Positions 1-64,000 of a stretch of 64,000 nt of DNA are shown here, in pieces (the stretch's first letter is position 1; every line of letters starts with the position of its first letter). The translations under genes were made by a program, and so were the position numbers. The notes under the pieces were generated by a model. The model saw only the letters and a list, made by a program, of their open reading frames with translations. It made no database searches and was not told where the DNA came from. This DNA comes from Ignavibacteriota bacterium (GTDB lineage Bacteria > Bacteroidota > Ignavibacteria > UBA10030 > SZUA-254), in the NCBI GenBank assembly GCA_016212665.1, contig JACREZ010000025.1:1-64000 (forward strand), written 5' to 3'.

Positions 1-1321
1 CGGCTGTCATTACGAAATTCTTCGCCGCGGTTACAACGCCCCAACTATTTCTGTCGGGACTGTAGCCGCTTCCATCAGGGTCACCAAGCCATTTTTTGAA
101 TTCGGGGTCGCCGTTGTCCGCGCCGCTCCAACTTCCATTTTCGATATGAATAACATCGCTCGTGCTTGGCGGAAACATTTCCAAATAATCCTGTACGGTT
201 GTTCCGACAAATCGTGTTGGATTGGCACTCAACCAATTCACAAAATTCGAGAAGTTACTATTGTAGTACGAGTCGCTTCCGCCGCCGTAATTATCTCCGT
301 CATGATGAAGTACAATAAGTATCGGATGATTCGGGTCGGTGTTGTACGCTTCAAGTTGACTCATGACGTTTTCGTAATTCAACGCGCCGAAGCCGCCCCG
401 CCCATCTTCATTTCCCATGTAACGGTCGGCAGGCACAGCAATAATTTTTGTTGATGTTCCTGTGTTCGGGTCAATATACTCGACGTAATGCGGTTGTCTT
501 CCCCATTGTGCAGAGTTGCGCGTCGGCGCCCAGAGCCCGTTCAACTGCACCCAATCGTTTGGATTCGGATTGAGCACATCCGCTTTGTTCGGCTCATACA
601 AATTCCCACTCGTACTGAACGGATAATTGTTGCATGCTCTGTCGAAATGAACATTATCAACCAGCACCCATTCAATTCCTTCAGCAACTAACGCAGGAAT
701 CATCTTTGGAGCGAAAGCATTTTCGGGGGGAAAAATTCCTTTCGAATAACTTCCCGAAAAATTTGCCGACATGATTTGCTTATGTGCTTGAATTTGTTTG
801 CGCGTGTCGAGATAATCAATTAATCCCATTAACGGATGGTGATACCCGAACCCGACCATATCGAGTCGCGGATTACCAAACGAAGTATTCTGCTGTTTGA
901 TATAATTCCACGATGATTTCCAGTTCGAAAAATTTCCGTTCCCGCCTGCTTCGAGGTTGTTCAGATTTTCGATGAGTGAACCGGAAAAACTTACCTGCGC
1001 ACCAAGATGTTGTAAGTTCGCGTTGATACCTGACTGAACAGCATTCTTGGGCCACGTTGTGTATGGACCGATTCTTTGATTGTGAATATCTGTTACCGAA
1101 TACGAGTATCTATTATTTTGGTCGGTTTGATTGACGGTTTCGTAGGGCCAATAGATTGGTTGGTGCATGTGCCACAGAAACGCGATGTAGATTGGCGGGT
1201 TTACTTGATTGGTTTTTCCTTCCGTTTTGAGCGATGAGTTTTGAGCTATGAGCAATGAGTGCTGAGCGGTGAAAAGACAAATAGCAAATAACGAATAACA
1301 AGTAACAAATAACTTTTTCAT
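1..1321 (-). CDS. Glycoside hydrolase family 57 protein, secreted (3' end cut by window)
   Basis: Retaining alpha-glucan-type glycosidase of family GH57, probably exported. I read 440 residues from an ATG at 1321, preceded by a strong GGAAAGGAAG ribosome site, to the window edge with no stop. A hydrophobic N-terminus (residues 1-27) is a signal peptide. The GH57 region 1 motif HMHQP is at residues 51-55. 'GIFPPENAF' around residue 200 fits region 3, with Glu200 the likely nucleophile, and 'HHDGDN' near residue 341 may carry the partner Asp. 'ENGSWSGAD' near 395-402 also resembles a conserved GH57 stretch. The fold assignment is firm; substrate is unknown. The signal-peptide codons lie in degenerate 7-nt repeats. 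The start codon is one base after the stop of the toxin remnant, so the gene may be cotranscribed with it. Confidence 0.85.
   Translation of the reverse strand, partial: MKKLFVTCYSLFAICLFTAQHSLLIAQNSSLKTEGKTNQVNPPIYIAFLWHMHQPIYWPYETVNQTDQNNRYSYSVTDIHNQRIGPYTTWPKNAVQSGINANLQHLGAQVSFSGSLIENLNNLEAGGNGNFSNWKSSWNYIKQQNTSFGNPRLDMVGFGYHHPLMGLIDYLDTRKQIQAHKQIMSANFSGSYSKGIFPPENAFAPKMIPALVAEGIEWVLVDNVHFDRACNNYPFSTSGNLYEPNKADVLNPNPNDWVQLNGLWAPTRNSAQWGRQPHYVEYIDPNTGTSTKIIAVPADRYMGNEDGRGGFGALNYENVMSQLEAYNTDPNHPILIVLHHDGDNYGGGSDSYYNSNFSNFVNWLSANPTRFVGTTVQDYLEMFPPSTSDVIHIENGSWSGADNGDPEFKKWLGDPDGSGYSPDRNSWGVVTAAKNFVMTA
1227..1318. repeat. Degenerate heptanucleotide repeat inside the GH57 signal-peptide codons
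   Basis: Plus-strand reading shows successive 7-mers such as GAGCGAT, GAGTTTT, GAGCTAT, GAGCAAT, GAGTGCT, GAGCGGT and then AGCAAAT, AACGAAT, AACAAGT, AACAAAT. The unit is degenerate but the 7-nt spacing holds. It encodes residues 1-31 of the exported enzyme. Confidence 0.7.
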
Positions 1322-1322
1322 T

Positions 1323-1436
1323 TCAAATTCTTCCTTTCCACACGTTAGGATTTCTATGCGAATGCATTACCGCGGTAATGATGATTTCCCCATTCGTTAC
1401 GGTGTACAACATCGCATAGGGTAATCGTACCTTCAT
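1323..1436 (-). pseudogene. C-terminal remnant of a RelE/ParE-family toxin
   Basis: A 37-codon frame begins at an ATG overlapping the antitoxin stop (ATGA) and ends one base before the GH57 start. Its translation begins MKVRLPYAMLYTV and ends with a His-Arg-Asn-Pro / Val-Trp stretch. This is the usual end of RelE/ParE toxins ('LPYAIxYxV...EIIIxAVxHxxRxPxxW'), but the first ~55-60 residues of the family are missing. I infer that an internal deletion joined the antitoxin stop to the toxin C-terminal half. A perfect 16-bp palindrome (CATTACCG/CGGTAATG, 1365-1380) lies inside. It is unlikely to be an active toxin. Confidence 0.7.
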
Positions 1437-1651
1437 TGAAGAATCTTGGTAATGTCCTCATAATCAATCGTCGTTATCTCACCACGTTCAAATGCGTCTA
1501 TTCTTCTTTCAGACTCGTCTGCCCAACGGCGTGTCATTGTTTCCTCTTTTTCGGATTCAAAGGTTTTGTACATTTCTTCTACAAGTTGCACCCGTTCTAA
1601 GGCAGAAAGGTTTTTCGTTTCATTCACAATTTGATTAAAAGTTTCCGTCAT
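1433..1651 (-). CDS. Addiction-module antitoxin-like protein (orphan)
   Basis: A 72-residue protein of the 'putative addiction module component' type. 'LSALERVQLVEEMYKTF' matches the N-terminal helix that typically reads 'Ls..eRl.LvEeIw.s', and the tail carries 'WADESERRIDAFERGEI', the usual toxin-wrapping segment of these antitoxins. Family members neutralise a RelE/ParE toxin encoded immediately downstream. Here only the last third of such a toxin follows, in ATGA overlap, so the antitoxin seems to be an orphan. It might still act as a decoy for related toxins elsewhere, which is inference. Confidence 0.75.
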   Translation of the reverse strand: MTETFNQIVNETKNLSALERVQLVEEMYKTFESEKEETMTRRWADESERRIDAFERGEITTIDYEDITKILQ

Positions 1652-1676
1652 AATATTTCACCTTTTTGTTAATCGT

Positions 1677-2099
1677 TTACTTTTTCCCCCACTCCACCGT
1701 CGTTACTGTATGAACTCCACCCCGTACATTGTAATCTGCAATCACTTCCATCCACTTTGGCTTACAGCACCTCACCAAATCTTGCAAGATGCGATTGACT
1801 GCATGTTCCTGATAAATGCCAACGTTGCGATACGACAATAAATAGTACTTGAACGAACGCAACTCGATACAATCCTTTTTCGGAATATAATTAACCGTGA
1901 TGACAGCAAAATCCGGCAAACCCGACCATGGACACACTGCCGTAAACTCGTCCGTCTCAATGTTGATGACAATATCATTTCCCGCGTATTCATACGGAAA
2001 TGTGTCAAGCACACCAGCATCAATCTTGCTGGTATCATCAAAGTCGAACCGTTTATCCAGAGGTTGCGGCTGATTTTTAGTCAATTGTTTTTTACTCAT
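1677..2099 (-). CDS. queF: NADPH-dependent 7-cyano-7-deazaguanine reductase QueF (type I)
   Basis: Reduces the nitrile preQ0 to the amine preQ1 in queuosine tRNA modification. The 140-residue length matches the short YkvM-type QueF. The catalytic pair is visible in 'AVCPWSGLPDF': Cys56 forms the thioimide and Asp63 is the proton donor. The family signature 'IELRSFKYYLLSYR' binds NADPH. No other queuosine gene is adjacent. The gene is divergent from the lipoprotein gene at 2180, so the 80 bp between them should hold both promoters. I see no preQ1 riboswitch there. Confidence 0.93.
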   Translation of the reverse strand: MSKKQLTKNQPQPLDKRFDFDDTSKIDAGVLDTFPYEYAGNDIVINIETDEFTAVCPWSGLPDFAVITVNYIPKKDCIELRSFKYYLLSYRNVGIYQEHAVNRILQDLVRCCKPKWMEVIADYNVRGGVHTVTTVEWGKK

Positions 2100-2179
2100 A
2101 ATCTGGTTAATTTGGGTGCGTTGTTGTTGTCAGTTCGTTTTAAATATACAAGTTTTTTTTCGCGAAACCACACACTTTT

Positions 2180-2695
2180 ATGAATAATTCCTTTCATCTC
2201 CCTCTTATTATTTTTCTTATTCTCCTGTTCATTGTCGGATGTGCTACCACAAAACCAATTGCCATCAAACCGAATGAACACATAGAAATTGGCTGGACTC
2301 CGCGTGCCGTTCTCGAGACAAAGACATACCCATGGTTTGATTCGAACTACGTGGCATATAAACCAAACGGCGAAATATTTTCCCAACTTAAATCTATTCA
2401 GGATAGTCTTTCATTTCTTGTGATTTACGGAACGTGGTGCAGTGACAGCAAAAGGGAACTCCCACGCTTTTTCAAAATAATGGATTCGATGAACGTCAAG
2501 CCGGAACAGATTATTCTCTACGCAGTTGACCGAACGAAAATGTACCCTCCCGGAATTCCACAGGAATATAATCCGACGCATGTTCCGACATTCATTTTGA
2601 AATACAGAGGCATGGAAGTCGGAAGAATTATCGAAGCCCCAAAAGGGACATTAGAACAAGACATGTTCAACCAATTATTTCCTCTAACGCAATAA
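2180..2695 (+). CDS. Thioredoxin-fold lipoprotein
   Basis: A 171-residue lipoprotein: hydrophobic helix at residues 8-20, then a lipobox 'FIVGC' with Cys21 as lipidated residue. The body has the thioredoxin outline: a strand ending in 'LVIYGTWCSDSKRE', where WCSDS replaces WCxxC so that only one active-site Cys remains, then a helix, and a 'HVPTFIL' cis-Pro element. A single-Cys site suits a peroxiredoxin- or bacterioferritin-comigratory-like or purely structural role rather than disulfide exchange. It precedes the signalling cluster by 6 bp and could be its first gene. Specific function unknown. Confidence 0.7.
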   Translation: MNNSFHLPLIIFLILLFIVGCATTKPIAIKPNEHIEIGWTPRAVLETKTYPWFDSNYVAYKPNGEIFSQLKSIQDSLSFLVIYGTWCSDSKRELPRFFKIMDSMNVKPEQIILYAVDRTKMYPPGIPQEYNPTHVPTFILKYRGMEVGRIIEAPKGTLEQDMFNQLFPLTQ

Positions 2696-2701
2696 CTACT
2701 C

Positions 2702-3715
2702 ATGGTTGGTGAGTTTCTCAAACGCGCTGATAAGTTAATCAAAGAGGCAAACTTTGATGGCGCAGACTATGAAGTTGAGCGCGCACTTCAGATGGAGCCG
2801 AATAACGTGTATGCGCTCGCGTACCGTGACAGGATAAAAGACGCCCGTCGCCTTCATGACGAGAAGAAAAAACGTGAAGACGAAGAACGGAAAGTTCAGG
2901 AGGAAGCGCTACGCACGGCAAAAGAACAGATAAGAATAATCACTCCTCAACCACAGCCCGAACCTGTTCAACAACATCACCGAATTGCCACAGCCAAAGA
3001 GATTGACCGGTATAAAAAAATATTAGTTGATGCCTGGAGAGACGGACTTATTACTGCTCAGGAAATAGCAGTGTTGAAAAGAGTCAGAATTGATTTAAGC
3101 ATCACGGAAGAGGTTCATCATACATTGGAGCGGGAAGTAAAACTCGAATGTTATGTTGATGCTGTGAGAAAAGCATGGCGCGACGGACTGATTTCCCCAC
3201 TGAAAGCAGGAGCCTTAGACGGATTACGAAAAAAATATGGAATTTCAATAGAAGAACATCTCCATGTTGAAGGAAAGATTTTGTGGGAACTTCAACAGGG
3301 AACAAAAATCAGCGCCACACTTTTTCTTATTGATGATGAACAATTACTGCTGGGTGTTTTGAAAGATAGCCTACAACTCGCGGGCTTTTCTGTTCTGACC
3401 GCCACTACACCCGAAGAGGCTCTTCAAGAACTGCATAGCGTCGTGCCCGACCTTATCATCTGTGATATCCGTTTTGATAATTCAGATCTCGACGGTTTAT
3501 TTATTTATGAACAAGTACGAAAAATGCCGGACCTCAACACGGTTCCCTTCATTTTCTTGTCCGGAGTTCGGGATGACCAAGTTTTGAAAACCGGGCTTGA
3601 ATTAGGAGTAGATGATTTCCTGATGAAGCCGTTTAATACAGAAACACTACTTGCAGTGATTGAAGGCAAACTGAAACGCTACGGTGAACTAAAAAAATAT
3701 CGAACGACAATGTAA
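2702..3715 (+). CDS. Response regulator with N-terminal TPR-like and duplicated helical modules
   Basis: 337 residues. Residues 5-50 form a TPR-like helical pair ('ADKLIKEANFDGADYEVERAL...EPNN'). A charged helix follows (50-75). Two copies of a ~45-residue module come next, at about 100-145 and 150-193, each reading 'AWRDGLI...L...R....I..EEH...E'. The C-terminal receiver domain spans about 204-325 with acidic Asp211/Asp212, phospho-acceptor Asp255 in 'IICDIRF' and Lys309 in 'LMKPF'. There is no DNA-binding output domain, so output is presumably by protein contact. The N-terminal modules recur in the downstream gene products. No cognate histidine kinase is adjacent. Confidence 0.8.
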   Translation: MVGEFLKRADKLIKEANFDGADYEVERALQMEPNNVYALAYRDRIKDARRLHDEKKKREDEERKVQEEALRTAKEQIRIITPQPQPEPVQQHHRIATAKEIDRYKKILVDAWRDGLITAQEIAVLKRVRIDLSITEEVHHTLEREVKLECYVDAVRKAWRDGLISPLKAGALDGLRKKYGISIEEHLHVEGKILWELQQGTKISATLFLIDDEQLLLGVLKDSLQLAGFSVLTATTPEEALQELHSVVPDLIICDIRFDNSDLDGLFIYEQVRKMPDLNTVPFIFLSGVRDDQVLKTGLELGVDDFLMKPFNTETLLAVIEGKLKRYGELKKYRTTM

Positions 3716-3927
3716 GTGTTCCCTGCAACAGAGAAATTTCACATCACATTTTTCTTCTTTGTAGTTGATAATCCACCACGAATTCTCTATATTTTCACCC
3801 AGTATACTAAGACACGGGTAAACCTCTGCAAAACAACGATAAACAATGGACTGAAGAACTTCTTCGGATAACTGCGGATGCAAAGCAAAAGGCATTCGAC
3901 GAGGAAATCAAGCGCATAGAAAAAGAT

Positions 3928-6060
3928 GTGACGCTTCAAGCACATTCTATTGTTCAAAAATATTTTGCCGAGCAGGAAACATCTCTCAATGAAACGCTTC
4001 AGAGGGCAACAACAGAACAGCAAACGGTAATCGAAAAACTTCAACTTCGGAAGGGAGAAATCCTCCGCATACTTGCGGTCGAGCGGAAGAAGAAGGAGGA
4101 ACGAAAACGTAAAGCGGAAGAAGAACGAAAACGAAAAGAGGAAGCAGAAGCAAAACGTAAGGCGGACGATGAAAAACGTCGTAAGCAAATTGAAGAACAG
4201 GAACGTAAAGAGAAAATTCGTGCCGCTATCGAACGAATTCGTTCACACCACTCAAACGCGGAATTCGAGGATGCGCTCGCTGAAGTTGAACTCGCGTTAG
4301 AACTTGAACCCGAACATTCCGACTTGAAAATTTGGGAACACCGAATAAGGGAAGCTCAGCAAAAAAAACTTCGCGATGAGGAAGCGGCTTACCACAGAGA
4401 ACGTGAGTTAGCAAGCCAAAAACGAAAAGAAAAAGCAAAGACATTTAAACTGGCGGCGTTTGCTATCGTCGGCGTTGTTCTCGTTTTTTTGATTTATTAT
4501 TTTCAGAAAGATATTTTTCCGCAAACAGTCACTCTTGCCATTGAACCGTTTTCGTTTACCGGGCGGAGTAGTGATGAAGCATCGTTGGGAACTTCACTCG
4601 CGCGGGAAGTATCGAACAAAATGTTGTTGATGAAAAATGTCACCGTCATGAACCTGACGTCAACAGCCAACCTGAAACGAAAACACTCGAACGTTGCACG
4701 GGCAATCAATAAGTTGGGTTTTGCTTACGTTTTACGCGGTTCGCTCTCCAGCACCGGGAACACCTATCTTGCCGATGTTCAGGTACTTGATTCATTGAAC
4801 GAAGAAGTATGGGCAGGACATTTTGAAAAACCTGCTTCACAACTCATGCAACTTCCTGAAGAAATTGTTCTGGAACTTGCCAAAGCAATGGATGTAAACC
4901 TTTCCGATGACGGAATAAAAATCATCAGACGAACCGGCACCGCAAACACTTCCGCATACATTCAGTATCTTCGCGCAGTTGAACTACTGGAACAATCAAC
5001 GCCTGCTTCTATTCAACAAGCATATCAGGTGTTCGAACAAGCCTCAACACTCGATTCACGTTATCCGGATGTAACCGCCGGTGTCGCAGCCGCACTACTT
5101 ACAAAAATCGAGAAACAGTGGGACCGCTCCGATTCTGTTTATAGGAAAACAGAACTATTCGTGCAGAAAGCGCTCAAACTACATGCTACGTTACCGATGA
5201 CAAAAATTTCTCAGGCTCGACTTGCGTCATTAAAAAGAAAATTCAATGAGGCAATAAAATTACTTGATGAGGTATTGTTACAATACCCGTCAAACTCCGA
5301 TGCTCTCCTGCACAAAGGGAAGGCGTTGCTTTATCTCGGAAAATATGATGATGCTCTTACAACGTTGAACAAGTGTTATGAAGTGAACCCGCGCAACACA
5401 GAGGTATTGCTCACTCTCGGATATGCCAATGCATTCAAAGGGAAATTGCGTGAGGCAATGAGGTACCAGGAATATGCTTTACAGATTGTAGAAGACTCGA
5501 CACATTATTTAGTAGAGACTGTCGGCAACATAGTGATGGCAGACCCGGACTTACAGGTCGCTATGGGAAAAAGAATTATTATTGCATGTGAACGAATTTT
5601 GAACGACCACCCCCGTGACTTGCAATTACTTTATCTTCATGCGCAAATCCTTCAAGTGCTTGGAAAAATTCCAGAAGCGAATCGCCCGCTGAATACTATG
5701 CGTGGCATCATTCAAAATCAATTGATTTATTCTCCGCAGAATGCAAATTTGCTGATGGACCTGGCGCTCACGCTTACGCGCTATGGAAGTTTCACCGAAG
5801 GATTGGACATGGCACGCCGGGCAATTCCGTACTCACGCAAAAATGTGACGGTATTATACAAATTGGCGCAAATGTATTCCGTGCAAATGGCTTCCCATCG
5901 CGGCGGGAAGATTGACCTCAATAAAAAAAATGAAGCTCTGAAGTATCTCCGGGAAGCAATTGCACTCGACTATCGAATGGATGAATTGATGAACGGCGAT
6001 TTCTACAACCTTCGAGCGCAACCGGAATTTTTATCAACGATTCAATTACAATCGAAGTAA
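3928..6060 (+). CDS. Membrane TPR protein with TolB-like domain, cyclase partner
   Basis: About 710 residues from GTG 3928. A coiled-coil Lys/Glu-rich stretch (55-98) leads into a TPR-like unit (100-142), one transmembrane helix (about 174-192), a periplasmic domain resembling the TolB-N/FlgO-like part of class III cyclases (about 200-330), and a long series of TPR units (about 340-700, e.g. 'ALLYLGKYDDALTTLNKCYE'). In many bacteria cyclase, TolB-like domain and TPRs are one polypeptide; here the cyclase is the next gene, whose ATG overlaps this stop by one base. The start is uncertain: the frame stays open upstream to 3811 with protein-like sequence ('KQWTEELLRITADAKQKAF') but contains no ATG, GTG or TTG there, only a CTG near 3826. 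Confidence 0.75.
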   Translation: MTLQAHSIVQKYFAEQETSLNETLQRATTEQQTVIEKLQLRKGEILRILAVERKKKEERKRKAEEERKRKEEAEAKRKADDEKRRKQIEEQERKEKIRAAIERIRSHHSNAEFEDALAEVELALELEPEHSDLKIWEHRIREAQQKKLRDEEAAYHRERELASQKRKEKAKTFKLAAFAIVGVVLVFLIYYFQKDIFPQTVTLAIEPFSFTGRSSDEASLGTSLAREVSNKMLLMKNVTVMNLTSTANLKRKHSNVARAINKLGFAYVLRGSLSSTGNTYLADVQVLDSLNEEVWAGHFEKPASQLMQLPEEIVLELAKAMDVNLSDDGIKIIRRTGTANTSAYIQYLRAVELLEQSTPASIQQAYQVFEQASTLDSRYPDVTAGVAAALLTKIEKQWDRSDSVYRKTELFVQKALKLHATLPMTKISQARLASLKRKFNEAIKLLDEVLLQYPSNSDALLHKGKALLYLGKYDDALTTLNKCYEVNPRNTEVLLTLGYANAFKGKLREAMRYQEYALQIVEDSTHYLVETVGNIVMADPDLQVAMGKRIIIACERILNDHPRDLQLLYLHAQILQVLGKIPEANRPLNTMRGIIQNQLIYSPQNANLLMDLALTLTRYGSFTEGLDMARRAIPYSRKNVTVLYKLAQMYSVQMASHRGGKIDLNKKNEALKYLREAIALDYRMDELMNGDFYNLRAQPEFLSTIQLQSK

Positions 6061-7400
6061 TGGGAAAAAATATTCCACAGACTGACGGCGAACGAAAGAA
6101 GCAAGCAAGCGAACTCATTAAGAGCGCTGATAAACTCCTCAAGAACGGAGAAGCGGCATCCGCGCTTGAAGCGGTTGAGGAAGCATTACAACTCGACCCG
6201 GGAAATCTGTACGCTCAGGCATATCGCCAACGCATCAACAATGTTTTGGGAAAAACCGGAACTGAAGAGAAACCAATTCCTCAACAACCACTGGTTCAAC
6301 AAGTTCCCGCGCCGAAACCTGCTACCGAACAACCCAAGGTTGTAACCGAAACTACGAAGTCTCCCGTCGTTCCTGAGGCAGAAAAACCAAAGCCTGTTGA
6401 ATCAACACCACAAACTCCGTCGAAACCAAAAATAGAAACGCCCGTTCACGAAGCGGAATCATCCGGGAAGATGCGGAAGTTAGCGGCGATCGTGTTTACC
6501 GACATGGTTCAATATGCCGCGCTCACACAAACGAATGAATCGTTAGCGTTACAATTACTCGATACACACCAAAAACTTTTACGTCCTCTCTTTAAGAAAT
6601 TCGATGGAAAAGAAATTAAATCGGTCGGAGATGCGTTTCTTGTAGAATTTATCAGCGTCCTTCAGGCAGTTCGTTGCTCGTTAGAAATTCATAACGCGCT
6701 GAACAACTACAACAGTAAAGCGCCGAAAGAAAAGCAGATTCAACTTCGCATCGGGATTCATCTCGGCGACATTATTTACAAAGACAATGATATTTTCGGA
6801 GACGGGGTCAATATTGCATCAAGGATTCAGGCACAGGCAAAACCGGGCGCTATCTATGTTTCTCAGGATGTGTATAATCAAATCCGCAACCGCGAAGAAT
6901 TTATTATTGAATACGTCGGCGAAATAGAACTCAAACACATTATTACCCCGCTCCCGATTTACAAAGTACTGACCGAGTCGGAAGTAAAACAGAAACAAAT
7001 AATTGAAGCGACAACAACTGCGGAGACGGAGGGAAAAGAAGAAGCTCAGGCGAAGAAAATTCAGGAATTTCTCTCTGCCGGTAAAGAGTTGTTGAAGAAA
7101 GAATCGTTACAAGAAGCGTTGATTGAAGTGACAAAAATTCTGCAAATCAATTCACATCATCCCGAAGCGCGACTGATTGAATCTCAAATACGAAACAAGC
7201 GCGTCGAAATCATCGGGAAACAAATTGAAGAAACCAAAAAACTTCCTCAACAATTGCTGATTTCTTTATACAAAGAAACGTTGAACTACGCACGTCAGGA
7301 GGGCGAACTCACTCAGGAAGAATTGAACGTGCTAAGCGGATGGAGAAATGAATTACAACTCTCTGACTCGGAACACGAACGGTTGTTGCAAGAAAAATAA
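6060..7400 (+). CDS. Class III adenylate/guanylate cyclase with TPR-like ends
   Basis: 446 residues that should make cAMP from ATP in the cytoplasm. The catalytic domain spans about 137-305. All key positions can be seen: metal Asp148 ('VFTDMVQYA') and Asp191 ('SVGDAFLVEF'), Lys187 and Asp248 for adenine choice, and Asn251/Arg255 ('GVNIASR') for the transition state. The Lys/Asp pair argues for ATP over GTP. Residues 18-60 repeat the TPR-like unit of the two upstream proteins, a Pro/Lys/Glu linker covers 65-130, and after the catalytic domain come another TPR-like unit and a C-terminal 'LTQEELNVLSGWRNEL' module like the pair in the response regulator. It overlaps the upstream gene by one base, so coupled translation is likely. 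Confidence 0.88.
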   Translation: MGKNIPQTDGERKKQASELIKSADKLLKNGEAASALEAVEEALQLDPGNLYAQAYRQRINNVLGKTGTEEKPIPQQPLVQQVPAPKPATEQPKVVTETTKSPVVPEAEKPKPVESTPQTPSKPKIETPVHEAESSGKMRKLAAIVFTDMVQYAALTQTNESLALQLLDTHQKLLRPLFKKFDGKEIKSVGDAFLVEFISVLQAVRCSLEIHNALNNYNSKAPKEKQIQLRIGIHLGDIIYKDNDIFGDGVNIASRIQAQAKPGAIYVSQDVYNQIRNREEFIIEYVGEIELKHIITPLPIYKVLTESEVKQKQIIEATTTAETEGKEEAQAKKIQEFLSAGKELLKKESLQEALIEVTKILQINSHHPEARLIESQIRNKRVEIIGKQIEETKKLPQQLLISLYKETLNYARQEGELTQEELNVLSGWRNELQLSDSEHERLLQEK

Positions 7401-7439
7401 TTTTCTTGCAATCTTTGTTGAAACGTGGTAACAAATGCC

Positions 7440-8045
7440 ATGAATAAATCACCAACAATCCCGGAACTTGAATCGCTTTCATCGGACAATCCGAAAATCA
7501 AATACGGCGCGGCAAAGCGATTCATCGCCATCGCTAAATCTCATCCTCAACTTCTCTCCCCTCACCTCAATTTCTTCATCAACCTTCTTGATAGCCGCAA
7601 CAACATTCTCAAATGGTCAGCCATTGATGTTATTGGAAATATGTTCAGGTTCGGGGATGAATCAACAAAAAAATTATTGTTGAAGCGAATGGTTACGTTC
7701 CTTCAAGAAGGGAAATTGATAACCGCTGCTCATGCAATTGCCGCACTTCATACAATTGCCCAGTCAAATCCCGAATACAGGAAAAGTATCATTACGCACC
7801 TTCTCAACATCCAATCGTACAACTACGAAACAGACGAATGTAAAAACATCATCATGGGAAAAATCATTATTGCTTTGAAGAGTTTTGCAGATGAACTTGG
7901 AAACAACAAAACGGTCCGAAAGTTTGCTGAACAGCAAACAAACAATCCAAGAAATGCAACAAAGAAAAAAGCAGAACAATTCTTAAAACTTTTACATAGA
8001 AACAGCGAAAATGGAAATTCATTCTCATTCCAACGACACCCTTGA
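7440..8045 (+). CDS. HEAT-like repeat protein
   Basis: About 201 residues of alternating helices ('LLDSRNNILKWSAIDVIGNM', 'AAHAIAALHTIAQSNPEYRK') with the look of HEAT/ARM repeats, a protein-interaction scaffold. I prefer the ATG at 7440; a GTG at 7425 would add five residues. It follows the cyclase by 39 bp and overlaps the next gene by 35 bp, so it belongs to the same transcription unit. No catalytic motif is visible. A role as adaptor for the cyclase or the response regulator is inference from position. Confidence 0.65.
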   Translation: MNKSPTIPELESLSSDNPKIKYGAAKRFIAIAKSHPQLLSPHLNFFINLLDSRNNILKWSAIDVIGNMFRFGDESTKKLLLKRMVTFLQEGKLITAAHAIAALHTIAQSNPEYRKSIITHLLNIQSYNYETDECKNIIMGKIIIALKSFADELGNNKTVRKFAEQQTNNPRNATKKKAEQFLKLLHRNSENGNSFSFQRHP

Positions 8046-8535
8046 ACAGTTCCTCACTGCAGAGCGACTTAAACCGTTACAGGCGATACACCTCGCGCTC
8101 GGAACAAGCCCTGTAACATTTGGCTTCATTATTATACTCCTTGCGCAAACTGCAGAAAACCTCCCTTCTCAAAACAGTGAACTGATACAAACACTCTCGT
8201 TCATCACGCTACTCCTTTGCACAATAGCATACTCTTCTTTTCCGTTTGTAAACAAGATATTCAATGCAAAATTTCAATCTGTCGAAACAAAGAATGTGGT
8301 AGAGCAACGGTTTAAAATCCTGGTGACGAAAAAAATCATCACCGTAGCCTCGTTTGAAATGCCCGCGATGTTCGGGTTAGTTGTTTGCCTGCTTGGCGTT
8401 CTCGATGGTTCATTCAGTTCATATCCTGAATTCTTGTTGAATATCGTTCCGGCATTTATACTCATAGTTTATATTGCTTTGACATTTCCCAGCCGAGAAC
8501 GAATTGTTGACGAACTGAAACTTTCCGGGCAATAA
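8011..8535 (+). CDS. Four-helix integral membrane protein of unknown function
   Basis: 174 residues with hydrophobic segments at about 33-46, 62-80, 112-128 and 140-158. The N-terminus 'MEIHSHSNDTLEQFLTAERLKPLQAIHLAL' is cytoplasmic-looking. No family motif that I recognise. The start lies inside the preceding HEAT-like gene (35 bp overlap), suggesting translational coupling and a shared function. Confidence 0.65.
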   Translation: MEIHSHSNDTLEQFLTAERLKPLQAIHLALGTSPVTFGFIIILLAQTAENLPSQNSELIQTLSFITLLLCTIAYSSFPFVNKIFNAKFQSVETKNVVEQRFKILVTKKIITVASFEMPAMFGLVVCLLGVLDGSFSSYPEFLLNIVPAFILIVYIALTFPSRERIVDELKLSGQ

Positions 8536-8625
8536 ATTTTTGAACAGAGAAACATCTCTTCACTTTCAACCGTACACCAAAGAGAATTCATTGAACGTTA
8601 ATAACAATTATTTTAGGAGAACAGT

Positions 8626-9042
8626 ATGTTCTGTCGGAATTGTGGAAAAGAAATCAATCCTCAGGCGGTCATTTGCGTTGCGTGCGGCGCGGGATTAAAC
8701 AGCGGGAAACGATTTTGTCAATACTGTGGCGGAGAAACAAATCCGCTTGCGGAAATTTGCACCAAGTGCGGCGTACGATTGGCATTGCCAATCTATGAAC
8801 AGGCAGATAAATCAAAAATTGCCGCAGGATTGCTTGGCATTTTCCTCGGCGGACTCGGGATTCATCGCTTTTATCTCGGCTACACAAACATCGCTGTTGC
8901 CCAATTGATTCTCGGATTACTCGGGATTGTCACGTGCGGAATCACTTCCGTTGCCTCCTGCATTTGGGGATTAGTTGATGGCATTATGATTCTCACCGGC
9001 TCGCTCAACCGTGATGCTCAGGGCAGACCCTTAAAAGATTAA
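8626..9042 (+). CDS. Double zinc-ribbon TM2-domain membrane protein
   Basis: 138 residues. Two zinc ribbons at the N-terminus (CxxC pairs at 3/6 and 17/20, then 31/34 and 45/48) are followed by a TM2 domain: 'GIFLGGLGIHRFYLGYTNIAVAQL' (broken here to its key residues G-G-xHRFYLG) and a second helix ending in 'WGLVDGIMIL'. TM2 proteins are small two-helix membrane proteins of unclear role. The ribosome site AGGAG lies 7 bases before the ATG. Two bases separate it from the DUF2752 gene. Confidence 0.85.
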   Translation: MFCRNCGKEINPQAVICVACGAGLNSGKRFCQYCGGETNPLAEICTKCGVRLALPIYEQADKSKIAAGLLGIFLGGLGIHRFYLGYTNIAVAQLILGLLGIVTCGITSVASCIWGLVDGIMILTGSLNRDAQGRPLKD

Positions 9043-9044
9043 CC

Positions 9045-9377
9045 ATGCTTTCTTCCTACAGCATTCGCCGACAATATTTTGTCGGCTTTGCAGTTATCTC
9101 CGTTGGAGTAAGTCTTCTTGCTATCATTCCAACGGAGGTTCTCCAAACATTACCAACAGTCTGTGTTTTCAAAAATCTTTTCGGTGTGGAATGTTTCGGG
9201 TGCGGGGTGACACGTGCGATTTCGAGTGTGTTGCACGGAGAGTTTCAACAAGCTTGGTTATTCAATAAATTCATCGTCACAATTTTTCCCTTATTAGTAT
9301 TTTATTTGACGTATTCCTACTTTAAATCCAAACCAAACAAGAATATTACTTCACTACGAATGACTCCTGACCAATGA
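9045..9377 (+). CDS. DUF2752 membrane protein
   Basis: 110 residues with two or three membrane helices and the family core 'CFGCGVTRAI...LHGEF..AW.FN', where the CxxC pair and conserved Gly/Asn define DUF2752. Function unknown. DUF2752 and TM2 genes are often neighbours in this part of the tree (recollection, not checked), and here they are two bases apart, so they are probably coexpressed. The C-terminal tail after about residue 95 runs into sequence adjacent to a decayed pepA fragment and may be altered. Confidence 0.8.
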   Translation: MLSSYSIRRQYFVGFAVISVGVSLLAIIPTEVLQTLPTVCVFKNLFGVECFGCGVTRAISSVLHGEFQQAWLFNKFIVTIFPLLVFYLTYSYFKSKPNKNITSLRMTPDQ

Positions 9378-9397
9378 CAGCAAGAATCACTTCCACC

Positions 9398-9447
9398 CCC
9401 CAACATCTCCACCAACAACCGAACACAACTCCCAAACCGCTTTCCCT
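9398..9447 (-). pseudogene. Decayed copy of the pepA 3' end
   Basis: On the minus strand this stretch translates to a 'RLLVEMLGG'-like tail and at DNA level it aligns with pepA positions about 10278-10328 (shared CAACATCTCCACCAACAACC, then ~85% identity with one indel). pepA itself ends at 10259, on the far side of the toxin-antitoxin pair. The pair is therefore bracketed by direct copies of the pepA 3' end. Confidence 0.7.
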
Positions 9448-9524
9448 TGAATTTTGAAACTCGATTGTTTTCAATATTTTGTGTTATTAGAATTCTATTG
9501 TACATTAAAATAAAAAATTGACTT

Positions 9525-9767
9525 ATGCTTATCATTGATGACGAAATTGTTGCGGCTACCCAAATTTCTGAAGAAGAATTGAAGAGAGAAATTGCTCTTT
9601 TCCTTTATTCAAAGGGAATGTTATCACAAGGACAAGCACGTAAAATAACCGACTTGGATTTTATAGAATTCGAAAAGTTACTAGTCGAACATAATATTCC
9701 AAATCCATATTCAGTTCAAGAACTTGAAACTGATTTAGCAACTCTTCAGGCACTCCGAACAACATGA
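9525..9767 (+). CDS. UPF0175-family antitoxin
   Basis: 80 residues: 'EEELKREIALFLYSKGMLSQGQARKI' followed by 'FEKLLVEHNIP' is the UPF0175 pattern, a small DNA-binding-like protein regularly paired with DUF3368 PIN-like toxins. Its last codons overlap the toxin start as ATGA (9764-9767), the typical type II arrangement. Autoregulation of the pair by the antitoxin is likely but no operator was identified. Confidence 0.85.
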   Translation: MLIIDDEIVAATQISEEELKREIALFLYSKGMLSQGQARKITDLDFIEFEKLLVEHNIPNPYSVQELETDLATLQALRTT

Positions 9768-10249
9768 TTGTGGTCAGCGACACTACACCAATCAGTTCAT
9801 TATTCAGAATTCACCACTTACACTTACTGCATGCACTGTTTGAAAATGTTGTAATTCCATCGGCGGTCATGGAGGAACTTTTGCAACTTAGGAGGTGGGG
9901 CTACGACTTACGAGAGATATCCTCCTCGTCCTGGATTGAAGTGAAATCTGTTTCCGATAATGAATACCTTTATCAACTAAAACTTATTTTAGACGACGGA
10001 GAGGCGGAAGCAATAGCCCTCGCTAAAGAACTTCACGCAGAATTACTTTTAACAGACGAGATGAAAGGGAGAACGGTAGCAAAACGAGAAGGATTACAAA
10101 TCGTCGGTACGTTAGGTATCTTACTGCGTTCCAAACAGGTTGGATTGCTTAGCGATGTTCGGCAACCATTAGATTTTCTTATCCGCGAAGCCAATTTCAG
10201 AATTTCTGACTCACTCTATCAAGAGATATTGAACAAAGCCGAGGAATAG
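9764..10249 (+). CDS. DUF3368 PIN-like toxin
   Basis: 161 residues of a PIN-type RNase fold. Acidic residues expected to bind metal are visible: Asp6 in 'VVSDTTPIS', Glu in 'DDGEAEAIALA', and Asp in 'LLLTDEMKGR'. Family members are toxins of type II modules acting on RNA. Overlap with the UPF0175 antitoxin supports the pairing. The stop is only 9 bp from the pepA stop on the other strand; the pair looks inserted at the pepA 3' end. Confidence 0.85.
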   Translation: MIVVSDTTPISSLFRIHHLHLLHALFENVVIPSAVMEELLQLRRWGYDLREISSSSWIEVKSVSDNEYLYQLKLILDDGEAEAIALAKELHAELLLTDEMKGRTVAKREGLQIVGTLGILLRSKQVGLLSDVRQPLDFLIREANFRISDSLYQEILNKAEE

Positions 10250-10258
10250 AAATATTTC

Positions 10259-11758
10259 CTACTTTGTTTTCCAGCCCTTCAACATCTCCACCAACAACCT
10301 CACACCAACTCCCGAACCGCCTTTCGGCGCGTACGGTAAATCCTCCTCGAGAATTGCAGTCCCTGCAATATCAAGGTGAACCCAGTTATACTTACCGATA
10401 AATTTCTTCAGAAAGAATCCGGCAGTGATTGCGCCAGCCCAACGCCCGCCGACATTCTTTACATCTGCAACATCACTCTTGATAAGTTTTTCATATTCAT
10501 CGTACATCGGTAATTGCCACACGCGTTCGTAGGTTGCTTCGCCCGCCGTTTTCAATTTCGACATCAACTCATCATCATTCCCCATCATTCCCGTTGCGTA
10601 ATGACCGAGCGCAACAACACACGCTCCCGTCAACGTCGCCAAATCAATTACCGCTTTCGGTTTGTAGATTGATGCATACGCAAGCGCATCGGCAAGCACC
10701 AAACGACCTTCTGCATCCGTGTTATCTACTTCCGAAGTCTTCCCACCATAGTGAGTGATAATGTCGCCGGGACGCATTGCCGCGCCGCCAAGTAAATTTT
10801 CTGTCGAAGGAATCAATCCGATAACATGCACAGGAACTTTCAAGCGTGCTACTGCTTCCATCGTGCCGATGACCGCCGCCGCACCGGACATATCCATTTT
10901 CATCTCTCCCATTCCGCTTGCCGGTTTGATGGAAATTCCTCCGGCATCAAACGTAATTCCTTTTCCGACAAGGACTATCGTTTCAAGATTTTTCTTTCCG
11001 GCGTTGTGTTCAAGAATGATAAATCGCGGCGGACGCTCACTCCCTGAATTTACCGCAAGCAAGCCACCGAACTTCATCTCCTGAATTTTCTTTTTATCCC
11101 ACACCGTACAACGGTAACCAAACTTCTGCGCCGATTCTTTTGCAATCTGTGCAAGCGATTCAGGATAGAGTTCGTTCCCAGGTGCGTTCTCCAAATTGCG
11201 GGTGAGATAGACCGCCTCACAAACAAACTTCACTTCTCGAAGTACCTTGTTGATTTCTTTCTCAATCTCCTTCTTCTCACTCACCAATGTCAGTTGAGCA
11301 ACGTTCTTCTTCTCTTTGTTCTCCGTCAAGTATTTGTCATACTTGTACAAAGAAAGATACGCGCCTTCTGCCAACGCTTTTGCAAGTTCAACGTCGGTTA
11401 TTGTCTCACTTGCCTCTGGCAAAACCATTGCAACATGTTTCAGTTTCATCCCCTTTGCCTGCTTCGCAGAGCGTGCCGCCGCTCTTCTGAATTTCTCAAT
11501 CGTAAGTTTCTTCTCGTCGCCAAGTCCGATTAACAATAACCGGGGTGATGCCAATTTCCCTTCCGTCAAAATCGAGAGCGACTCAGAATCTTTCCCTGTA
11601 AAATTTTCTAACTCGATGATGTGGTCAATCCGTTTCCCGAAGAGTTTTCGTAACTCAGCAATGCGTTTTTTAAATGTCGTTTTGGATTCTTCGATGAAAT
11701 AAACCACAGCATCTGCTTTGACAGACTTTAGACTTGATGTTTGGAAAGATAAATTCAT
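10259..11758 (-). CDS. pepA: Leucyl aminopeptidase (M17)
   Basis: 499 residues, normal for M17 cytosolic aminopeptidases that remove N-terminal residues from peptides using two metal ions. The signature 'NTDAEGRLVLADAL' is intact, as are the metal/substrate Lys and Asp in 'VGKGITFDAGG' and 'KMDMSGAA'. The N-terminal 160 residues form the regulatory/hexamer domain. It is the last gene of a long minus-strand block. Its 3' end appears twice in the window because of the insertion described at 9398-10330. Confidence 0.95.
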   Translation of the reverse strand: MNLSFQTSSLKSVKADAVVYFIEESKTTFKKRIAELRKLFGKRIDHIIELENFTGKDSESLSILTEGKLASPRLLLIGLGDEKKLTIEKFRRAAARSAKQAKGMKLKHVAMVLPEASETITDVELAKALAEGAYLSLYKYDKYLTENKEKKNVAQLTLVSEKKEIEKEINKVLREVKFVCEAVYLTRNLENAPGNELYPESLAQIAKESAQKFGYRCTVWDKKKIQEMKFGGLLAVNSGSERPPRFIILEHNAGKKNLETIVLVGKGITFDAGGISIKPASGMGEMKMDMSGAAAVIGTMEAVARLKVPVHVIGLIPSTENLLGGAAMRPGDIITHYGGKTSEVDNTDAEGRLVLADALAYASIYKPKAVIDLATLTGACVVALGHYATGMMGNDDELMSKLKTAGEATYERVWQLPMYDEYEKLIKSDVADVKNVGGRWAGAITAGFFLKKFIGKYNWVHLDIAGTAILEEDLPYAPKGGSGVGVRLLVEMLKGWKTK

Positions 11759-11832
11759 AGACTTGTATTAGTTTTTGGTTATGGTTGAGGATTATAGATT
11801 ACAATCATTTAGTTTGAAGCAATGAGCATCTA

Positions 11833-11935
11833 ATAAACAATAATGATACAAATGACAAATGACTAATGACAATTGACAATTTACCATTGACAATTTATAT
11901 TGACTACTCACAACGAACAACTCACGAAATATACT
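11833..11935. repeat. Intergenic heptanucleotide repeat
   Basis: Between pepA and the DHH gene: successive 7-mers AAATGAC, AAATGAC, TAATGAC, AATTGAC, AATTTAC, CATTGAC, AATTTAT and then AACAACT/CACGAAA-like units. Otherwise the gap 11759-11921 holds nothing I can identify. Confidence 0.65.
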
Positions 11936-12902
11936 TCGAAACTGCTTCCAACACCCGTCGAATAGATTCCTCCAGAGAAACATCATGCACACGGGCGCCG
12001 GCGGCATTAAGATGTCCGCCTCCGCCAAATTCGTTAGCGAGTTTGTTAATGGGAATTGTCCCTTTCGAGCGGAAACTGATTTTCACTCCGTTCGGCATTT
12101 CATTGAACAACATTCCAACGAGAACACCGCGTACACTCATCGGGTATGTTGTGAAGTTATCAGTTTCAACTTCTGAGGTTCCTGTTTGCTCGAACATTTT
12201 TCTTGTGCAAACGACATACGCCACTTTTCCATCGCAGGCAAGTTTCATTGAATCAAGCATTTCGCCGAGCAACCTCATTCTGCCGACCGACCATTGTTCA
12301 TACACATTGGAAAATAATTCAGTCGGGTCTGCGCCGCAATCAAGAAGATGTGCGGCGATGTGGTGTGTCTCTGCATCCGTTCTTGGAAAACGGAACGAAC
12401 CGGTATCAGTCATGATTGCCGTGTAAAGATAGCGCGCAGTTTTTTTGTCAAGCATTGACTTATCAAACGACATGAGAAACTGATACACAATTTCCCCGGT
12501 TGATGTTGCATCAGCATTGATAACAAAATGCTGTGCGAATGAATCAGCATCGAGGTGATGGTCAATGATAACTTTGGTGGCTTTGCTTGAAAGAACCGCC
12601 TCCTTCATGCTTCGAAGTCGCTCAGGATGGTTTGTATCAACAACAAGGATTACGTCCGCCTGAAGAATCTTCTCCGTATCCCGTTCCGGAGTGAACTTGA
12701 GAATTTCATTCTGTTCATCAAGCCAAACATATTGTTCCGGCGTCTCGCTATGATTGATAATTGTTGCATGCTTTCCTCGTTTACGCAACGCCCTAGCGAG
12801 TGCAAGTTCGGAGCCTAATCCGTCACCATCAGGATTGACATGTGTCGTCAGAACAAATGTGTTGTTCTGTTCGACGATTGATTTGAGTTGAGTGAAATCC
12901 AT
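11922..12902 (-). CDS. nrnA: DHH/DHHA1 phosphoesterase (NrnA-like oligoribonuclease)
   Basis: 326 residues. The DHH domain has 'VNPDGDGLGSELAL', 'VVDTNHPERL' and the DHH motif in 'IIDHHLDAD'; the C-terminal DHHA1 domain ends with 'GGGHLNAAGARV'. This is the NrnA architecture, which degrades 2-5 nt RNA and can hydrolyse pAp, or in relatives cleaves c-di-AMP. The absence of GAF/PAS and membrane segments favours NrnA over GdpP. It is separated from korB by a terminator. Confidence 0.85.
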   Translation of the reverse strand: MDFTQLKSIVEQNNTFVLTTHVNPDGDGLGSELALARALRKRGKHATIINHSETPEQYVWLDEQNEILKFTPERDTEKILQADVILVVDTNHPERLRSMKEAVLSSKATKVIIDHHLDADSFAQHFVINADATSTGEIVYQFLMSFDKSMLDKKTARYLYTAIMTDTGSFRFPRTDAETHHIAAHLLDCGADPTELFSNVYEQWSVGRMRLLGEMLDSMKLACDGKVAYVVCTRKMFEQTGTSEVETDNFTTYPMSVRGVLVGMLFNEMPNGVKISFRSKGTIPINKLANEFGGGGHLNAAGARVHDVSLEESIRRVLEAVSKYIS

Positions 12903-12906
12903 TCTA

Positions 12907-12936
12907 ACAAAAAAGCCCCCGATAATTTGGAGGCTT
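12907..12936 (-). terminator. Rho-independent terminator after korB
   Basis: On the minus strand an AAGCCTCC / GGGGGCTT stem with an 8-nt loop is followed by TTTTTTG. It sits between the korB stop (12946) and the DHH start (12902), so korA-korB is its own unit. Confidence 0.8.
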
Positions 12937-12945
12937 CATTTTCTT

Positions 12946-14001
12946 TTATTGAATTGTCCACGTCTCGCCATGATTCAACAACTTTTCCAAATCTCCTTCT
13001 CCATTCTTTTGGATTGCTGTTTGAACCTGCCGTTCAATTTCAACTTCATACAACGGCTTCTGCACTTTGTAGAACACGCCAACCGGTCTCGGTAAGTTCG
13101 GGATGCTCGACATCCGGGCGAGAATAAACGAAAGCATCGTATCGTTCTCGTTGTGAACAATCAAATCATTCACAGAATATTTTCCATCGCTTAACGAAAC
13201 GACCGTCGGGGTAAATCCTTCAAGTTTGATTCCTTTATCTTTCTGTTTGCCGAACACCATTGGCTTTCCGTGCTCAAGATACACCACGTTCTCATCCTTC
13301 GTCTCTTTTTCCGTGAACGGAAAGAAGGCTCCGTCATTGAAGACATTGCAGTTTTGGTAAATCTCTACAAACGCAGTTCCCTGATGTTCCGCCGCGCGTC
13401 GAATAACCGATTGCAGATGCTTCGGGTCTCTGTCAAGCGTGCGGGCAACGAATGATGCTTCCGCACCGAGAGCGAGCAGTGTCGGATTGAATGGCTGGTC
13501 AACCGTTCCTTGCGGAGATGATTTCGTGACTTTACCGAATTCTGACGTTGGTGAATATTGTCCCTTTGTCAAACCGTAAATCTGGTTGTTGAACAAAATG
13601 ACTTTCATGTTCACATTACGACGACAGACATGAATAAAATGATTTCCGCCAATGCTCAATCCGTCTCCATCGCCTGTTGCAACCCAAACGGTCAAGTCAG
13701 GTCGGGCAATTTTCAAACCCGTGGCAATTGCAGTCGCGCGTCCATGGATGCCGTGAAAGCCGTATGTATCCATGTAATATGGAAAGCGACTTGAACACCC
13801 GATACCGGAAACAAAAACAAGATTATGTTTCGGGATACCAAGTTCGGGCATCACTCGCTGAACCTGCGCGAGAATCGAGTAGTCACCACAGCCGGGACAC
13901 CAACGGACGTCCTGGTCGGAGGAAAAATCCTTTGCAGTATATTTTTCTGCTGTAAAATTTTTGTTTGATTGTATGAGTTCTTCAACTAAATGCATGGTCA
14001 A
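12946..14001 (-). CDS. korB: 2-oxoacid (2-oxoglutarate):ferredoxin oxidoreductase, beta subunit
   Basis: 351 residues carrying the thiamine diphosphate domain: 'TGDGDGLSIGGNHF' through 'VILFNNQIYGLTKGQ', the GDG...NN signature. N-terminal 'WCPGCGDYSI' and further cysteines ('GIGCSSRFPYY') fit the ligands of the [4Fe-4S] cluster in two-subunit KOR/OFOR enzymes. With the alpha chain it converts 2-oxoglutarate + CoA to succinyl-CoA with ferredoxin, or runs in reverse in the reductive TCA cycle. Six bases downstream of korA. The exact substrate (2-oxoglutarate or pyruvate) is inferred from overall style. Confidence 0.92.
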   Translation of the reverse strand: MTMHLVEELIQSNKNFTAEKYTAKDFSSDQDVRWCPGCGDYSILAQVQRVMPELGIPKHNLVFVSGIGCSSRFPYYMDTYGFHGIHGRATAIATGLKIARPDLTVWVATGDGDGLSIGGNHFIHVCRRNVNMKVILFNNQIYGLTKGQYSPTSEFGKVTKSSPQGTVDQPFNPTLLALGAEASFVARTLDRDPKHLQSVIRRAAEHQGTAFVEIYQNCNVFNDGAFFPFTEKETKDENVVYLEHGKPMVFGKQKDKGIKLEGFTPTVVSLSDGKYSVNDLIVHNENDTMLSFILARMSSIPNLPRPVGVFYKVQKPLYEVEIERQVQTAIQKNGEGDLEKLLNHGETWTIQ

Positions 14002-14006
14002 TCTCC

Positions 14007-15833
14007 TTACAATATTTCATCAATCTTTTGTTCGATGTCGTTCGCTTTGAACGGCAATCCCAACACACGGTTATAACTCAGCATCGGCAATAAATATTTC
14101 GAACGGAGAATCTTCACCAATTGTCCGAGGTTGATTTCTGCAACAAGAATATTTTTGTACTTGAGCAGAATTTCACCCAGATTTTTCGGTAACGGGTTGA
14201 GGTGTTTCAAATGCAAATGCGAAACCGATTTCCCTTCTCGTCGTTTTGCTTCAACCGCCGTTCGGATTGCACCGTACGTTCCGCCCCAACCGATGACAAG
14301 TAACTCGCCTTTCTCATCCCCCTCCACCTGGGCGAGAGGAATATCATCAGCAATTCCATCTATCTTGTTCTGTCGCATCTTCACCATGAACTCGTGATTT
14401 TCCGGTTCATAGTTGATGTTGCCAGTCTCATGTTGTTTTTCTAAACCGCCGATACGGTGTTCGAGTCCGGGAGTTCCGGGAATTGCCCAAGGACGTGAAA
14501 GTGTTTTTTCATCACGACTGTATGGGAGAAATCCTTCGGGATTGGTTGCAAATGTTGGCGCGATATTCGGCAACGAACTGACTTGCGGAATCATCCACGG
14601 CTCCGCACCGTTGGCGAGATACCCATCGGTCAACAATATAACCGGAGTCATGTATTTCAATGCAATGCGCGCCGCTTCAAAAGCCATTGTAAAACAATCT
14701 GATGGAGTTGCCGCAGCAATTACCGGAATTGGCGCTTCGCCGTTACGTCCCCACACTGCTTGAAGTAAATCTGCTTGTTCTGTCTTCGTCGGTAAGCCGG
14801 TACTCGGTCCGCCGCGCTGAACATTCACAATGATAAGAGGAATTTCAAGCATGACGGCAAGTCCGAATCCTTCTGTCTTCAATGCCATGCCGGGACCACT
14901 TGTCGTTGTTACCGCAAGCGCTCCGCCATACGATGCGCCGATGGCACTTGTGATGCCTGCAATTTCATCTTCCGCCTGAAATGTTTTGATGCGGAAATTT
15001 TTGTGCTTCGATAATTCATGAAGAATATCGCTTGCCGGTGTGATGGGATATGTTCCGAGAAACAAATCTAAATTCGATTTCACCGATGCGGCAATCAATC
15101 CCCAGGCAACGGCTTCATTTCCCGTGATGCTTCTGTATGTTCCTTTTTGAAGATGTGCCGGTTTTACTTCGTATCGAACAGCAAAAATCTCTGTCGTCTC
15201 TCCGTACGCGTGACCTGCTTTAAGGACGCGGATATTTGCTTCAACCAATTCAGGAGATTTTTTGAACTTGTCTTCAATCCACCGGAGCGTCGGTTCAAGC
15301 GGACGCGAGTACATCCAATACATCATCCCGAGTGCGAAGAAATTCTTACTTCGTTCGACAACCTTCGGAGAGAGATTCGTATCGGCAAGCGCGTTCTCAG
15401 TCAGTTTCGTAATGGAAACTGCGTGGAGCCGATATTTTTCGAGTGAACTATCTTCGAGAGGATTTGATTGATAGCCGGCGAGTTTGAGATTTTTTGAATC
15501 AAATCCATCCGTGTTAGCAATAATAATTCCGCCATCAGAAAGAGCGCGTAAATTCACTTTCAATGCGGCAGGGTTCATCGCGACAAGAACGTCGCAGATA
15601 TCACCGGGAGTATTAATCTCAGTTGAACCGAAATGAATTTGAAATCCACTGACACCGAACAGCGTTCCGGCTGGGGCGCGAATCTCGGCAGGATAATCGG
15701 GGAGTGTGCTTAAATCATTACCCACAAGTGCGGTCGTACTTGTGAATTGCATCCCTGTTAATTGCATACCGTCACCGGAATCTCCGGCGAACCGTATTGT
15801 TACTTCATCTAAATTTTCAAGAACCTTAGCCAT
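14007..15833 (-). CDS. korA: 2-oxoacid (2-oxoglutarate):ferredoxin oxidoreductase, alpha subunit with fused gamma domain
   Basis: 608 residues. An N-terminal gamma-type domain (residues 1-190, 'TIRFAGDSGDGMQLTG') is fused to the pyrimidine-binding alpha domain ('GNEAVAWGLIAASVKS', 'TYPITPASDILHELSK', 'TTSGPGMALKTEG'). A C-terminal transketolase-like domain completes it. This gamma-alpha fusion is characteristic of two-subunit oxidoreductases of anaerobes and of Bacteroidota/Chlorobi. Partner of korB, with which it forms an operon; ccdA lies 28 bp upstream of the start on the same strand. Confidence 0.93.
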   Translation of the reverse strand: MAKVLENLDEVTIRFAGDSGDGMQLTGMQFTSTTALVGNDLSTLPDYPAEIRAPAGTLFGVSGFQIHFGSTEINTPGDICDVLVAMNPAALKVNLRALSDGGIIIANTDGFDSKNLKLAGYQSNPLEDSSLEKYRLHAVSITKLTENALADTNLSPKVVERSKNFFALGMMYWMYSRPLEPTLRWIEDKFKKSPELVEANIRVLKAGHAYGETTEIFAVRYEVKPAHLQKGTYRSITGNEAVAWGLIAASVKSNLDLFLGTYPITPASDILHELSKHKNFRIKTFQAEDEIAGITSAIGASYGGALAVTTTSGPGMALKTEGFGLAVMLEIPLIIVNVQRGGPSTGLPTKTEQADLLQAVWGRNGEAPIPVIAAATPSDCFTMAFEAARIALKYMTPVILLTDGYLANGAEPWMIPQVSSLPNIAPTFATNPEGFLPYSRDEKTLSRPWAIPGTPGLEHRIGGLEKQHETGNINYEPENHEFMVKMRQNKIDGIADDIPLAQVEGDEKGELLVIGWGGTYGAIRTAVEAKRREGKSVSHLHLKHLNPLPKNLGEILLKYKNILVAEINLGQLVKILRSKYLLPMLSYNRVLGLPFKANDIEQKIDEIL

Positions 15834-15861
15834 GATAACTTTTACTTCAACTAATCAAACA

Positions 15862-16596
15862 TCAACCTAATTCATTGAGAAACGGAAACCACTCGGAGAG
15901 CAGCGCCGAAATAATTGTCAATGAATTGGTCATTATCAAAACACCAAAAAGAACTAACAACACTCCACCAACAATTTCAACTTTGTGGAGATGTCGTTTG
16001 AATTTATTAAACACTTTGTAGAAAGCGGAAATACTTAATCCTGTGAGAAGAAATGGAATTCCTAACCCCGCCGAGTAGAGTGTCAACAACAAAATTCCCT
16101 GCCCGATGGTATCTTGTTGTGCGGCGATTGCAAGAATGCTTGCCAGGATTGGACCAATACAGGGAGTCCATCCGAAAGCGAACGCAAGACCGACCACAAA
16201 CGTCCCAAATAATCCAAGTGGCTTTGCATTCGATTGAAACCGCTTTTCGTACTGGAGGAATTTTATCTTGAAGACACCAATCATGTGCAAACCGAAGATA
16301 ATAATTATTCCGCCTGCAATTTTACTGATGATATCAAGGTTGGATTGGAGAAATTTTCCCACAGCACTTGCTGACGCCCCGAGAATGATAAACACTGTCG
16401 AAAAGCCCAATACAAACATGAGCGAGTTCATCATCAGTTTTCTCCGAACATCTTTAGCAGATGTTTCACTCATCATTTCATCGAACGAAAGTCCTGAGAT
16501 AAACGACAAGTACCCCGGCACAATCGGTAGCACGCATGGCGAGATAAACGAAAGTAAGCCGAAGAAAAATGCGGTGAGGAAATTTACTTCTTCCAT
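15862..16596 (-). CDS. ccdA: CcdA-type cytochrome c biogenesis / thiol-redox membrane protein
   Basis: About 244 residues with six membrane helices. The two redox cysteines typical of CcdA/DsbD-beta lie in helix 1 ('ISPCVLPIVPGYLSF') and helix 4 ('FGWTPCIGPILASI'). The protein carries reducing equivalents from cytoplasmic thioredoxin across the membrane for cytochrome c maturation or other exported thiols. I choose the ATG at 16596, which gives a normal N-terminus; a TTG at 16638 would add 14 residues that overlap a strong hairpin. Confidence 0.88.
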   Translation of the reverse strand: MEEVNFLTAFFFGLLSFISPCVLPIVPGYLSFISGLSFDEMMSETSAKDVRRKLMMNSLMFVLGFSTVFIILGASASAVGKFLQSNLDIISKIAGGIIIIFGLHMIGVFKIKFLQYEKRFQSNAKPLGLFGTFVVGLAFAFGWTPCIGPILASILAIAAQQDTIGQGILLLTLYSAGLGIPFLLTGLSISAFYKVFNKFKRHLHKVEIVGGVLLVLFGVLIMTNSLTIISALLSEWFPFLNELG

Positions 16597-16614
16597 AGGT
16601 TTATTATGTATGTT

Positions 16615-16636
16615 GCCGTTGGTATAAACCAACGGC
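16615..16636. promoter_or_regulatory. Perfect hairpin in front of ccdA
   Basis: GCCGTTGGT-ATAA-ACCAACGGC: a perfect 9-bp stem with a 4-nt loop, 19 bases upstream of the ccdA ATG and 56 bases after the rplI stop. It could be an RNA hairpin in the ccdA leader, part of a tandem terminator, or an operator. The sequence alone does not decide. Confidence 0.45.
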
Positions 16637-16648
16637 AATGATTCAGTT

Positions 16649-16692
16649 TAAAAAATACGTCAATTACAGTTCCCTTCAGTGAACTGTAATTG
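16649..16692 (-). terminator. Rho-independent terminator after rplI
   Basis: A perfect 12-bp stem (CAATTACAGTTC with its complement) and 8-nt loop directly after the rplI stop, followed on the minus strand by GACGTATTTTTTAAA. It ends the ribosomal protein unit. Confidence 0.85.
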
Positions 16693-17136
16693 TTACTCTT
16701 TCACAACCCAAACTTTGAGTTTGCCTGTGACTTCCGCATGAAGTTTCACATTAGCAGTATAGATGCCGAGCGCTTTTACTTGTTCATCAAATTCGATGAT
16801 GCGCTTGTCAATCGTCATTCCTTTTTCTGTGAGCACGTCGGCAATCATCTGCGATGTGACTGAACCGAAAAGTTTGTCATCCTCTCCGACTTTCATCGGA
16901 ATCGTGATGGAAAGTTTCTCAAGTTCGGTAGCGAGTTTCTGTGCATTCACAAGGTCTTTCTTCTCGCGATAGACTTGCTGCTTCTTTTCTTCTTCAAGGG
17001 CGCGGAGATTACCTTCTGTCGCGGCATAAGCAATTTTTTTGGGGATGAGATAGTTACGTGCGTATCCGTCGGCAACATCAACAACCTGACCGATTTGTCC
17101 TAACTGCTCAAAATTTTGACGTAAAATAATTTTCAT
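16693..17136 (-). CDS. rplI: 50S ribosomal protein L9
   Basis: 147 residues, the standard L9 length. N-terminal 'LRQNFEQLGQIGQVVDVADGYARNYLIPKKIA' region is the rRNA-binding domain (key signature G-x-VVxVxxGYARNYLxP), followed by the long connecting helix (about 45-75) and C-terminal domain. Last gene of rpsF-ssb-rpsR-rplI, 15 bp after rpsR, with a terminator behind it. Confidence 0.97.
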   Translation of the reverse strand: MKIILRQNFEQLGQIGQVVDVADGYARNYLIPKKIAYAATEGNLRALEEEKKQQVYREKKDLVNAQKLATELEKLSITIPMKVGEDDKLFGSVTSQMIADVLTEKGMTIDKRIIEFDEQVKALGIYTANVKLHAEVTGKLKVWVVKE

Positions 17137-17151
17137 AAATTTCTCCTTCGC

Positions 17152-17391
17152 TTAACGAATTGTTTCACTGACAAACGGAATCAGCGCAAGGTGACGTGCG
17201 CGTTTGATGGCTTGCGCCAGTTGACGCTGATGCTTTGCACACGTTCCCGTGATTCGTTTCGGAATGATTTTTCCCTGTTCATTGATCGCGCGGACTAATT
17301 TCTTTTCGTCTTTGTAATCAATATAAATATCCTTCGCTTCACAAAAGCGACAGGGGCGTTTTTTCTTTACTTGTACTTCTTGCTTTACCAT
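17152..17391 (-). CDS. rpsR: 30S ribosomal protein S18
   Basis: 79 residues; '[15 protein letters not shown]' then '[19 protein letters not shown]' and '[13 protein letters not shown]' are the S18 core. It retains a Cys set (CxxC plus a later Cys), typical of the zinc-binding C+ form of S18. Partner of S6 on the 30S platform. It sits between ssb and rplI. Confidence 0.97.
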
Positions 17392-17413
17392 TTACTTGTT
17401 CCCTGTTACGTTG

Positions 17414-17947
17414 TTATAGATGTATAGTTTCTGTGTTTTGTGATAACTCATTCGGCATTGAACCTCCGCTTGGTGAGGTTTCATGCAAGAGTTGCAATTC
17501 TTCGTGCGAGAGAAAACGTTCGAACGTATCGTCTTCCACCACCGTCGGTTCTTCTTCAATCTGTCCGTCGGGGCTGAATTGTTCTCCATTCAACATTCGT
17601 TTACTGAGAAACTGAATACGTCGTGCTTTCACTTCGACGACGGTTCTTCCGTTGCCGTTCTCTGACTTGAAGTAGTGACTTTGTAACTCACCATCAATAA
17701 GAACCGGGCTTCCTTTTTTCAACCGGTTGAAACAACTGTCAGCAAGCCTGTTCCATGCGACGATGCCGATGTAACACACTTCTTCCTGCCACTTCCCGAT
17801 TGCATCACGATATTTTTTATTCATTGCAACAGAGAAGTTCACGACCGGAGTGCCGCTACTTGTTTTCCGATAAACCGGGTCTCGCGTAAGATTCCCGGCA
17901 ATGATAACCGAGTTTATTTCCGGCATTTTTAAGTCTGCCATAATCAA
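17414..17947 (-). CDS. ssb: Single-stranded DNA-binding protein
   Basis: 177 residues with the OB fold at about 8-110 ('INSVIIAGNLTRDPVYR', 'VNFSVAMNKKYRD', 'SPVLIDGELQSHYF'). The C-terminal part is acidic but does not end in the usual DDDIPF tip: it runs to 'NTETIHL'. Location between rpsF and rpsR is the conserved bacterial arrangement. Lack of the acidic tip suggests weak or altered recruitment of partner proteins, or that another SSB exists in the genome. Confidence 0.92.
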   Translation of the reverse strand: MIMADLKMPEINSVIIAGNLTRDPVYRKTSSGTPVVNFSVAMNKKYRDAIGKWQEEVCYIGIVAWNRLADSCFNRLKKGSPVLIDGELQSHYFKSENGNGRTVVEVKARRIQFLSKRMLNGEQFSPDGQIEEEPTVVEDDTFERFLSHEELQLLHETSPSGGSMPNELSQNTETIHL

Positions 17948-17957
17948 TTATCCTTGA

Positions 17958-18380
17958 TTAGATAATGACCGGTTCATCATCGAAAAGTGGTTCTTTTAAT
18001 TCTTCAATTGTCGGAATTTCCAACAAGAGAGAATCTTCTTCTTCTTTTCGCAATGCCGCTTGCGCGCGAGCCTGAAGCGCTTTCTTTTCAACTTTGATGG
18101 TGAGGTAACGAATGATATGTTCATCGAGCATATACACGTGTTCAAGCGCTTTCACGATTGTTGTCGGTGCATTGAACTCGATGTTGACGTAGTAACCGCT
18201 GTTCTTCTTTTTGATTTGATACATCATACGCTTCCGACCCCAGCGGTTGATTGCGACAACCTCGCCTGCATTCTTGGTGATAACTTCCTGAATGCGTGCG
18301 ATGATTGCTTCGATCTGCGGGTCTTCGAGTGAAGCGTTAACGATAAAGGTTGTCTCGTAGAGACGTTTTGTTTCTTCCAT
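17958..18380 (-). CDS. rpsF: 30S ribosomal protein S6
   Basis: 140 residues; 'YETTFIVNASLEDPQIEAII' and 'RWGRKRMMYQIKKKNSGYYV' are S6 motifs, with an acidic C-terminal extension 'EEEDSLLLEIPTIEE'. First gene of the rpsF-ssb-rpsR-rplI unit. The 130 bp leader contains hairpins (see the leader entry) that may bind the S6:S18 complex as in other bacteria. Confidence 0.96.
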   Translation of the reverse strand: MEETKRLYETTFIVNASLEDPQIEAIIARIQEVITKNAGEVVAINRWGRKRMMYQIKKKNSGYYVNIEFNAPTTIVKALEHVYMLDEHIIRYLTIKVEKKALQARAQAALRKEEEDSLLLEIPTIEELKEPLFDDEPVII

Positions 18381-18385
18381 TGTTT

Positions 18386-18444
18386 TTCCCTTCGGACGTT
18401 AAACATGATCCCTGTCTTGGCGGAGAGCCAATCAGGAATAGGGT
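18386..18444 (-). promoter_or_regulatory. Possible rpsF leader hairpin (S6:S18 autoregulation candidate)
   Basis: Minus-strand leader shows a hairpin with stem TTGGC/GCCAA, loop TCTCC, inside a weaker CCCT/AGGG pairing. The loop and stem junction contain CCG, the trinucleotide of the known S6:S18 leader motif. I cannot confirm the bulge geometry, so this is only a candidate. Confidence 0.3.
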
Positions 18445-18449
18445 GAATT

Positions 18450-18508
18450 AAAAAATTGTATCATTGACGATTGAGTCATGTTTTCATTTCCATGTTTCAA
18501 TCGTCAAT
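18450..18508 (-). terminator. Terminator after pth
   Basis: A 12-bp perfect stem (ATTGACGATTGA with its complement) separated by a 22-nt loop lies 6 bases after the pth stop; on the minus strand an AATTTTTTAA run follows about 8 nt later. It separates prs-rplY-pth from the rpsF unit. Confidence 0.65.
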
Positions 18509-18513
18509 ATATT

Positions 18514-19089
18514 TTACTCTCTTGAGTTAAACTTATTCATGGCTTTGTGAAAGCCTTCTGTCATAGCAACTATTGCCGCATCACGTGCGAGGTCAATCAT
18601 TGCTTTTACTTCTGCCTGTTCGCTTTTACGAAAACGACCAAGCACAAACTCTGTTATTTTCTCTTTGTCTTTCGGCATCGCAGAACTCTCGATGCCACAC
18701 CGTATTCGGGCAAATTCGTTTGTCCCTAAATGTTCAATAACCGACGTTAATCCGTTGTGTCCGCCTGCGCTCCCCTTCTGTCGTAAACGAACAGAACCTA
18801 ACGGCAAATGAAAATCATCAGTTACCACAACGATATTCACTGGTTCAATGATGTATTGTTTCATCACGGTTTTCACCGCTTGTCCTGAGCGATTCATATA
18901 AGTCGTTGGCTTCACAAGTATCAACCCCGAACTGACCAATTTAGAAATCGCTATCTGATAATCACCCAAGCCTTTTTTGAAACTAAGACCTAACTGAGCG
19001 GCAACTGCATCAACAACTGCAAACCCGATATTGTGTCGTGTTCCATCGTATTCCAGTCCCGGATTCCCAAGTCCGATGATGAGATACAC
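18514..19089 (-). CDS. pth: Peptidyl-tRNA hydrolase
   Basis: 191 residues. Releases tRNA from stalled peptidyl-tRNA. Catalytic His in 'TRHNIGFAVVD', the substrate Asn in 'KPTTYMNRSG', Asp in 'VVTDDFHLPLG' and 'GSAGGHNGL' are all present. Third gene of prs-rplY-pth, 23 bp after rplY, an arrangement conserved across many bacteria. Confidence 0.96.
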   Translation of the reverse strand: MYLIIGLGNPGLEYDGTRHNIGFAVVDAVAAQLGLSFKKGLGDYQIAISKLVSSGLILVKPTTYMNRSGQAVKTVMKQYIIEPVNIVVVTDDFHLPLGSVRLRQKGSAGGHNGLTSVIEHLGTNEFARIRCGIESSAMPKDKEKITEFVLGRFRKSEQAEVKAMIDLARDAAIVAMTEGFHKAMNKFNSRE

Positions 19090-19112
19090 TATGCTGTACT
19101 ACGGTAAATCTA

Positions 19113-19796
19113 TTACTTCTTTGCTTCAGCCTTTGCGCCGCCTTCGGCTTTCTTATCGCCCTCAGCGCCTTCTTCTTCAGGTTTCTTGCCTTTAGCGATG
19201 ACTTCCGGTTCAACCGCTTCTTCTGCCGCAGGTGTTGCTTCTTTTTCAACCGTCGGAGGCACAACGCCAACGAGCGCTAAGGTTGCATGTTCAAGAACCG
19301 TGACATTCTCCAATTTCAAATCACTGACGTGAACAAAATGATTGATCTTTAAATCCGTTCCGACAATTTCAATATGATTCGGAATATCTTTCGGTAACGC
19401 CGAGACTCTCAGTTTATGAACGAAGTGTTGAAGCAATCCGCCGTCGCGAACACCGACAGGCGTCTGACCGGTAACAACAATCGGAATTTCTAAAGTGATT
19501 TTTCTGTCTTCGCGTAATCCCTGTAAATCGAAATGAATCGGCTTCTCCGTCAACGCATCATACTGAACGTCGCGAAGAATACACTGCTTCGTTACACCAT
19601 TGCTGAGTTGAAGATTCACAATCTGTGCTTCCGACGTATAAACGACCGGCTTCAGATTTTTCTCTGTCACTGCTATCGGGATATTTTGTTCGCCGACAAT
19701 ATAAAATACGCCCGGAACTTTTCCCTGCTGTCGCAAAGCAAACAATCCCTTTGCTATTTCATTTCGTACTTCTGCTTGTAATGTTATCTCACGCAT
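19113..19796 (-). CDS. rplY: 50S ribosomal protein L25 (CTC/TL5 long form)
   Basis: 227 residues: the N-terminal L25 domain that binds 5S rRNA (about 1-95, 'LRQQGKVPGVFYIVGE'), the C-terminal TL5/CTC beta domain (about 96-180), and an Ala/Glu/Lys-rich tail to the end. The long form is usual in Bacteroidota and thermophiles. Downstream of prs by 10 bp. Confidence 0.94.
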   Translation of the reverse strand: MREITLQAEVRNEIAKGLFALRQQGKVPGVFYIVGEQNIPIAVTEKNLKPVVYTSEAQIVNLQLSNGVTKQCILRDVQYDALTEKPIHFDLQGLREDRKITLEIPIVVTGQTPVGVRDGGLLQHFVHKLRVSALPKDIPNHIEIVGTDLKINHFVHVSDLKLENVTVLEHATLALVGVVPPTVEKEATPAAEEAVEPEVIAKGKKPEEEGAEGDKKAEGGAKAEAKK

Positions 19797-19806
19797 AAAT
19801 GAGTTG

Positions 19807-20754
19807 TTATCCTTTATCTACATCAAATAATGAACTGATAGATTTGTGTTCATAAGCCCGCCTGATTGCTTCTGCAAACAACTGGGCTACCGAAAGAACT
19901 TTAATTTTTTCACACTGTGCTACGGAATGATTCAACATGATAGAATCGGTAACGAACACTGTTTTCACTACGCTTTGTTCGAGCCGCTCGATTGCGGGTC
20001 CAGAAAGTATCGGATGCGTACAAGCGCCATACACATCCTTCGCACCGGCATTCTTCAATGCTTCTACTGCATTGCAAAATGTTCCTGCCGTATCAATCAA
20101 ATCATCCACAAGTAAAATATTTCGTTCTTTTACACTGCCGATGATATTCATAACTTCCGCGACGTTCTGAACAGGTCGTCGCTTATCAATTACAACTAAA
20201 TCCGCACTCAATCGCTTCGCATACGCTCGTGCCATTTTAATTCCACCGACATCAGGAGATACAACCGTCAGGTCAGGAATTTTCATCTCTATAAAAAACG
20301 GGACCATCACTGCCGATGAATACAAATGGTCAACCGGGATATCAAAGAAACCCTGAATCTGCGGAGCATGTAAATCCATCGTAATGATTCTATCTGCGCC
20401 CGCTTTCGTTATCAGGTTCGCAACGAGCTTTGCGGTGATTGAAACACGCGGCTGGTCTTTCCTATCCTGTCGGGCATACCCGAAATACGGAATGACCGCC
20501 GTTACCCTTCTTGCCGAAGCACGTTTCGCCGCATCAATCATGATAAGTAATTCCATCATGTTCTCTGCGGGTGGATTTGTTGTCTGGATGATAAACACAT
20601 CATCGCCGCGAATGTTCGCGATGTACTTCATCCAGATTTCACCGTCGCTAAAGGTCTTAAACTCGACCTGACCAAGAGGAAGTTCTGCAAAAAGCGCGAT
20701 TTTCTCCGCAAGAGAAGCGTTCGAGCGTCCGGCAAAAACTTTCAATTCAGGCAT
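19807..20754 (-). CDS. prs: Ribose-phosphate pyrophosphokinase
   Basis: 315 residues, standard. Makes PRPP from ribose-5-phosphate and ATP for nucleotide, His and Trp synthesis. The PRPP-binding loop is 'LLVDDLIDTAGTFCNA'; the ATP flexible loop 'YFGYARQDRKDQPR' and 'SPDVGGIKMARAYA' are intact. First gene of prs-rplY-pth; its promoter must lie in 20755-20850. Confidence 0.97.
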   Translation of the reverse strand: MPELKVFAGRSNASLAEKIALFAELPLGQVEFKTFSDGEIWMKYIANIRGDDVFIIQTTNPPAENMMELLIMIDAAKRASARRVTAVIPYFGYARQDRKDQPRVSITAKLVANLITKAGADRIITMDLHAPQIQGFFDIPVDHLYSSAVMVPFFIEMKIPDLTVVSPDVGGIKMARAYAKRLSADLVVIDKRRPVQNVAEVMNIIGSVKERNILLVDDLIDTAGTFCNAVEALKNAGAKDVYGACTHPILSGPAIERLEQSVVKTVFVTDSIMLNHSVAQCEKIKVLSVAQLFAEAIRRAYEHKSISSLFDVDKG

Positions 20755-20975
20755 TATTAACCTTGGTTAGTGTGAACTGTACCTTGAAAACGGTACAAAA
20801 ATCCTTGGAAACGGCATCCAATACAATTTTGGGCGACTAATATAACCAAATTACCTAAATGATGCAAAGCAGTCTTTTTCTGTGTAAAATAAAAAACCAC
20901 CAACGTTTTTCTCTTCTGGCAAGTCATGACCATTCCATGGACTGTGACCTTGCTATTATTTCTCCACTATTATCT

Positions 20976-21079
20976 TAATAATCCAATAATCCAATAATCC
21001 AATAATCCAATAATCCAATAATCCAATAATCCAATAATCCTTTAATCCCAATAATCCTTTAATCCCAATAATCCAGGTT
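20976..21079. repeat. 8-nt tandem repeat (CCAATAAT)n
   Basis: Nine or so nearly exact octamers (AATCCAAT phase) followed by two variants with CCTTTAATCC. The rest of the gene-free stretch 20755-21243 holds AT-rich sequence, a few degenerate 7-mers just before 21244 and the AAAGGGA ribosome site of the next gene; no further gene is visible there. Confidence 0.9.
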
Positions 21080-21243
21080 CAGAATTTTTTTTTCTTGCTT
21101 TTCACACCCTACACTCGTATATTTTCACCAACTCATTCTCGGGATTGAGTAGGATTTAATTACGGACAGAATTATTTATCAGAAACGAATTACTAAATGA
21201 ACTAATCACAAATAACTATTTACAAAACTAAAGGGATAAAACC

Positions 21244-21966
21244 ATGTCAGAAACAGGTCATGCAAAAAACGTAGAAAACTTCTCCACCTTAATTTCTTTT
21301 TGCTCAGGATACGGAGCCTCATACAATCCGGCAAAAGCTACATTAAAAGTCAGTTCGCTCGAAACACTTCGCGACACTGCAAAGAACAGTCTCGCAGATG
21401 TCAACAGAGTCCTCGCCCCATTCACCACCGCCGTCAACGAACGGCAAGCCGCCTTCGAGCCGCTCAACAAACTCATCACCCGCGTCGTCAATGCGCTCGA
21501 TAGTTCCGATGCGCCAAAAGAAACATTGGCAGATGCCAGAACCCTTGCCAACAAACTACAAGGAAAGCGTTCCACCGAACTACCGCCGCCACCTGCTGAA
21601 GGCGAACCCGACAACACACACTCCGCATCACAAATGAGTTTCGACAATCGCATCGAAAACCTCGATAAGTTCATTCAACTACTCACAGCAACGCCCCTTT
21701 ACACACCCAACGAAACCGATCTGCAAGTAGGCACGCTCACCACTCTCCTCGAAACGCTCAGAGCAAAAAACAAAGCCGTCACCGATGCCTACACGCCACT
21801 CAGTACTGCGCGCATCAACCGCGACACGCTCCTCTATCAGGAAGAGACCGGGCTTGTAGATATCGCCGCCGATGTAAAATCCTACGTCAAATCCGTATTC
21901 GGCGCCACCAGCCCGCAATTCAACCAAATCACCGCAATCAAATTCACCAAACCCAGCAAAGACTAA
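21244..21966 (+). CDS. Uncharacterised helical protein
   Basis: 240 residues without signal peptide or membrane helix, mostly amphipathic helix with a Pro-rich break ('ELPPPPAEGEPDNTHS', about 114-129). 'NENGYAS'-type motifs are absent and I recognise no family. AAAGGGA lies 9 bases before the ATG, so expression is plausible. GC content is normal or high for the window, unlike the AT-rich genes downstream. Its style (Ala/Thr/Leu-rich, repeated 'LETLR' segments) suggests a structural or coat-like protein; this is inference only. Confidence 0.55.
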   Translation: MSETGHAKNVENFSTLISFCSGYGASYNPAKATLKVSSLETLRDTAKNSLADVNRVLAPFTTAVNERQAAFEPLNKLITRVVNALDSSDAPKETLADARTLANKLQGKRSTELPPPPAEGEPDNTHSASQMSFDNRIENLDKFIQLLTATPLYTPNETDLQVGTLTTLLETLRAKNKAVTDAYTPLSTARINRDTLLYQEETGLVDIAADVKSYVKSVFGATSPQFNQITAIKFTKPSKD

Positions 21967-22421
21967 AAATAGATTCCCCCTTTGAAGGTCGAAGACTCGC
22001 CTCTGGAGAGGGGTTAGGTCAACGACTCGTAGAGGGGATGTTCCCTAAAGATGCAAAATAATGGAAGAGAATTGTACTCACAACCACATTGAATCAATAC
22101 AAACAAAACGTAGCCGCAGGCTTCACGCCTGCGGTCATCTTCTTACCTCTCATGAAAGAGAGGGGCTGGAGATGAGGTATCTTCCTGACCAAAAATTAAC
22201 AAGAACAATAAAAACTCACACATAACATCTTTTCATTCACAAAATAGAATCAACAAACTAATCCTTTTAAGTTAGCTGAGTTTATCCAAATCCTAGTTGA
22301 AGTTTGAGAGAAGTGTTTATTATAATCCTGAAATGAAAAGTGATAGTTCGGTGATATTTTTTTTGATTTAAATTTAATACCTTGTTTTAAAAAAGATAGA
22401 TTATGTATTACCAAAAAAAAC
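21967..22421. other. Gene-free stretch with REP-like palindrome
   Basis: 455 bp. It contains the palindrome CCGCAGGC-TTCAC-GCCTGCGG (22114-22134) preceded by CGTAG, the same unit found at 25101 and 25261, and two GAGGGG-containing stretches (21985-22040, 22150-22175) of the kind found in dispersed intergenic repeats. From 22200 the base composition drops sharply to AT. No gene seen. Confidence 0.6.
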
Positions 22422-23144
22422 ATGTTAAAAATACTTGAGGTAACAAAAATATTACCACAAATAACTAGTAAAATCAGACTAGTTGGTTTAGCTATAATGT
22501 TAATCGGCATTTTGCTAGCAAGATTTTTTAATCCGGAAGCACTTTTAGCACAAATCTCAGGCGGAGCCATCGGTTTAGTTGTTCTTATTTTCAGTTTATT
22601 TTTTCCTTATATCAAAGATTTTCCTGAATATCAACGAGGAAAAATATTCCTTATTTCATTCTCACTTACTATTTTTCTTATCCTTTCTTTATCAATTTTT
22701 ACAGTTTTTTTAAGTATCTATCACCTACCAGTTGAGAACACACAAGAGAATAGAAATGTGGTTCCCAATATGGTTAATTACCCCCCCAATATCATAGATT
22801 CTTCATTCTCGATTTATCCTTCCGATAAAATATTAATAACAGCAATAGAAAAACTCACGGGTTATAAATACAAGATTAATAACAATGATAACACTTTTGA
22901 ACTCATCTATGAAGGAAGAATTGTTAAAATTGAGAATAAGGAACTTTACTATTTCACTGGAGGGTATATTAAACTTATGCTTAATGGTAAAGAATGTTAT
23001 TCTTTTGAGAACTTAACAATCGAAAGAACATCAATTTTTGGAAATCCTTATAATGAAGTTGAAAATAGAATTCACAGTACATTAAAAAATATTGTAATTT
23101 CAAACTCCAACTTGATCGCTCAAAAAGTTAAGGAATGCTTGTAG
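22422..23144 (+). CDS. Membrane protein of unknown function (AT-rich island)
   Basis: 240 residues. Hydrophobic helices at about 20-36, 46-64 and 76-98 are followed by a soluble domain of about 140 residues ('ILITAIEKLTGYKYKINNND'). No family recognised. Codons are far more AT-rich than in the surrounding core genes, which points to recent acquisition. It precedes the next gene by 13 bp and probably shares its transcript. Confidence 0.6.
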   Translation: MLKILEVTKILPQITSKIRLVGLAIMLIGILLARFFNPEALLAQISGGAIGLVVLIFSLFFPYIKDFPEYQRGKIFLISFSLTIFLILSLSIFTVFLSIYHLPVENTQENRNVVPNMVNYPPNIIDSSFSIYPSDKILITAIEKLTGYKYKINNNDNTFELIYEGRIVKIENKELYYFTGGYIKLMLNGKECYSFENLTIERTSIFGNPYNEVENRIHSTLKNIVISNSNLIAQKVKECL

Positions 23145-23157
23145 AGGAATTAATAAT

Positions 23158-24966
23158 ATGCTAAATAACAAACAATATATTACATATCTCTTTTTCTTGT
23201 TTTTATTTCCTACAATATTTTGGGGAAACGAAAAGGTATTGGCATTCTATATGGAAAAAAATGTTTTTCTGTTACCATATATTGAATCTCAACTACAATC
23301 ACTTAGGTTGGCAAATGATACCACCAAGTTGTTCAAAAAAATTATTAATTTAAACAGATACCAAGACGAAATAAGTGACCAAGTAACAATGCGAAGTGTC
23401 ATTGATTTTTATGCTGGAAAAACACAGTATCTTGATTTAAGCGAAAAAGCCAAAAAAGAACATGAAAATATAAATAAAGAACTTAAGAGTTATAATTCCT
23501 TTCTAAATATTAAAGTCAATCAGCTTAACGATTTACTGGAATACCAATTTTTTCTGTATGAGGTTTTACCTACAGACAATAAAAGTGAACTCAGAGTAAA
23601 ATCTATCCGGCAACCTCTACAATCCAAGAGCATTTTTATTAATCCATCTTCTCCTAAATATTTATCAGATATTCAGAACGCTTTAAAACAACTTTTTCCA
23701 GAATCTGATTCTCGTCCAATTGCTGTTATCTCATTGAAGGGCTTACCTACTGTTAGCAATAATGTGTATTTTTTCGGGGTAGGAGATACTGTGAATATTG
23801 AGGCTTCAAATTCTATTGACTTCGATACCCCCCGGGAAAATCTTCAATTTTTTTGGCGTCAAATAAATGATAGTGGTGGTGTGAATGTTCCATTAGACGT
23901 ATTAGTTCCTATTGACCCACATAGTATTGAACAACATTTTGTCGTTCATAAGAAGGTTAAATATAAATTGGGTCTTAAAATATTTGATGGAGTAAATGAA
24001 TCTGATGAAGAGACAATCTATATTCAATCTATAGATAAGCCCTTGATTTATATTTATCCCCAAGATTATAATTTCTTTAAAAGAAACTCTATTATACAAT
24101 TATTTGAAAACGATTCTACTATTAGTTCTTTCTCAGAAGAATTGTTGTTTAGCACTTCTTCAGAGTTTGATAATCCTAAACTTAATTTCACTAAGGACGA
24201 CTCAACTTCGATTGATATTAGTTCCTTTGATTATAAATTAAAGAAAGAAGATAATACCATTTTTACAATCGATTATCATACACTACTTCAGCACGGCTTT
24301 ACACTATATAACAATAACGATTCTCTCTGTATAAATTATTCTAATGAATCCAAGTCAAGGGGTCTTAATTTTACGACTGAAAAAATTTATGGGGGATTTA
24401 AAACTCACATGAAAGGTAATTTAGAACCTGGTGAACATTTTTATTGGGTCTATGCAGATGAATACGGAGTTGTTGGTCCTCGACAAAAACTAACAATCAA
24501 TTATACAGAGGACCCTTTTTTAGAAATTGGTATTCATTATAGTGATAAACCAATCACAGCAAAGGATACTTCTATTTCCGTTTTGAAGCAGACTGAGCGA
24601 AATATTGAATACCAGCCTTTTGTAGTTCTATATCCTTTTGATTTTTTTTCTTTAGGTACTGATTTATTTTGGGGGGATTCTTCTGACGCTATTTATTCAC
24701 ATTCATTTTTTTTTCGATATAATGGTTACTCTACAACAGGTCGTCCTATTTACGCGTCATTAAATTTCATGAAAACAAAAATTTATAACGAGCCTGCGTT
24801 TTGGTTGGTTGGTTTAGGTTTCGGATATCATTATAGACTTATATCTTATTTTACGCTTGGGTTGGAATCTCGGGTATTCATCAGCCCTCAGGATATCAAT
24901 TACAAAAATACTTTTGAATTAAATATTTCTATCTTTTGGGGAATGGGGTATTCTCAGAGAAATTAA
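23158..24966 (+). CDS. Exported protein with PKD-like domain and beta-barrel-like C-terminus (AT-rich island)
   Basis: 602 residues. An N-terminal hydrophobic stretch (about 8-24, 'YLFFLFLFPTIFWG') is a signal peptide. Residues 205-285 look like a PKD/Ig-type module ('NIEASNSIDFDTPRENLQFFW'-like, with 'YKLGLKIFDGVNES'). The last 130 residues have alternating hydrophobic strands ending '...ELNISIFWGMGYSQRN', resembling an outer-membrane barrel. I do not recognise a named family. Low GC and cotranscription with the membrane protein suggest a two-gene accessory unit. Confidence 0.55.
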   Translation: MLNNKQYITYLFFLFLFPTIFWGNEKVLAFYMEKNVFLLPYIESQLQSLRLANDTTKLFKKIINLNRYQDEISDQVTMRSVIDFYAGKTQYLDLSEKAKKEHENINKELKSYNSFLNIKVNQLNDLLEYQFFLYEVLPTDNKSELRVKSIRQPLQSKSIFINPSSPKYLSDIQNALKQLFPESDSRPIAVISLKGLPTVSNNVYFFGVGDTVNIEASNSIDFDTPRENLQFFWRQINDSGGVNVPLDVLVPIDPHSIEQHFVVHKKVKYKLGLKIFDGVNESDEETIYIQSIDKPLIYIYPQDYNFFKRNSIIQLFENDSTISSFSEELLFSTSSEFDNPKLNFTKDDSTSIDISSFDYKLKKEDNTIFTIDYHTLLQHGFTLYNNNDSLCINYSNESKSRGLNFTTEKIYGGFKTHMKGNLEPGEHFYWVYADEYGVVGPRQKLTINYTEDPFLEIGIHYSDKPITAKDTSISVLKQTERNIEYQPFVVLYPFDFFSLGTDLFWGDSSDAIYSHSFFFRYNGYSTTGRPIYASLNFMKTKIYNEPAFWLVGLGFGYHYRLISYFTLGLESRVFISPQDINYKNTFELNISIFWGMGYSQRN

Positions 24967-25058
24967 ACGTGTTGTCGGGAGTTCCCCTCCCGACACCCCA
25001 ATCCAACTACGGGTAACACAATTACAATAATTCCCATAATGTAAAGTGCATTTTCTCC

Positions 25059-25192
25059 GCCATAAACAAACGCTCCGCGTTCCTCCTATCACAATAATCC
25101 CGTAGCCGCAAGCTTTACGCCTGCGGAAAACCCCATCATGCCTTCCAATCCACAAACTAACCCCCTCCGTTTACCAAACAATCACCCGCATT
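25059..25192. repeat. 134-bp direct repeat, copy 1
   Basis: Matches 25224-25357 with a 165-bp offset at about 95% identity. It carries a REP-like palindrome GTAGCCGCAAGC-TTTAC-GCCTGCGG (25102-25126); in this copy the left arm has one mismatch. Confidence 0.9.
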
Positions 25193-25201
25193 TCTAACTC
25201 G

Positions 25202-25222
25202 TTGCTACGCTCCGCGTAGCAA
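25202..25222. repeat. Small palindrome between the direct repeats
   Basis: TTGCTACGC-TCC-GCGTAGCAA, a 9-bp perfect stem. A REP-type unit with its own sequence, differing from the CCGCAGGC palindromes beside it. Confidence 0.7.
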
Positions 25223-25223
25223 T

Positions 25224-25357
25224 GCCATAAACAAACGCTCAGCGTTCCTCCTATCACGATAATCCCGTAGCCGCAGGCTTTACGCCTGCGGAAAACCCCA
25301 TCATGCCTTCCAATCCACAAACTAACCCCCTCTGTTTACAAAACAATCACCCGCATT
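25224..25357. repeat. 134-bp direct repeat, copy 2
   Basis: Second copy of the unit at 25059. The palindrome CCGCAGGC-TTTAC-GCCTGCGG is perfect here (25271-25291), suggesting this copy is closer to the active form. Confidence 0.9.
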
Positions 25358-25381
25358 CAACAAACACCCTCCTTCATTTAG

Positions 25382-25600
25382 GAAACAACCATCCCATTCG
25401 AGGAAATTAGCGCCTTATTCGAGGAGAAAACCACCCGCATTCAGGAAACAACCAACCCAATCGAGGAAACAAAAGCCATAATCGAGAAAAAAACATCCTC
25501 AATCGAGGAAACAATCACCTTTATCGAGGAAACAAACACCTCAATCGAGGAGACAAACGTATGTATCGCCAATACCAACGTCCGCAATCCCGAATCCCAC
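25382..25600 (+). repeat. 21-bp degenerate minisatellite encoding heptads
   Basis: Units of 21 nt centred on ATCGAGGAAACA repeat about nine times. The plus frame stays open from 25382 to the stop at 25894 and reads as heptads such as SIEETIT, FIEETNT, SIEETNV. No ATG or good ribosome site precedes the repeat, and a TAG sits just before it, so it is either a broken gene or a non-coding array that happens to keep a frame. The remaining part of 24967-25933 holds REP-like units and a gene fragment. Confidence 0.75.
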
Positions 25601-25763
25601 ACCCCTACAACAAAAAACCAAACGTTCTTTTTGCAGATGACGCACCTGAAAAGAAAGAAATCACAATGGATTTTTTTTGACAACGTAATGAAGAAGGACA
25701 TCTACAATACATACCTTTCACACATCGTCATTGCCGAAATAGAGGATACAAAGGATACTAAAA

Positions 25764-25848
25764 AACGAATGCGGCAGTATATCTTCTTGTTCTCCATGCC
25801 TCCGCAATGTTCGCACATACAGAACGAGATGACCTTCATATTTATCAG
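25764..25848 (-). pseudogene. 85-bp fragment of an S23 four-helix-bundle gene
   Basis: Nearly identical (about 94%) to 28051-28136, inside the intact four-helix gene. Minus-strand translation gives 'SSRSVCANIAEAW' then 'RRYTAAFV' and a stop. Only 27 or so codons are present, so it is a captured fragment, bordered by a REP-like unit (CCGCAGACTTTATGTCTGCG, 25851-25870). Confidence 0.8.
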
Positions 25849-25933
25849 CCGCAGACTTTATGTCTGCGTTTTTGATGTGCAAACGCAACCATGAAGGTTG
25901 CGCCTACAGTGAAATCTAACTTTTGAGCCCCAC

Positions 25934-27031
25934 TCACACGTTAAACCTGAAAAACATCACATCTCCATCCTCCACAACATACTCATGTCCTTCGACATGA
26001 AGCATGCCCTTCTCTTTCACCGCATGAACCGAACCAAGCGAATCTAAATCTTTGTATTTGATGACTTCCGCACGGATAAACCCACGCTCAAAGTCGGAGT
26101 GAATTTCTCCGGCGGCTTGCGGCGCGTACGAACCTTTACGGATTGTCCATGCACGCGCTTCCTTATCGCCCGATGTGAAGAACGTAATAAGATTGAGAAG
26201 CGAATACCCTTCGTGAATCACCTGCTCAAGTCCTGAGTGTTGAATTCCAAGTTCATGGAGGAATGATTCACGTTCTTCAAATGGCATCGCCGCAATTTCC
26301 GCTTCAATCTTTGTACATGCAATCACAACCTTCGCCCCTTCCTTCTTCGCATGTTCGCGCACTTGCTGAACAAATACACTCTCGCCCGCTATATGCTGTT
26401 CATCCACATTGCAAATATACATGACAGGTTTTGCTGTGAGCAAGTGAGAGTCTCTCAGCCACAGTTGTTCATCAGGAGTTTCCGGATGTTCGTAAATTGC
26501 AAGCCGCCCGGAAAGCAGATGCTCGCGAATACGTGTGTAATACTCTGCTTCCGCTTTGATTTTCTTATCAGCGCTCCTTGCCTTCTTCTCTGCTTCAGCC
26601 TGTTTCCGTTCGATGGTTTCCAAATCTTTCAGAATCAATTCCGTCTCAACAATTTCAATATCACGAATCGGGTTGATGTTCCCATCAACATGAACAACAT
26701 TCTCATCTTCAAAACATCGAACAACATGACAGATTGCATCCACTTCGCGAATGTGTGAAAGAAATTGATTACCGAGTCCTTCCCCTTTGCTCGCGCCCCG
26801 AACGAGTCCGGCAATATCAACAAACTCGATTGTCGTTGGAGTAATTTTCGCGGGCTTGTAAATCTCCGCAATGCGATGAAGCCGTTTATCCGGAACAGTA
26901 ACAATTCCGAGATTCGGGTCAATCGTGCAGAACGGATAATTCTCCGCCGCCGCACCCGCCGCGGTGATTGCATTAAAGAGAGTGGACTTACCAACGTTCG
27001 GAAGTCCTACGATGCCGCACTTAATTCCCAT
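25934..27031 (-). CDS. ychF: Redox-responsive GTPase/ATPase YchF (OLA1 family)
   Basis: 365 residues. G domain starts with 'GLPNVGKSTLFNA' (P-loop), then 'DIAGLVRGASKGEGLGNQFL' region (switch II, key D-x-A-G-L), and the NxxE specificity motif 'CNVDEQ' that favours ATP over GTP in this family. A coiled helical insert is at about 140-200, and the C-terminal TGS domain is near 280-365. Ribosome-associated stress factor. The gap behind it holds 7-mer repeats. Confidence 0.96.
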   Translation of the reverse strand: MGIKCGIVGLPNVGKSTLFNAITAAGAAAENYPFCTIDPNLGIVTVPDKRLHRIAEIYKPAKITPTTIEFVDIAGLVRGASKGEGLGNQFLSHIREVDAICHVVRCFEDENVVHVDGNINPIRDIEIVETELILKDLETIERKQAEAEKKARSADKKIKAEAEYYTRIREHLLSGRLAIYEHPETPDEQLWLRDSHLLTAKPVMYICNVDEQHIAGESVFVQQVREHAKKEGAKVVIACTKIEAEIAAMPFEERESFLHELGIQHSGLEQVIHEGYSLLNLITFFTSGDKEARAWTIRKGSYAPQAAGEIHSDFERGFIRAEVIKYKDLDSLGSVHAVKEKGMLHVEGHEYVVEDGDVMFFRFNV

Positions 27032-27032
27032 G

Positions 27033-27127
27033 AGTTCGTGATTGGTGATTGGTGATTTGTTGAAAATTCAATATTGAACGATTCACGAATTAACGAATTA
27101 ACTAATCACCAATTAACTATTCACTAA
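27033..27127. repeat. Intergenic heptanucleotide repeat between the molybdoenzyme gene and ychF
   Basis: GTGATTG, GTGATTG, GTGATTT, then GAATTAA, CGAATTA, ACTAATC, ACCAATT, AACTATT, CACTAAT. Same style as at 11833 and 48829. Confidence 0.6.
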
Positions 27128-27718
27128 TTAACCAAACCGTTCTTCTTTCCACGGGTCGGCGGGAGTGTTGTAACCATTACGTTCCCACAATCCGGGTTTA
27201 TCAAACTGCATGAATTCGATTTCGTTAATCCACTTTGCCCCTTTCCACGCATACCGTTTCGGAGTGAAGATACGCATTGGTCCGCCATGTTCACGCGGAA
27301 GCGGTTCCCCGTTAAATGTATGAGCAAACATCACTTCTTCATCAAGCATAACTTCGATGGGAAGATTTGTTGTGTAATTATCATACGTATGTTGCATGAT
27401 AAACTTTGCCGTCGGCTTCAATTTGATGAACTGAACAAAATCCTTGAACAACACACCTGTCCAGTCATCATCGAAACGACTCCAGCGAGTCACGCAATGA
27501 AAATCAGCACGAATTGTTGTTTGAGGAAGTTGCATGAATTCCTCCCAACTGAATACTCGTTCCTCTTCAACTTCTCCCCACACTCGAAGTTTCCAGTCTT
27601 TCTGTTCAACTATCGGTGTTTCGTCGTAAGTATAAATTGGGAACTTCTTTGTGAGAACTTGTCCGGGAGGAAGTTTCTGTATTCGTTCTTTCATAATTTT
27701 ATCTTGATTAATATGCAT
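27128..27718 (-). CDS. Sulfite-oxidase-fold molybdopterin enzyme
   Basis: 196 residues consisting of just the SUOX-type Mo-binding domain. Cys75 in 'DFHCVTRWS' is the Mo ligand; 'GGPMRIFTPKRYAWKGAKW' is the conserved cofactor-binding segment. It lacks a Tat signal, so it is a cytoplasmic or undetermined relative of MsrP/YedY. Start could also be Met9 (27694). A moaC-mog fusion for cofactor synthesis is 570 bp upstream on the same strand, which fits use of molybdopterin. Substrate unknown. Confidence 0.88.
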   Translation of the reverse strand: MHINQDKIMKERIQKLPPGQVLTKKFPIYTYDETPIVEQKDWKLRVWGEVEEERVFSWEEFMQLPQTTIRADFHCVTRWSRFDDDWTGVLFKDFVQFIKLKPTAKFIMQHTYDNYTTNLPIEVMLDEEVMFAHTFNGEPLPREHGGPMRIFTPKRYAWKGAKWINEIEFMQFDKPGLWERNGYNTPADPWKEERFG

Positions 27719-27750
27719 GGGTGCAGGGCGTAGAGTGCTATGGTGAATTT

Positions 27751-27849
27751 AGGGTAGTTCCAAAAACCCTATTTTCTTTGCGCCACTTTGCGTATTCTTT
27801 GTGTGCTTTGCGGTTAAACATTTTTGATTGAAGTTTTTGGAACTACCCT
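27751..27849. repeat. 99-bp element with 17-bp perfect inverted ends and CTTTGCG core
   Basis: Ends AGGGTAGTTCCAAAAAC and its exact complement enclose CTTTGCG, CTTTGCG, CTTTGTG, CTTTGCGGTTAAA units. The core recurs at 37340-37410 and 38431-38525, so this is a dispersed family with different outer arms. Confidence 0.8.
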
Positions 27850-27852
27850 TTA

Positions 27853-28254
27853 TTAATTTGTTTTTGTATTTGATTTTGGGAGAATCCATGGTGTTGGATT
27901 GTTTATCATTGTAACAAACTTAGCAATGATTTTGTCATATTCACGGAACAACAATTCCGCCGTCTGTTTTTCAAGATAGTTACATTTCACTGCAAACTCA
28001 ATCCACGTTTGAGTCTCTGCCGCTTCCGCTTCTGCATCATTTAATTTACTAACGAATGCGGCAGTATATCTTCTTTTTCTCCATGCCTCCGCAATGTTCG
28101 CACATACAAAACGAGATGATCTTCTTATTTGATCAGTCAAAGAATACTTCTCTTCCTTCGGAAATGCTTTTGAAACTTCAAATATTTTCATAGCAGATTC
28201 AAACCCAAGTTTATACACCTCCAGTTCATAATGATGTACAATCAACTTCCCCAT
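27853..28254 (-). CDS. Four-helix-bundle protein of the S23 / 23S rRNA intervening-sequence family
   Basis: 133 residues, four amphipathic helices. The family core 'YSLTDQIRRSSRFVCANIAEAWRKR' (shown in two parts: SLTDQIRRSS and VCANIAEAW) and 'FVSKLNDAEAEAAETQTW' are clear. Relatives occur in rRNA intervening sequences and as free genes beside mobile retroelements. Here it is free-standing. An 85-bp piece of it is copied at 25764. Function uncertain. Confidence 0.9.
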   Translation of the reverse strand: MGKLIVHHYELEVYKLGFESAMKIFEVSKAFPKEEKYSLTDQIRRSSRFVCANIAEAWRKRRYTAAFVSKLNDAEAEAAETQTWIEFAVKCNYLEKQTAELLFREYDKIIAKFVTMINNPTPWILPKSNTKTN

Positions 28255-28293
28255 AATTCACCCCCGCACTCTACACCCTGCACCCCAGCAATA

Positions 28294-29202
28294 TCAGCCA
28301 TGCTTCTCCCCTCTCAACATCCTAAATCCGTGTATCACCGATGGAAAGATTGCATCAATACCATCAATAACTCCACCAACCGAACCTGGGAGATTGATAA
28401 TGATTGATTCTCCGCGAACACCAGCAACACATCGAGAAAACATCGAAGTCGGGATTCTGCTCTGACCGTAGTTACGAATCGCTTCTTCAACTCCATCAAG
28501 TCGTCTGTCAATCAAAGCAAGCGTCGCTTCAGGCGTTACATCTCGCGGACCAATTCCCGTTCCTCCAGTTGTCACAATCAAATTGACTTTATCATCATCA
28601 ACTAATTTCTTCAATTCTTTTTCAATCAATAGACGCTCATCAGGCAACACCTTGTAACCAGTAACCCGAAACCCGTAACCATTCAATCTTTCACTCAGGA
28701 TCTTCCCCGACGTATCCTCTCCTTTTCCACTACTCACTGTATCGCTGAGAACCAACACCGCCGCGGTTAATCCTTCTCCCGTTTCTTTGAAGTCTGATTT
28801 GCCACCTTTCTTCGAGAGCAGTTTGACTGAAACGATTTCCATTTCATCATCAATAATTTTCAGCATGTCGTACAACGTAAGAGCGGCAGAAGATGCAGCA
28901 ACAACTGCTTCCATCTCTACTCCGGTTTTCCAAATTGCTTTCACTTCTGTCGTGATGGTCATGGAATTGGCGCCGAGTTGAATATCAACTGAAACAAAAT
29001 CAAGCGGAACCTGATGACAATAGGGAATCAGGATACTTGTATTTTTCGCCGCTTGAATTCCGGCTACCCGTGCAACTATAAGCGGGTCGGCTTTTGGTAC
29101 ATTTCCGGTTCTGATTGCATCAATCGTTGACGGACTGACAACAAGTGTTGCTTCTGCCTTTGCAGTTCGTAATGTGTTTGATTTTGCTGATACGTCTCTC
29201 AT
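28294..29202 (-). CDS. moaC/mog: MoaC-MogA/MoaB fusion for molybdenum cofactor synthesis
   Basis: 302 residues. Residues 1-140 are MoaC (cyclic pyranopterin monophosphate synthase): 'PIVARVAGIQAAKNTS', 'IPYCHQVPLDFV', 'GVEMEAVVAASSAALTLYDM'. Residues about 148-300 are the MoaB/Mog domain that adenylates molybdopterin: 'LSDTVSSGKGEDTSGKI' and 'VTTGGTGIGPRDVTPEA'. Fusion of the two is known in several phyla. Serves enzymes such as the SUOX-type protein nearby. Upstream is a 95-bp gap before copA without visible motifs. Confidence 0.93.
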   Translation of the reverse strand: MRDVSAKSNTLRTAKAEATLVVSPSTIDAIRTGNVPKADPLIVARVAGIQAAKNTSILIPYCHQVPLDFVSVDIQLGANSMTITTEVKAIWKTGVEMEAVVAASSAALTLYDMLKIIDDEMEIVSVKLLSKKGGKSDFKETGEGLTAAVLVLSDTVSSGKGEDTSGKILSERLNGYGFRVTGYKVLPDERLLIEKELKKLVDDDKVNLIVTTGGTGIGPRDVTPEATLALIDRRLDGVEEAIRNYGQSRIPTSMFSRCVAGVRGESIIINLPGSVGGVIDGIDAIFPSVIHGFRMLRGEKHG

Positions 29203-29298
29203 ACTTGATACTTGATTCTTGGTTCTTTGTTATTAGTCAATGGTCATTCGTCATTTGTGCTGACCCTTGTTCTGACTATAAATTTGTGAGTTATTTTT

Positions 29299-31578
29299 TT
29301 AAAGTTTCTTGCTTTTAATTCTTAGAGAATTAGTGACAACGCTGACCGAACTAAACGCCATCGCTGCAGCGGCGTACATGGGATTGAGCAAACCGAACGC
29401 GGCAACCGGAATCCCGATGACATTGTAGATGAATGCCCAAAAAAGATTTTGCTTGATTGTTCTTATCGTCAACTGTGAAAGTTTGATTGCCTGAACAACC
29501 GAAAGCAAGTCGCCTTTCATCAGAGTGATGTCTGCTGTTTCCATCGCAACATCGGTTCCGGTTCCCATTGCAATGCTGACATCAGCTTGCGCAAGCGCAG
29601 GCGCATCGTTGATTCCGTCACCAACCATTGCAACAATTCTTCCTTCGGCTTGCAAAGATTTTATCCGTGATGCTTTCTCTTCGGGCTTCACATTTCCCAG
29701 AACGTTTTCAATCCCAACTTCCTCGGCGATTCTTTGTGCTGAAAATGAATTGTCACCGGTAATCATCACAACATCAATATTCATGGATTTCAATTGTTGA
29801 ACTGCTTCACGCGAAGTCGGTTTGACAGAATCAGAAATTCCGATAAACCCGTACAATCGGTCACCAACAGAAACATAAACGATAGTCTTTCCTTCATCAC
29901 CGAGTTTATCAGCAACAGGTGAAACTTCTTCTGTTGATAGGACATACTCGCTCAGTCCCGAAACGCTTCCGACGATGACAAAGTCGCTACCGACCAATCC
30001 ACGAATCCCGAAACCGGGAACGGCGTCAAACGATTCGGCAGGTAACAACGGTATTCCTTTCTGAGTCGCATGACGAACAATTGCTTGAGCCAGAGGATGT
30101 TCGGAATGTTTTTCGAGCGATGCGGCTTTTTGAAGAACCTCATTCACCGTGAGATTACCAAACGGCACAACATCCGTTACAACCGGTTTTCCTTCCGTAA
30201 TTGTTCCTGTTTTATCAAATACAATGGTTTGAATGTTATGTGCGCGTTCCAAACTCTCAGCATTCTTGATGAGAATTCCTTTCGATGCGCCAAGTCCGGT
30301 GCCAACCATAATCGCGGTCGGCGTTGCAAGTCCGAGAGCGCACGGGCAAGCGATAATTAACACAGCAATAAAGTTTATCATCGAAGAAGCAAACCCCGAA
30401 CCTCCAACCACAAACCATCCAACAAACGTTAAGATTGCAAGTCCGATGACTACCGGAACAAACACAGCGGCGACTTTATCCGCCAACGCCTGAATCGGCG
30501 CTTTTGAGCCTTGCGCATCTTCCACAAGTTTGATGATGTGCGCAATCACCGTCTCCTGTCCGACAGCAGTAGCACGAAATTCAACGCTTCCGTTCTTGTT
30601 GATGGTTCCGCCGATGAGATTGCTGCCAACTGTTTTCTCAACAGGAATACTTTCGCCTGTCACCATGGATTCATCAACCGATGTATATCCTTTGATGATG
30701 ATTCCATCTACAGGAATTTTTTCTCCCGGTCGAACGAGAACAATATCCTCCTTCAACACTTCATCGATACCGACTTCCTTCTCGATTCCGTTTCGTGTTA
30801 CATGCGCTGTCTTCGGTTGCAAACCGAGGAGTTTTTTCATTGCATCACGAGTTCGTGTTTTTGCCTTCGCTTCTAACAATCGTCCAAGCAAAATAAGCGT
30901 AATGATTGTCGCCGAAGTATCGAAGTAAATATGGCTCGATGCATCATGAATCGAAAGCCAGTGCGGGAACATCACAGCAACTAAACTATACACATACGCC
31001 GTTCCCGTACCGACCGCAACGAGCGTGTTCATATCGGCAGAGAAATGTTTTGCAAGTTTCCATGCGGTAACAAAAAATCGTTTACCGGAAACAACAAGCA
31101 CCAACGTTGTTGCAATAAGCAGGAGTTTGTTCACTTCGTCCATCGAGAGTGGTGAAACACTCATGAACCAATCCATCATGCTTACCATGCTGATGAACAT
31201 AATTGGAACTGTGAGGAATGCGCTGAAGAGAAATTCACGCTTCAACTTCGATTCGCTCGAATCTTGTGAGTTGTGAGTCGTTAGTGGTGAGTGAAGCGGG
31301 AGTACATTATAATCATGAATCCTGAATCTTGAATCCTGAATCTCTTTCGGAATTGATGGAATGATAAGTTTATATCCCGCTTCTTCCACCACGGTTGCAA
31401 GTTGTTCATAGTTCGTTTTTGCTTCATTGAACGAGAGCGTTACTTTTTCGGTTGCGAGGTTAACATTTGCAGTTTCAACCCCTTCAACCTTTTTCAATAC
31501 CTTCTCGACACGGGCAACACAACTTGCACACGTCATTCCTTCGACCGGAAGCGTAATTGTCTGTTTTTTATCTTGCAT
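29299..31578 (-). CDS. copA: Copper-translocating P1B-type ATPase
   Basis: 759 residues. One N-terminal metal-binding domain with GMTCASC (14-20), then eight membrane helices, CPC metal motif in '[14 protein letters not shown]', phosphorylation site 'DKTGTIT', hinge '[14 protein letters not shown]', and HP motif 'SEHPLAQ'. Exports Cu(I) from cytoplasm. Residues about 80-110, between the metal-binding domain and the first helix, are low-complexity and come from heptanucleotide repeats. Its ATG overlaps the stop of the copper chaperone gene (TAATG). Confidence 0.95.
31262..31346. repeat. Heptanucleotide repeat inside copA
   Basis: Two clusters: TTGTGAG, TTGTGAG, TCGTTAG, TGGTGAG and ATCATGA, ATCCTGA, ATCTTGA, ATCCTGA. 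Encodes the linker residues '[10 protein letters not shown]' and '[10 protein letters not shown]' in CopA without breaking the frame. Confidence 0.75.
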
Positions 31579-31781
31579 TACAATTGCAAAGTATATCCGG
31601 CTTCTTCTATAGCTTTGGCAAGCATTTCATCTGTCACCATTGTTTCTTCAACAAGCAAACGGGCTTTTCCTATTTCCACGTGTTCGATTGTTGCCCCATG
31701 TAGTTTGCCGAGTTCTTTCTTTACTGCCATTACGCAATGTTGACATGTCATGCCATGAATGATAATTTCTTTCAATTTCAT
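31578..31781 (-). CDS. copZ: Copper chaperone / heavy-metal-associated domain protein
   Basis: About 67 residues from ATG 31781 (a start at 31817 would add 12 residues upstream of the natural N-terminus '[16 protein letters not shown]'). It has the ferredoxin-like HMA fold with GMTCQHC binding Cu(I). One-base overlap with copA indicates translational coupling; it hands copper to CopA. Confidence 0.9.
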
Positions 31782-31918
31782 TTTTAGTCCATTTCGTTGT
31801 GAGAATATCTTTCTCATAATATACTATAACTTGACTTTTTCTCCCATTCATCACCCTCAAGAACATTGGACTTCAGTTTTCATCTTACTATATTCTTTCA
31901 GCATCCAAAAAAAGAAGA

Positions 31919-33061
31919 ATGAAACCAGCGCCAATTCCAATAAACGAATCAGAAAGGCTCCAAGCTCTTTATCGGTTTGATATTTTAGATACACCTCCGG
32001 AAGTCATCTTTGACGATATCATTTCCCTTGCATCATTTATTTGTGATACCCCGATTGCCCTCTTATCACTTGTTGATTCCGAAAGACAGTGGTTTAAATC
32101 CAGAGTAGGAATACAAGAATCCGAATCACCGCGCGATATTTCTTTTTGTGGCCATGCAATTGTTACTGATGATGATTTATTCATCGTCAACGATACCTTG
32201 GTTGATGAGAGGTTCAAAGACAATCCATTAGTCACAAACGAGCCATCCATTAGATTCTACGCCGGAGCAAAGTTAGTTACTCACGATGGATTCAACATCG
32301 GGACAATTTGTGTTATTGATAAAATCCCCAGAAAACTATCCGAGCAACAATTAGACGCGCTTCAATCGTTACGTCGGCATGTGATGATTAGTTTAGAATA
32401 CCGGTCGGAACATGAGCGACTTACCAAACTGCTCATTGACCATCAAGCCCAAACAAAAAAACTAAAGGAGACAGAAGAATTGTTCCAGGACGTTGTTGAA
32501 CGGGCGCAGGAAATTATTTGCAGAACCGATATGCACGGACATATCGTTCTTTTTAACACAGCGCTTGTCCGATTATCAGGGTATTCTGCTGATGAACTTC
32601 TTGGGAAACATTATTTAGATTTTTTTCCTGCACGATTTCAGGAAAATATTAGAAATTTATATCGAACCCAACGAGACAACAAACTTCAGGAAACATATTT
32701 TGAATGTCCTGTTTTAACAAAAGACGGGAAAGAATTATGGGTTGGACAAAACGTTACAACACTTTGGGGTGAAGAAACGATAACCGGCTATCAGGTTGTC
32801 GCGAGAGATATTACCGAACGACGACATGGAGAAGAACTCCGCGAGAAACTTATCCGAGATCTCGAGCAAGCAATTTACAACGTGAAAACATTAACAGGGC
32901 TCCTTCCGATTTGTGCTTCATGTAAAAAAATCAGGGACGACAGCGGCTATTGGAATCAGGTTGAAGCGTACCTGATTGAACATACCGACCTCACCTTGAC
33001 TCATGGTATTTGTCCTGAGTGCATGAAAAAACTCTACCCACAATATTACAAAGAAAAATAG
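31919..33061 (+). CDS. GAF-PAS sensor with C-terminal zinc-ribbon-like module
   Basis: 380 residues, cytoplasmic. GAF domain about 20-160 ('ESPRDISFCGHAI', 'FYAGAKLVTHDG'), PAS/PAC about 185-305 ('ARDITERR'), coiled linker, then a 50-residue module 'CASCKKIRDDSGYW...THGICPECMKKL' at 330-375. There is no histidine kinase or GGDEF domain, so the module itself may be the output. The paired CxxC and CxxC suit a zinc ion. The same module ends the convergent response regulator at 33083. Confidence 0.85.
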   Translation: MKPAPIPINESERLQALYRFDILDTPPEVIFDDIISLASFICDTPIALLSLVDSERQWFKSRVGIQESESPRDISFCGHAIVTDDDLFIVNDTLVDERFKDNPLVTNEPSIRFYAGAKLVTHDGFNIGTICVIDKIPRKLSEQQLDALQSLRRHVMISLEYRSEHERLTKLLIDHQAQTKKLKETEELFQDVVERAQEIICRTDMHGHIVLFNTALVRLSGYSADELLGKHYLDFFPARFQENIRNLYRTQRDNKLQETYFECPVLTKDGKELWVGQNVTTLWGEETITGYQVVARDITERRHGEELREKLIRDLEQAIYNVKTLTGLLPICASCKKIRDDSGYWNQVEAYLIEHTDLTLTHGICPECMKKLYPQYYKEK

Positions 33062-33082
33062 GTTTATACGTTAGAGATTTTC

Positions 33083-33694
33083 TTATCGTTTATTTACTTC
33101 AATCTCTTTCATCATCCTCTCACTGCATTCCTTACAAATTCCATGCGTTAGTTTTGCATCGGTATGAACGGTCAAATATTCTTCAACCTGATGCCAGTAT
33201 CCTTCATCATCACGGATTTTTTTACACCACGCGCACATGGGAAGTAAACCGCTCAAATGTTTTACTTTTTCTAACGCCTCACGAAGTTCCCGTAGCAATC
33301 GTTCGCGTTCACGCTCATTCCGTTTGCGCTCCACTGCGTATCGTATCGAGCGACGAAGACTATCCGGTTGTAACATATCTTTGAAGAAGAAATCCTGTAC
33401 TCCATCGCCAACCGTTTTAATAGCAAACCGTTCGCTGTGTTTCCCACTGACAATAATAATCGGTAATTCCGGCGCGGCAGACATCACCGCTTTCATCGTA
33501 TCATTCCCCGTACTATCGGGTAACGTAAGGTCGGCTAACACAACATCGTATTGGCGTGTTGAAATACGAGTGATGCCTTCTTCAAGTGTTTGCACCCAAT
33601 CAACTTTGAAACTGCCGGAAAGATAACCGTTCACCATGTATGCATCATGTTGGTCGTCTTCAATCAAGAGAACGCGTAAAATTTCTTCAATCAT
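33083..33694 (-). CDS. Response regulator with the same C-terminal zinc-ribbon-like module
   Basis: 203 residues. Receiver domain 1-125: acidic 'LLIEDDQHDA', phospho-acceptor Asp in 'VVLADLTLPDS', Lys in 'FFFKDML'. A coiled helix leads to 'CAWCKKIRDDEGYW...THGICKECSERM' (about 150-198), nearly the same as the sensor's C-terminus. It converges with that sensor gene with 21 bp between stops. No DNA-binding domain. The two may be signalling partners. Confidence 0.85.
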   Translation of the reverse strand: MIEEILRVLLIEDDQHDAYMVNGYLSGSFKVDWVQTLEEGITRISTRQYDVVLADLTLPDSTGNDTMKAVMSAAPELPIIIVSGKHSERFAIKTVGDGVQDFFFKDMLQPDSLRRSIRYAVERKRNERERERLLRELREALEKVKHLSGLLPMCAWCKKIRDDEGYWHQVEEYLTVHTDAKLTHGICKECSERMMKEIEVNKR

Positions 33695-33770
33695 ACTTTT
33701 TCCTTTTATATATTTTTTTTTCTGAAGTCTATATTCTGATTACTACTACTCACTACTCACCAATCACGAA

Positions 33771-34718
33771 TCACTTCCTCATCCTATCCATCAACACTGC
33801 AAGCAGAATCACGATACCCACAAGCACCATCTGAACATACGAACTGACATTGAGTAGGTTCAATCCGTTTCGCAAAACACCGATGAGCATGGCTCCTAAG
33901 AATGTTCCGATAATTGTTCCTCGTCCGCCCGTGAGACTTGTTCCGCCAACAACAACTGCGGCAATCACATCAAGTTCGTACATCAAACCGGAATTCGGCT
34001 GACCGGAGTTCATTCTCGAAGCAAGGAGAATTCCGCTGAGAGAAGCAAGCACACCGGAAATCATATAGACTTGTAACAACACTTTGTTTGTGTTGATGCC
34101 GGCAAGCCGCGCCGCTTCTTTATTCCCGCCAACTGCATACACATATCTTCCAAATCGTGTTCGATGAAGAATCAAAAATGCGAGTATGTAAACAACGAAC
34201 ATAAAAATCGTCGGAATCGGAATTTCCAACAAGCGACTATTACCGAGAACGCTGAACTCCGGCGGTACTTCCCAAATCGGTCTTCCTTCGGTGTACATGA
34301 ATGCGAGTCCGCGGCTCACGGTCATCATCGCAAGTGTAACAATGAACGGCGTGATGTTGAATTTCGTAATGAACACTCCGGCAATCATTCCTGCAATCGC
34401 GCCAACACACAATCCAATGAGTAATGCAACCGGAAACGGAACGGATTGGCTCAACGCGCTTGTCGTAATTACTCCGGTTAAAGCAACCAACGCGCCGACG
34501 GATAAATCAATTCCTCCCGTGAGAATAACGAACGTCATTCCGACTGCAATAATTGCTGTGATTGAGGTTTGAAGCGTTACGTTGAGAATGTTATCGGGCG
34601 TGAAGAAGAACTCGGAGAGTTGAGAGAAGAGAATCAACTCGGCAAGCAACGCAATGCCGATACCGAAACGGTCAAACAGTTTCTTGAAAATATTTTTCGG
34701 GGATGACTGCTCAGACAT
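33771..34718 (-). CDS. Sugar ABC transporter permease (RbsC family), permease 1
   Basis: About 315 residues from ATG 34718, chosen over 34748 because it gives the normal N-terminus and an 8-bp overlap with the ATPase stop. Eight to ten membrane helices and the BPD_transp_2 signature around 'LSVGALVALTGVITTSALS' (core GGIDLSVG), 'GGNKEAARLAGIN' and 'AVVVGGTSLTGGRGT'. Partners the ATPase at 34711. Confidence 0.92.
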   Translation of the reverse strand: MSEQSSPKNIFKKLFDRFGIGIALLAELILFSQLSEFFFTPDNILNVTLQTSITAIIAVGMTFVILTGGIDLSVGALVALTGVITTSALSQSVPFPVALLIGLCVGAIAGMIAGVFITKFNITPFIVTLAMMTVSRGLAFMYTEGRPIWEVPPEFSVLGNSRLLEIPIPTIFMFVVYILAFLILHRTRFGRYVYAVGGNKEAARLAGINTNKVLLQVYMISGVLASLSGILLASRMNSGQPNSGLMYELDVIAAVVVGGTSLTGGRGTIIGTFLGAMLIGVLRNGLNLLNVSSYVQMVLVGIVILLAVLMDRMRK

Positions 34719-36228
34719 TTGCTGTTTCTCCAACTTGTCCGGTTGCAAGCATCATCACTTTTTCCTGAGAGAACTGAGCGCGCTCAAGAATGCCGGTGAT
34801 TTGTCCCTGCCACATGACTGCAATCCGGTCGGAGATTCCAAGCAGTTCCGGCAAATCGGACGAGATAACGATTACGCCGATTCCATCTTTCGCCAATTGA
34901 TTCATCAGGTTATAGATTTCGTACTTCACGCCAACATCAATGCCGACAGTCGGTTCATCAAAAATCAATATTTTTGATTTTGTGAATAGCCATCGGGCAA
35001 GCACAACCTTCTGCCGGTTGCCCCCGCTTAAATTTTCTACTAATTGTTCGATGCCCGGAGTTTTAATTCTCAGACTGTTTGAAAATTCATTTGCGGCTGT
35101 GACTTCCTTTTTCCTGTCTATAAAGAATCCGCTCACTAATTCTCCCAAATTGGAAATCGAAATATTCTCTTTGATGTCCATCTGCATGAACAATCCTAAA
35201 CGATTGCGGTCTTCCGTCAGCAAGCCGATACCTAAATCAATTGCTTCACGGGGAGAACATGGTGCGACTTCTTTTCCTTGTAGGAAAATTTTCCCATTTG
35301 ATTTTTTATCAGCGCCAAAAATTATTCGTGCAAGATCAGAACGCCCCGCGCCGACAAGTCCTGCAAATCCGAATATCTCACCTTTGTGAAACGAGAAACT
35401 CGCATCCTTCACAACTCCACCACTGATATTTTCAACACGAAGAATTTCGTCGCCACGTTGCAACTCAATCTTCGGATATTCCTGTTCGATTTCGCGTCCG
35501 ACCATCCAGTTTATCAACTTGCGCCTGTCTGCTTCCTCGATTGAACAAGTTTTGATATGTTTACCATCGCGGAGTACCGTAATACGGTCACCAATTTCAA
35601 AAATCTCTTCGAGCCGGTGCGAAATATAAATGATGCCGACTCCTTCCGCTTTCAACCGCTTGATGATAGCAAAGAGATTTTTCAATTCTCGTTGTGTCAG
35701 CGAAGCCGATGGTTCATCCATCGCGAGGATGCGAACTTCTTGCCTACGGCTCGTAGAGGAAAGTGTTTTGGCAATTTCAACAATTTGCCGTTGAGCAACG
35801 CTGAGAGAATTCACTTGTTCATTCGTATCGAACTCCTCGCCAAGTTGTGCAAGAATGTTTCGCGCGGTTTTGTGCATTGTTGGAAAATCAACAAACGGCA
35901 ATCCGCTCTTCATCGGCTCGTGGCCGAGTAAAATGTTTTCAGCGACAGTCAGTTCAGGAACGAGTTTGAAATCCTGATAAATAATTCCGATGCCAAGTTT
36001 TTGTGCCTGTGCCGGCGATTGAATCTCAACCGGTTTCTCATCAATCCGAATTTCTCCGGCGTCTTTTTGAATCGCGCCGGAGAGAACTTTCATCAGCGTG
36101 GATTTCCCCGCGCCATTTTCTCCAAGCAGGCAATGCACCTCACCTGACTGTAACTCGAAGTTCACATCATCGAGAGCAAGTACGCCGGGGTACTGCTTTC
36201 GGATGGAGCGCATTGAAAGAAGGTTCAC
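34711..36228 (-). CDS. Sugar ABC transporter ATP-binding protein (RbsA/MglA family)
   Basis: 505 residues with two fused ATPase domains. First: Walker A 'GENGAGKSTL', 'LSVAQRQIVEIAK' signature, 'MDEPSASL'. Second: degenerate Walker A 'GLVGAGRSDLA', 'LSGGNRQKVVLAR', 'FDEPTVGIDVG'. This CUT2-type protein powers import for ribose-like substrates. It is the only ATPase for two permeases and two binding proteins in the cluster. Confidence 0.94.
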   Translation of the reverse strand: MNLLSMRSIRKQYPGVLALDDVNFELQSGEVHCLLGENGAGKSTLMKVLSGAIQKDAGEIRIDEKPVEIQSPAQAQKLGIGIIYQDFKLVPELTVAENILLGHEPMKSGLPFVDFPTMHKTARNILAQLGEEFDTNEQVNSLSVAQRQIVEIAKTLSSTSRRQEVRILAMDEPSASLTQRELKNLFAIIKRLKAEGVGIIYISHRLEEIFEIGDRITVLRDGKHIKTCSIEEADRRKLINWMVGREIEQEYPKIELQRGDEILRVENISGGVVKDASFSFHKGEIFGFAGLVGAGRSDLARIIFGADKKSNGKIFLQGKEVAPCSPREAIDLGIGLLTEDRNRLGLFMQMDIKENISISNLGELVSGFFIDRKKEVTAANEFSNSLRIKTPGIEQLVENLSGGNRQKVVLARWLFTKSKILIFDEPTVGIDVGVKYEIYNLMNQLAKDGIGVIVISSDLPELLGISDRIAVMWQGQITGILERAQFSQEKVMMLATGQVGETANV

Positions 36229-36264
36229 CTTGACTTATTCTCTCTACTTAACAAAAAAATAACC

Positions 36265-36343
36265 GTCATTCCGACGAATGTCGGAATCTATTTCGCTCAT
36301 AAAAGCAATAGATGCCGAAACAAGTTCGGCATGACGAAGAAAA
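36265..36343. repeat. Paired palindromes of a dispersed intergenic type
   Basis: CGTCATTCCGACGAATGTCGGAAT-type hairpin (core CCGAC/GTCGG) followed by ATGCCGAAACAAGTTCGGCAT. The outer ends GTCAT and ATGAC also pair. Similar elements are common in intergenic DNA of many bacteria. Confidence 0.7.
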
Positions 36344-36350
36344 GAATAAA

Positions 36351-37295
36351 TCATTGTGCAGATTCTTTCATCAACGCATCTTTATCCACAATCCCAACTT
36401 CTACAGGAACGAGTTTAGGAATTGTTGCCCCGCCGAAATACTCTGCAATTTTTGCAATCGTTGTGGAGCCAATAATTTTCGGATACTGAATGACGTCCGC
36501 TTTCAATGGTGTTCCTTTTTTAATTGCATCACGAGCAGGGTCAATCGCATCGTATCCGACAATGGCAATGTTCATTCGATTAAACTGCGTTGCCGCATCC
36601 AGCGCGCCGAGTGCGGAATCATCGTTGATACCGAAGATGCCGTCGAGTTTCGGATTTGCCTGAAGAATATCCGCCGCGGCTTGCATGGCGCGATCACGTA
36701 CACCATCACCGTTCACATCAGCAACAACTTTGATGTCGGGATAGTGTGTAATCGCCTCCATGAATCCTTTCACACGGTCAAGCACGGATGTAACGATGGG
36801 CTGATTGATAATTGCAACGTTCCCTTTTCCGTTCAGATACTTTGCAAGATACTCGCCAGCCAGCCGTCCGCCCGCAACATTATCCGATGCAATGTGACTG
36901 ACAACTTCACCCTCTTCCGCCGCAATATCAGCGGTGAATACGGGTATCTTCGCCTCGTTTGCTTTTCTCACTGCCGGACCTACTCCACGCGAATCAACCG
37001 GACACAACACTATCGCATCAACCTTGCGCGTAATAAAATCTTCAATTTGCGACATCTGCTTGCCAAGGTCAAAATCTCCTGACGTGATGATGAGTTCGTA
37101 CCCATGCTTCGCCGCTTCGGATTTCAATCCTTCTTCCAAATCGCGATAGAAGATGTGTGCGCGATTAAGAAGCGAAACACCAATGACTTTGGTTTTTGTT
37201 GTTGGTTGTTGTGTCTCTTGTTTCTTGGTACAGCCAAAAATGGTTACAAGAAACAGAAGGAATAAAATCAAGGTGAGGATGTTTTTATTTATCAT
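36351..37295 (-). CDS. Sugar-binding lipoprotein 1 (RbsB-like)
   Basis: 314 residues. Lipobox 'LVTIFGC' gives a lipidated Cys22. Periplasmic-binding fold of the Peripla_BP_4 family: 'VIGVSLLNRAHIFYRDLEEG', 'FITRKVDAIVLCPVDSRG', 'GVRDRAMQAAADILQANP', 'GIFGINDDSALGALDA'. Closest in style to ribose-binding proteins. First binding protein upstream of the ATPase gene. Confidence 0.9.
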   Translation of the reverse strand: MINKNILTLILFLLFLVTIFGCTKKQETQQPTTKTKVIGVSLLNRAHIFYRDLEEGLKSEAAKHGYELIITSGDFDLGKQMSQIEDFITRKVDAIVLCPVDSRGVGPAVRKANEAKIPVFTADIAAEEGEVVSHIASDNVAGGRLAGEYLAKYLNGKGNVAIINQPIVTSVLDRVKGFMEAITHYPDIKVVADVNGDGVRDRAMQAAADILQANPKLDGIFGINDDSALGALDAATQFNRMNIAIVGYDAIDPARDAIKKGTPLKADVIQYPKIIGSTTIAKIAEYFGGATIPKLVPVEVGIVDKDALMKESAQ

Positions 37296-37322
37296 AGTTG
37301 TTCTACTTTCAGGATTCTTTTA

Positions 37323-37439
37323 AACCGCCCAACGGGTCGTAGACAAAGTTCACAAAGGAGACGCAAAGTGCGCAAAAGAAATCTTTGTGAGCTTTGCGTA
37401 TCAACTTCGCGCCCTTTGTCTACGACCCGTTGGGCGGTT
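37323..37439. repeat. 117-bp element with 26-bp perfect inverted ends
   Basis: AACCGCCCAACGGGTCGTAG... arms (37323-37348 and 37414-37439) are exact complements over 26 bases. The inner part carries CACAAAGGAGACGCAAAG and CTTTGCG units shared with the element at 38431. It lies between the two binding-protein genes and may act as a stem-loop that stabilises or attenuates the transcript. Confidence 0.9.
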
Positions 37440-37442
37440 AAA

Positions 37443-38399
37443 TTATTTTTGCATTGACTTCCATTTTTCAGCGTACTCTTCCACATTCTCTTTCGTCACT
37501 TCATCAAGCCCCGAGTCAATAATCTCTTCGACTTTCTTTCCTTCCTTGATTGCGATGAGTGCGCGGATGCTTTCGTAACCCCACTCGTACAATTTTTGTC
37601 CGAGCAGTATATCAACGTAACCCTGACGAACGTAATCGAGTTGTTCAGGCAAAGCGTCAATCGAGATGACGGTAAAATCGCCCGGCTTCTTCGATGCAAA
37701 CGGACCCGGCGGCGGAGTGAACAACGCCCACGCTCCGGGAAGAACCCAGCCCGTCATTTCAGGGTGCGCCTGAATTGCCGCTTCCATCACGCTGACTCCT
37801 TTGTTCACATCATCGTAACAAAATTCTGTCGCGACAACTTTGATGTCGGGATACGCTTTAAGATAATCGAGCAGAGCGTTCTTTCGTTCTTCAAGATTGG
37901 GCGCGCCGGGAGTTCCCATGAGAATTCCGATGTTCCCTTTCGTCCCCATCTTCTTCACAAGAAGTTCACCCATCTTCTTTCCGCAGTTCACGTTGTGCGT
38001 TCCATAATACGAGATACGTTTGCTTGCCGGTGCATCCGAATCAAACGTAACGACGGGAATGCCCGCATCCATCGCTTTATCAATTGATTCTTTCAACGCG
38101 TCCGCATCATTCACGGAAACAGCGATACCGTCAACTTTTCGTTCGATGAGACTTTCGATGATTTGCGCCTGCTCAACCGCGTCAGATTTCACGGGAGCGA
38201 AACGTTCAACGATAACTTTTCCATTGCCAAGTTCTGTCGCACCTGCCTGCGCTCCCTGCCACGCAACCTGAAAGACAGGATTATCCAACAGTTTCGGAAC
38301 AAAGGCGAATGTCCATTGCTTTGCTTTTTCTTCCTGCTTCTTTGCGCAACCAGAGAGGAGAAGAATGAGTGAGAGTACAAATAAAAATATTTTCTTCAT
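37443..38399 (-). CDS. Sugar-binding lipoprotein 2
   Basis: 318 residues. Lipobox 'LILLLSGC' with Cys18. Peripla_BP_4 fold: 'FVPKLLDNPVFQVAWQGAQ', 'LIERKVDGIAVSVNDADAL', 'KKMGTKGNIGILMGTPGAPN'. It differs clearly from binding protein 1 and looks like the autoinducer-2/rhamnose/galactofuranose-type branch. Cognate permease is probably the gene at 38529. Confidence 0.88.
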   Translation of the reverse strand: MKKIFLFVLSLILLLSGCAKKQEEKAKQWTFAFVPKLLDNPVFQVAWQGAQAGATELGNGKVIVERFAPVKSDAVEQAQIIESLIERKVDGIAVSVNDADALKESIDKAMDAGIPVVTFDSDAPASKRISYYGTHNVNCGKKMGELLVKKMGTKGNIGILMGTPGAPNLEERKNALLDYLKAYPDIKVVATEFCYDDVNKGVSVMEAAIQAHPEMTGWVLPGAWALFTPPPGPFASKKPGDFTVISIDALPEQLDYVRQGYVDILLGQKLYEWGYESIRALIAIKEGKKVEEIIDSGLDEVTKENVEEYAEKWKSMQK

Positions 38400-38430
38400 A
38401 GTAGATAAAGTTTTATTGAATAATTAAAAT

Positions 38431-38525
38431 TCTTTGTGTTCTTTGCGTCTACTTCGCGACCTTTGCGGTTAAACAGGGTCTTTGTAAACCGCAAAGTCCA
38501 CAAAGGAGACGCAAAGGGCGCAGAG
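38431..38525. repeat. Repeat element of the CTTTGCG family
   Basis: CTTTGCGGTT (38461 region) pairs with AACCGCAAAG (38488 region); the flanks CTTTGTG/CTTTGCGTCTAC and CACAAAGGAGACGCAAAG are imperfect complements. The right half matches the element at 37323 over about 30 bases with few changes. Confidence 0.75.
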
Positions 38526-38528
38526 ATA

Positions 38529-39503
38529 TTACCGTTTCGTTTTTCTATCCATCACCACAGCAAGAACAATCACCAAACCAATAGCGACTTGTTGCCAATA
38601 TGCCGAGACATTCAAAAGTACAAGTCCGTTTCTCAGAATTCCCATCAATACCGAACCGATGATAGCGCCGAGAATTGTTCCCCGTCCGCCGGAGAGACTG
38701 ATGCCGCCGATAACCGCCGCGGCAATCACGTCGAGTTCATAGCCGTTGCCAGCCGTTGATTGTCCAACGCCAAAACGGGACGTGAACAACACACCGGCAA
38801 TTCCTGCTGAAAATCCGCAGAGCGAATATACTAAAATCTTCACCCAATTGACATTGATTCCACTGAAATGAGCCGCTTCTTCATTTCCGCCAATCGCATA
38901 AACGTATCGTCCCCAACGAGACGACTTCAGCAGAACACTAATCACTATTGCAAATAAAATCATGATGATAATCGGAATCGGAATATTCAATAGTTCTCCC
39001 TGACCGATGGTGAGAAACTCAGGCGGTAAACTTCGAATCGTTTCTCCGCCCGTAATGCCAAACGCCAACCCGCGGGCGATGCTCATCATACCAAGTGTAA
39101 CAATGAATGGCGGCAGTTTGATTTGCGTGATGAGAAGTCCGTTCGCAAGTCCGCTCGCCGTTCCTGCAATCAACGCGATAATAATGGTAGGAACAATTCC
39201 GAAATTCAAATTCAATAATAGCGCGGTAACAACTCCTGTCAATCCTAACACAGAACCGACTCCAAGATCAATTCCGCCGGTAATGATGACAACCGATTGT
39301 CCGACAGCCATGATGGCGATAAATGAAAGCGCACGAATGACTTGCGAAAGATTTGTCCAGTTGAGAAATGTAGATTGGAATCCCGACTCTGCATCTATGG
39401 AAGAAGTGAGAATCGTGAGCAGGAGAACTTCAGCGATGAGAGCGAACCAGATTCCGAGCCGCTTCGATTTGAGTAGTTTCATTGCGGTGATTTTTCGTGG
39501 CAC
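38529..39503 (-). CDS. Sugar ABC transporter permease (RbsC family), permease 2
   Basis: 324 residues; same family as permease 1, with 'GGIDLGVGSVLGLTGVV', 'GGNEEAAHFSGINV' and 'AAVIGGISLSGGRGT'. First gene of the cluster on the minus strand (permease 2, binding protein 2, binding protein 1, ATPase, permease 1). The promoter lies in 39504-39583 facing away from the aldo/keto reductase gene. Confidence 0.92.
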   Translation of the reverse strand: MPRKITAMKLLKSKRLGIWFALIAEVLLLTILTSSIDAESGFQSTFLNWTNLSQVIRALSFIAIMAVGQSVVIITGGIDLGVGSVLGLTGVVTALLLNLNFGIVPTIIIALIAGTASGLANGLLITQIKLPPFIVTLGMMSIARGLAFGITGGETIRSLPPEFLTIGQGELLNIPIPIIIMILFAIVISVLLKSSRWGRYVYAIGGNEEAAHFSGINVNWVKILVYSLCGFSAGIAGVLFTSRFGVGQSTAGNGYELDVIAAAVIGGISLSGGRGTILGAIIGSVLMGILRNGLVLLNVSAYWQQVAIGLVIVLAVVMDRKTKR

Positions 39504-39583
39504 ATTGTACGGAGATTTTCCGATTTCTCAAAAGAGAATGTTTGGAAAACAAAGCGGGCTTCTCTATCTTCAATGAAATTTTG

Positions 39584-39640
39584 AACCACTGAGACTCTGA
39601 GACACTGAAAAATCCTCTGTGTCACTGTGCCTCAGTGGTT
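39584..39640. repeat. Intergenic hairpin with AACCACTGAG ends
   Basis: AACCACTGAG and CTCAGTGGTT form a 10-bp stem; the inner ACTCTGAGACACTGAAAAAT... is a further imperfect repeat. Lies between divergent permease 2 and aldo/keto reductase genes. Confidence 0.7.
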
Positions 39641-39658
39641 AATTAACATGGAACTACT

Positions 39659-40672
39659 ATGAACTATCGTTTTCTCGGAACAACAGGAATTAAAGTCTCG
39701 GAACTTTGCTTCGGCAACATGACATTCGGCGGCAGAGGCGGATTCAAACCGATTGGTGAACTCGGTCAAAAAGAAGCCGACGCTCTTATCAACATGTGCC
39801 TCGATGCCGGAATCAATTTCTTCGACACAGCAGATATTTACTCCGAAGGAGTTGCTGAGGAGTTACTTGGAAAATCGCTCGGCACAAAACGCAAGGATAT
39901 TATTCTCGCAACGAAAGTACGGGGACGCATGAGTACCGATTTGAATGATGTTGGTCTGTCGCGTCACCATATCATCGAAGGATGCAATGCAAGTTTGAAA
40001 CGGCTCGGCACTGATTACATTGATTTGTATCAGGTTCACAGCTACGACCCCAAAACTCCGCTCGAAGAGACGCTCCGTGCACTTGATGATATAGTCAGGC
40101 AAGGAAAAGTACGTTATATCGGTTGCTCAAATTTTGCAGCGTGGCAGTTGATGAAAGCCCTTGCAATTTCAGAAAAACAAAATCTCGAACGATTTGTAAC
40201 TCTGCAACCATATTATTCACTCGTCTCACGTGAGTTGGAACTCGAACTTGTCCCGCTTTGTCTTGACCAAGGATTGGGAATCATTCCGTGGAGTCCGCTT
40301 GCGGGTGGATTTCTTTCGGGAAAGTATCGCCGTGGAAATCCATTTCCACCCAACACGCGCTTTACTAACTCTCAATTTCGTTTCTTGCAATTTGATGATG
40401 AACACGCTTACACAATCATTGATGAGTTAGAGAACATCGCTCAAACACATCATGCAAGTATCGCACAAGCCGCATTGAATTACATTTTGAGAAAGCCGGG
40501 AATTTCTTCCATCATTATCGGCGCAAGAACACCGGAACAACTTGCTGATAATCTGAAAACAACAGATTGGGTTATGTCTTCCGATGAAGTCGCACGATTA
40601 GATAAACTGAGCGAACCGCCGCGGCTCTATCCGTATTGGATGCTTGAGTTTACAAAAGGTGACCGCGTCTGA
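39659..40672 (+). CDS. Aldo/keto reductase
   Basis: 337 residues, TIM barrel NADPH-dependent oxidoreductase. Catalytic tetrad visible: Asp and Tyr in 'FFDTADIYSEG', Lys in 'LATKVRG', His in 'YQVHSYD'. NADPH-binding end 'IIGARTPEQLADN'. Of the YajO/Gfo-free AKR group. Divergent from the sugar importer and possibly acting on its substrate. Confidence 0.92.
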   Translation: MNYRFLGTTGIKVSELCFGNMTFGGRGGFKPIGELGQKEADALINMCLDAGINFFDTADIYSEGVAEELLGKSLGTKRKDIILATKVRGRMSTDLNDVGLSRHHIIEGCNASLKRLGTDYIDLYQVHSYDPKTPLEETLRALDDIVRQGKVRYIGCSNFAAWQLMKALAISEKQNLERFVTLQPYYSLVSRELELELVPLCLDQGLGIIPWSPLAGGFLSGKYRRGNPFPPNTRFTNSQFRFLQFDDEHAYTIIDELENIAQTHHASIAQAALNYILRKPGISSIIIGARTPEQLADNLKTTDWVMSSDEVARLDKLSEPPRLYPYWMLEFTKGDRV

Positions 40673-40743
40673 TTTGCGCGGGCGCAGGGCGTAGAGTGCA
40701 TGGGTGAACATTCTCCCTTGCACCCTTCACCCCAGCACTCTAC

Positions 40744-41901
40744 TCACAAAGATAGCAATCGCTCACACACCGCAATTACCTCCTCAACACAAATCTGTTC
40801 CATACAGTATCCATCAGTCCGGTGATACTCGAATCCTAAGTCCAAGCAAGGACAGTGCGGACAGGAAGATTTTATCACAATCGCGTTCGGATTTATCGGT
40901 CCCCAAATGTCCGCATTCGTTGGCCCGTGAAGAGCCACTTGCGGGACTTTCAACGCTGAGGCGAGATGCATCGCTCCTGTATTTCCTGAAATAAAAAGAT
41001 TGGCAATCGAAAGGAGTGCAATAAACTCCTCGCCATCCTTAATGGAATATTGGAGAGTGGAGTTTTGGAGAATTGGAGTGTGAAGCGCGCATACTTCATT
41101 CATCACATTACTCTCACTACTTGTTCCCGTAATAATGAAAATCAATTTCTCGTTAAGACCCAATTTCTCAATCACTTCACGATAATTTTTTGGAGACCAT
41201 TCACGCGGAAACCCATGCGCTCCGCAAGCGGGATGAATGATGACTAAGTTCTTTGCTTCACTCCATCCTTTTGAACGTAACCATTCAATCACGTTTTCCC
41301 TTTTGGCTTGATTTACTTTCAGTTCCAGTTCACTGCTTGATGATTGCTGAGTAAACAATTCAACCAAAGAAAGAAAACTCTTTGCTTCATGTCTGCTGGG
41401 CGTTCGTTCGACGGCATGTGTGTAAAGATAGTGATGATGTTGCCCAACAGTCTTGAAGCCAATACGAACAGGAATATTTCCAAAGGCAAGAAGCAACGGA
41501 GTTAATCGAGTCCATTGTTCAAAATCAATAACAACATCGCAATTCAATGAACGTAACATTGAAATCATCCCGAAAGCATACGATGGAGATTTCCCCAACC
41601 TCACGACATCAACTGAAATGATGTTATCAACATATTCAGGAAATTGTTTGATGATATTTTCTGTAAGCGACGTTCCGAGAAAAGTTATTTCCGCGTCCGG
41701 AAAATGTCTTCGTAAAGCACGAAGCGATGGAACAAGCAGAACTGCATCTCCTAAAGCAACAAGTTTTACCACGAGAATTCTTTTCGGTTCAAGTTTTCTC
41801 AACTCTGCGTTCCTGTTCCCTCCGGCAAAAAACGAAAGCAACCACACCAACGGAATTCCGATGTAGTAATCAACAAATTTTAAAAACTTATTTCCGCGCA
41901 T
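40744..41901 (-). CDS. Glycosyltransferase family 9 (heptosyltransferase-like)
   Basis: 385 residues. GT-B fold of GT9: N-terminal 'RILVVKLVALGDAVLLVPSL' region (key LGD..L..P), then 'VIIHPACGAHGFPREWSP' and 'FISGNTGAMHLASALKVP' with the donor-binding Glu/His region replaced by 'SGNTG'. Adds heptose or related sugars to lipopolysaccharide core or other glycans. A C-terminal Cys-rich segment 'CPHCPCLD' near residue 350 is unusual but seen in some relatives. Confidence 0.88.
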   Translation of the reverse strand: MRGNKFLKFVDYYIGIPLVWLLSFFAGGNRNAELRKLEPKRILVVKLVALGDAVLLVPSLRALRRHFPDAEITFLGTSLTENIIKQFPEYVDNIISVDVVRLGKSPSYAFGMISMLRSLNCDVVIDFEQWTRLTPLLLAFGNIPVRIGFKTVGQHHHYLYTHAVERTPSRHEAKSFLSLVELFTQQSSSSELELKVNQAKRENVIEWLRSKGWSEAKNLVIIHPACGAHGFPREWSPKNYREVIEKLGLNEKLIFIITGTSSESNVMNEVCALHTPILQNSTLQYSIKDGEEFIALLSIANLFISGNTGAMHLASALKVPQVALHGPTNADIWGPINPNAIVIKSSCPHCPCLDLGFEYHRTDGYCMEQICVEEVIAVCERLLSL

Positions 41902-41961
41902 TATCTCGTGTTTTCATCAAAGCGGGAAAAATATAAGAAGAAACGACGCTGATTCAAATCG

Positions 41962-42107
41962 TGAGTTCGTGATTGGTAAGTAGTGAGTGGTGATTCGAAT
42001 TTATAATCATCAATCTAAAATCATCAATCTAAAATCATCAATCATCAATCATTAATCCGAAATCCAAAATCCGTAATCCGAAATCCGAATTCCGAAATCA
42101 AAATTGC
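41962..42107. repeat. Intergenic heptanucleotide and related repeats
   Basis: The 245-bp gap 41902-42146 is almost wholly repeats: GTGAGTT/CGTGATT..., then ATCATCAATCTAAA units (12-14 nt), then CCGAAAT, CCAAAAT, CCGTAAT, CCGAAAT, CCGAATT, CCGAAAT. The promoter of the hydrolase gene must lie within it or just before 42147. Confidence 0.8.
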
Positions 42108-42146
42108 ATCACTCTCCATCTCTCACTATATTCATCAACCAAAACT

Positions 42147-43052
42147 ATGACACTTTTTCTCGCATTGCTTGTTGCGTTCGTTGTTTTTCTTTTCAGCGCA
42201 ACGCTTATTCTGACAATCATCGGTCCAACGTTGTTGCTTCGACCGCGCAGAAGAACTGCCGAATTCTATAAACGACTCAATCAACCGGTTCATCCTTCAG
42301 AACTACAGCTAGTATATGAAGAAATAAATGTCATGGGGCATGATAATGGTAAATTGAATAGTTGGCTTATCAAATCTCCGAATGCGAGAGGAACAATCAT
42401 TTATCTTCACGGCGTCGCCGATTGCAAAATGGATGGAATCCGTTTTGCAAAATTGATGCACGAAAACCGGTACAATGTTTTTCTGTACGATTCACGGAGA
42501 CACGGAGACAGTGAAGGCGAATTTTGCACATACGGTTATTTTGAAAAGTTAGACCTCGAAAAAGTTATCGAGTACCTGCACACCCGCACTGATGTTCAAC
42601 TCGGAAAAATCGCTTTGTTCGGAACTTCGATGGGAGCGGCAGTGGCAATTCAAACGGCGGCGATTGATAAGCGCATCGCGGCTGTCATTGCTGAAAATTC
42701 GTTTGCTACACTCCGCACTATCTTTGATGATTACCAAAAACGCATGGTACGACTTCCGTTTCATTATCTCCGGAACATCGTCATTAAGCGTTCCGAACTG
42801 ATGGCAAAGTTTAAGGCGAATGATGTCTCGCCGCTCGAATCATTGAAGAACATTCGCATCCCGTTTCTTTTCATTTACGGTACGGAAGACCATCTCATCA
42901 ATCACCAGTACACCATCAAACTCTACAACAATGCGAATCAACCGAAAGAGTTGTTCCCAATCGAAGGGGCAAAACATAACGACACATGGCAGGTTGCCGG
43001 AGCGAAATACGAAACCATGATTCTCACATTTTTAGAAAAGTATCTTCGTTGA
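42147..43052 (+). CDS. Alpha/beta hydrolase, membrane-anchored
   Basis: 301 residues. N-terminal hydrophobic helix (about 3-26). Hydrolase core: oxyanion strand 'IIYLHGVAD', nucleophile elbow 'FGTSMGAAVAIQ', Asp in 'IYGTEDHLIN' and His in 'GAKHNDTW'. Of the 'BAAT/DUF1749-like, peptidase S9 C-terminal' type; substrate unknown. The next gene begins in TTGA overlap with its stop. Confidence 0.85.
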   Translation: MTLFLALLVAFVVFLFSATLILTIIGPTLLLRPRRRTAEFYKRLNQPVHPSELQLVYEEINVMGHDNGKLNSWLIKSPNARGTIIYLHGVADCKMDGIRFAKLMHENRYNVFLYDSRRHGDSEGEFCTYGYFEKLDLEKVIEYLHTRTDVQLGKIALFGTSMGAAVAIQTAAIDKRIAAVIAENSFATLRTIFDDYQKRMVRLPFHYLRNIVIKRSELMAKFKANDVSPLESLKNIRIPFLFIYGTEDHLINHQYTIKLYNNANQPKELFPIEGAKHNDTWQVAGAKYETMILTFLEKYLR

Positions 43053-45418
43053 AGCATAGTTCTTTGTTCTTTCTTCTTTGTTCATGGTTCTCACCTCACT
43101 GCTCACTGCTCAGAGCTCACCGCTCATTACTCAGTGCCCACCGCTCATTACTCACCGCTCACCGCTTATTGCTCATTCTCCTCTGCACTCTATTCCCCGC
43201 TCCCCCGCTATTTACACAGACAGAATTCTCCCAAGAAAACGCAACAAACCTCCTTCATCACCTTAGCGTAACCATAGGCGCGCGCCCAATGGGTTCTCCT
43301 GCTGAACGCGAAGCAATGCAGTTTGCCGTTGATAAGTTCAAACAATACGGATGCGACACGGCGTACATTATGCCGTTCACAAAAACTTCACGGGTAAATA
43401 CAAACAGCGGAATTGCTGTCGGCATAAAACGAGGCGCGTCTGAAAGAATCATTGTCATCGGCGGACACATTGATTCCGCCGAACCGGAAATCCCCGGCGC
43501 AAATGACGATGGCTCCGGAACTGCGGTTGTGTTGGAAGCATCTCGTGTTCTTTCTTCCTCTCCGCATCAATCAACGCTTCTGTTCTGTTGTTTCGGCGGC
43601 GAAGAACAAGGACTGGATGGCTCGAAATATTTTGTTGATAATTTCCCGGAGCGAAAGAATATCGAACTCATGCTTCAGGTTGATATGGCAAACGGAATCG
43701 GAACAATTGACTTGATGCTCGAAACTCAGAATACAAGCGCGCCCCGTTGGCTTGTTCAAGCCGCTGTGGAAGAATATTTCAAACTTGGTTACGAACAACT
43801 CCGCTATGCTTCGGTCTTCTTCTCCGTGAACTATGCGCTTGGCTCCGGTATCGGCTCCGACCATGAAGCATTTTTGCAATGGGGAATTCCTGCCATCGAT
43901 TTCACCACGCAACCGGACGACCCGATTCATACTCCGCAAGATAACTTTCAAAACTTTGACGTACGCGGGTTAAAACGCTCCGGCGATGTAATCCTCAAAC
44001 TTGTCGAACGATTTGATAACGGCGTTCCCGTTAAATCAACCGAAGAATATTTTCTTTTCTTGCTCGGACAAACTCCAATCTTTATTCCGCTTTGGAGTTG
44101 CTGGCTTTGTATGCTTGCTTCATTTTGCATTGTTGTTTTCTCAATCATTAAAATCAGAAAACAACACATCCGGTCAGACGGAAAATATGAATGGACATTC
44201 TTTAAGATTTCCCTCTTTACATTCATCATCGTCTGTTCTGCTTGGTTCTCCTCAAATCTTGTAGGGCTCCTTAACGGAATCCGGCATCCGTGGCTCGCAT
44301 TTCCAAATCCGTTTTATGTACTTGCCATTCTAGGCGTTCTGTTGGGGATTTCCATTTCGGCATGGTTGATGAAGAAATACCCATTAACAAAATCTCCGTA
44401 CAAACTATTTCGCTCCGGCGCAATCATACTTCTCATAACTATGTTGCTCACTTCGCTCTTGAGTGTAAAAATCTCCCTTGCACCTGCAGTCGCATTGCTC
44501 CTCTGCTCACTGGCAATACTCGTCAAGAATAAATGGCTGAAACTTCTCCTTCTCGCCCTATCTCCGCTCTGGATGATTCGCCTGATATTTTCAGAATGGA
44601 GTGAAGTAATGTTTCGGTTTGTCATCCGTGAAATGCCATCAGACGTGATGACGTCTGCGGTATTCAATGGAGCGATGGTCCTTTTTCTCTGCCTGTATGT
44701 TCTTCCTCTTCTCTATCTTTCGGCGGCTGTCTTCAGGACAATGCCATCGTTTACCCATTCACTTCGTTTCTTGAAATCAAAGCGGACAGTGCTTGGCACG
44801 TTCACAATGTTCTTCTCCTTTGCGTTCCTTCTCACCAATGTTCCCGCTCACAACAAAATCTGGCAACGGGAAATTGAAGCGAACATTGAATACAATCTTG
44901 AAACCACATCAGGCACGTTCAAACTCAGGAGTTTCGAATATCTGAATGACATCGAAGTGACATACAACGGCAAACGCATAAAAGTAAACGAACGAGTTAC
45001 CGAAAAAGAACTCCCCTTCCCGGCGCTATTTGATTCTTCACTCACTCTCGTACATCGTACCGAAACAAAAAACGTACACGGAGACACAACCGATTACAAC
45101 ATCGAACTGACTATCACATCCAAAAAACGCCCCTACAAAGTGGACGTAAGTTACTCATCATCCGCAGAGCAGAAACCTCCCGAGATTTCCACTCCATTAA
45201 GATTCACAACAAAAAAAGATACACGAGTCATCGAATGGTTTTCTTTTCCCGACACGCTCCTCGCCATCCCCGTGCAATTTCAGGTTGTAGGAAACGATAC
45301 AGTGAAAGAAAAAATTCGAGTGGTGTTTAGTGAGTTACCGGAGGGTGTGAAAATTCAAGGAGAGAAGGTGAATGTGGTTCCGAGGATGGAATATTTTTAT
45401 CGGAAAGAATACCGGTGA
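43049..45418 (+). CDS. M28 family metallopeptidase with multi-pass C-terminus
   Basis: About 789 residues from TTG 43049, which overlaps the previous stop (TTGA) and gives a signal peptide; an ATG at 42986 inside the upstream gene is less likely. Zinc ligands and catalytic residues: His and Asp in 'GGHIDSAE' and 'GANDDGSG', catalytic Glu pair in 'FGGEEQGLDG', Asp in 'LQVDMANG', His in 'GSDHEAFL'. After the catalytic domain (to about residue 320) come about eight membrane helices and a beta-rich end. This is the layout of ER aminopeptidase-like M28 proteins. The signal-peptide region (43085-43185) consists of heptanucleotide repeats. Confidence 0.88.
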   Translation: MKHSSLFFLLCSWFSPHCSLLRAHRSLLSAHRSLLTAHRLLLILLCTLFPAPPLFTQTEFSQENATNLLHHLSVTIGARPMGSPAEREAMQFAVDKFKQYGCDTAYIMPFTKTSRVNTNSGIAVGIKRGASERIIVIGGHIDSAEPEIPGANDDGSGTAVVLEASRVLSSSPHQSTLLFCCFGGEEQGLDGSKYFVDNFPERKNIELMLQVDMANGIGTIDLMLETQNTSAPRWLVQAAVEEYFKLGYEQLRYASVFFSVNYALGSGIGSDHEAFLQWGIPAIDFTTQPDDPIHTPQDNFQNFDVRGLKRSGDVILKLVERFDNGVPVKSTEEYFLFLLGQTPIFIPLWSCWLCMLASFCIVVFSIIKIRKQHIRSDGKYEWTFFKISLFTFIIVCSAWFSSNLVGLLNGIRHPWLAFPNPFYVLAILGVLLGISISAWLMKKYPLTKSPYKLFRSGAIILLITMLLTSLLSVKISLAPAVALLLCSLAILVKNKWLKLLLLALSPLWMIRLIFSEWSEVMFRFVIREMPSDVMTSAVFNGAMVLFLCLYVLPLLYLSAAVFRTMPSFTHSLRFLKSKRTVLGTFTMFFSFAFLLTNVPAHNKIWQREIEANIEYNLETTSGTFKLRSFEYLNDIEVTYNGKRIKVNERVTEKELPFPALFDSSLTLVHRTETKNVHGDTTDYNIELTITSKKRPYKVDVSYSSSAEQKPPEISTPLRFTTKKDTRVIEWFSFPDTLLAIPVQFQVVGNDTVKEKIRVVFSELPEGVKIQGEKVNVVPRMEYFYRKEYR
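43085..43185. repeat. Heptanucleotide repeat inside the M28 peptidase signal-peptide codons
   Basis: CTCACTG, CTCACTG, CTCAGAG, CTCACCG, CTCATTA, CTCAGTG, CCCACCG, CTCATTA, CTCACCG, CTCACCG, CTTATTG, CTCATTC. Three units per 21 nt give a 7-residue periodic peptide ('RSLLSAH', 'RSLLTAH'). Confidence 0.85.
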
Positions 45419-45445
45419 CAACTTCCACAGCGGATAAACCTTCGT

Positions 45446-45961
45446 TTATTTTTTTTTCGGTTTATGGTATTTCTTCTCCGGCTTTATTGTTCGAGGCTTC
45501 ACTGGTTTATATTCTTTTTGATTTTGCTCCACAACTCTCTTTTCATTGATTCCAATTTTGAATGGAATAGTTACCCAACAACCAATCGGTCTTCCGTTCA
45601 TGATTGCAGGTGAAAATTTCCATTGCTTTGCCGCTGCAAGAACGACTTCATTAAAAATTTCAGCATCACTTTTCAATATTTTAACAGCAAGAACATCACC
45701 AAGCGAATCTACAAATGCTTTTACCCATATTGTAGCCCTTATTCTATACGATGGACCTAGTTGGGGTAAATCCGGTTGTACTTGTTTAATTGGAACTGCG
45801 CTTTTCTCATGTGGTATTCCATAAGAACAAGGGTCATCATTCAATTCAATATTTTGATTTGGAACGGAGGTATTGCTCGAAACTGAATCTTGTACTTCTT
45901 GCCCATTTGTTATCGTGAAAAAGAAGAAAACTAAGAAGAAACTATATACTGTTGGTTTCAC
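45446..45961 (-). CDS. TonB C-terminal domain protein
   Basis: 171 residues with a signal peptide (about 1-20) rather than a transmembrane anchor. The TonB fold spans about 75-140 ('IWVKAFVDSLGDVLAVKILKSD', 'AAAKQWKFSPAIMNGRPIGCWV'). A basic tail 'KPVKPRTIKPEKKYHKPKKK' follows the domain, reversed from the usual order. Likely a periplasmic relative of energy transducers. Convergent with the M28 gene. Confidence 0.82.
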   Translation of the reverse strand: MKPTVYSFFLVFFFFTITNGQEVQDSVSSNTSVPNQNIELNDDPCSYGIPHEKSAVPIKQVQPDLPQLGPSYRIRATIWVKAFVDSLGDVLAVKILKSDAEIFNEVVLAAAKQWKFSPAIMNGRPIGCWVTIPFKIGINEKRVVEQNQKEYKPVKPRTIKPEKKYHKPKKK

Positions 45962-45988
45962 TGTTTATTCAAAGAATTGTCTAATACG

Positions 45989-48766
45989 TCATTCAAACTG
46001 CTCAAAATTTTTCCGCAGTTTCTCCAAGTTCTGTTTGAAACTTTCCAATTTCTCCCGCTCTTTGTCCACAATCTCTTTCGGCGCGCGACCAACAAAACTT
46101 TCGTTACTCAGTTTCTTCTCCGTGCTTTCGTACAATCCCTGCAGGCGGTCAATTTCTTTTTGAATGCGTTCACGTTCAGCATCAACGTCAATCAATCCTT
46201 CAAGCGGAATAAACAACTCTCCCCCTTCAACAACGGCGCTTGCCGCTTGCTTCGGTTTCGTCCCGTCATTCCATTGTTCAATGCTTGTCACGCGGGCAAG
46301 TCGTTGGAAGTAGTTCGAATACTTCTTGATGATTTCTTCTTTCGAGGTGTCAGGAAATTTGATGATGATCTGAATCTCTTTCGATGGCGGAACAGAAAGT
46401 TCGCCCCGGATATTTCTGATACTCAAAATCGCATTCTGCACAAACGACATCTCTGCTTCCACTCGTGAATCCGTGAATCGTGCATCATACATCGGATATT
46501 CGGCAACCATTATGCTTTCCTCCTCGCCTCGTTCTGCAAGATGTTGCCAGAGTTCCTCCGTAATAAACGGCATGAACGGATGCAACAATCGGAGAGAAGA
46601 ATCAAACACACCGATTGCGCGGTTCAGAACTATTTGCTTCACTTCATTCGATTCACTTCCGTACAATCTCCCCTTCAACATCTCCACGTACCAATCACAG
46701 AAGTCATGCCAGATGAATCCGTACAATATTTTCGTCGCCTGATTAATTTCAAACTCTCCCAGCGCCTCATTCAATTCTTTCATGGTAGAATGAAGACGCG
46801 AAAGAATCCAACGGTCAGCCAAGTCCATGTATGTTTCCTGTTTCCTGTTTCCTGTTTCCTGTTGATTAACACTGGAAACTGAAGACTGGAAACTGGAAAC
46901 TTGTTGCTGATTCATCAGCAGAAACCTTCCTGCATTCCAAATCTTGTTAGCAAAGTTCCTCCCGATTTCACACTTCTCGTTTGAATAAAGAACATCCTGA
47001 CCAAGCGGAGCGAGATAGATAATCGTGAAGCGAAGCGCGTCAGCCCCAAACTCGGAAATTACATCGAGCGGGTCGGGAGAGTTGCCGAGCGATTTACTCA
47101 TCTTCCGTCCCTGCATATCCCGGATGATGCTCGTAAAATAAACATCCTTAAACGGAACCATCTGGTTCGCGTTCGTTCGTTTCGTTCCATCGGGAAGCGG
47201 GACATCGCCCGTTACTTCGAGTCCCGTCATAATCATTCTCGCCACCCAGAAGAAAATAATATCCGGTCCGGTAACAAGCGTATCGGTCGGATAGAAATAT
47301 CGCAAGTCAGGATTATCGGAGGGCCAACCAAGCGTCGAATAGGGCCAAAGCGCAGAGGAAAACCATGTATCAAGCACATCTTCATCCTGCCGTAGATTAG
47401 TCGAGCCGCAATGCGGACACGATTCTGGTTTTGTTCGTGTCACCATCGGTTGCTTGCACTCAATCCTGCAATGGTCGTCACCGACACAATACCAAACAGG
47501 AATCCGATGTCCCCACCAAAGTTGGCGCGAGATACACCAATCTCGGATGTTCGTCATCCAATGTTCATATGTTTTCGTCCACCTGTCCGGATGGAATTTA
47601 ATTGTTCCGTCCTGCACAACTTGCAACGCTTTCTCCGCAAGCGGTTTCATCTTCACAAACCATTGGTCGGAAAGATACGGCTCAATCACCGTGTCGCAAC
47701 GGTAACATCGTCCGATGTTATGCTCGTGCGGTTCGATTTTCAAGAGCAATCCAAGTTCTTCCAAATCTTTCACCACGGCTTTGCGCGCATCATATCTGTC
47801 CATGCCGCGGTATTTTTCGGGGGCGTTCTCATTCAGATGCGCGGAAATATCGAAGATATTTATCGGCGCCATCAAATGCCGCTGCCCGATGTTTGCGTTG
47901 TGCCGCTCGCCAATCCAGTAATCGTTCGGGTCGTGCGCGGGCGTTACCTTTACCATTCCCGTTCCGAATGTCGGGTCAACAAAATCATCCGTGATGATGG
48001 GAATTTCACGGTTCGCCAACGGTAGTAACACTGTCCGTCCGACGAGATGTTTATACCGCTCATCTTTCGGATTCACTGCAACTGCTGTATCGCCAAGCAT
48101 TGTCTCCGGTCTCGTCGTTGCAACAACGGCATACTCCTGTAAATCCTTGATTGGATATTTGATGTGCCACAAGTTTGTTTGTTGCGTAACATAATTCACT
48201 TCATCGTCGCTGATGGCAGTATGGTCTTTCGGACACCAGTTCACAATGTACTTACCCCGGTAAATTAATCCCTTCTTGTACAACCGAATAAAAATTTCCT
48301 GAACTGCGGCAGAAAGTCCCTCATCCATTGTAAACCGTTCGCGCTCCCAATCGCACGATGTGCCAAGTTTTTTCAATTGCTTGATGATGGTTCCCCCGTA
48401 TTGCTCTTTCCATAGCCACACCCTTTCGAGAAATTTTTCTCGCCCTAAATCGTGCCGCTTCAAACCTTCCTTTGCCAGAGATTTCTCAACGACGTTTTGT
48501 GTTGCAATTCCGGCGTGGTCTGTTCCGGGCATCCAGAGTGTTTCATGTCCCAACATCCGTTTCCATCGTACGAACACATCCTGAATTGTATTGTTCAGAA
48601 CATGACCCATCGTCAAAATTCCGGTTACATTCGGAGGAGGAATGACTACCGTGTACGGTTTCTTTGCGGGATTTGCTTTCGCATGAAAAAGATTGTGTTC
48701 AAGCCAGAAGGCGTACCATTTTTCTTCGGCTTCTTTCGGAACGTATGCTTTGCTGAGTTCTTTCAT
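45989..48766 (-). CDS. valS: Valyl-tRNA synthetase
   Basis: 925 residues. Class I motifs intact: HIGH variant in 'PPPNVTGILTMGHVLN', KMSKS in 'GRKMSKSLGNSPDP', editing domain 'ATTRPETMLGDTAVAV', C-terminal coiled coil 'DVDAERERIQKEIDRL'. Between the catalytic core and the anticodon domain (residues about 620-646) is a low-complexity insert 'QQQVSSFQSSVSSVNQQET' that comes from heptanucleotide repeats. Upstream gap 48767-48899 is again repeats. The gene must be functional because no other valS is seen. Confidence 0.96.
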   Translation of the reverse strand: MKELSKAYVPKEAEEKWYAFWLEHNLFHAKANPAKKPYTVVIPPPNVTGILTMGHVLNNTIQDVFVRWKRMLGHETLWMPGTDHAGIATQNVVEKSLAKEGLKRHDLGREKFLERVWLWKEQYGGTIIKQLKKLGTSCDWERERFTMDEGLSAAVQEIFIRLYKKGLIYRGKYIVNWCPKDHTAISDDEVNYVTQQTNLWHIKYPIKDLQEYAVVATTRPETMLGDTAVAVNPKDERYKHLVGRTVLLPLANREIPIITDDFVDPTFGTGMVKVTPAHDPNDYWIGERHNANIGQRHLMAPINIFDISAHLNENAPEKYRGMDRYDARKAVVKDLEELGLLLKIEPHEHNIGRCYRCDTVIEPYLSDQWFVKMKPLAEKALQVVQDGTIKFHPDRWTKTYEHWMTNIRDWCISRQLWWGHRIPVWYCVGDDHCRIECKQPMVTRTKPESCPHCGSTNLRQDEDVLDTWFSSALWPYSTLGWPSDNPDLRYFYPTDTLVTGPDIIFFWVARMIMTGLEVTGDVPLPDGTKRTNANQMVPFKDVYFTSIIRDMQGRKMSKSLGNSPDPLDVISEFGADALRFTIIYLAPLGQDVLYSNEKCEIGRNFANKIWNAGRFLLMNQQQVSSFQSSVSSVNQQETGNRKQETYMDLADRWILSRLHSTMKELNEALGEFEINQATKILYGFIWHDFCDWYVEMLKGRLYGSESNEVKQIVLNRAIGVFDSSLRLLHPFMPFITEELWQHLAERGEEESIMVAEYPMYDARFTDSRVEAEMSFVQNAILSIRNIRGELSVPPSKEIQIIIKFPDTSKEEIIKKYSNYFQRLARVTSIEQWNDGTKPKQAASAVVEGGELFIPLEGLIDVDAERERIQKEIDRLQGLYESTEKKLSNESFVGRAPKEIVDKEREKLESFKQNLEKLRKNFEQFE
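46826..46903. repeat. Heptanucleotide repeat inside valS
   Basis: TTTCCTG, TTTCCTG, TTTCCTG, TTGATTA and then ACTGGAA, ACTGAAG, ACTGGAA, ACTGGAA, ACTT. The two halves are roughly complementary (CAGGAAA versus TGGAAAC). Inserted in frame at a domain boundary. Confidence 0.88.
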
Positions 48767-48828
48767 TCTGAGATTTGAGATATGAGATGCGTGATATTAG
48801 AAATTCTGTATTGTACTAAACGAGTAGT

Positions 48829-48898
48829 GTCAATAGTCATTTGTCATTGGTCATTGGGTTTTTACAAATGACAAATGACAATTGACCAATGACAAAAT
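48829..48898. repeat. Intergenic heptanucleotide repeat forming an inverted pair
   Basis: AGTCATT, TGTCATT, GGTCATT and, after GGGTTTTTA, CAAATGA, CAAATGA, CAATTGA, CCAATGA. The halves pair as a long hairpin between the M23 and valS genes. Confidence 0.8.
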
Positions 48899-48899
48899 C

Positions 48900-51209
48900 T
48901 TAGGGTATTGTTGAAGCGCTCGCCTTGACAGAAAACGTCTTCGTGAGTTTCGCTTCATTCTTCATCCTGTCTTTCATGGTGATGGTGAGCGTGTGCTTGC
49001 CTGCGGAAAGTCGCTCTGTTGATTGAAACCAAACACGGCGCTTCTCTCCGTCAATTTCAGGGATGATGATTTGGTCATCAACAAAAATTTTCAACTCATC
49101 GAAATCTACGCCGGAAAGATTATCGGAATATCGGAAGTTTCCGTTCACCAATCCTTTTGCCTGATTGAAACGTAGTCGCCCGATAGAAGGCGCTTGTTCA
49201 TCCTTCATAATGGTAAGTTCACCGAGTGTACGGGTGAGCGTTGTCGTGAAATATTCCTGAGACGGGTCAGGCGAATTCGTGTGAAGAACCCATCCGCCAT
49301 TCCCACGGAAATACAATCCATGTTTTCCATCCAACTGATGTGAATGAACAGGAACAGAAATTTTCAATCCTTTATTGAGGATAATGTCCGTCGGCGTAAG
49401 CGAAAACTTTGTTGAAGAAATAGTTGATTGATTGTTGATGTTCAGCAACATCGGTTTATACACCGCGCCGGAATCATACGAGATAATAAGATTATCATTC
49501 CCAAGCGAAAACGAACCGGATGAGTTTGTGGGAATGGCAAACAACTCCAATGTCTCGGTCGTATGCACAGGCAAGCCGTTTATTTCCGCTCGTACATCAA
49601 TGATATGAACACCCGCTGACGTATTCGTCGGCTTGAACACGCCGGCGAACTCAGAAAGTCCTTCTTGTTCAAGTGAAATATCCCGTTGTGCAATCCCTTC
49701 TTTAATCATCAGATGCGGTTCGCCCGTGAACATCCCTTTTGTTGAAACATTCACTAGGACATAATCTCGCGTCTGCTGTAATTTCAAGTTTATTGATTCT
49801 CTCGGACCATCCGGCTTCTTGATGAAATGGTAAAGCGGCACAGAAGAAATTCCCAATTTCGATTCAGCCACAATCTTCAGCATCTCATACTTTGATGTCG
49901 GGACAGTAACCGCGATTGTCGAACCTTCGACTTGAAATTTTTCTTTCTTGATGATTGATTGTGTCCACGCGCCTTTTAACAATTTCTTTCCCGACACAAT
50001 AATTTTGCTGAGTGATTCGGAAACATCTGACTTCAACACAATCTTGTTATCATTCACACTGAGCAACTCAACTCTCGGAGAATGATTGACAAAGAATTTT
50101 CCTTCAAGTGTGCTTGTGTTGCCGGTGAAATCTTTGCAAACAATTTTGTACTCATGCTCGCCTTCGGTTAATTCTTTCGTATTGATGATTCCATCGCCAT
50201 ACCAATGATGCTCATAGAACGGAAGCGTTCCTCCTTCTTCGACATATAATCTTTGATATTCACCTTTGCCGCTGAGTATAGTCGGATAATCATAATCGAG
50301 ATAGATTTGCTTTGTCTGAAGAGAAGGAAATCTGTCCAACTGTTTACTGAAAATCTGTTTGTTATCAAGAAATAACTCGATCCGGTAGATACCGGATTTG
50401 TTCCTCGAGCCATTCGCCATATCGTAAGCATCGATGCCGAATCCGACAGAGCCATGTACACGTATCGTCTGTGGAATTTTGAATGTTCCTTTTCCCCGTC
50501 CGAACCGGCTCATATATTTCGTTGAGGGTTTTCCATCCACTGTTGAATTCATCTCGAGCGGAAACAACGCGATACTTTTCATTCTGGGCGCAATGTTATC
50601 AGGAAGCGAATCGCCGTACATCAACATCGGGTTGACATTGTTCAGGTTTTCATCCCGTATTTCAAAATGTATGTGTGGCGGACCAACTCCCGACTCACCG
50701 GAGTACGCAATTACTTCCCCCTTTTTCACTTGAAGCAAAGGCGTTTCATACGTTACGTCAATCGGGAATGCGCCTTTGCGAAGTTGTTCCTGACGTGCAA
50801 GTTGTTCAATGCGCTCACTGAATTTTTGGAGATGAACATACACACTGTAATATCCGTCGTTATGTTTGATGAACAACATCTTCCCGTAACCATTCGGCTG
50901 GATGCTGATACGGTAGAGCGAACCATCGCGGACTGAGAAAATATTGTGTCCGACTTCTCCATTCGTGCTGATATCCAACCCGCCGTGAAAGTGCATCGTG
51001 CGATATTCAGCAAACGAAGAAGTGATTCTTTTCGTTACATCGGTGGGCCAAATGTAATCGTTCAGGTCAGTGCGAATACTATCAAATTCTTTCAGATAAG
51101 AATTTGATGAAACATCAATCATTTCCGGACCACCGCTCGTTAGTGGAAATACAGTAAAGAACAAAGTACCAAGGAGAAAGCACAAAGTACGAACAATCAA
51201 TTTATGCAA
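48900..51209 (-). CDS. Secreted M23/LytM-type peptidase with large C-terminal region
   Basis: 769 residues. Signal peptide 1-23. M23 domain about 60-200: His and Asp in 'MHFHGGLDISTNG', His pair in 'GPPHIHFEIRDE'. LytM enzymes cut peptidoglycan peptides, and degenerate ones regulate amidases; here the metal ligands are intact. Residues 210-769 are beta-rich, with FN-like modules, probably for binding. It overlaps the FAH gene by 8 bp. Signal-peptide codons are in heptanucleotide repeats. Confidence 0.88.
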   Translation of the reverse strand: MHKLIVRTLCFLLGTLFFTVFPLTSGGPEMIDVSSNSYLKEFDSIRTDLNDYIWPTDVTKRITSSFAEYRTMHFHGGLDISTNGEVGHNIFSVRDGSLYRISIQPNGYGKMLFIKHNDGYYSVYVHLQKFSERIEQLARQEQLRKGAFPIDVTYETPLLQVKKGEVIAYSGESGVGPPHIHFEIRDENLNNVNPMLMYGDSLPDNIAPRMKSIALFPLEMNSTVDGKPSTKYMSRFGRGKGTFKIPQTIRVHGSVGFGIDAYDMANGSRNKSGIYRIELFLDNKQIFSKQLDRFPSLQTKQIYLDYDYPTILSGKGEYQRLYVEEGGTLPFYEHHWYGDGIINTKELTEGEHEYKIVCKDFTGNTSTLEGKFFVNHSPRVELLSVNDNKIVLKSDVSESLSKIIVSGKKLLKGAWTQSIIKKEKFQVEGSTIAVTVPTSKYEMLKIVAESKLGISSVPLYHFIKKPDGPRESINLKLQQTRDYVLVNVSTKGMFTGEPHLMIKEGIAQRDISLEQEGLSEFAGVFKPTNTSAGVHIIDVRAEINGLPVHTTETLELFAIPTNSSGSFSLGNDNLIISYDSGAVYKPMLLNINNQSTISSTKFSLTPTDIILNKGLKISVPVHSHQLDGKHGLYFRGNGGWVLHTNSPDPSQEYFTTTLTRTLGELTIMKDEQAPSIGRLRFNQAKGLVNGNFRYSDNLSGVDFDELKIFVDDQIIIPEIDGEKRRVWFQSTERLSAGKHTLTITMKDRMKNEAKLTKTFSVKASASTIP
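51150..51203. repeat. Heptanucleotide repeat inside the M23 signal-peptide codons
   Basis: AGTAAAG, AACAAAG, TACCAAG, GAGAAAG, CACAAAG, TACGAAC, AATCAAT; degenerate but in register. Confidence 0.7.
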
Positions 51210-51864
51210 CCTTCACCTTGTGCATTATTTTCGTATATCCCAGCAACTCCGCTTCAACAATATCGCCTTCATTTACTTCTCCGACACCTTCCGGTGTTCC
51301 GGTAAAAATCAAATCTCCTTCTTCAAGCGTGAAGATAAAGGAGAGATATGAAACGATGTACTCGGGATTGAAAATCATGTTCTTCACCGAACCGCGTTGT
51401 CGCGGAACCTGATTCACGCGACATTCAAAATCCAATTCCTGTTTGTTTGTGATTTGTTCAACCGGGATGATTTCAGAAATGGGGGCAGAAGTATCGAATC
51501 CTTTTGCCGTCGTCCATGGCAAACCTTTCCTCTTCGCCTCATCCTGAACATCGCGCAGAGTCATATCCAATCCGATGCCGTAGCCGAAAATATACTCACG
51601 CGCCCGGATGGGAGAAACACGGTTTCCTGTTTTCCCGATTGCCACGACAAGTTCCGCTTCAAAGTGCATACACTTGGAAATCGGCGGACGCACAATGTCT
51701 TCTCCTTCGGTCAACAATGCTGACGATGGTTTCATAAAAACAACCGGCGCGTCAGGGACTTCGGCGCGCATCTCGCGTGCATGTTCAAGATAATTTCTGC
51801 CGAGGCAAAATATCTTGCTCACCTGCAACGGATATTCCTTATTTCGTACGCGAACAGTTTTCAT
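51202..51864 (-). CDS. Fumarylacetoacetate hydrolase family protein
   Basis: 220 residues, the short single-domain FAH form. Metal-binding Glu residues in 'MHFEAELVVAIGK' and the strand 'GYGIGLDMTLRDVQ', with 'GDLIFTGTPEGVGEV' typical of the fold. Members are acylpyruvate hydrolases or oxaloacetate decarboxylases (FAHD1 type) or degrade aromatic ring-cleavage products. No aromatic pathway genes are nearby, so the acylpyruvase/oxaloacetate role is more likely. Confidence 0.9.
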   Translation of the reverse strand: MKTVRVRNKEYPLQVSKIFCLGRNYLEHAREMRAEVPDAPVVFMKPSSALLTEGEDIVRPPISKCMHFEAELVVAIGKTGNRVSPIRAREYIFGYGIGLDMTLRDVQDEAKRKGLPWTTAKGFDTSAPISEIIPVEQITNKQELDFECRVNQVPRQRGSVKNMIFNPEYIVSYLSFIFTLEEGDLIFTGTPEGVGEVNEGDIVEAELLGYTKIMHKVKVA

Positions 51865-51931
51865 ATCTACTAATAAATTGTGTTGAATATAGACAGAACT
51901 GAGGTTTTTTACAACAGAATCTTCATCACCG

Positions 51932-51976
51932 AAAAAGAAAAACCGCAGCAGAATCCTTTCGGAATCTCACTGCGGT
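51932..51976 (-). terminator. Terminator after clpX
   Basis: Minus strand: ACCGCAG ... CTGCGGTTTTTC with an inner imperfect stem (GATTCC/GGATTC), followed by a T-rich run. It closes tig-clpP-clpX. Confidence 0.75.
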
Positions 51977-51995
51977 CAAATCAAACTACGGCAAT

Positions 51996-53264
51996 CTAAC
52001 TTGCTGCCGAGACTCGCTTTTCTTTAAGTACAAACATCGGCTCTCTTTTTTTCAGAATGGTCTCCTTTGTTACAATACATTTTGCAATATTTTGTCTTGA
52101 TGGTAAGGAATACATGATTTCCAGCATTGTCTCCTCCATTATCGAACGCAACGCACGAGCGCCGGTTTTCCGTTCTTTTGCTTTTAAGACAACTGACTTC
52201 AATGCTTCTTCCTCAAATTCCAATTCAACACCTTCAAGCCGGAACAGTTTTTTGAACTGTTTGATTATCGCATTTCTCGGCTCAGTTAAAATACTGAGAA
52301 GCGCTTTCTCTTCGAGGGTTTCCAACGTCGCAACAACAGGCAATCGCCCGATGAACTCCGGTATCAATCCGTACTTTAGTAGATCATCCGGCTCGACGAG
52401 AGGTAAGTATTCATCTACCGTATTGTCTTTTTTACTTTTGATATTTGCACCAAACCCAATCGGGTTCTGACTGACACGCCGCGCAATAATTTTTTCCAAT
52501 CCTTCAAACGCGCCGCCGCAGATAAACAAAATTTGTTTCGTGTTCACGTTGATAAGCGCCTGCTCGGGATGTTTGCGTCCGCCTTTTGGCGGGACTCCGG
52601 CAATAGTTCCTTCAAGAATTTTCAGCAATGCCTGTTGAACCCCTTCCCCGGAAACATCTCGCGTAATAGATACTCCATCACTCTTGCGCGCAATTTTATC
52701 AATCTCATCTATGTACACGATGCCGCGCTCCGTTTTCGCCACATCATAATCCGAATTTTGAAGAAGATGAACAAGCACCGTCTCGACATCATCGCCGACA
52801 TACCCTGCTTCCGTCAACGTTGTTGCATCGGCAATAGCGAAGGGAACATCAAGCACTCGTGCAAGAGTCTGTGCAAGCAACGTCTTCCCCGTTCCGGTCG
52901 GACCGAGAAGGAGAATGTTACTCTTTTCAATTTCGACATCATCAAACCTTCCGAACGAATCCTGTGAATCAATGCGCTTGTAATGGTTATAGACGGCAAC
53001 GGAAAGCGTTTTCTTTGCATGTTCCTGTCCGACCACATATTCATCCAATGCCTTTTTGATTTCCATCGGACTCGGCAATGGTTTGGCTGAGGATTGCTTC
53101 GGTTTCGCTCGAACATTATTTTTGCGGAGAATTTCTACCGAACTTGCAACACACGTATCGCAAATATACACCCCCGGTCCGGCAATGATGCTTCCCGCTT
53201 CTTCAGCAAGTCGCCCGCAGAACGAACACTGAATCTGATATTCGGTATTTGAATTTTTTCCCAT
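51996..53264 (-). CDS. clpX: ClpX ATPase subunit
   Basis: 422 residues. N-terminal zinc finger 'CSFCGR...CDTC' for substrate choice, Walker A '[14 protein letters not shown]', Walker B '[11 protein letters not shown]', pore loop 'AGYVGDDVE', sensor II '[11 protein letters not shown]'. Unfolds proteins for ClpP. Its ATG overlaps the clpP stop (TAATGG), indicating coupled translation. Confidence 0.97.
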
Positions 53265-53884
53265 TATCCTTTTTTCTCAGCACGAGGTTTTTTGAAAAGA
53301 ATCGTATCAACCAACCCGTATGCCTTGGCATCATCGGCTGACATGTAATAATCGCGGTCGGTATCTTTCTCCAGCGAATCAATATCTTTTCCTGTATGAT
53401 TCGCGAGAATGAGATTGATTCGTTTTTTCATCTTCAATATTTCTTCCGCCTGAATACTAATATCGGAAGCCGTTCCCTGAACACCGCCCCACGGTTGGTG
53501 AATCATCACCCGCGAATTCGGCAATATCATCCGTTTTCCTTTTTCACCGCCGGTGAGTAACACCGCCGCCATGCTCGCCGCCATCCCGATGCAAATAGTC
53601 GATACATCCGGACGGATGTATTGCATTGTATCGTAAATTGCCAAGCCCGCTGTCACGCTTCCGCCCGGACTGTTAATGTACATGTGAATATCTTTTTCCG
53701 GCTCCTGTGATTCAAGAAATAACAATTGCGCAATAACCACACTCGCCATCTCATCAAATATAGGTGTGCCGAGGAAAATAATTCGCTCCTTCATCAACCG
53801 GGAATAAATATCATAGACACGTTCACCCTGACCCGTTTGCTCGATGACATAGGGAATTGATTGATTGATTGTCTTAACACTCAT
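53264..53884 (-). CDS. clpP: ClpP protease subunit
   Basis: 206 residues. Catalytic Ser in '[13 protein letters not shown]', His in 'MIHQPWGG', and the Asp further on; '[17 protein letters not shown]' core. Assembles with ClpX. Eighteen bases separate it from trigger factor upstream. Confidence 0.97.
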
Positions 53885-53901
53885 GATTTTTCTTTCTGTT
53901 C

Positions 53902-55185
53902 TTAACTAACTAATTCGTTTGATTCTTCATGAACTTTCTCCGTTACAACAGCATGTGAAACGAGGAAGTTCATCAACTTATCATTTACCATTTTATCTTT
54001 CAATGAATCCGATGTCTTATAAAATGCAAGCAGTCGCTCCTTCGAGATACTCATCTTCGGGGCATCCTCTTCTGCCATCACTTCTAATTCCGCGTCGGTA
54101 AGTGTAAGTTGTTCTTTTGCCACTATCTTATCACGAATCAAGAACCATTTTGCTGAATACGTTGCAATCGGTTTGTAACTTTCACGAAATTTTTTCTCGT
54201 CGAAATCGTCAGGCATTTTTTTGCCGGGAGATTGTTCTTTCAGTTCTTCAATCTTCGCATCGGTCAACCCTGTAATCATTGCCTGAGGGATTTCCATATC
54301 ATGTTGTTTCACGATTTCCCCGACGAGCGCCTCTTTCATGTATCGGTCAGTGGTTTCTGCCCAATACGCTTCCAAATCTTTTTTCACATGTTCGCGGAAC
54401 TGTTCGACTGTATCTACTTTCAGACGAGTCGCTTTCTTCGCAAACTCATCTGTAAGTTCAGGCACATTCACCTTTTCAATTTTTGTTGCGGTCAATTCCC
54501 AGTTGTTCAAATGTTTGTGGTCGCCATGTTCAACTTCAAAACTGACACGGCGCGATTCGTTGACGGAGATATTTTGCAGTGTATATCGTACCTCATGGAA
54601 AATATTTTCATCAGCAAGATATATTCTTCCCCCCGAACTTTTCTTCCCGATGAGCGGCGAACCGCTATCATCCAACTCTTGAATATCAACCGTAACGACA
54701 TGTTCATCATCCTCGGCTTTTTGAACTTCTGTCAACGTGCTGTTGGCTTTTCTCAACCGTTCGATTTCATCTTCTAATTCATCCTCATCAACCGTGTGGA
54801 CAAACTTATCTACCGCTATTCCTTTGTATTCCTTCAATTCAAAATCCGGTTGCACTTCATATTTGATGGTGAACGAAAACGGCTCGCCGCGCTTGAACTT
54901 CATGTCAGTCATGCTCACTTCGCCCAGCGGAAAGATATTTCGTTCGGTCAGAATTTGTTTGAACACATCGTTGGCGATATCATCAAGCGCATCATACTCG
55001 ATAGACTCGCCATAGATTCGTTTAACAATTTCAAGAGGGGCTTTCCCTTTCCTGAAACCTTTAATTTCAATTTTTGCTTGCTCTCGTTTGTATGCTTTTT
55101 CGAAATGCGGTTGTAACTCTTCGAGGGAAAGAGTAACTTGTAATTCTTTTACGATGTTGGAAATATCATTGATTGTAACGTCCAC
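53902..55185 (-). CDS. tig: Trigger factor
   Basis: 427 residues. N-terminal ribosome-binding domain contains the signature '[19 protein letters not shown]' (core GFRxGKxP). A diverged PPIase region is at about 155-240 and the C-terminal chaperone arms follow. First gene of tig-clpP-clpX. The tRNA-Leu gene lies upstream on the same strand. Confidence 0.96.
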
Positions 55186-55239
55186 AAAATTCCTTACTGC
55201 TATTACTGATGATACTCAAGGGAGGCGATATCCATTTCT

Positions 55240-55322
55240 TGGTGGGCAAGGGGGGATTTGAACCCCCACGGGTTACCACTAGATCCTAAGTCTAGCGCGT
55301 CTGCCAGTTCCGCCACTCGCCC
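55240..55322 (-). tRNA. tRNA-Leu (anticodon UAG)
   Basis: Minus strand begins GGGCGAGTGGCGGAACTGG; acceptor GGGCGAG pairs with CTTGCCC, the anticodon arm is CTAGA-CTTAGGA-TCTAG giving UAG, the T arm is GGGGGTTCAAATCCCCC, and a CCA end is encoded. The arm between anticodon and T stems is short for a leucine tRNA. Confidence 0.92.
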
Positions 55323-55514
55323 TGAAAAATCTTGAATGATTGTTTGATACTAATGATTTGTGAAATTTGAATTGTCGGAAGATTGCTGTTATAAGTCATC
55401 CGTACTCACTCAAAAACGGCTCTAATATAAGTCTTTTTGAAGGAAGTACAAAAACGGCTGTTTGGCGAGCAGAAGGAATTTCAGTATATTTTTGCCGCAA
55501 AAAGAAACATCCCA

Positions 55515-55589
<75 letters not shown>

Positions 55590-55753
55590 CTTCCAAAATC
55601 GCTCACGAACGAAGTCCGTGATTGCCATATTGAGAATCCCGCTGAAGCAAAACAAAAGCGGGAAGAGTTACAAAAAGAACACACATCTCCTTTTCTCTTG
55701 CCTTTTTCCCTTTTTCTTGTTACTATCACCACGTCAAAAAGAAAATCATTTTC

Positions 55754-56776
55754 GTGCCGGATTACAAAAATCTGAAACTGTATCTTCAAAAGATATGCAC
55801 CAACTCGATAACAAAATCAGAACTTACCGAGTTGATTAAGATTTCCCGCGTTCTCGTTCATGCACACTTGACTTATATTCGTTCTTCTCTCTCTCATCTT
55901 TATCAACAACAAGGACTCAGCGCTGAAGATGTTGCGTGGGATTGTCTCGGAAATGTATTTATCAAAGACCAAGATTTTCAGTACCCGCTATTTCTCCGGT
56001 TCAAACAATCATTGAACGCACCGCTTGAAACATTGCCCGACGAAGAAGTGCTTTCTGCGTATAAACGCCTCCTTACAACCATCGCTGATAAACAACTCGC
56101 GCGCCTGTTCGGACAAAATGATTCCGAAGGTGCAAAAATTCATAGAAACATTCGCGATTGCGTTAAGCAGACGACACTGTTCACGCTTCAGAAAGATGGA
56201 CGAGGTCTATTCATTAAACCTGCATCACACGACTCTTTGGAACACTTAAAAATATTCCCCCCCGAACAATTGACTACCGAATTTTTAAGTAGGTTAGACC
56301 ATCGCAGAACAACAAAAAATTTATTGGAAGAACTTCACACAATCTTAGTCGGACAAGCAGAATACCGTCGCACCGTGTTGCTTGTTGATGTTACACAATT
56401 ATTTAAGAAAGTTTTTCACGGACAGGAAGAATTTTCCGAAGACAATACACAATTGCAATTCAGTCATATTTCAGATATAGATATTCAAATGATGTGCAGT
56501 CAAGTTCGAACTGCCTTAAAGGAAAAAATTGTTTTCACATATCTCACCCATGGAAAAATTAACAGGTCAGATGCGCAAGCAATGTTTTCGGCATTTGAAG
56601 ATATGATAGATGATTGGCTTAGTGATAGTGGGCTCTCTCAATCGCTGTACTATTACGTAAATAGATATCTGCCAATGCCTGAAAGCGTGTATAATGCATC
56701 GTATCGAACGAAAATGGAATATTTACTCAAATTCGTCCGTGAAGAGTTTCATTCTCATTTAATGGATGATGTTTGA
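55754..56776 (+). CDS. Uncharacterised helical protein upstream of an FG-GAP membrane protein
   Basis: 340 residues, all helical, no membrane segment. N-terminal 'YLQKICTNSITKSELTELI' and 'GLSAEDVAWDCLGNVFI' recall the helices of sigma-factor-like proteins, but I see no region 4 helix-turn-helix that I trust. I do not recognise a named family. The downstream gene has an anti-sigma-like N-terminus (HxxxCxxC followed by a membrane helix), so a sigma/anti-sigma relation is possible; this is inference. The frame starts with GTG 55754. Confidence 0.55.
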   Translation: MPDYKNLKLYLQKICTNSITKSELTELIKISRVLVHAHLTYIRSSLSHLYQQQGLSAEDVAWDCLGNVFIKDQDFQYPLFLRFKQSLNAPLETLPDEEVLSAYKRLLTTIADKQLARLFGQNDSEGAKIHRNIRDCVKQTTLFTLQKDGRGLFIKPASHDSLEHLKIFPPEQLTTEFLSRLDHRRTTKNLLEELHTILVGQAEYRRTVLLVDVTQLFKKVFHGQEEFSEDNTQLQFSHISDIDIQMMCSQVRTALKEKIVFTYLTHGKINRSDAQAMFSAFEDMIDDWLSDSGLSQSLYYYVNRYLPMPESVYNASYRTKMEYLLKFVREEFHSHLMDDV

Positions 56777-56886
56777 TTTTTTCTGGAAAACCCTTAAAAC
56801 GTGGAAATAGTTGTTTGGGTAGATGAGTAGTTAAGTATCAAGTCGCTAATGACAAATAACTTTTAATTTTTAATTTTGAACTTTAA

Positions 56887-58383
56887 TTGAATCACTTACA
56901 AGAACAAGAAATAGAAACATACGTCCTTACTCCTGAGCAATTCTCTCAGGAAGTAACGAATTTATTTCAAGAACATTTGAACGATTGTGAACTCTGCTAC
57001 GAGCATGTGCAGAGATTGCGCGCTTTTTATACTGCCGTTGCCGAAGGAATGAAACAACCTGCAACGGAACGTGACAAAGCATTTGCCGAGCAACTGACAA
57101 CTCCCCTCAAACCACGGCTTGCTTTACCTTCTTCGACGTTTGCACAAAAGGAAGATGCAATTGATGCTTATGTTGAAATTATCGAACCGGAGAAACGAAA
57201 TCTCCCTTCACGGGTCTATCATTTTTTCCGGTTCCATCCAATTCAAGCCACAGTAAGAACATCCCTCGCCGCCGCGTTGGTGTTCTTCACCTATTACTTC
57301 TTCACACCGAAAAATGTAATGCCTCCTCCGCTCGATACCAATCCGAACTACGCCCGTGCAGAGAAAGAATTTCTTGTTACCTATAATAAAGATGGGAGAG
57401 AATTATGGAGAAAGCATATTGGGATTGGGTATGATATTGAAAGCCGGCTCCGAGGTTCACAAAACAAATATGAGAATTATCTTGCAACTCTTGATGTTGA
57501 TAACGATGGAAAAAAAGAGGTAATCGCGAATATTGGTTTTGTTTCAAGTTATCCTCGAAAAAAAGAAATTATATGTTTTAACACCGATGGAACTGAACGT
57601 TGGTCGTATGCTATGACACAGGAAATGACCTTTGGGACGGAACACATGACAGGAAATTATCTTCCATCACTTTTCATGGCAGGAGATTTTGACCACAACG
57701 GAACAGGTGAAGTGACGGTCTTTTTCAATCACGATACATACTATCCATCTCCCATCGTTCATCTTCAGGGTTCATCCGGTGAAGTACTTGGGATATTCTG
57801 GCATATTGGAAACATTTCAAATATTGCCCATAGGGATGTTGATAAAGATGGAGTTGATGAATTGCTCTTTGCGGCTCAGAACAACGCGTTTGATAATGCT
57901 TCTCTTACCGTACTGGACCCTCGTGTAATTGCCGGCTACTCTCCTGCCGATTCAACAAGAACTCCGATGAATACTCCGGAAGGAACAGAAAAATATTATC
58001 TCCTTTTCCCGAGATGCGACATTAAACTTTTTGCAACAGCCAAACGAAATAATGCCGACGCAATCATGTTCGCGAGCGAAAGCGTTACGCGTATCAACGT
58101 TGCTGAATATGTTGGTAACGATTCCTATTATCAATTTTATTTTCTTGATTCCTTATATCGTTGTTACCGTGTTGATGGAGAGGATTGGTTCCTTACTTTC
58201 CATCGCAAAATGGTAAAAGAAGGAAAACTCAGTACACCGGTTGATTCTGTTTATTACCAAAACCTCCGCAAAGGCGTGCAATACTGGGATGGAGAAAAAT
58301 TTGTCAACGAGCCGACGATGAATAAACGGTACATTGAAACGATACGTAGTAGCGAGTCATCAGACTCGCAAACCGTTCGGTAA
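56887..58383 (+). CDS. Zinc-finger anti-sigma-like membrane protein with FG-GAP/VCBS-like repeats
   Basis: 498 residues from TTG 56887, the only near start. Cytoplasmic N-terminus with 'HLNDCELCYEHV', a HxxxCxxC zinc motif as in anti-sigma factors; membrane helix at about 124-141; then an extracytoplasmic part with calcium-type loops 'DVDNDGKKEV', 'DFDHNGTGEV' and 'DVDKDGVDE', i.e. a beta-propeller of the FG-GAP/VCBS type. No strong ribosome site is seen. The last about 12 codons and the stop lie inside a REP element, so the natural C-terminus was probably different. Confidence 0.7.
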   Translation: MNHLQEQEIETYVLTPEQFSQEVTNLFQEHLNDCELCYEHVQRLRAFYTAVAEGMKQPATERDKAFAEQLTTPLKPRLALPSSTFAQKEDAIDAYVEIIEPEKRNLPSRVYHFFRFHPIQATVRTSLAAALVFFTYYFFTPKNVMPPPLDTNPNYARAEKEFLVTYNKDGRELWRKHIGIGYDIESRLRGSQNKYENYLATLDVDNDGKKEVIANIGFVSSYPRKKEIICFNTDGTERWSYAMTQEMTFGTEHMTGNYLPSLFMAGDFDHNGTGEVTVFFNHDTYYPSPIVHLQGSSGEVLGIFWHIGNISNIAHRDVDKDGVDELLFAAQNNAFDNASLTVLDPRVIAGYSPADSTRTPMNTPEGTEKYYLLFPRCDIKLFATAKRNNADAIMFASESVTRINVAEYVGNDSYYQFYFLDSLYRCYRVDGEDWFLTFHRKMVKEGKLSTPVDSVYYQNLRKGVQYWDGEKFVNEPTMNKRYIETIRSSESSDSQTVR

Positions 58384-58437
58384 CTACAGTTCATTGAATG
58401 CTGTTCATTGAATGCCGTTCGGTGAACGGCTACTGCG
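58346..58437. repeat. REP element A (paired palindromes)
   Basis: Starts GTAGTAGCGAGTC-ATCA-GACTCGC and ends GCCGTTC-GGT-GAACGGCTACTGC; the outer GTAGTAGC / GCTACT pair. In between is a doubled TTCATTGAATG. It covers the 3' end of the FG-GAP gene. Confidence 0.88.
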
Positions 58438-58460
58438 CTTAATCAATTTGGTATTATTGT

Positions 58461-59078
58461 ATGAAACAATATCGGAAAAAACCTCCTCGTTACTCTCAAG
58501 ACAATTCGTATTACTTCCTTACCTTCTGTACGTTCAAACGAAAACCGTTTCTTCATTTACCCGGAATCCCGGAATTCCTTATCGAAGAATTATACTTTTA
58601 TGAAAGCAAGATACAACAACTTGTCGCATACACCATCATGCCAGACCACATCCATCTTCTTGTAGAAGTTGAACAAGCCACCGACCTTTCAATCTTCCTC
58701 CGTGATTTCAAAAAGTTCACCTCCCGCGAAATAAAAACCCGCCTCTGTAGTAGCGGGTCACCAGACCCGCACCCGACCCGCACGAATAATGCAGTCATGT
58801 CAAATGCCGTTCTGGTGAACGGCTACTACTATGAACGTAACGATGAACCCATCTGGCAACCCGGAACAATGGACCACTGCATTCGAATGGGTTGGACAAA
58901 CAACGACCTGCACAATCATCTTGCATACCTGTTTTATAATTCATACAAGCATCTGAGAATAGCCCCAAAAGATTTTCCTTACCATAATTTCAAAGCATTG
59001 GTTGACAAAGGATATTTCGACAACGATTATTATTCCTTCGATGAGAAATCGTTTCCTGCATCCTCAACATACGAATAA
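58461..59078 (+). mobile_element. REP-associated tyrosine transposase (RAYT, Y1_Tnp family)
   Basis: 205 residues. HUH motif in 'MPDHIHLLVE', start 'YRKKPPRYSQDNSYYFLTF', and C-terminal 'IWQPGTMDHCIRMGW' with a helix containing 'YLFYNSYKHL', which should carry the catalytic Tyr. RAYTs nick at REP palindromes, and REP elements lie on both sides of this gene (58346, 59091) and inside it (58746-58831). The internal copy adds about 29 residues without breaking the frame. Whether it remains active is uncertain. Confidence 0.92.
58746..58831. repeat. REP element B, inserted in frame in the RAYT gene
   Basis: GTAGTAGCGGGTCACCAGACCC... left palindrome and GCCGTTCTGGTGAACGGC right palindrome, with GTAGTAG/CTACTAC outer ends. 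Encodes 'SSGSPDPHPTR' and 'VLVNGYYYE'-like sequence inside the transposase. Confidence 0.88.
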
Positions 59079-59090
59079 TCTTCCCCACCC

Positions 59091-59216
59091 GTAGTAGCGG
59101 GTCACCGACCCGCACCCACATTCATATTTGTGGTGCTGGTGACGATACATGCCACTTTGGTGACGACATCTGCCGCTCTGGTGACGATATATGCCGCTCT
59201 GGTGAGCGGCTACTAC
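59091..59216. repeat. REP element C with three 21-bp tandem units
   Basis: GTAGTAGCGGGTC-ACC-GACCCGC on the left, GCTCTGGTGAGCGGCTACTAC on the right. Between them three 21-bp units starting GGTGACGA (59138, 59159, 59180). A 207-bp gap 59079-59285 holds this and nothing else seen. Confidence 0.88.
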
Positions 59217-59301
59217 GAATAAAAAATATTTTTAAAAACTTTTCCGCGAACGGATAACTCCGTTGCAATAGTATGTATAGAAACTATGCTCAATACATAC
59301 A

Positions 59302-59511
59302 ATTTTCAGCACTCACCATCTGACATTTCTATAAAAACACCTGTTTTTATGTCAGAAACAGGTGTTTCTTTGATAAAATCAACAGACATCACAATAATGT
59401 TTGATGATGTTGCCTTGAAAACACCTGACATTGCGGCAATGTCTGATGATTCTGTGACAAGATCACATGAAATCGAGACAATGTTAGTTGATTTTACAAC
59501 AATTTCAGGTA
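59302..59511 (+). repeat. 21-bp degenerate minisatellite (open heptad-coding frame 59286-59651)
   Basis: At least eight 21-nt units (e.g. ending ...ACACCTG, ...TTTGATG, ...CACATG). The frame from ATG 59286 stays open for 121 codons, reading heptads 'DITIMFD', 'DVALKTP', 'DIAAMSD', and ends in heptanucleotide repeats (59556-59633) that overlap the Fn3 gene start. Whether it is translated is unknown; the repeat looks like the locus at 25382. Confidence 0.7.
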
Positions 59512-59555
59512 ACAGCGAAAGCCATTTTCATCTTCAAATCAACAAGTTGGATTCA

Positions 59556-59632
59556 AGAATCACAAATTCACGAATCACGAATCCACTATTCACCAATTCA
59601 CCACTCACCAATAGCCAATCACGAACACAACT
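59556..59632. repeat. Heptanucleotide repeat before the Fn3 gene
   Basis: ATTCACG, AATCACG, AATCCAC, TATTCAC, CAATTCA, CCACTCA, CCAATAG units, degenerate. They fill the leader of the gene at 59633. Confidence 0.6.
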
Positions 59633-60265
59633 ATGGCAAACTCAAAAGTAAAACTCGGACTGCACCGTTTATCGGTTCCTGAAAAACTTACCTTCACAGA
59701 AACAATTATCAAAGCGATGTCGGGAAATGCGAACTTTCCCGAACCGCAACCACCATTGAACGAAGTCGAAGATGCCGCGAAATTCCTCAGGGAAGCGCAG
59801 GCAGATCAGGAAGCGGCGTACCAAATCGCTCAATCTAAAACGAGCACTCGGGATGACAAGGAAAAAATATTAAACGATAAACTCACCTCGCTTGCAGGGT
59901 ATGTCGAGCGGACAAGCGCAGGGGACGACGCAATCATCCTCAGCGCGGGGATGGAAGTGAAAGCGGCTCCTTCACGGCTCTCCGCCCTTACCATTGCTAC
60001 AAACCTGAGCGCAACCATGGGAGATGGCGAAGGTGAAATTGACCTGAGTTGGGACCCCGTTACTGGTGCGAAGAGCTACGTCATTGAAATGAGTCTCGAC
60101 CCGCCCACTGCTACAAGTTGGAGTCAGGTTGCAGTCAGCACCAATTCGAGTAAGACTGTTGCCAATTTAACGAGCGGAACAAAATACTGGTTTCGCGTTG
60201 CCGCAATTGGTGGAAACAATGTTCAGGGCTCGGCAAGCGATCCGGCAACGAAGGTAGCGCCGTAG
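59633..60265 (+). CDS. Small protein with helical N-terminus and fibronectin type III domain
   Basis: 210 residues without a signal peptide. Residues 1-110 are helical ('MANSKVKLGLHRLSVPEKL', 'ADQEAAYQIAQSKTS'); residues about 112-208 form an Fn3 domain ('GEIDLSWDPVTGAKSYVIEM', 'ANLTSGTKYWFRVAAIG'). Fn3-tailed proteins of this kind are numerous in Ignavibacteria-like genomes; role unknown, perhaps surface or structural. No clear ribosome site; it lies in repeats. Its Ala/Thr/Leu-rich style resembles the orphan protein at 21244. Confidence 0.65.
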   Translation: MANSKVKLGLHRLSVPEKLTFTETIIKAMSGNANFPEPQPPLNEVEDAAKFLREAQADQEAAYQIAQSKTSTRDDKEKILNDKLTSLAGYVERTSAGDDAIILSAGMEVKAAPSRLSALTIATNLSATMGDGEGEIDLSWDPVTGAKSYVIEMSLDPPTATSWSQVAVSTNSSKTVANLTSGTKYWFRVAAIGGNNVQGSASDPATKVAP

Positions 60266-60334
60266 AACAATTCACTATCCGATAAAATATAAACAATTAT
60301 TAAAGTTACAATTCATACACCTGAAGGAACTATT

Positions 60335-62566
60335 ATGAAACACTTGTACTTTTTTTTCACTTTTATCTCCTTTGTTATTCTGGGAACAGGTACACTATTT
60401 TGTCAAAATCAGCTTTTGATACGAACTGATAAAACCATATATAATGTTGGTGAGACAATTACATTTCATTTGAGATTGACCGACCAAAACGATCAACCAG
60501 TAGCGGAACAATCAGGAGGTGTAAATGATCCATGTCTCTTTATATGCAAATTATTACCCAATACTGACATAGATGGAAGAATAACATACAGCGCCTGCGC
60601 TCCAACTGATACAGGATTGATAATCTATGATTTCATAATTGGAGGGGTACATGGTAGCTATGGAATCTTTGTAACATCACCTCATTATCCACTTAGTGAT
60701 AGTATTTTCGTGTTCCAACATACACAACCCAACCCTGCTTTAAGTCCAGGACAGACAAATAGAAATCTTGATATTCTTGTCACTTCAATGTTGAATGCTG
60801 TAAATGAAACTATTCAAGATCCATTTGCAATGTATGCAGCTCTTCCCTGTGCGGGAGGAATCGTTGCAATACCGTTAACTGGGGGTCTTTCAGCAGGTGT
60901 TTCGGCAGCCACATGTCCCATATTTCTTGGTTCACTTGCTAATAATACGGTCAGAGAAGGTGGAAAAGGGTTGGTGGAAATGTTAGACATTCCTGATAAA
61001 GAACAATGGAAAACAAATATAGATCAAGCTGTAAACGTATATGATGTGTTATCATTTTCATATGGCATTTATTCGACTCAGTATTTCGGAAATGATATGC
61101 TATCTTCTTCTAAGTTTCCTTCAAATTTAGGAAATAATTTCGATGAAGCAGTGGGAAATGTACTAGGATATATTGCTGACTGGAAATCCGCTATTGATGG
61201 AACGAGTGCTCCCACTCATGTGAAATATGATACAACATCTGCTTTTGATAGTGATCCACAATTTTCAGTAAGTTGTGTATTGCCTCTTAGTGGTAAATTA
61301 CGTAGCAAACTATTGGGTGACTCTATTATTATTTCATTTGGAATTCGGAAAATTGACCCTTCTTTTCAATGGCAATACCAGGGTACAGTGCGATATAATG
61401 CAAATATAAGGGTGCTTCTTTTCACAGATTCACACACTCTGTTTGCCGGAACAGCACTTGGTATATTTATTTCTTCAGATAAAGGTAAAACTTGGCCAGA
61501 CAGTGCATTAAGATATAACAATATAGTTTCATTAATATTAACAAGCGGTGGAATAATGTTTGCAGCCAGTAATTCTGACAATAGTAATTCAGGAATTTAT
61601 TGGTCATTTGATGGAAAAAACTGGACTCACTGCTATACTGGTACCAATGCGAATGATCGTGAAGTAAGGGCTTTAGCAACTAATAAAAGTGGATATATCT
61701 ATGCTGGACTTTATGGAGTACCAAGTAAAGGAATTATTCGTTCTACAGATAATGGTGCATCATGGGAAAATATAAGTTCGGGTTTAACTACTTATAACAT
61801 TAGGTCTTTGATTGTAACAAAAAACAATACTGTTCTTGCTGGGAGTAATTCCGGATTAATCTTCCGTTCTACTAATAACGGTGACCAGTGGAATCAAGTA
61901 TATCAAGGAACGGTAAATGTCCCAATTCTCTCATTTACTCTTGATTCTTCTGGTAATGTCCTTGCAGGAACAGGAGATAACGGTGCTTTGATATTAAAAT
62001 CAACAGATGAAGGAACTTCTTGGACGTCATTTAATTCAGGACTACCAAATGGGACTGTCTATTCTTTATTGTGTAGGAAAAATGAAGTTGTGTATGCATC
62101 GCTGTATGGTTATGGTGTGTATAATTTAAATCCTAATAATTCAAGATGGGAAACATGTACTGATAGTTTACCTGATTTACAAGTAACAGCTATGACCATA
62201 AACAATAATGACACACTTTTTGCAGGTACTTCAACAGGTAAAATATTTATTTGTAATGGCATTTGTCTTGTAGATGTTCAAGAAAATAAATCATTTGTGC
62301 CAAGTTCCTACCACCTGAAACAAAATTATCCTAATCCTTTTAACCCCTCGACAAATATTGAATATTCTTTACCGCATAAATCGCATGTAAAAATCACAGT
62401 CTTAAATATACTTGGACAAGAAATAGCCACGCTCATCGATGCAATTCAAGATGCAGGTTTTAAATCTGTGGAGTTGAACGCTAAACATATTCCCAGTGGC
62501 ATGTATTTCTATCGTCTTCAAGCAGATAATTTTATCGAGACAAAAAAACTTCTTCTTCTCAAATAA
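60335..62566 (+). CDS. Secreted beta-propeller protein with T9SS C-terminal signal
   Basis: 743 residues. Signal peptide 1-22 ('FFFTFISFVILGTGTLF'). An N-terminal Ig-like domain ('IYNVGETITFHLRLTDQND'), a middle region of unknown fold, then BNR/PSII-stability-type repeats from about 345 ('TNNGDQWNQVYQGTVN', 'STDEGTSWTSFNSGLPNG'). The last about 85 residues are a type IX secretion signal beginning 'NYPNPFNPSTNIEYSLP' and ending 'GMYFYRLQADNF...KKLLLLK'. Exported to the cell surface or medium. AT-rich relative to the core. Confidence 0.85.
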   Translation: MKHLYFFFTFISFVILGTGTLFCQNQLLIRTDKTIYNVGETITFHLRLTDQNDQPVAEQSGGVNDPCLFICKLLPNTDIDGRITYSACAPTDTGLIIYDFIIGGVHGSYGIFVTSPHYPLSDSIFVFQHTQPNPALSPGQTNRNLDILVTSMLNAVNETIQDPFAMYAALPCAGGIVAIPLTGGLSAGVSAATCPIFLGSLANNTVREGGKGLVEMLDIPDKEQWKTNIDQAVNVYDVLSFSYGIYSTQYFGNDMLSSSKFPSNLGNNFDEAVGNVLGYIADWKSAIDGTSAPTHVKYDTTSAFDSDPQFSVSCVLPLSGKLRSKLLGDSIIISFGIRKIDPSFQWQYQGTVRYNANIRVLLFTDSHTLFAGTALGIFISSDKGKTWPDSALRYNNIVSLILTSGGIMFAASNSDNSNSGIYWSFDGKNWTHCYTGTNANDREVRALATNKSGYIYAGLYGVPSKGIIRSTDNGASWENISSGLTTYNIRSLIVTKNNTVLAGSNSGLIFRSTNNGDQWNQVYQGTVNVPILSFTLDSSGNVLAGTGDNGALILKSTDEGTSWTSFNSGLPNGTVYSLLCRKNEVVYASLYGYGVYNLNPNNSRWETCTDSLPDLQVTAMTINNNDTLFAGTSTGKIFICNGICLVDVQENKSFVPSSYHLKQNYPNPFNPSTNIEYSLPHKSHVKITVLNILGQEIATLIDAIQDAGFKSVELNAKHIPSGMYFYRLQADNFIETKKLLLLK

Positions 62567-62607
62567 AACTACTTGATTATTCATAACTATTCAGGTATTT
62601 GGCAAAA

Positions 62608-64000
62608 ATGAGTAAGAAGCCCTTTTTGATTCTTTTAAGCATCCATATTTGTTCACTACTAATTAGTTTGCAAATAACAGCCATTTCCCAGTGGTCGCAG
62701 GATCCCAATATCAATACTCCAATCTGCACAGCAGATTCTGGCCAATTTTATCCGCAGATGATGAGCGATGGTTGGGGTGGAGCTTTTATCGTATGGAACG
62801 ATCAAAGAGGCGATAACTTCGACATTTATATGCAGCACATAAATGGTGCAGGTGTGTCTCAATGGTCAAGTAATGGAGTAGCTTTGTGTACGGCTATCGG
62901 TGACCAACAGTGGTCTAATATGACAAGCGATGGGAACGGCGGGGCAATCATTACGTGGCAAGATACACGCAACGGCAATGTTGACATCTATGCACAACAC
63001 ATCAACAGAGCAGGCGTGGTGCAATGGACAAGTAATGGTATTCCCATTTCGAATGCTTTAAACAATCAAATGTATCCCACTATAGTTAATGACAGTTCTG
63101 GAGGTGCAATCATCAGCTGGGAAGATTATCGCAGTAACGGTATTTATCCCGATATATACGCCCAGAGGATAAATAATGCGGGTATAGTACAATGGGATAG
63201 CAACGGTATCGCTTTATGTTTAGCCACATCTTCTCAATGGAGACCGATCATCATAACCGACGGAAGCGGAGGTGCCATTGTTACGTGGTATGACTATCGT
63301 AGCGGTACGAATTGGGATGTCTTTGCTCAGAGGGTTAATAATAAAGGTGTTACTCAGTGGACGTACGATGGCGTTTTGTTGTGTGCATCGACAACAGACC
63401 AATATATCGAAGACATTACGAGCGATGGACAAGGAGGAGCAATTATTATATGGTGGGACTGGCACTATGGAATTGGTAGTGGAATTGATATTTACGCCCA
63501 GCGAATAAGTAATGGGGGATCGATTCTATGGGCAAGTCGGGGTATGCCCATATGCACGGGGACAATTTTGCAATACCAACCTGTAATCACCAGCGACGGG
63601 AATGGAGGAGCAATTATTACCTGGCGAAGGAATCCGGAGAACACGAGTGGCTACTCCGACATATATGCGCAACGCATCAACAGTGCAGGCGTAGTGCAGT
63701 GGACAAGTAATGGTATAGCAGTATGTGCAGCAACAAATTTACAAAGACATTCAAGTATCATCAGCGATGGATTGGGAGGTGCTATTATTACATGGGAAGA
63801 TCGCCGCAATGATCCAAATAATGCACTGTCTGATATTTATGCACAGAACATTAACAGCGCAGGAGTTGTCGAATGGGCAACTGATGGTTTCCCCATTTCT
63901 ACAGCAATGAATAAACAAGAGTGGCCAGTTATTGTCACGGATGGGATGGGTGGAGCGATCATCACCTGGCAAGACGAACGTAGTGATACGGGAGACATCT
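62608..64000 (+). CDS. Secreted tandem-repeat protein (cut by right edge)
   Basis: I read 464 residues from ATG 62608 to the window end with no stop. Signal peptide about 1-28. After that about eight repeats of roughly 45-55 residues follow the pattern 'SDGNGGAIITWQDTR' ... 'DIYAQHIN' ... 'GVVQWTSNG'. The pattern is that of proteins with tandem BACON/beta-propeller-like blades in T9SS organisms; a C-terminal sorting signal would be expected beyond the window. It is 41 bp downstream of the T9SS protein and probably cotranscribed. Confidence 0.85.
   Translation, partial: MSKKPFLILLSIHICSLLISLQITAISQWSQDPNINTPICTADSGQFYPQMMSDGWGGAFIVWNDQRGDNFDIYMQHINGAGVSQWSSNGVALCTAIGDQQWSNMTSDGNGGAIITWQDTRNGNVDIYAQHINRAGVVQWTSNGIPISNALNNQMYPTIVNDSSGGAIISWEDYRSNGIYPDIYAQRINNAGIVQWDSNGIALCLATSSQWRPIIITDGSGGAIVTWYDYRSGTNWDVFAQRVNNKGVTQWTYDGVLLCASTTDQYIEDITSDGQGGAIIIWWDWHYGIGSGIDIYAQRISNGGSILWASRGMPICTGTILQYQPVITSDGNGGAIITWRRNPENTSGYSDIYAQRINSAGVVQWTSNGIAVCAATNLQRHSSIISDGLGGAIITWEDRRNDPNNALSDIYAQNINSAGVVEWATDGFPISTAMNKQEWPVIVTDGMGGAIITWQDERSDTGDI

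Follow-up and report, generated by a model that had tools for sequence, protein, structure and literature searches.

REPs are usually called extragenic, and the locus described here raises the question of what it means when a complete pair of them lies in frame inside the gene of a RAYT. The window, the whole stretch of 64,000 nt that was analysed, contains a RAYT gene for which the initial annotation had proposed self-targeting by a paired REP, an event that had either inactivated the enzyme or turned the inserted hairpin into a feedback site on the mRNA. The relevant features are:

58461..59078, + strand: RAYT / TnpA_REP gene, ORF of 205 aa with the REP insert in frame
58641..58655, + strand: HUH motif PDHIH (residues 61-65), columns invariant or nearly invariant in a 49-sequence alignment
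58747..58829, + strand: whole in-gene REPIN, 83 nt, which together with one flanking base accounts for 28 extra codons and makes the loop about 29 residues longer than the insert-free one
58747..58770, + strand: in-gene left REP, GTAGTAG foot plus CGGGTC/ACCA/GACCCG hairpin, 24/24 identical in G002
58806..58829, - strand: in-gene right (inverted) REP, stem CCGTTC; the G002 stem CCGCTC is a compensatory pair change
58926..58940, + strand: catalytic Tyr156 and Asn160 in YLFYN, invariant columns (49 sequences), aligned to the Y motif of 4er8
58346..58369, + strand: upstream flanking left REP, stem CGAGTC, overlapping the end of the upstream gene, 24/24 identical in G002
58414..58436, - strand: upstream flanking right REP, stem CCGTTC, foot slightly degenerate
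59091..59113, + strand: downstream flanking left REP
59193..59216, - strand: downstream flanking right REP, stem CCGCTC
REP in single-stranded form: GTAGTAGCGGGTCACCAGACCCGC, with CT/CC sites

The product of 58461-59078 matches Pfam Y1_Tnp (E 5.8e-9) and NF047646, REP_Tyr_transpos (E 2.5e-22, 79.3 bits at a curated cut-off of 80), the insert lying within the stretch matched by the latter, and the fold of its AlphaFold model (pTM 0.80) matches that of the E. coli TnpA_REP 4er8 (Z 16.5, 157 residues). An HUH motif, a catalytic Tyr with Asn, a Y1 nuclease fold and GTAG-foot REPs flanking the gene are all present, as in known RAYTs, and the locus is probably a REPtron, in which a single-copy RAYT (an HUH/Y1 single-strand nuclease) is accompanied by its own flanking REP pairs. 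Other RAYT-like genes of the window genome (C27, C23, C21, C17) contain no internal GTAGTAGC REP, and no relative of the window RAYT was found in the viral contigs searched.

Positions 58747-58829 read GTAGTAGC-GGGTC-ACCA-GACCC-GC ... GCCGTTC-TGGT-GAACGGC-TACTAC, and it can be read directly from the ORF that a complete REP pair is carried in frame and without a stop, as had been annotated. Two inverted REPs with a spacer form one folded structure, as in a REPIN or BIME. Folded as single-stranded DNA, the insert forms two hairpins closed by the GTAGTAG/CTACTAC feet (-20.0 kcal/mol, z -4.6, with equally stable folds in 0/200 shuffles), whereas the gain over shuffles of the mRNA fold is modest (z -2.2). 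In the protein, helix 73-97 (alphaC) comes before the insert and the W-motif strand (beta4) after it. In the window RAYT this alphaC-beta4 loop has 37 residues versus 6-8 in insert-free orthologues, and the annotated figure of about 29 added residues is therefore correct. The beta3-alphaC loop has the usual 8 residues. In the AlphaFold model the insert loop is of low confidence (pLDDT about 52-74), while the core exceeds 90.

The in-gene REP is of the same design as the flanking copies, which form REP pairs at 58346-58436 and 59091-59216, as the initial annotation had noticed. At a tolerance of 2 mismatches, the motif GTAGTAGCGGGTC has 5 matches in the window versus 0.29 expected, all 5 at the RAYT locus, and 0/100 shuffles reach this count. 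The genome-wide count that had been proposed gave, by pattern searches of a 3.9-Mb genome in 45 contigs, 6 strict-form REPs, 5 of them at the RAYT locus and 3 of those 5 outside the gene, so the high dispersed copy number of REPINs and BIMEs is not seen here. The sole strict REP of the window genome found off the locus, L007 (552-575), is a single left REP close to the end of contig C38. That intragenic REPs are generally tolerated was considered and rejected, as the remaining strict copies examined fall outside ORFs or within short ones; Pfam scans of three of them gave no match, and none of the strict REPs examined outside RAYT genes is contained in an ORF with such a match. The last residues of the upstream gene (56887-58383, with weak FG-GAP repeats), RSSESSDSQTVR, are encoded by the upstream REP, within which this gene terminates; this ending within 58346-58383 is also found in G002 and not in G001. 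Downstream, an A-T rich near-repeat tract (AATTCACGAATCACGAATCCACTATTCACCAATTCACC) occupies 59540-59630 at the end of ORF 59286-59651.

The window genome has MAGs of Ignavibacteriota/Bacteroidota type as its nearest named relatives. About 12 genomes of the order yielded RAYTs of the same subgroup as that of the window (DHIH, WQ and a YLFYNS-type Y motif), the genomes compared being fragmented MAGs. Seven of them (G005, G006, G046, G024, G073, G058 and G082) are insert-free, with a loop constant at 6-8 residues, and in-frame REP-derived DNA occupies the same loop in two genomes of the same genus as the window genome (G000), G002 (L037) and G001 (L038), and in one of another genus of the same family, G012 (L039). 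It is evident from this comparison that the orthologues do not all carry the same residues free of REP-like DNA. The insert of G002 is a REP pair of 137 nt whose 5' junction coincides to the base with that in the window, that of G001 consists of the left REP alone with a different yet perfectly paired stem, and in G012 only a decayed right half remains; the whole pair is therefore not required. Across the four insert-bearing RAYTs the inserts differ in length (28-56 residues) and stem and are REP-derived or partly decayed. These four RAYTs group in a single clade (support 100/97). G000, G002 and G001 have the upstream neighbour gene in common, from which it follows that the locus was vertically inherited, and the G012 RAYT is found at a different locus. 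With a single clade and a neighbour common within the genus, one insertion in the common ancestor of the four family RAYTs is the simplest and most likely history, although repeated landing in one loop is also possible, and low divergence would also result if each species had recently and independently acquired an insertion at one hot spot, against which stands the coincidence of the 5' junctions of G000 and G002. Divergence between G000 and G002 along 56887-60262 is very uneven, with amino acid identities of 43% for the upstream gene, 71% for the RAYT and 94% for the downstream fibronectin-type gene.

Between G000 and G002, synonymous differences are much rarer in the insert (pS 0.09) than in the rest of the gene (pS 0.57; Fisher p 3e-5), whereas non-synonymous differences are similar (pN 0.15 versus 0.13). 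Identity of the left REP at 24/24 positions would be expected with a probability of about 1e-5, given an identity of 30/48 at 4-fold sites. In the right REP, CCGTTC changed to CCGCTC through paired V-to-A and N-to-S changes that kept the stem. Similarly, the unrelated verrucomicrobial pair L116/L057 displays a pS of 0.22 in the insert and 0.83 in the rest (p 5e-8), and across 35 REPs 102/105 unconstrained stem positions pair, with a shuffled mean of 53. At the codon level the insert thus behaves as a REP and not as ordinary coding sequence: the DNA hairpin persists while the peptide drifts. This conservation would fit selection acting on the REP as well as its renewal by neighbouring copies. 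The left REP of the upstream pair has a stem type, GAGTC, that no other strict copy of G000 or G002 shares, and is nevertheless identical at 24/24 positions, which argues against homogenisation alone as the explanation of REP conservation.

Taken together, these sequence comparisons favor, with a probability of roughly 0.72, a tolerated and still REP-like self-insertion of a REP pair into an apparently working RAYT. RAYTs would nick and rejoin single-stranded REPs, and as the REPs lie mostly no farther than about 1 kb from the gene, local REP moves might strike the gene itself; we infer that one such RAYT-driven event placed a REP pair in the alphaC-beta4 loop. Only in-frame landings in loops would be retained, and this insert may owe its survival to a loop that tolerates insertions and to an in-frame landing. 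It would have stayed a REP either because REPs recognised by the RAYT are constrained or because it was renewed from neighbouring copies. Of the self-targeting that had been annotated, the self-insertion gains support from the contrast between insert-free relatives and one insert-bearing clade. The suggested inactivation is contradicted by the data: dN/dS between G000 and G002 is about 0.10 upstream of the insert (0.093/0.98) and about 0.15 downstream (0.181/1.19), the reading frame is open in four species despite different insert lengths, and the HUH motif and the Tyr/Asn pair are intact. Both coding halves are under strong purifying selection, and there is no sign of inactivation; the RAYT appears still to work. 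That a decaying pseudogene resulted might have been expected from 29 residues placed within a compact catalytic domain, but this reading was rejected on the dN/dS ratios, is contradicted by the open frames and intact catalytic residues as well, and is very improbable. Even less credence can be given to an assembly artefact or a chance palindrome. A single assembly of the window species was examined, but in-frame REP DNA is present at the same point in separately assembled genomes of two congeneric species, and the shuffled motif counts speak against chance.

A regulatory role of the in-gene REP is possible. The RAYT might bind the hairpin in its own gene or mRNA and so limit its own expression, or the site might tie REP and RAYT genetically, with selection keeping the hairpin; binding to the gene could occur while it is single-stranded during replication or transcription. 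Such a functional cis site would account for the conservation of synonymous sites in the in-gene REP DNA of two unrelated lineages, for the pairing kept despite amino acid changes, for the identity of the upstream left REP with its unique stem, beyond what homogenisation alone would give, and for the repeated origin of in-gene REPs, at least 4 times in the alphaC-beta4 loop and at least once in another. However, the hairpin lies mid-gene, distant from the ribosome site, G012 retains it in decayed form and G001 by half, most relatives lack it, the mRNA fold stands out modestly from its shuffles, and retention of a hairpin at the DNA level, which might be taken for mRNA feedback, is also expected from ordinary REP maintenance or renewal. 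For the window this reading is rather unlikely, and only slightly better odds attach to its broader form, in which REPs in RAYT genes would be selected cis sites that arose repeatedly, the enzyme acting on its own gene or transcript and thereby linking or limiting RAYT and REP. It is considerably less plausible that the REP-encoded peptide was co-opted into the enzyme. The peptide could alter REP recognition because the loop follows the DNA-binding helix, and the literature places the alphaC-beta4 region near REP recognition (PMC6006769, PMC8266576), but its sequence and length (28 to 56 residues) are not conserved, pN is at least as high in the insert as in the rest of the gene, and its modelled stretch is low in confidence and largely unstructured.

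The tolerated self-insertion has precedents. In subclass 2.4, REPs lie within tnpA_REP genes and leave the frame intact, as a rule between the HUH and Y motifs and at the periphery of a model (Quentin et al. 2018, PMC6006769), and a 2013 survey of GTAG and CGTC repeats found REPs in many genes (PMC3733652); the phenomenon is therefore not new. The window RAYT resembles subclass 2.4 in its in-frame REP between the HUH and Y motifs, its flanking REPs, the kept frame and a peripheral variable region. Assignment to that subclass was rejected on motifs and loop position, as subclass 2.4 has NH[IFV]H, YIxNNP and an insertion domain between beta3 and alphaC, whereas the window RAYT has PDHIH, YLFYNS and an alphaC-beta4 insertion. 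The HUH/Y1 fold (Z 16.5) and the GTAG-foot hairpins flanking a single gene are shared with the REPtrons of E. coli and S. maltophilia (PMC8266576, PDB 4er8), for which the part of that account considered here reports no in-gene REP, and in comparison with which the window genome has very few dispersed copies. Like the REPINs of Pseudomonas fluorescens (Bertels and Rainey 2011, PMC3116915), the insert joins two inverted REPs and a spacer in one hairpin unit; there, however, more than 1000 REPs occur, mostly extragenic, compared with 6 strict REPs here. In-frame palindromes coding for 20-30 residues are also known from intragenic GTAG/CGTC REPs and Rickettsia palindromic elements (PMC3733652), but their host genes are unrelated to REP movement, whereas the target here is the cognate RAYT. 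As far as the papers cited here show, the loop, the RAYT group, several alphaC-beta4 origins in the sample and the codon-level evidence for DNA retention are new. The window case is ordinary in kind and informative in detail: a REP that persists in the gene of its own processing enzyme, with DNA kept and peptide drifting, suggests that hairpins are retained for their nucleic-acid form even in coding sequence, and it offers a natural test of whether a RAYT acts in cis on its own gene.

Among 95 aligned RAYTs, in-frame REP-derived inserts in the alphaC-beta4 loop were found in the window clade, in the two verrucomicrobial clades L116/L057 and L070/L074 and in the Gastranaerophilales L059/L097. 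On the tree (147 columns, insert labels set by hand from DNA common to the flanks), this version requires at least 4 changes even when starred branches alone are counted as trusted. A fifth group, from Clostridia, has REP-like inserts in the beta3-alphaC loop; its count is less firm because L105, L106, L111 and L114 were placed there by loop length and similarity and not by a clear shared REP. That such inserts originated independently in several phyla suggests that local self-targeting may be a general property of REPtrons. In the clostridial L082, L075, L113, L076, L067, L092, L062 and L100, REP-like hairpins of the GGACACCCCGGGAGGGGTGTCCCTAC type lie in frame in the beta3-alphaC loop, and in L116, L057, L070, L074, L059 and L097 the in-gene REP-like palindromes match palindromes flanking the genes.
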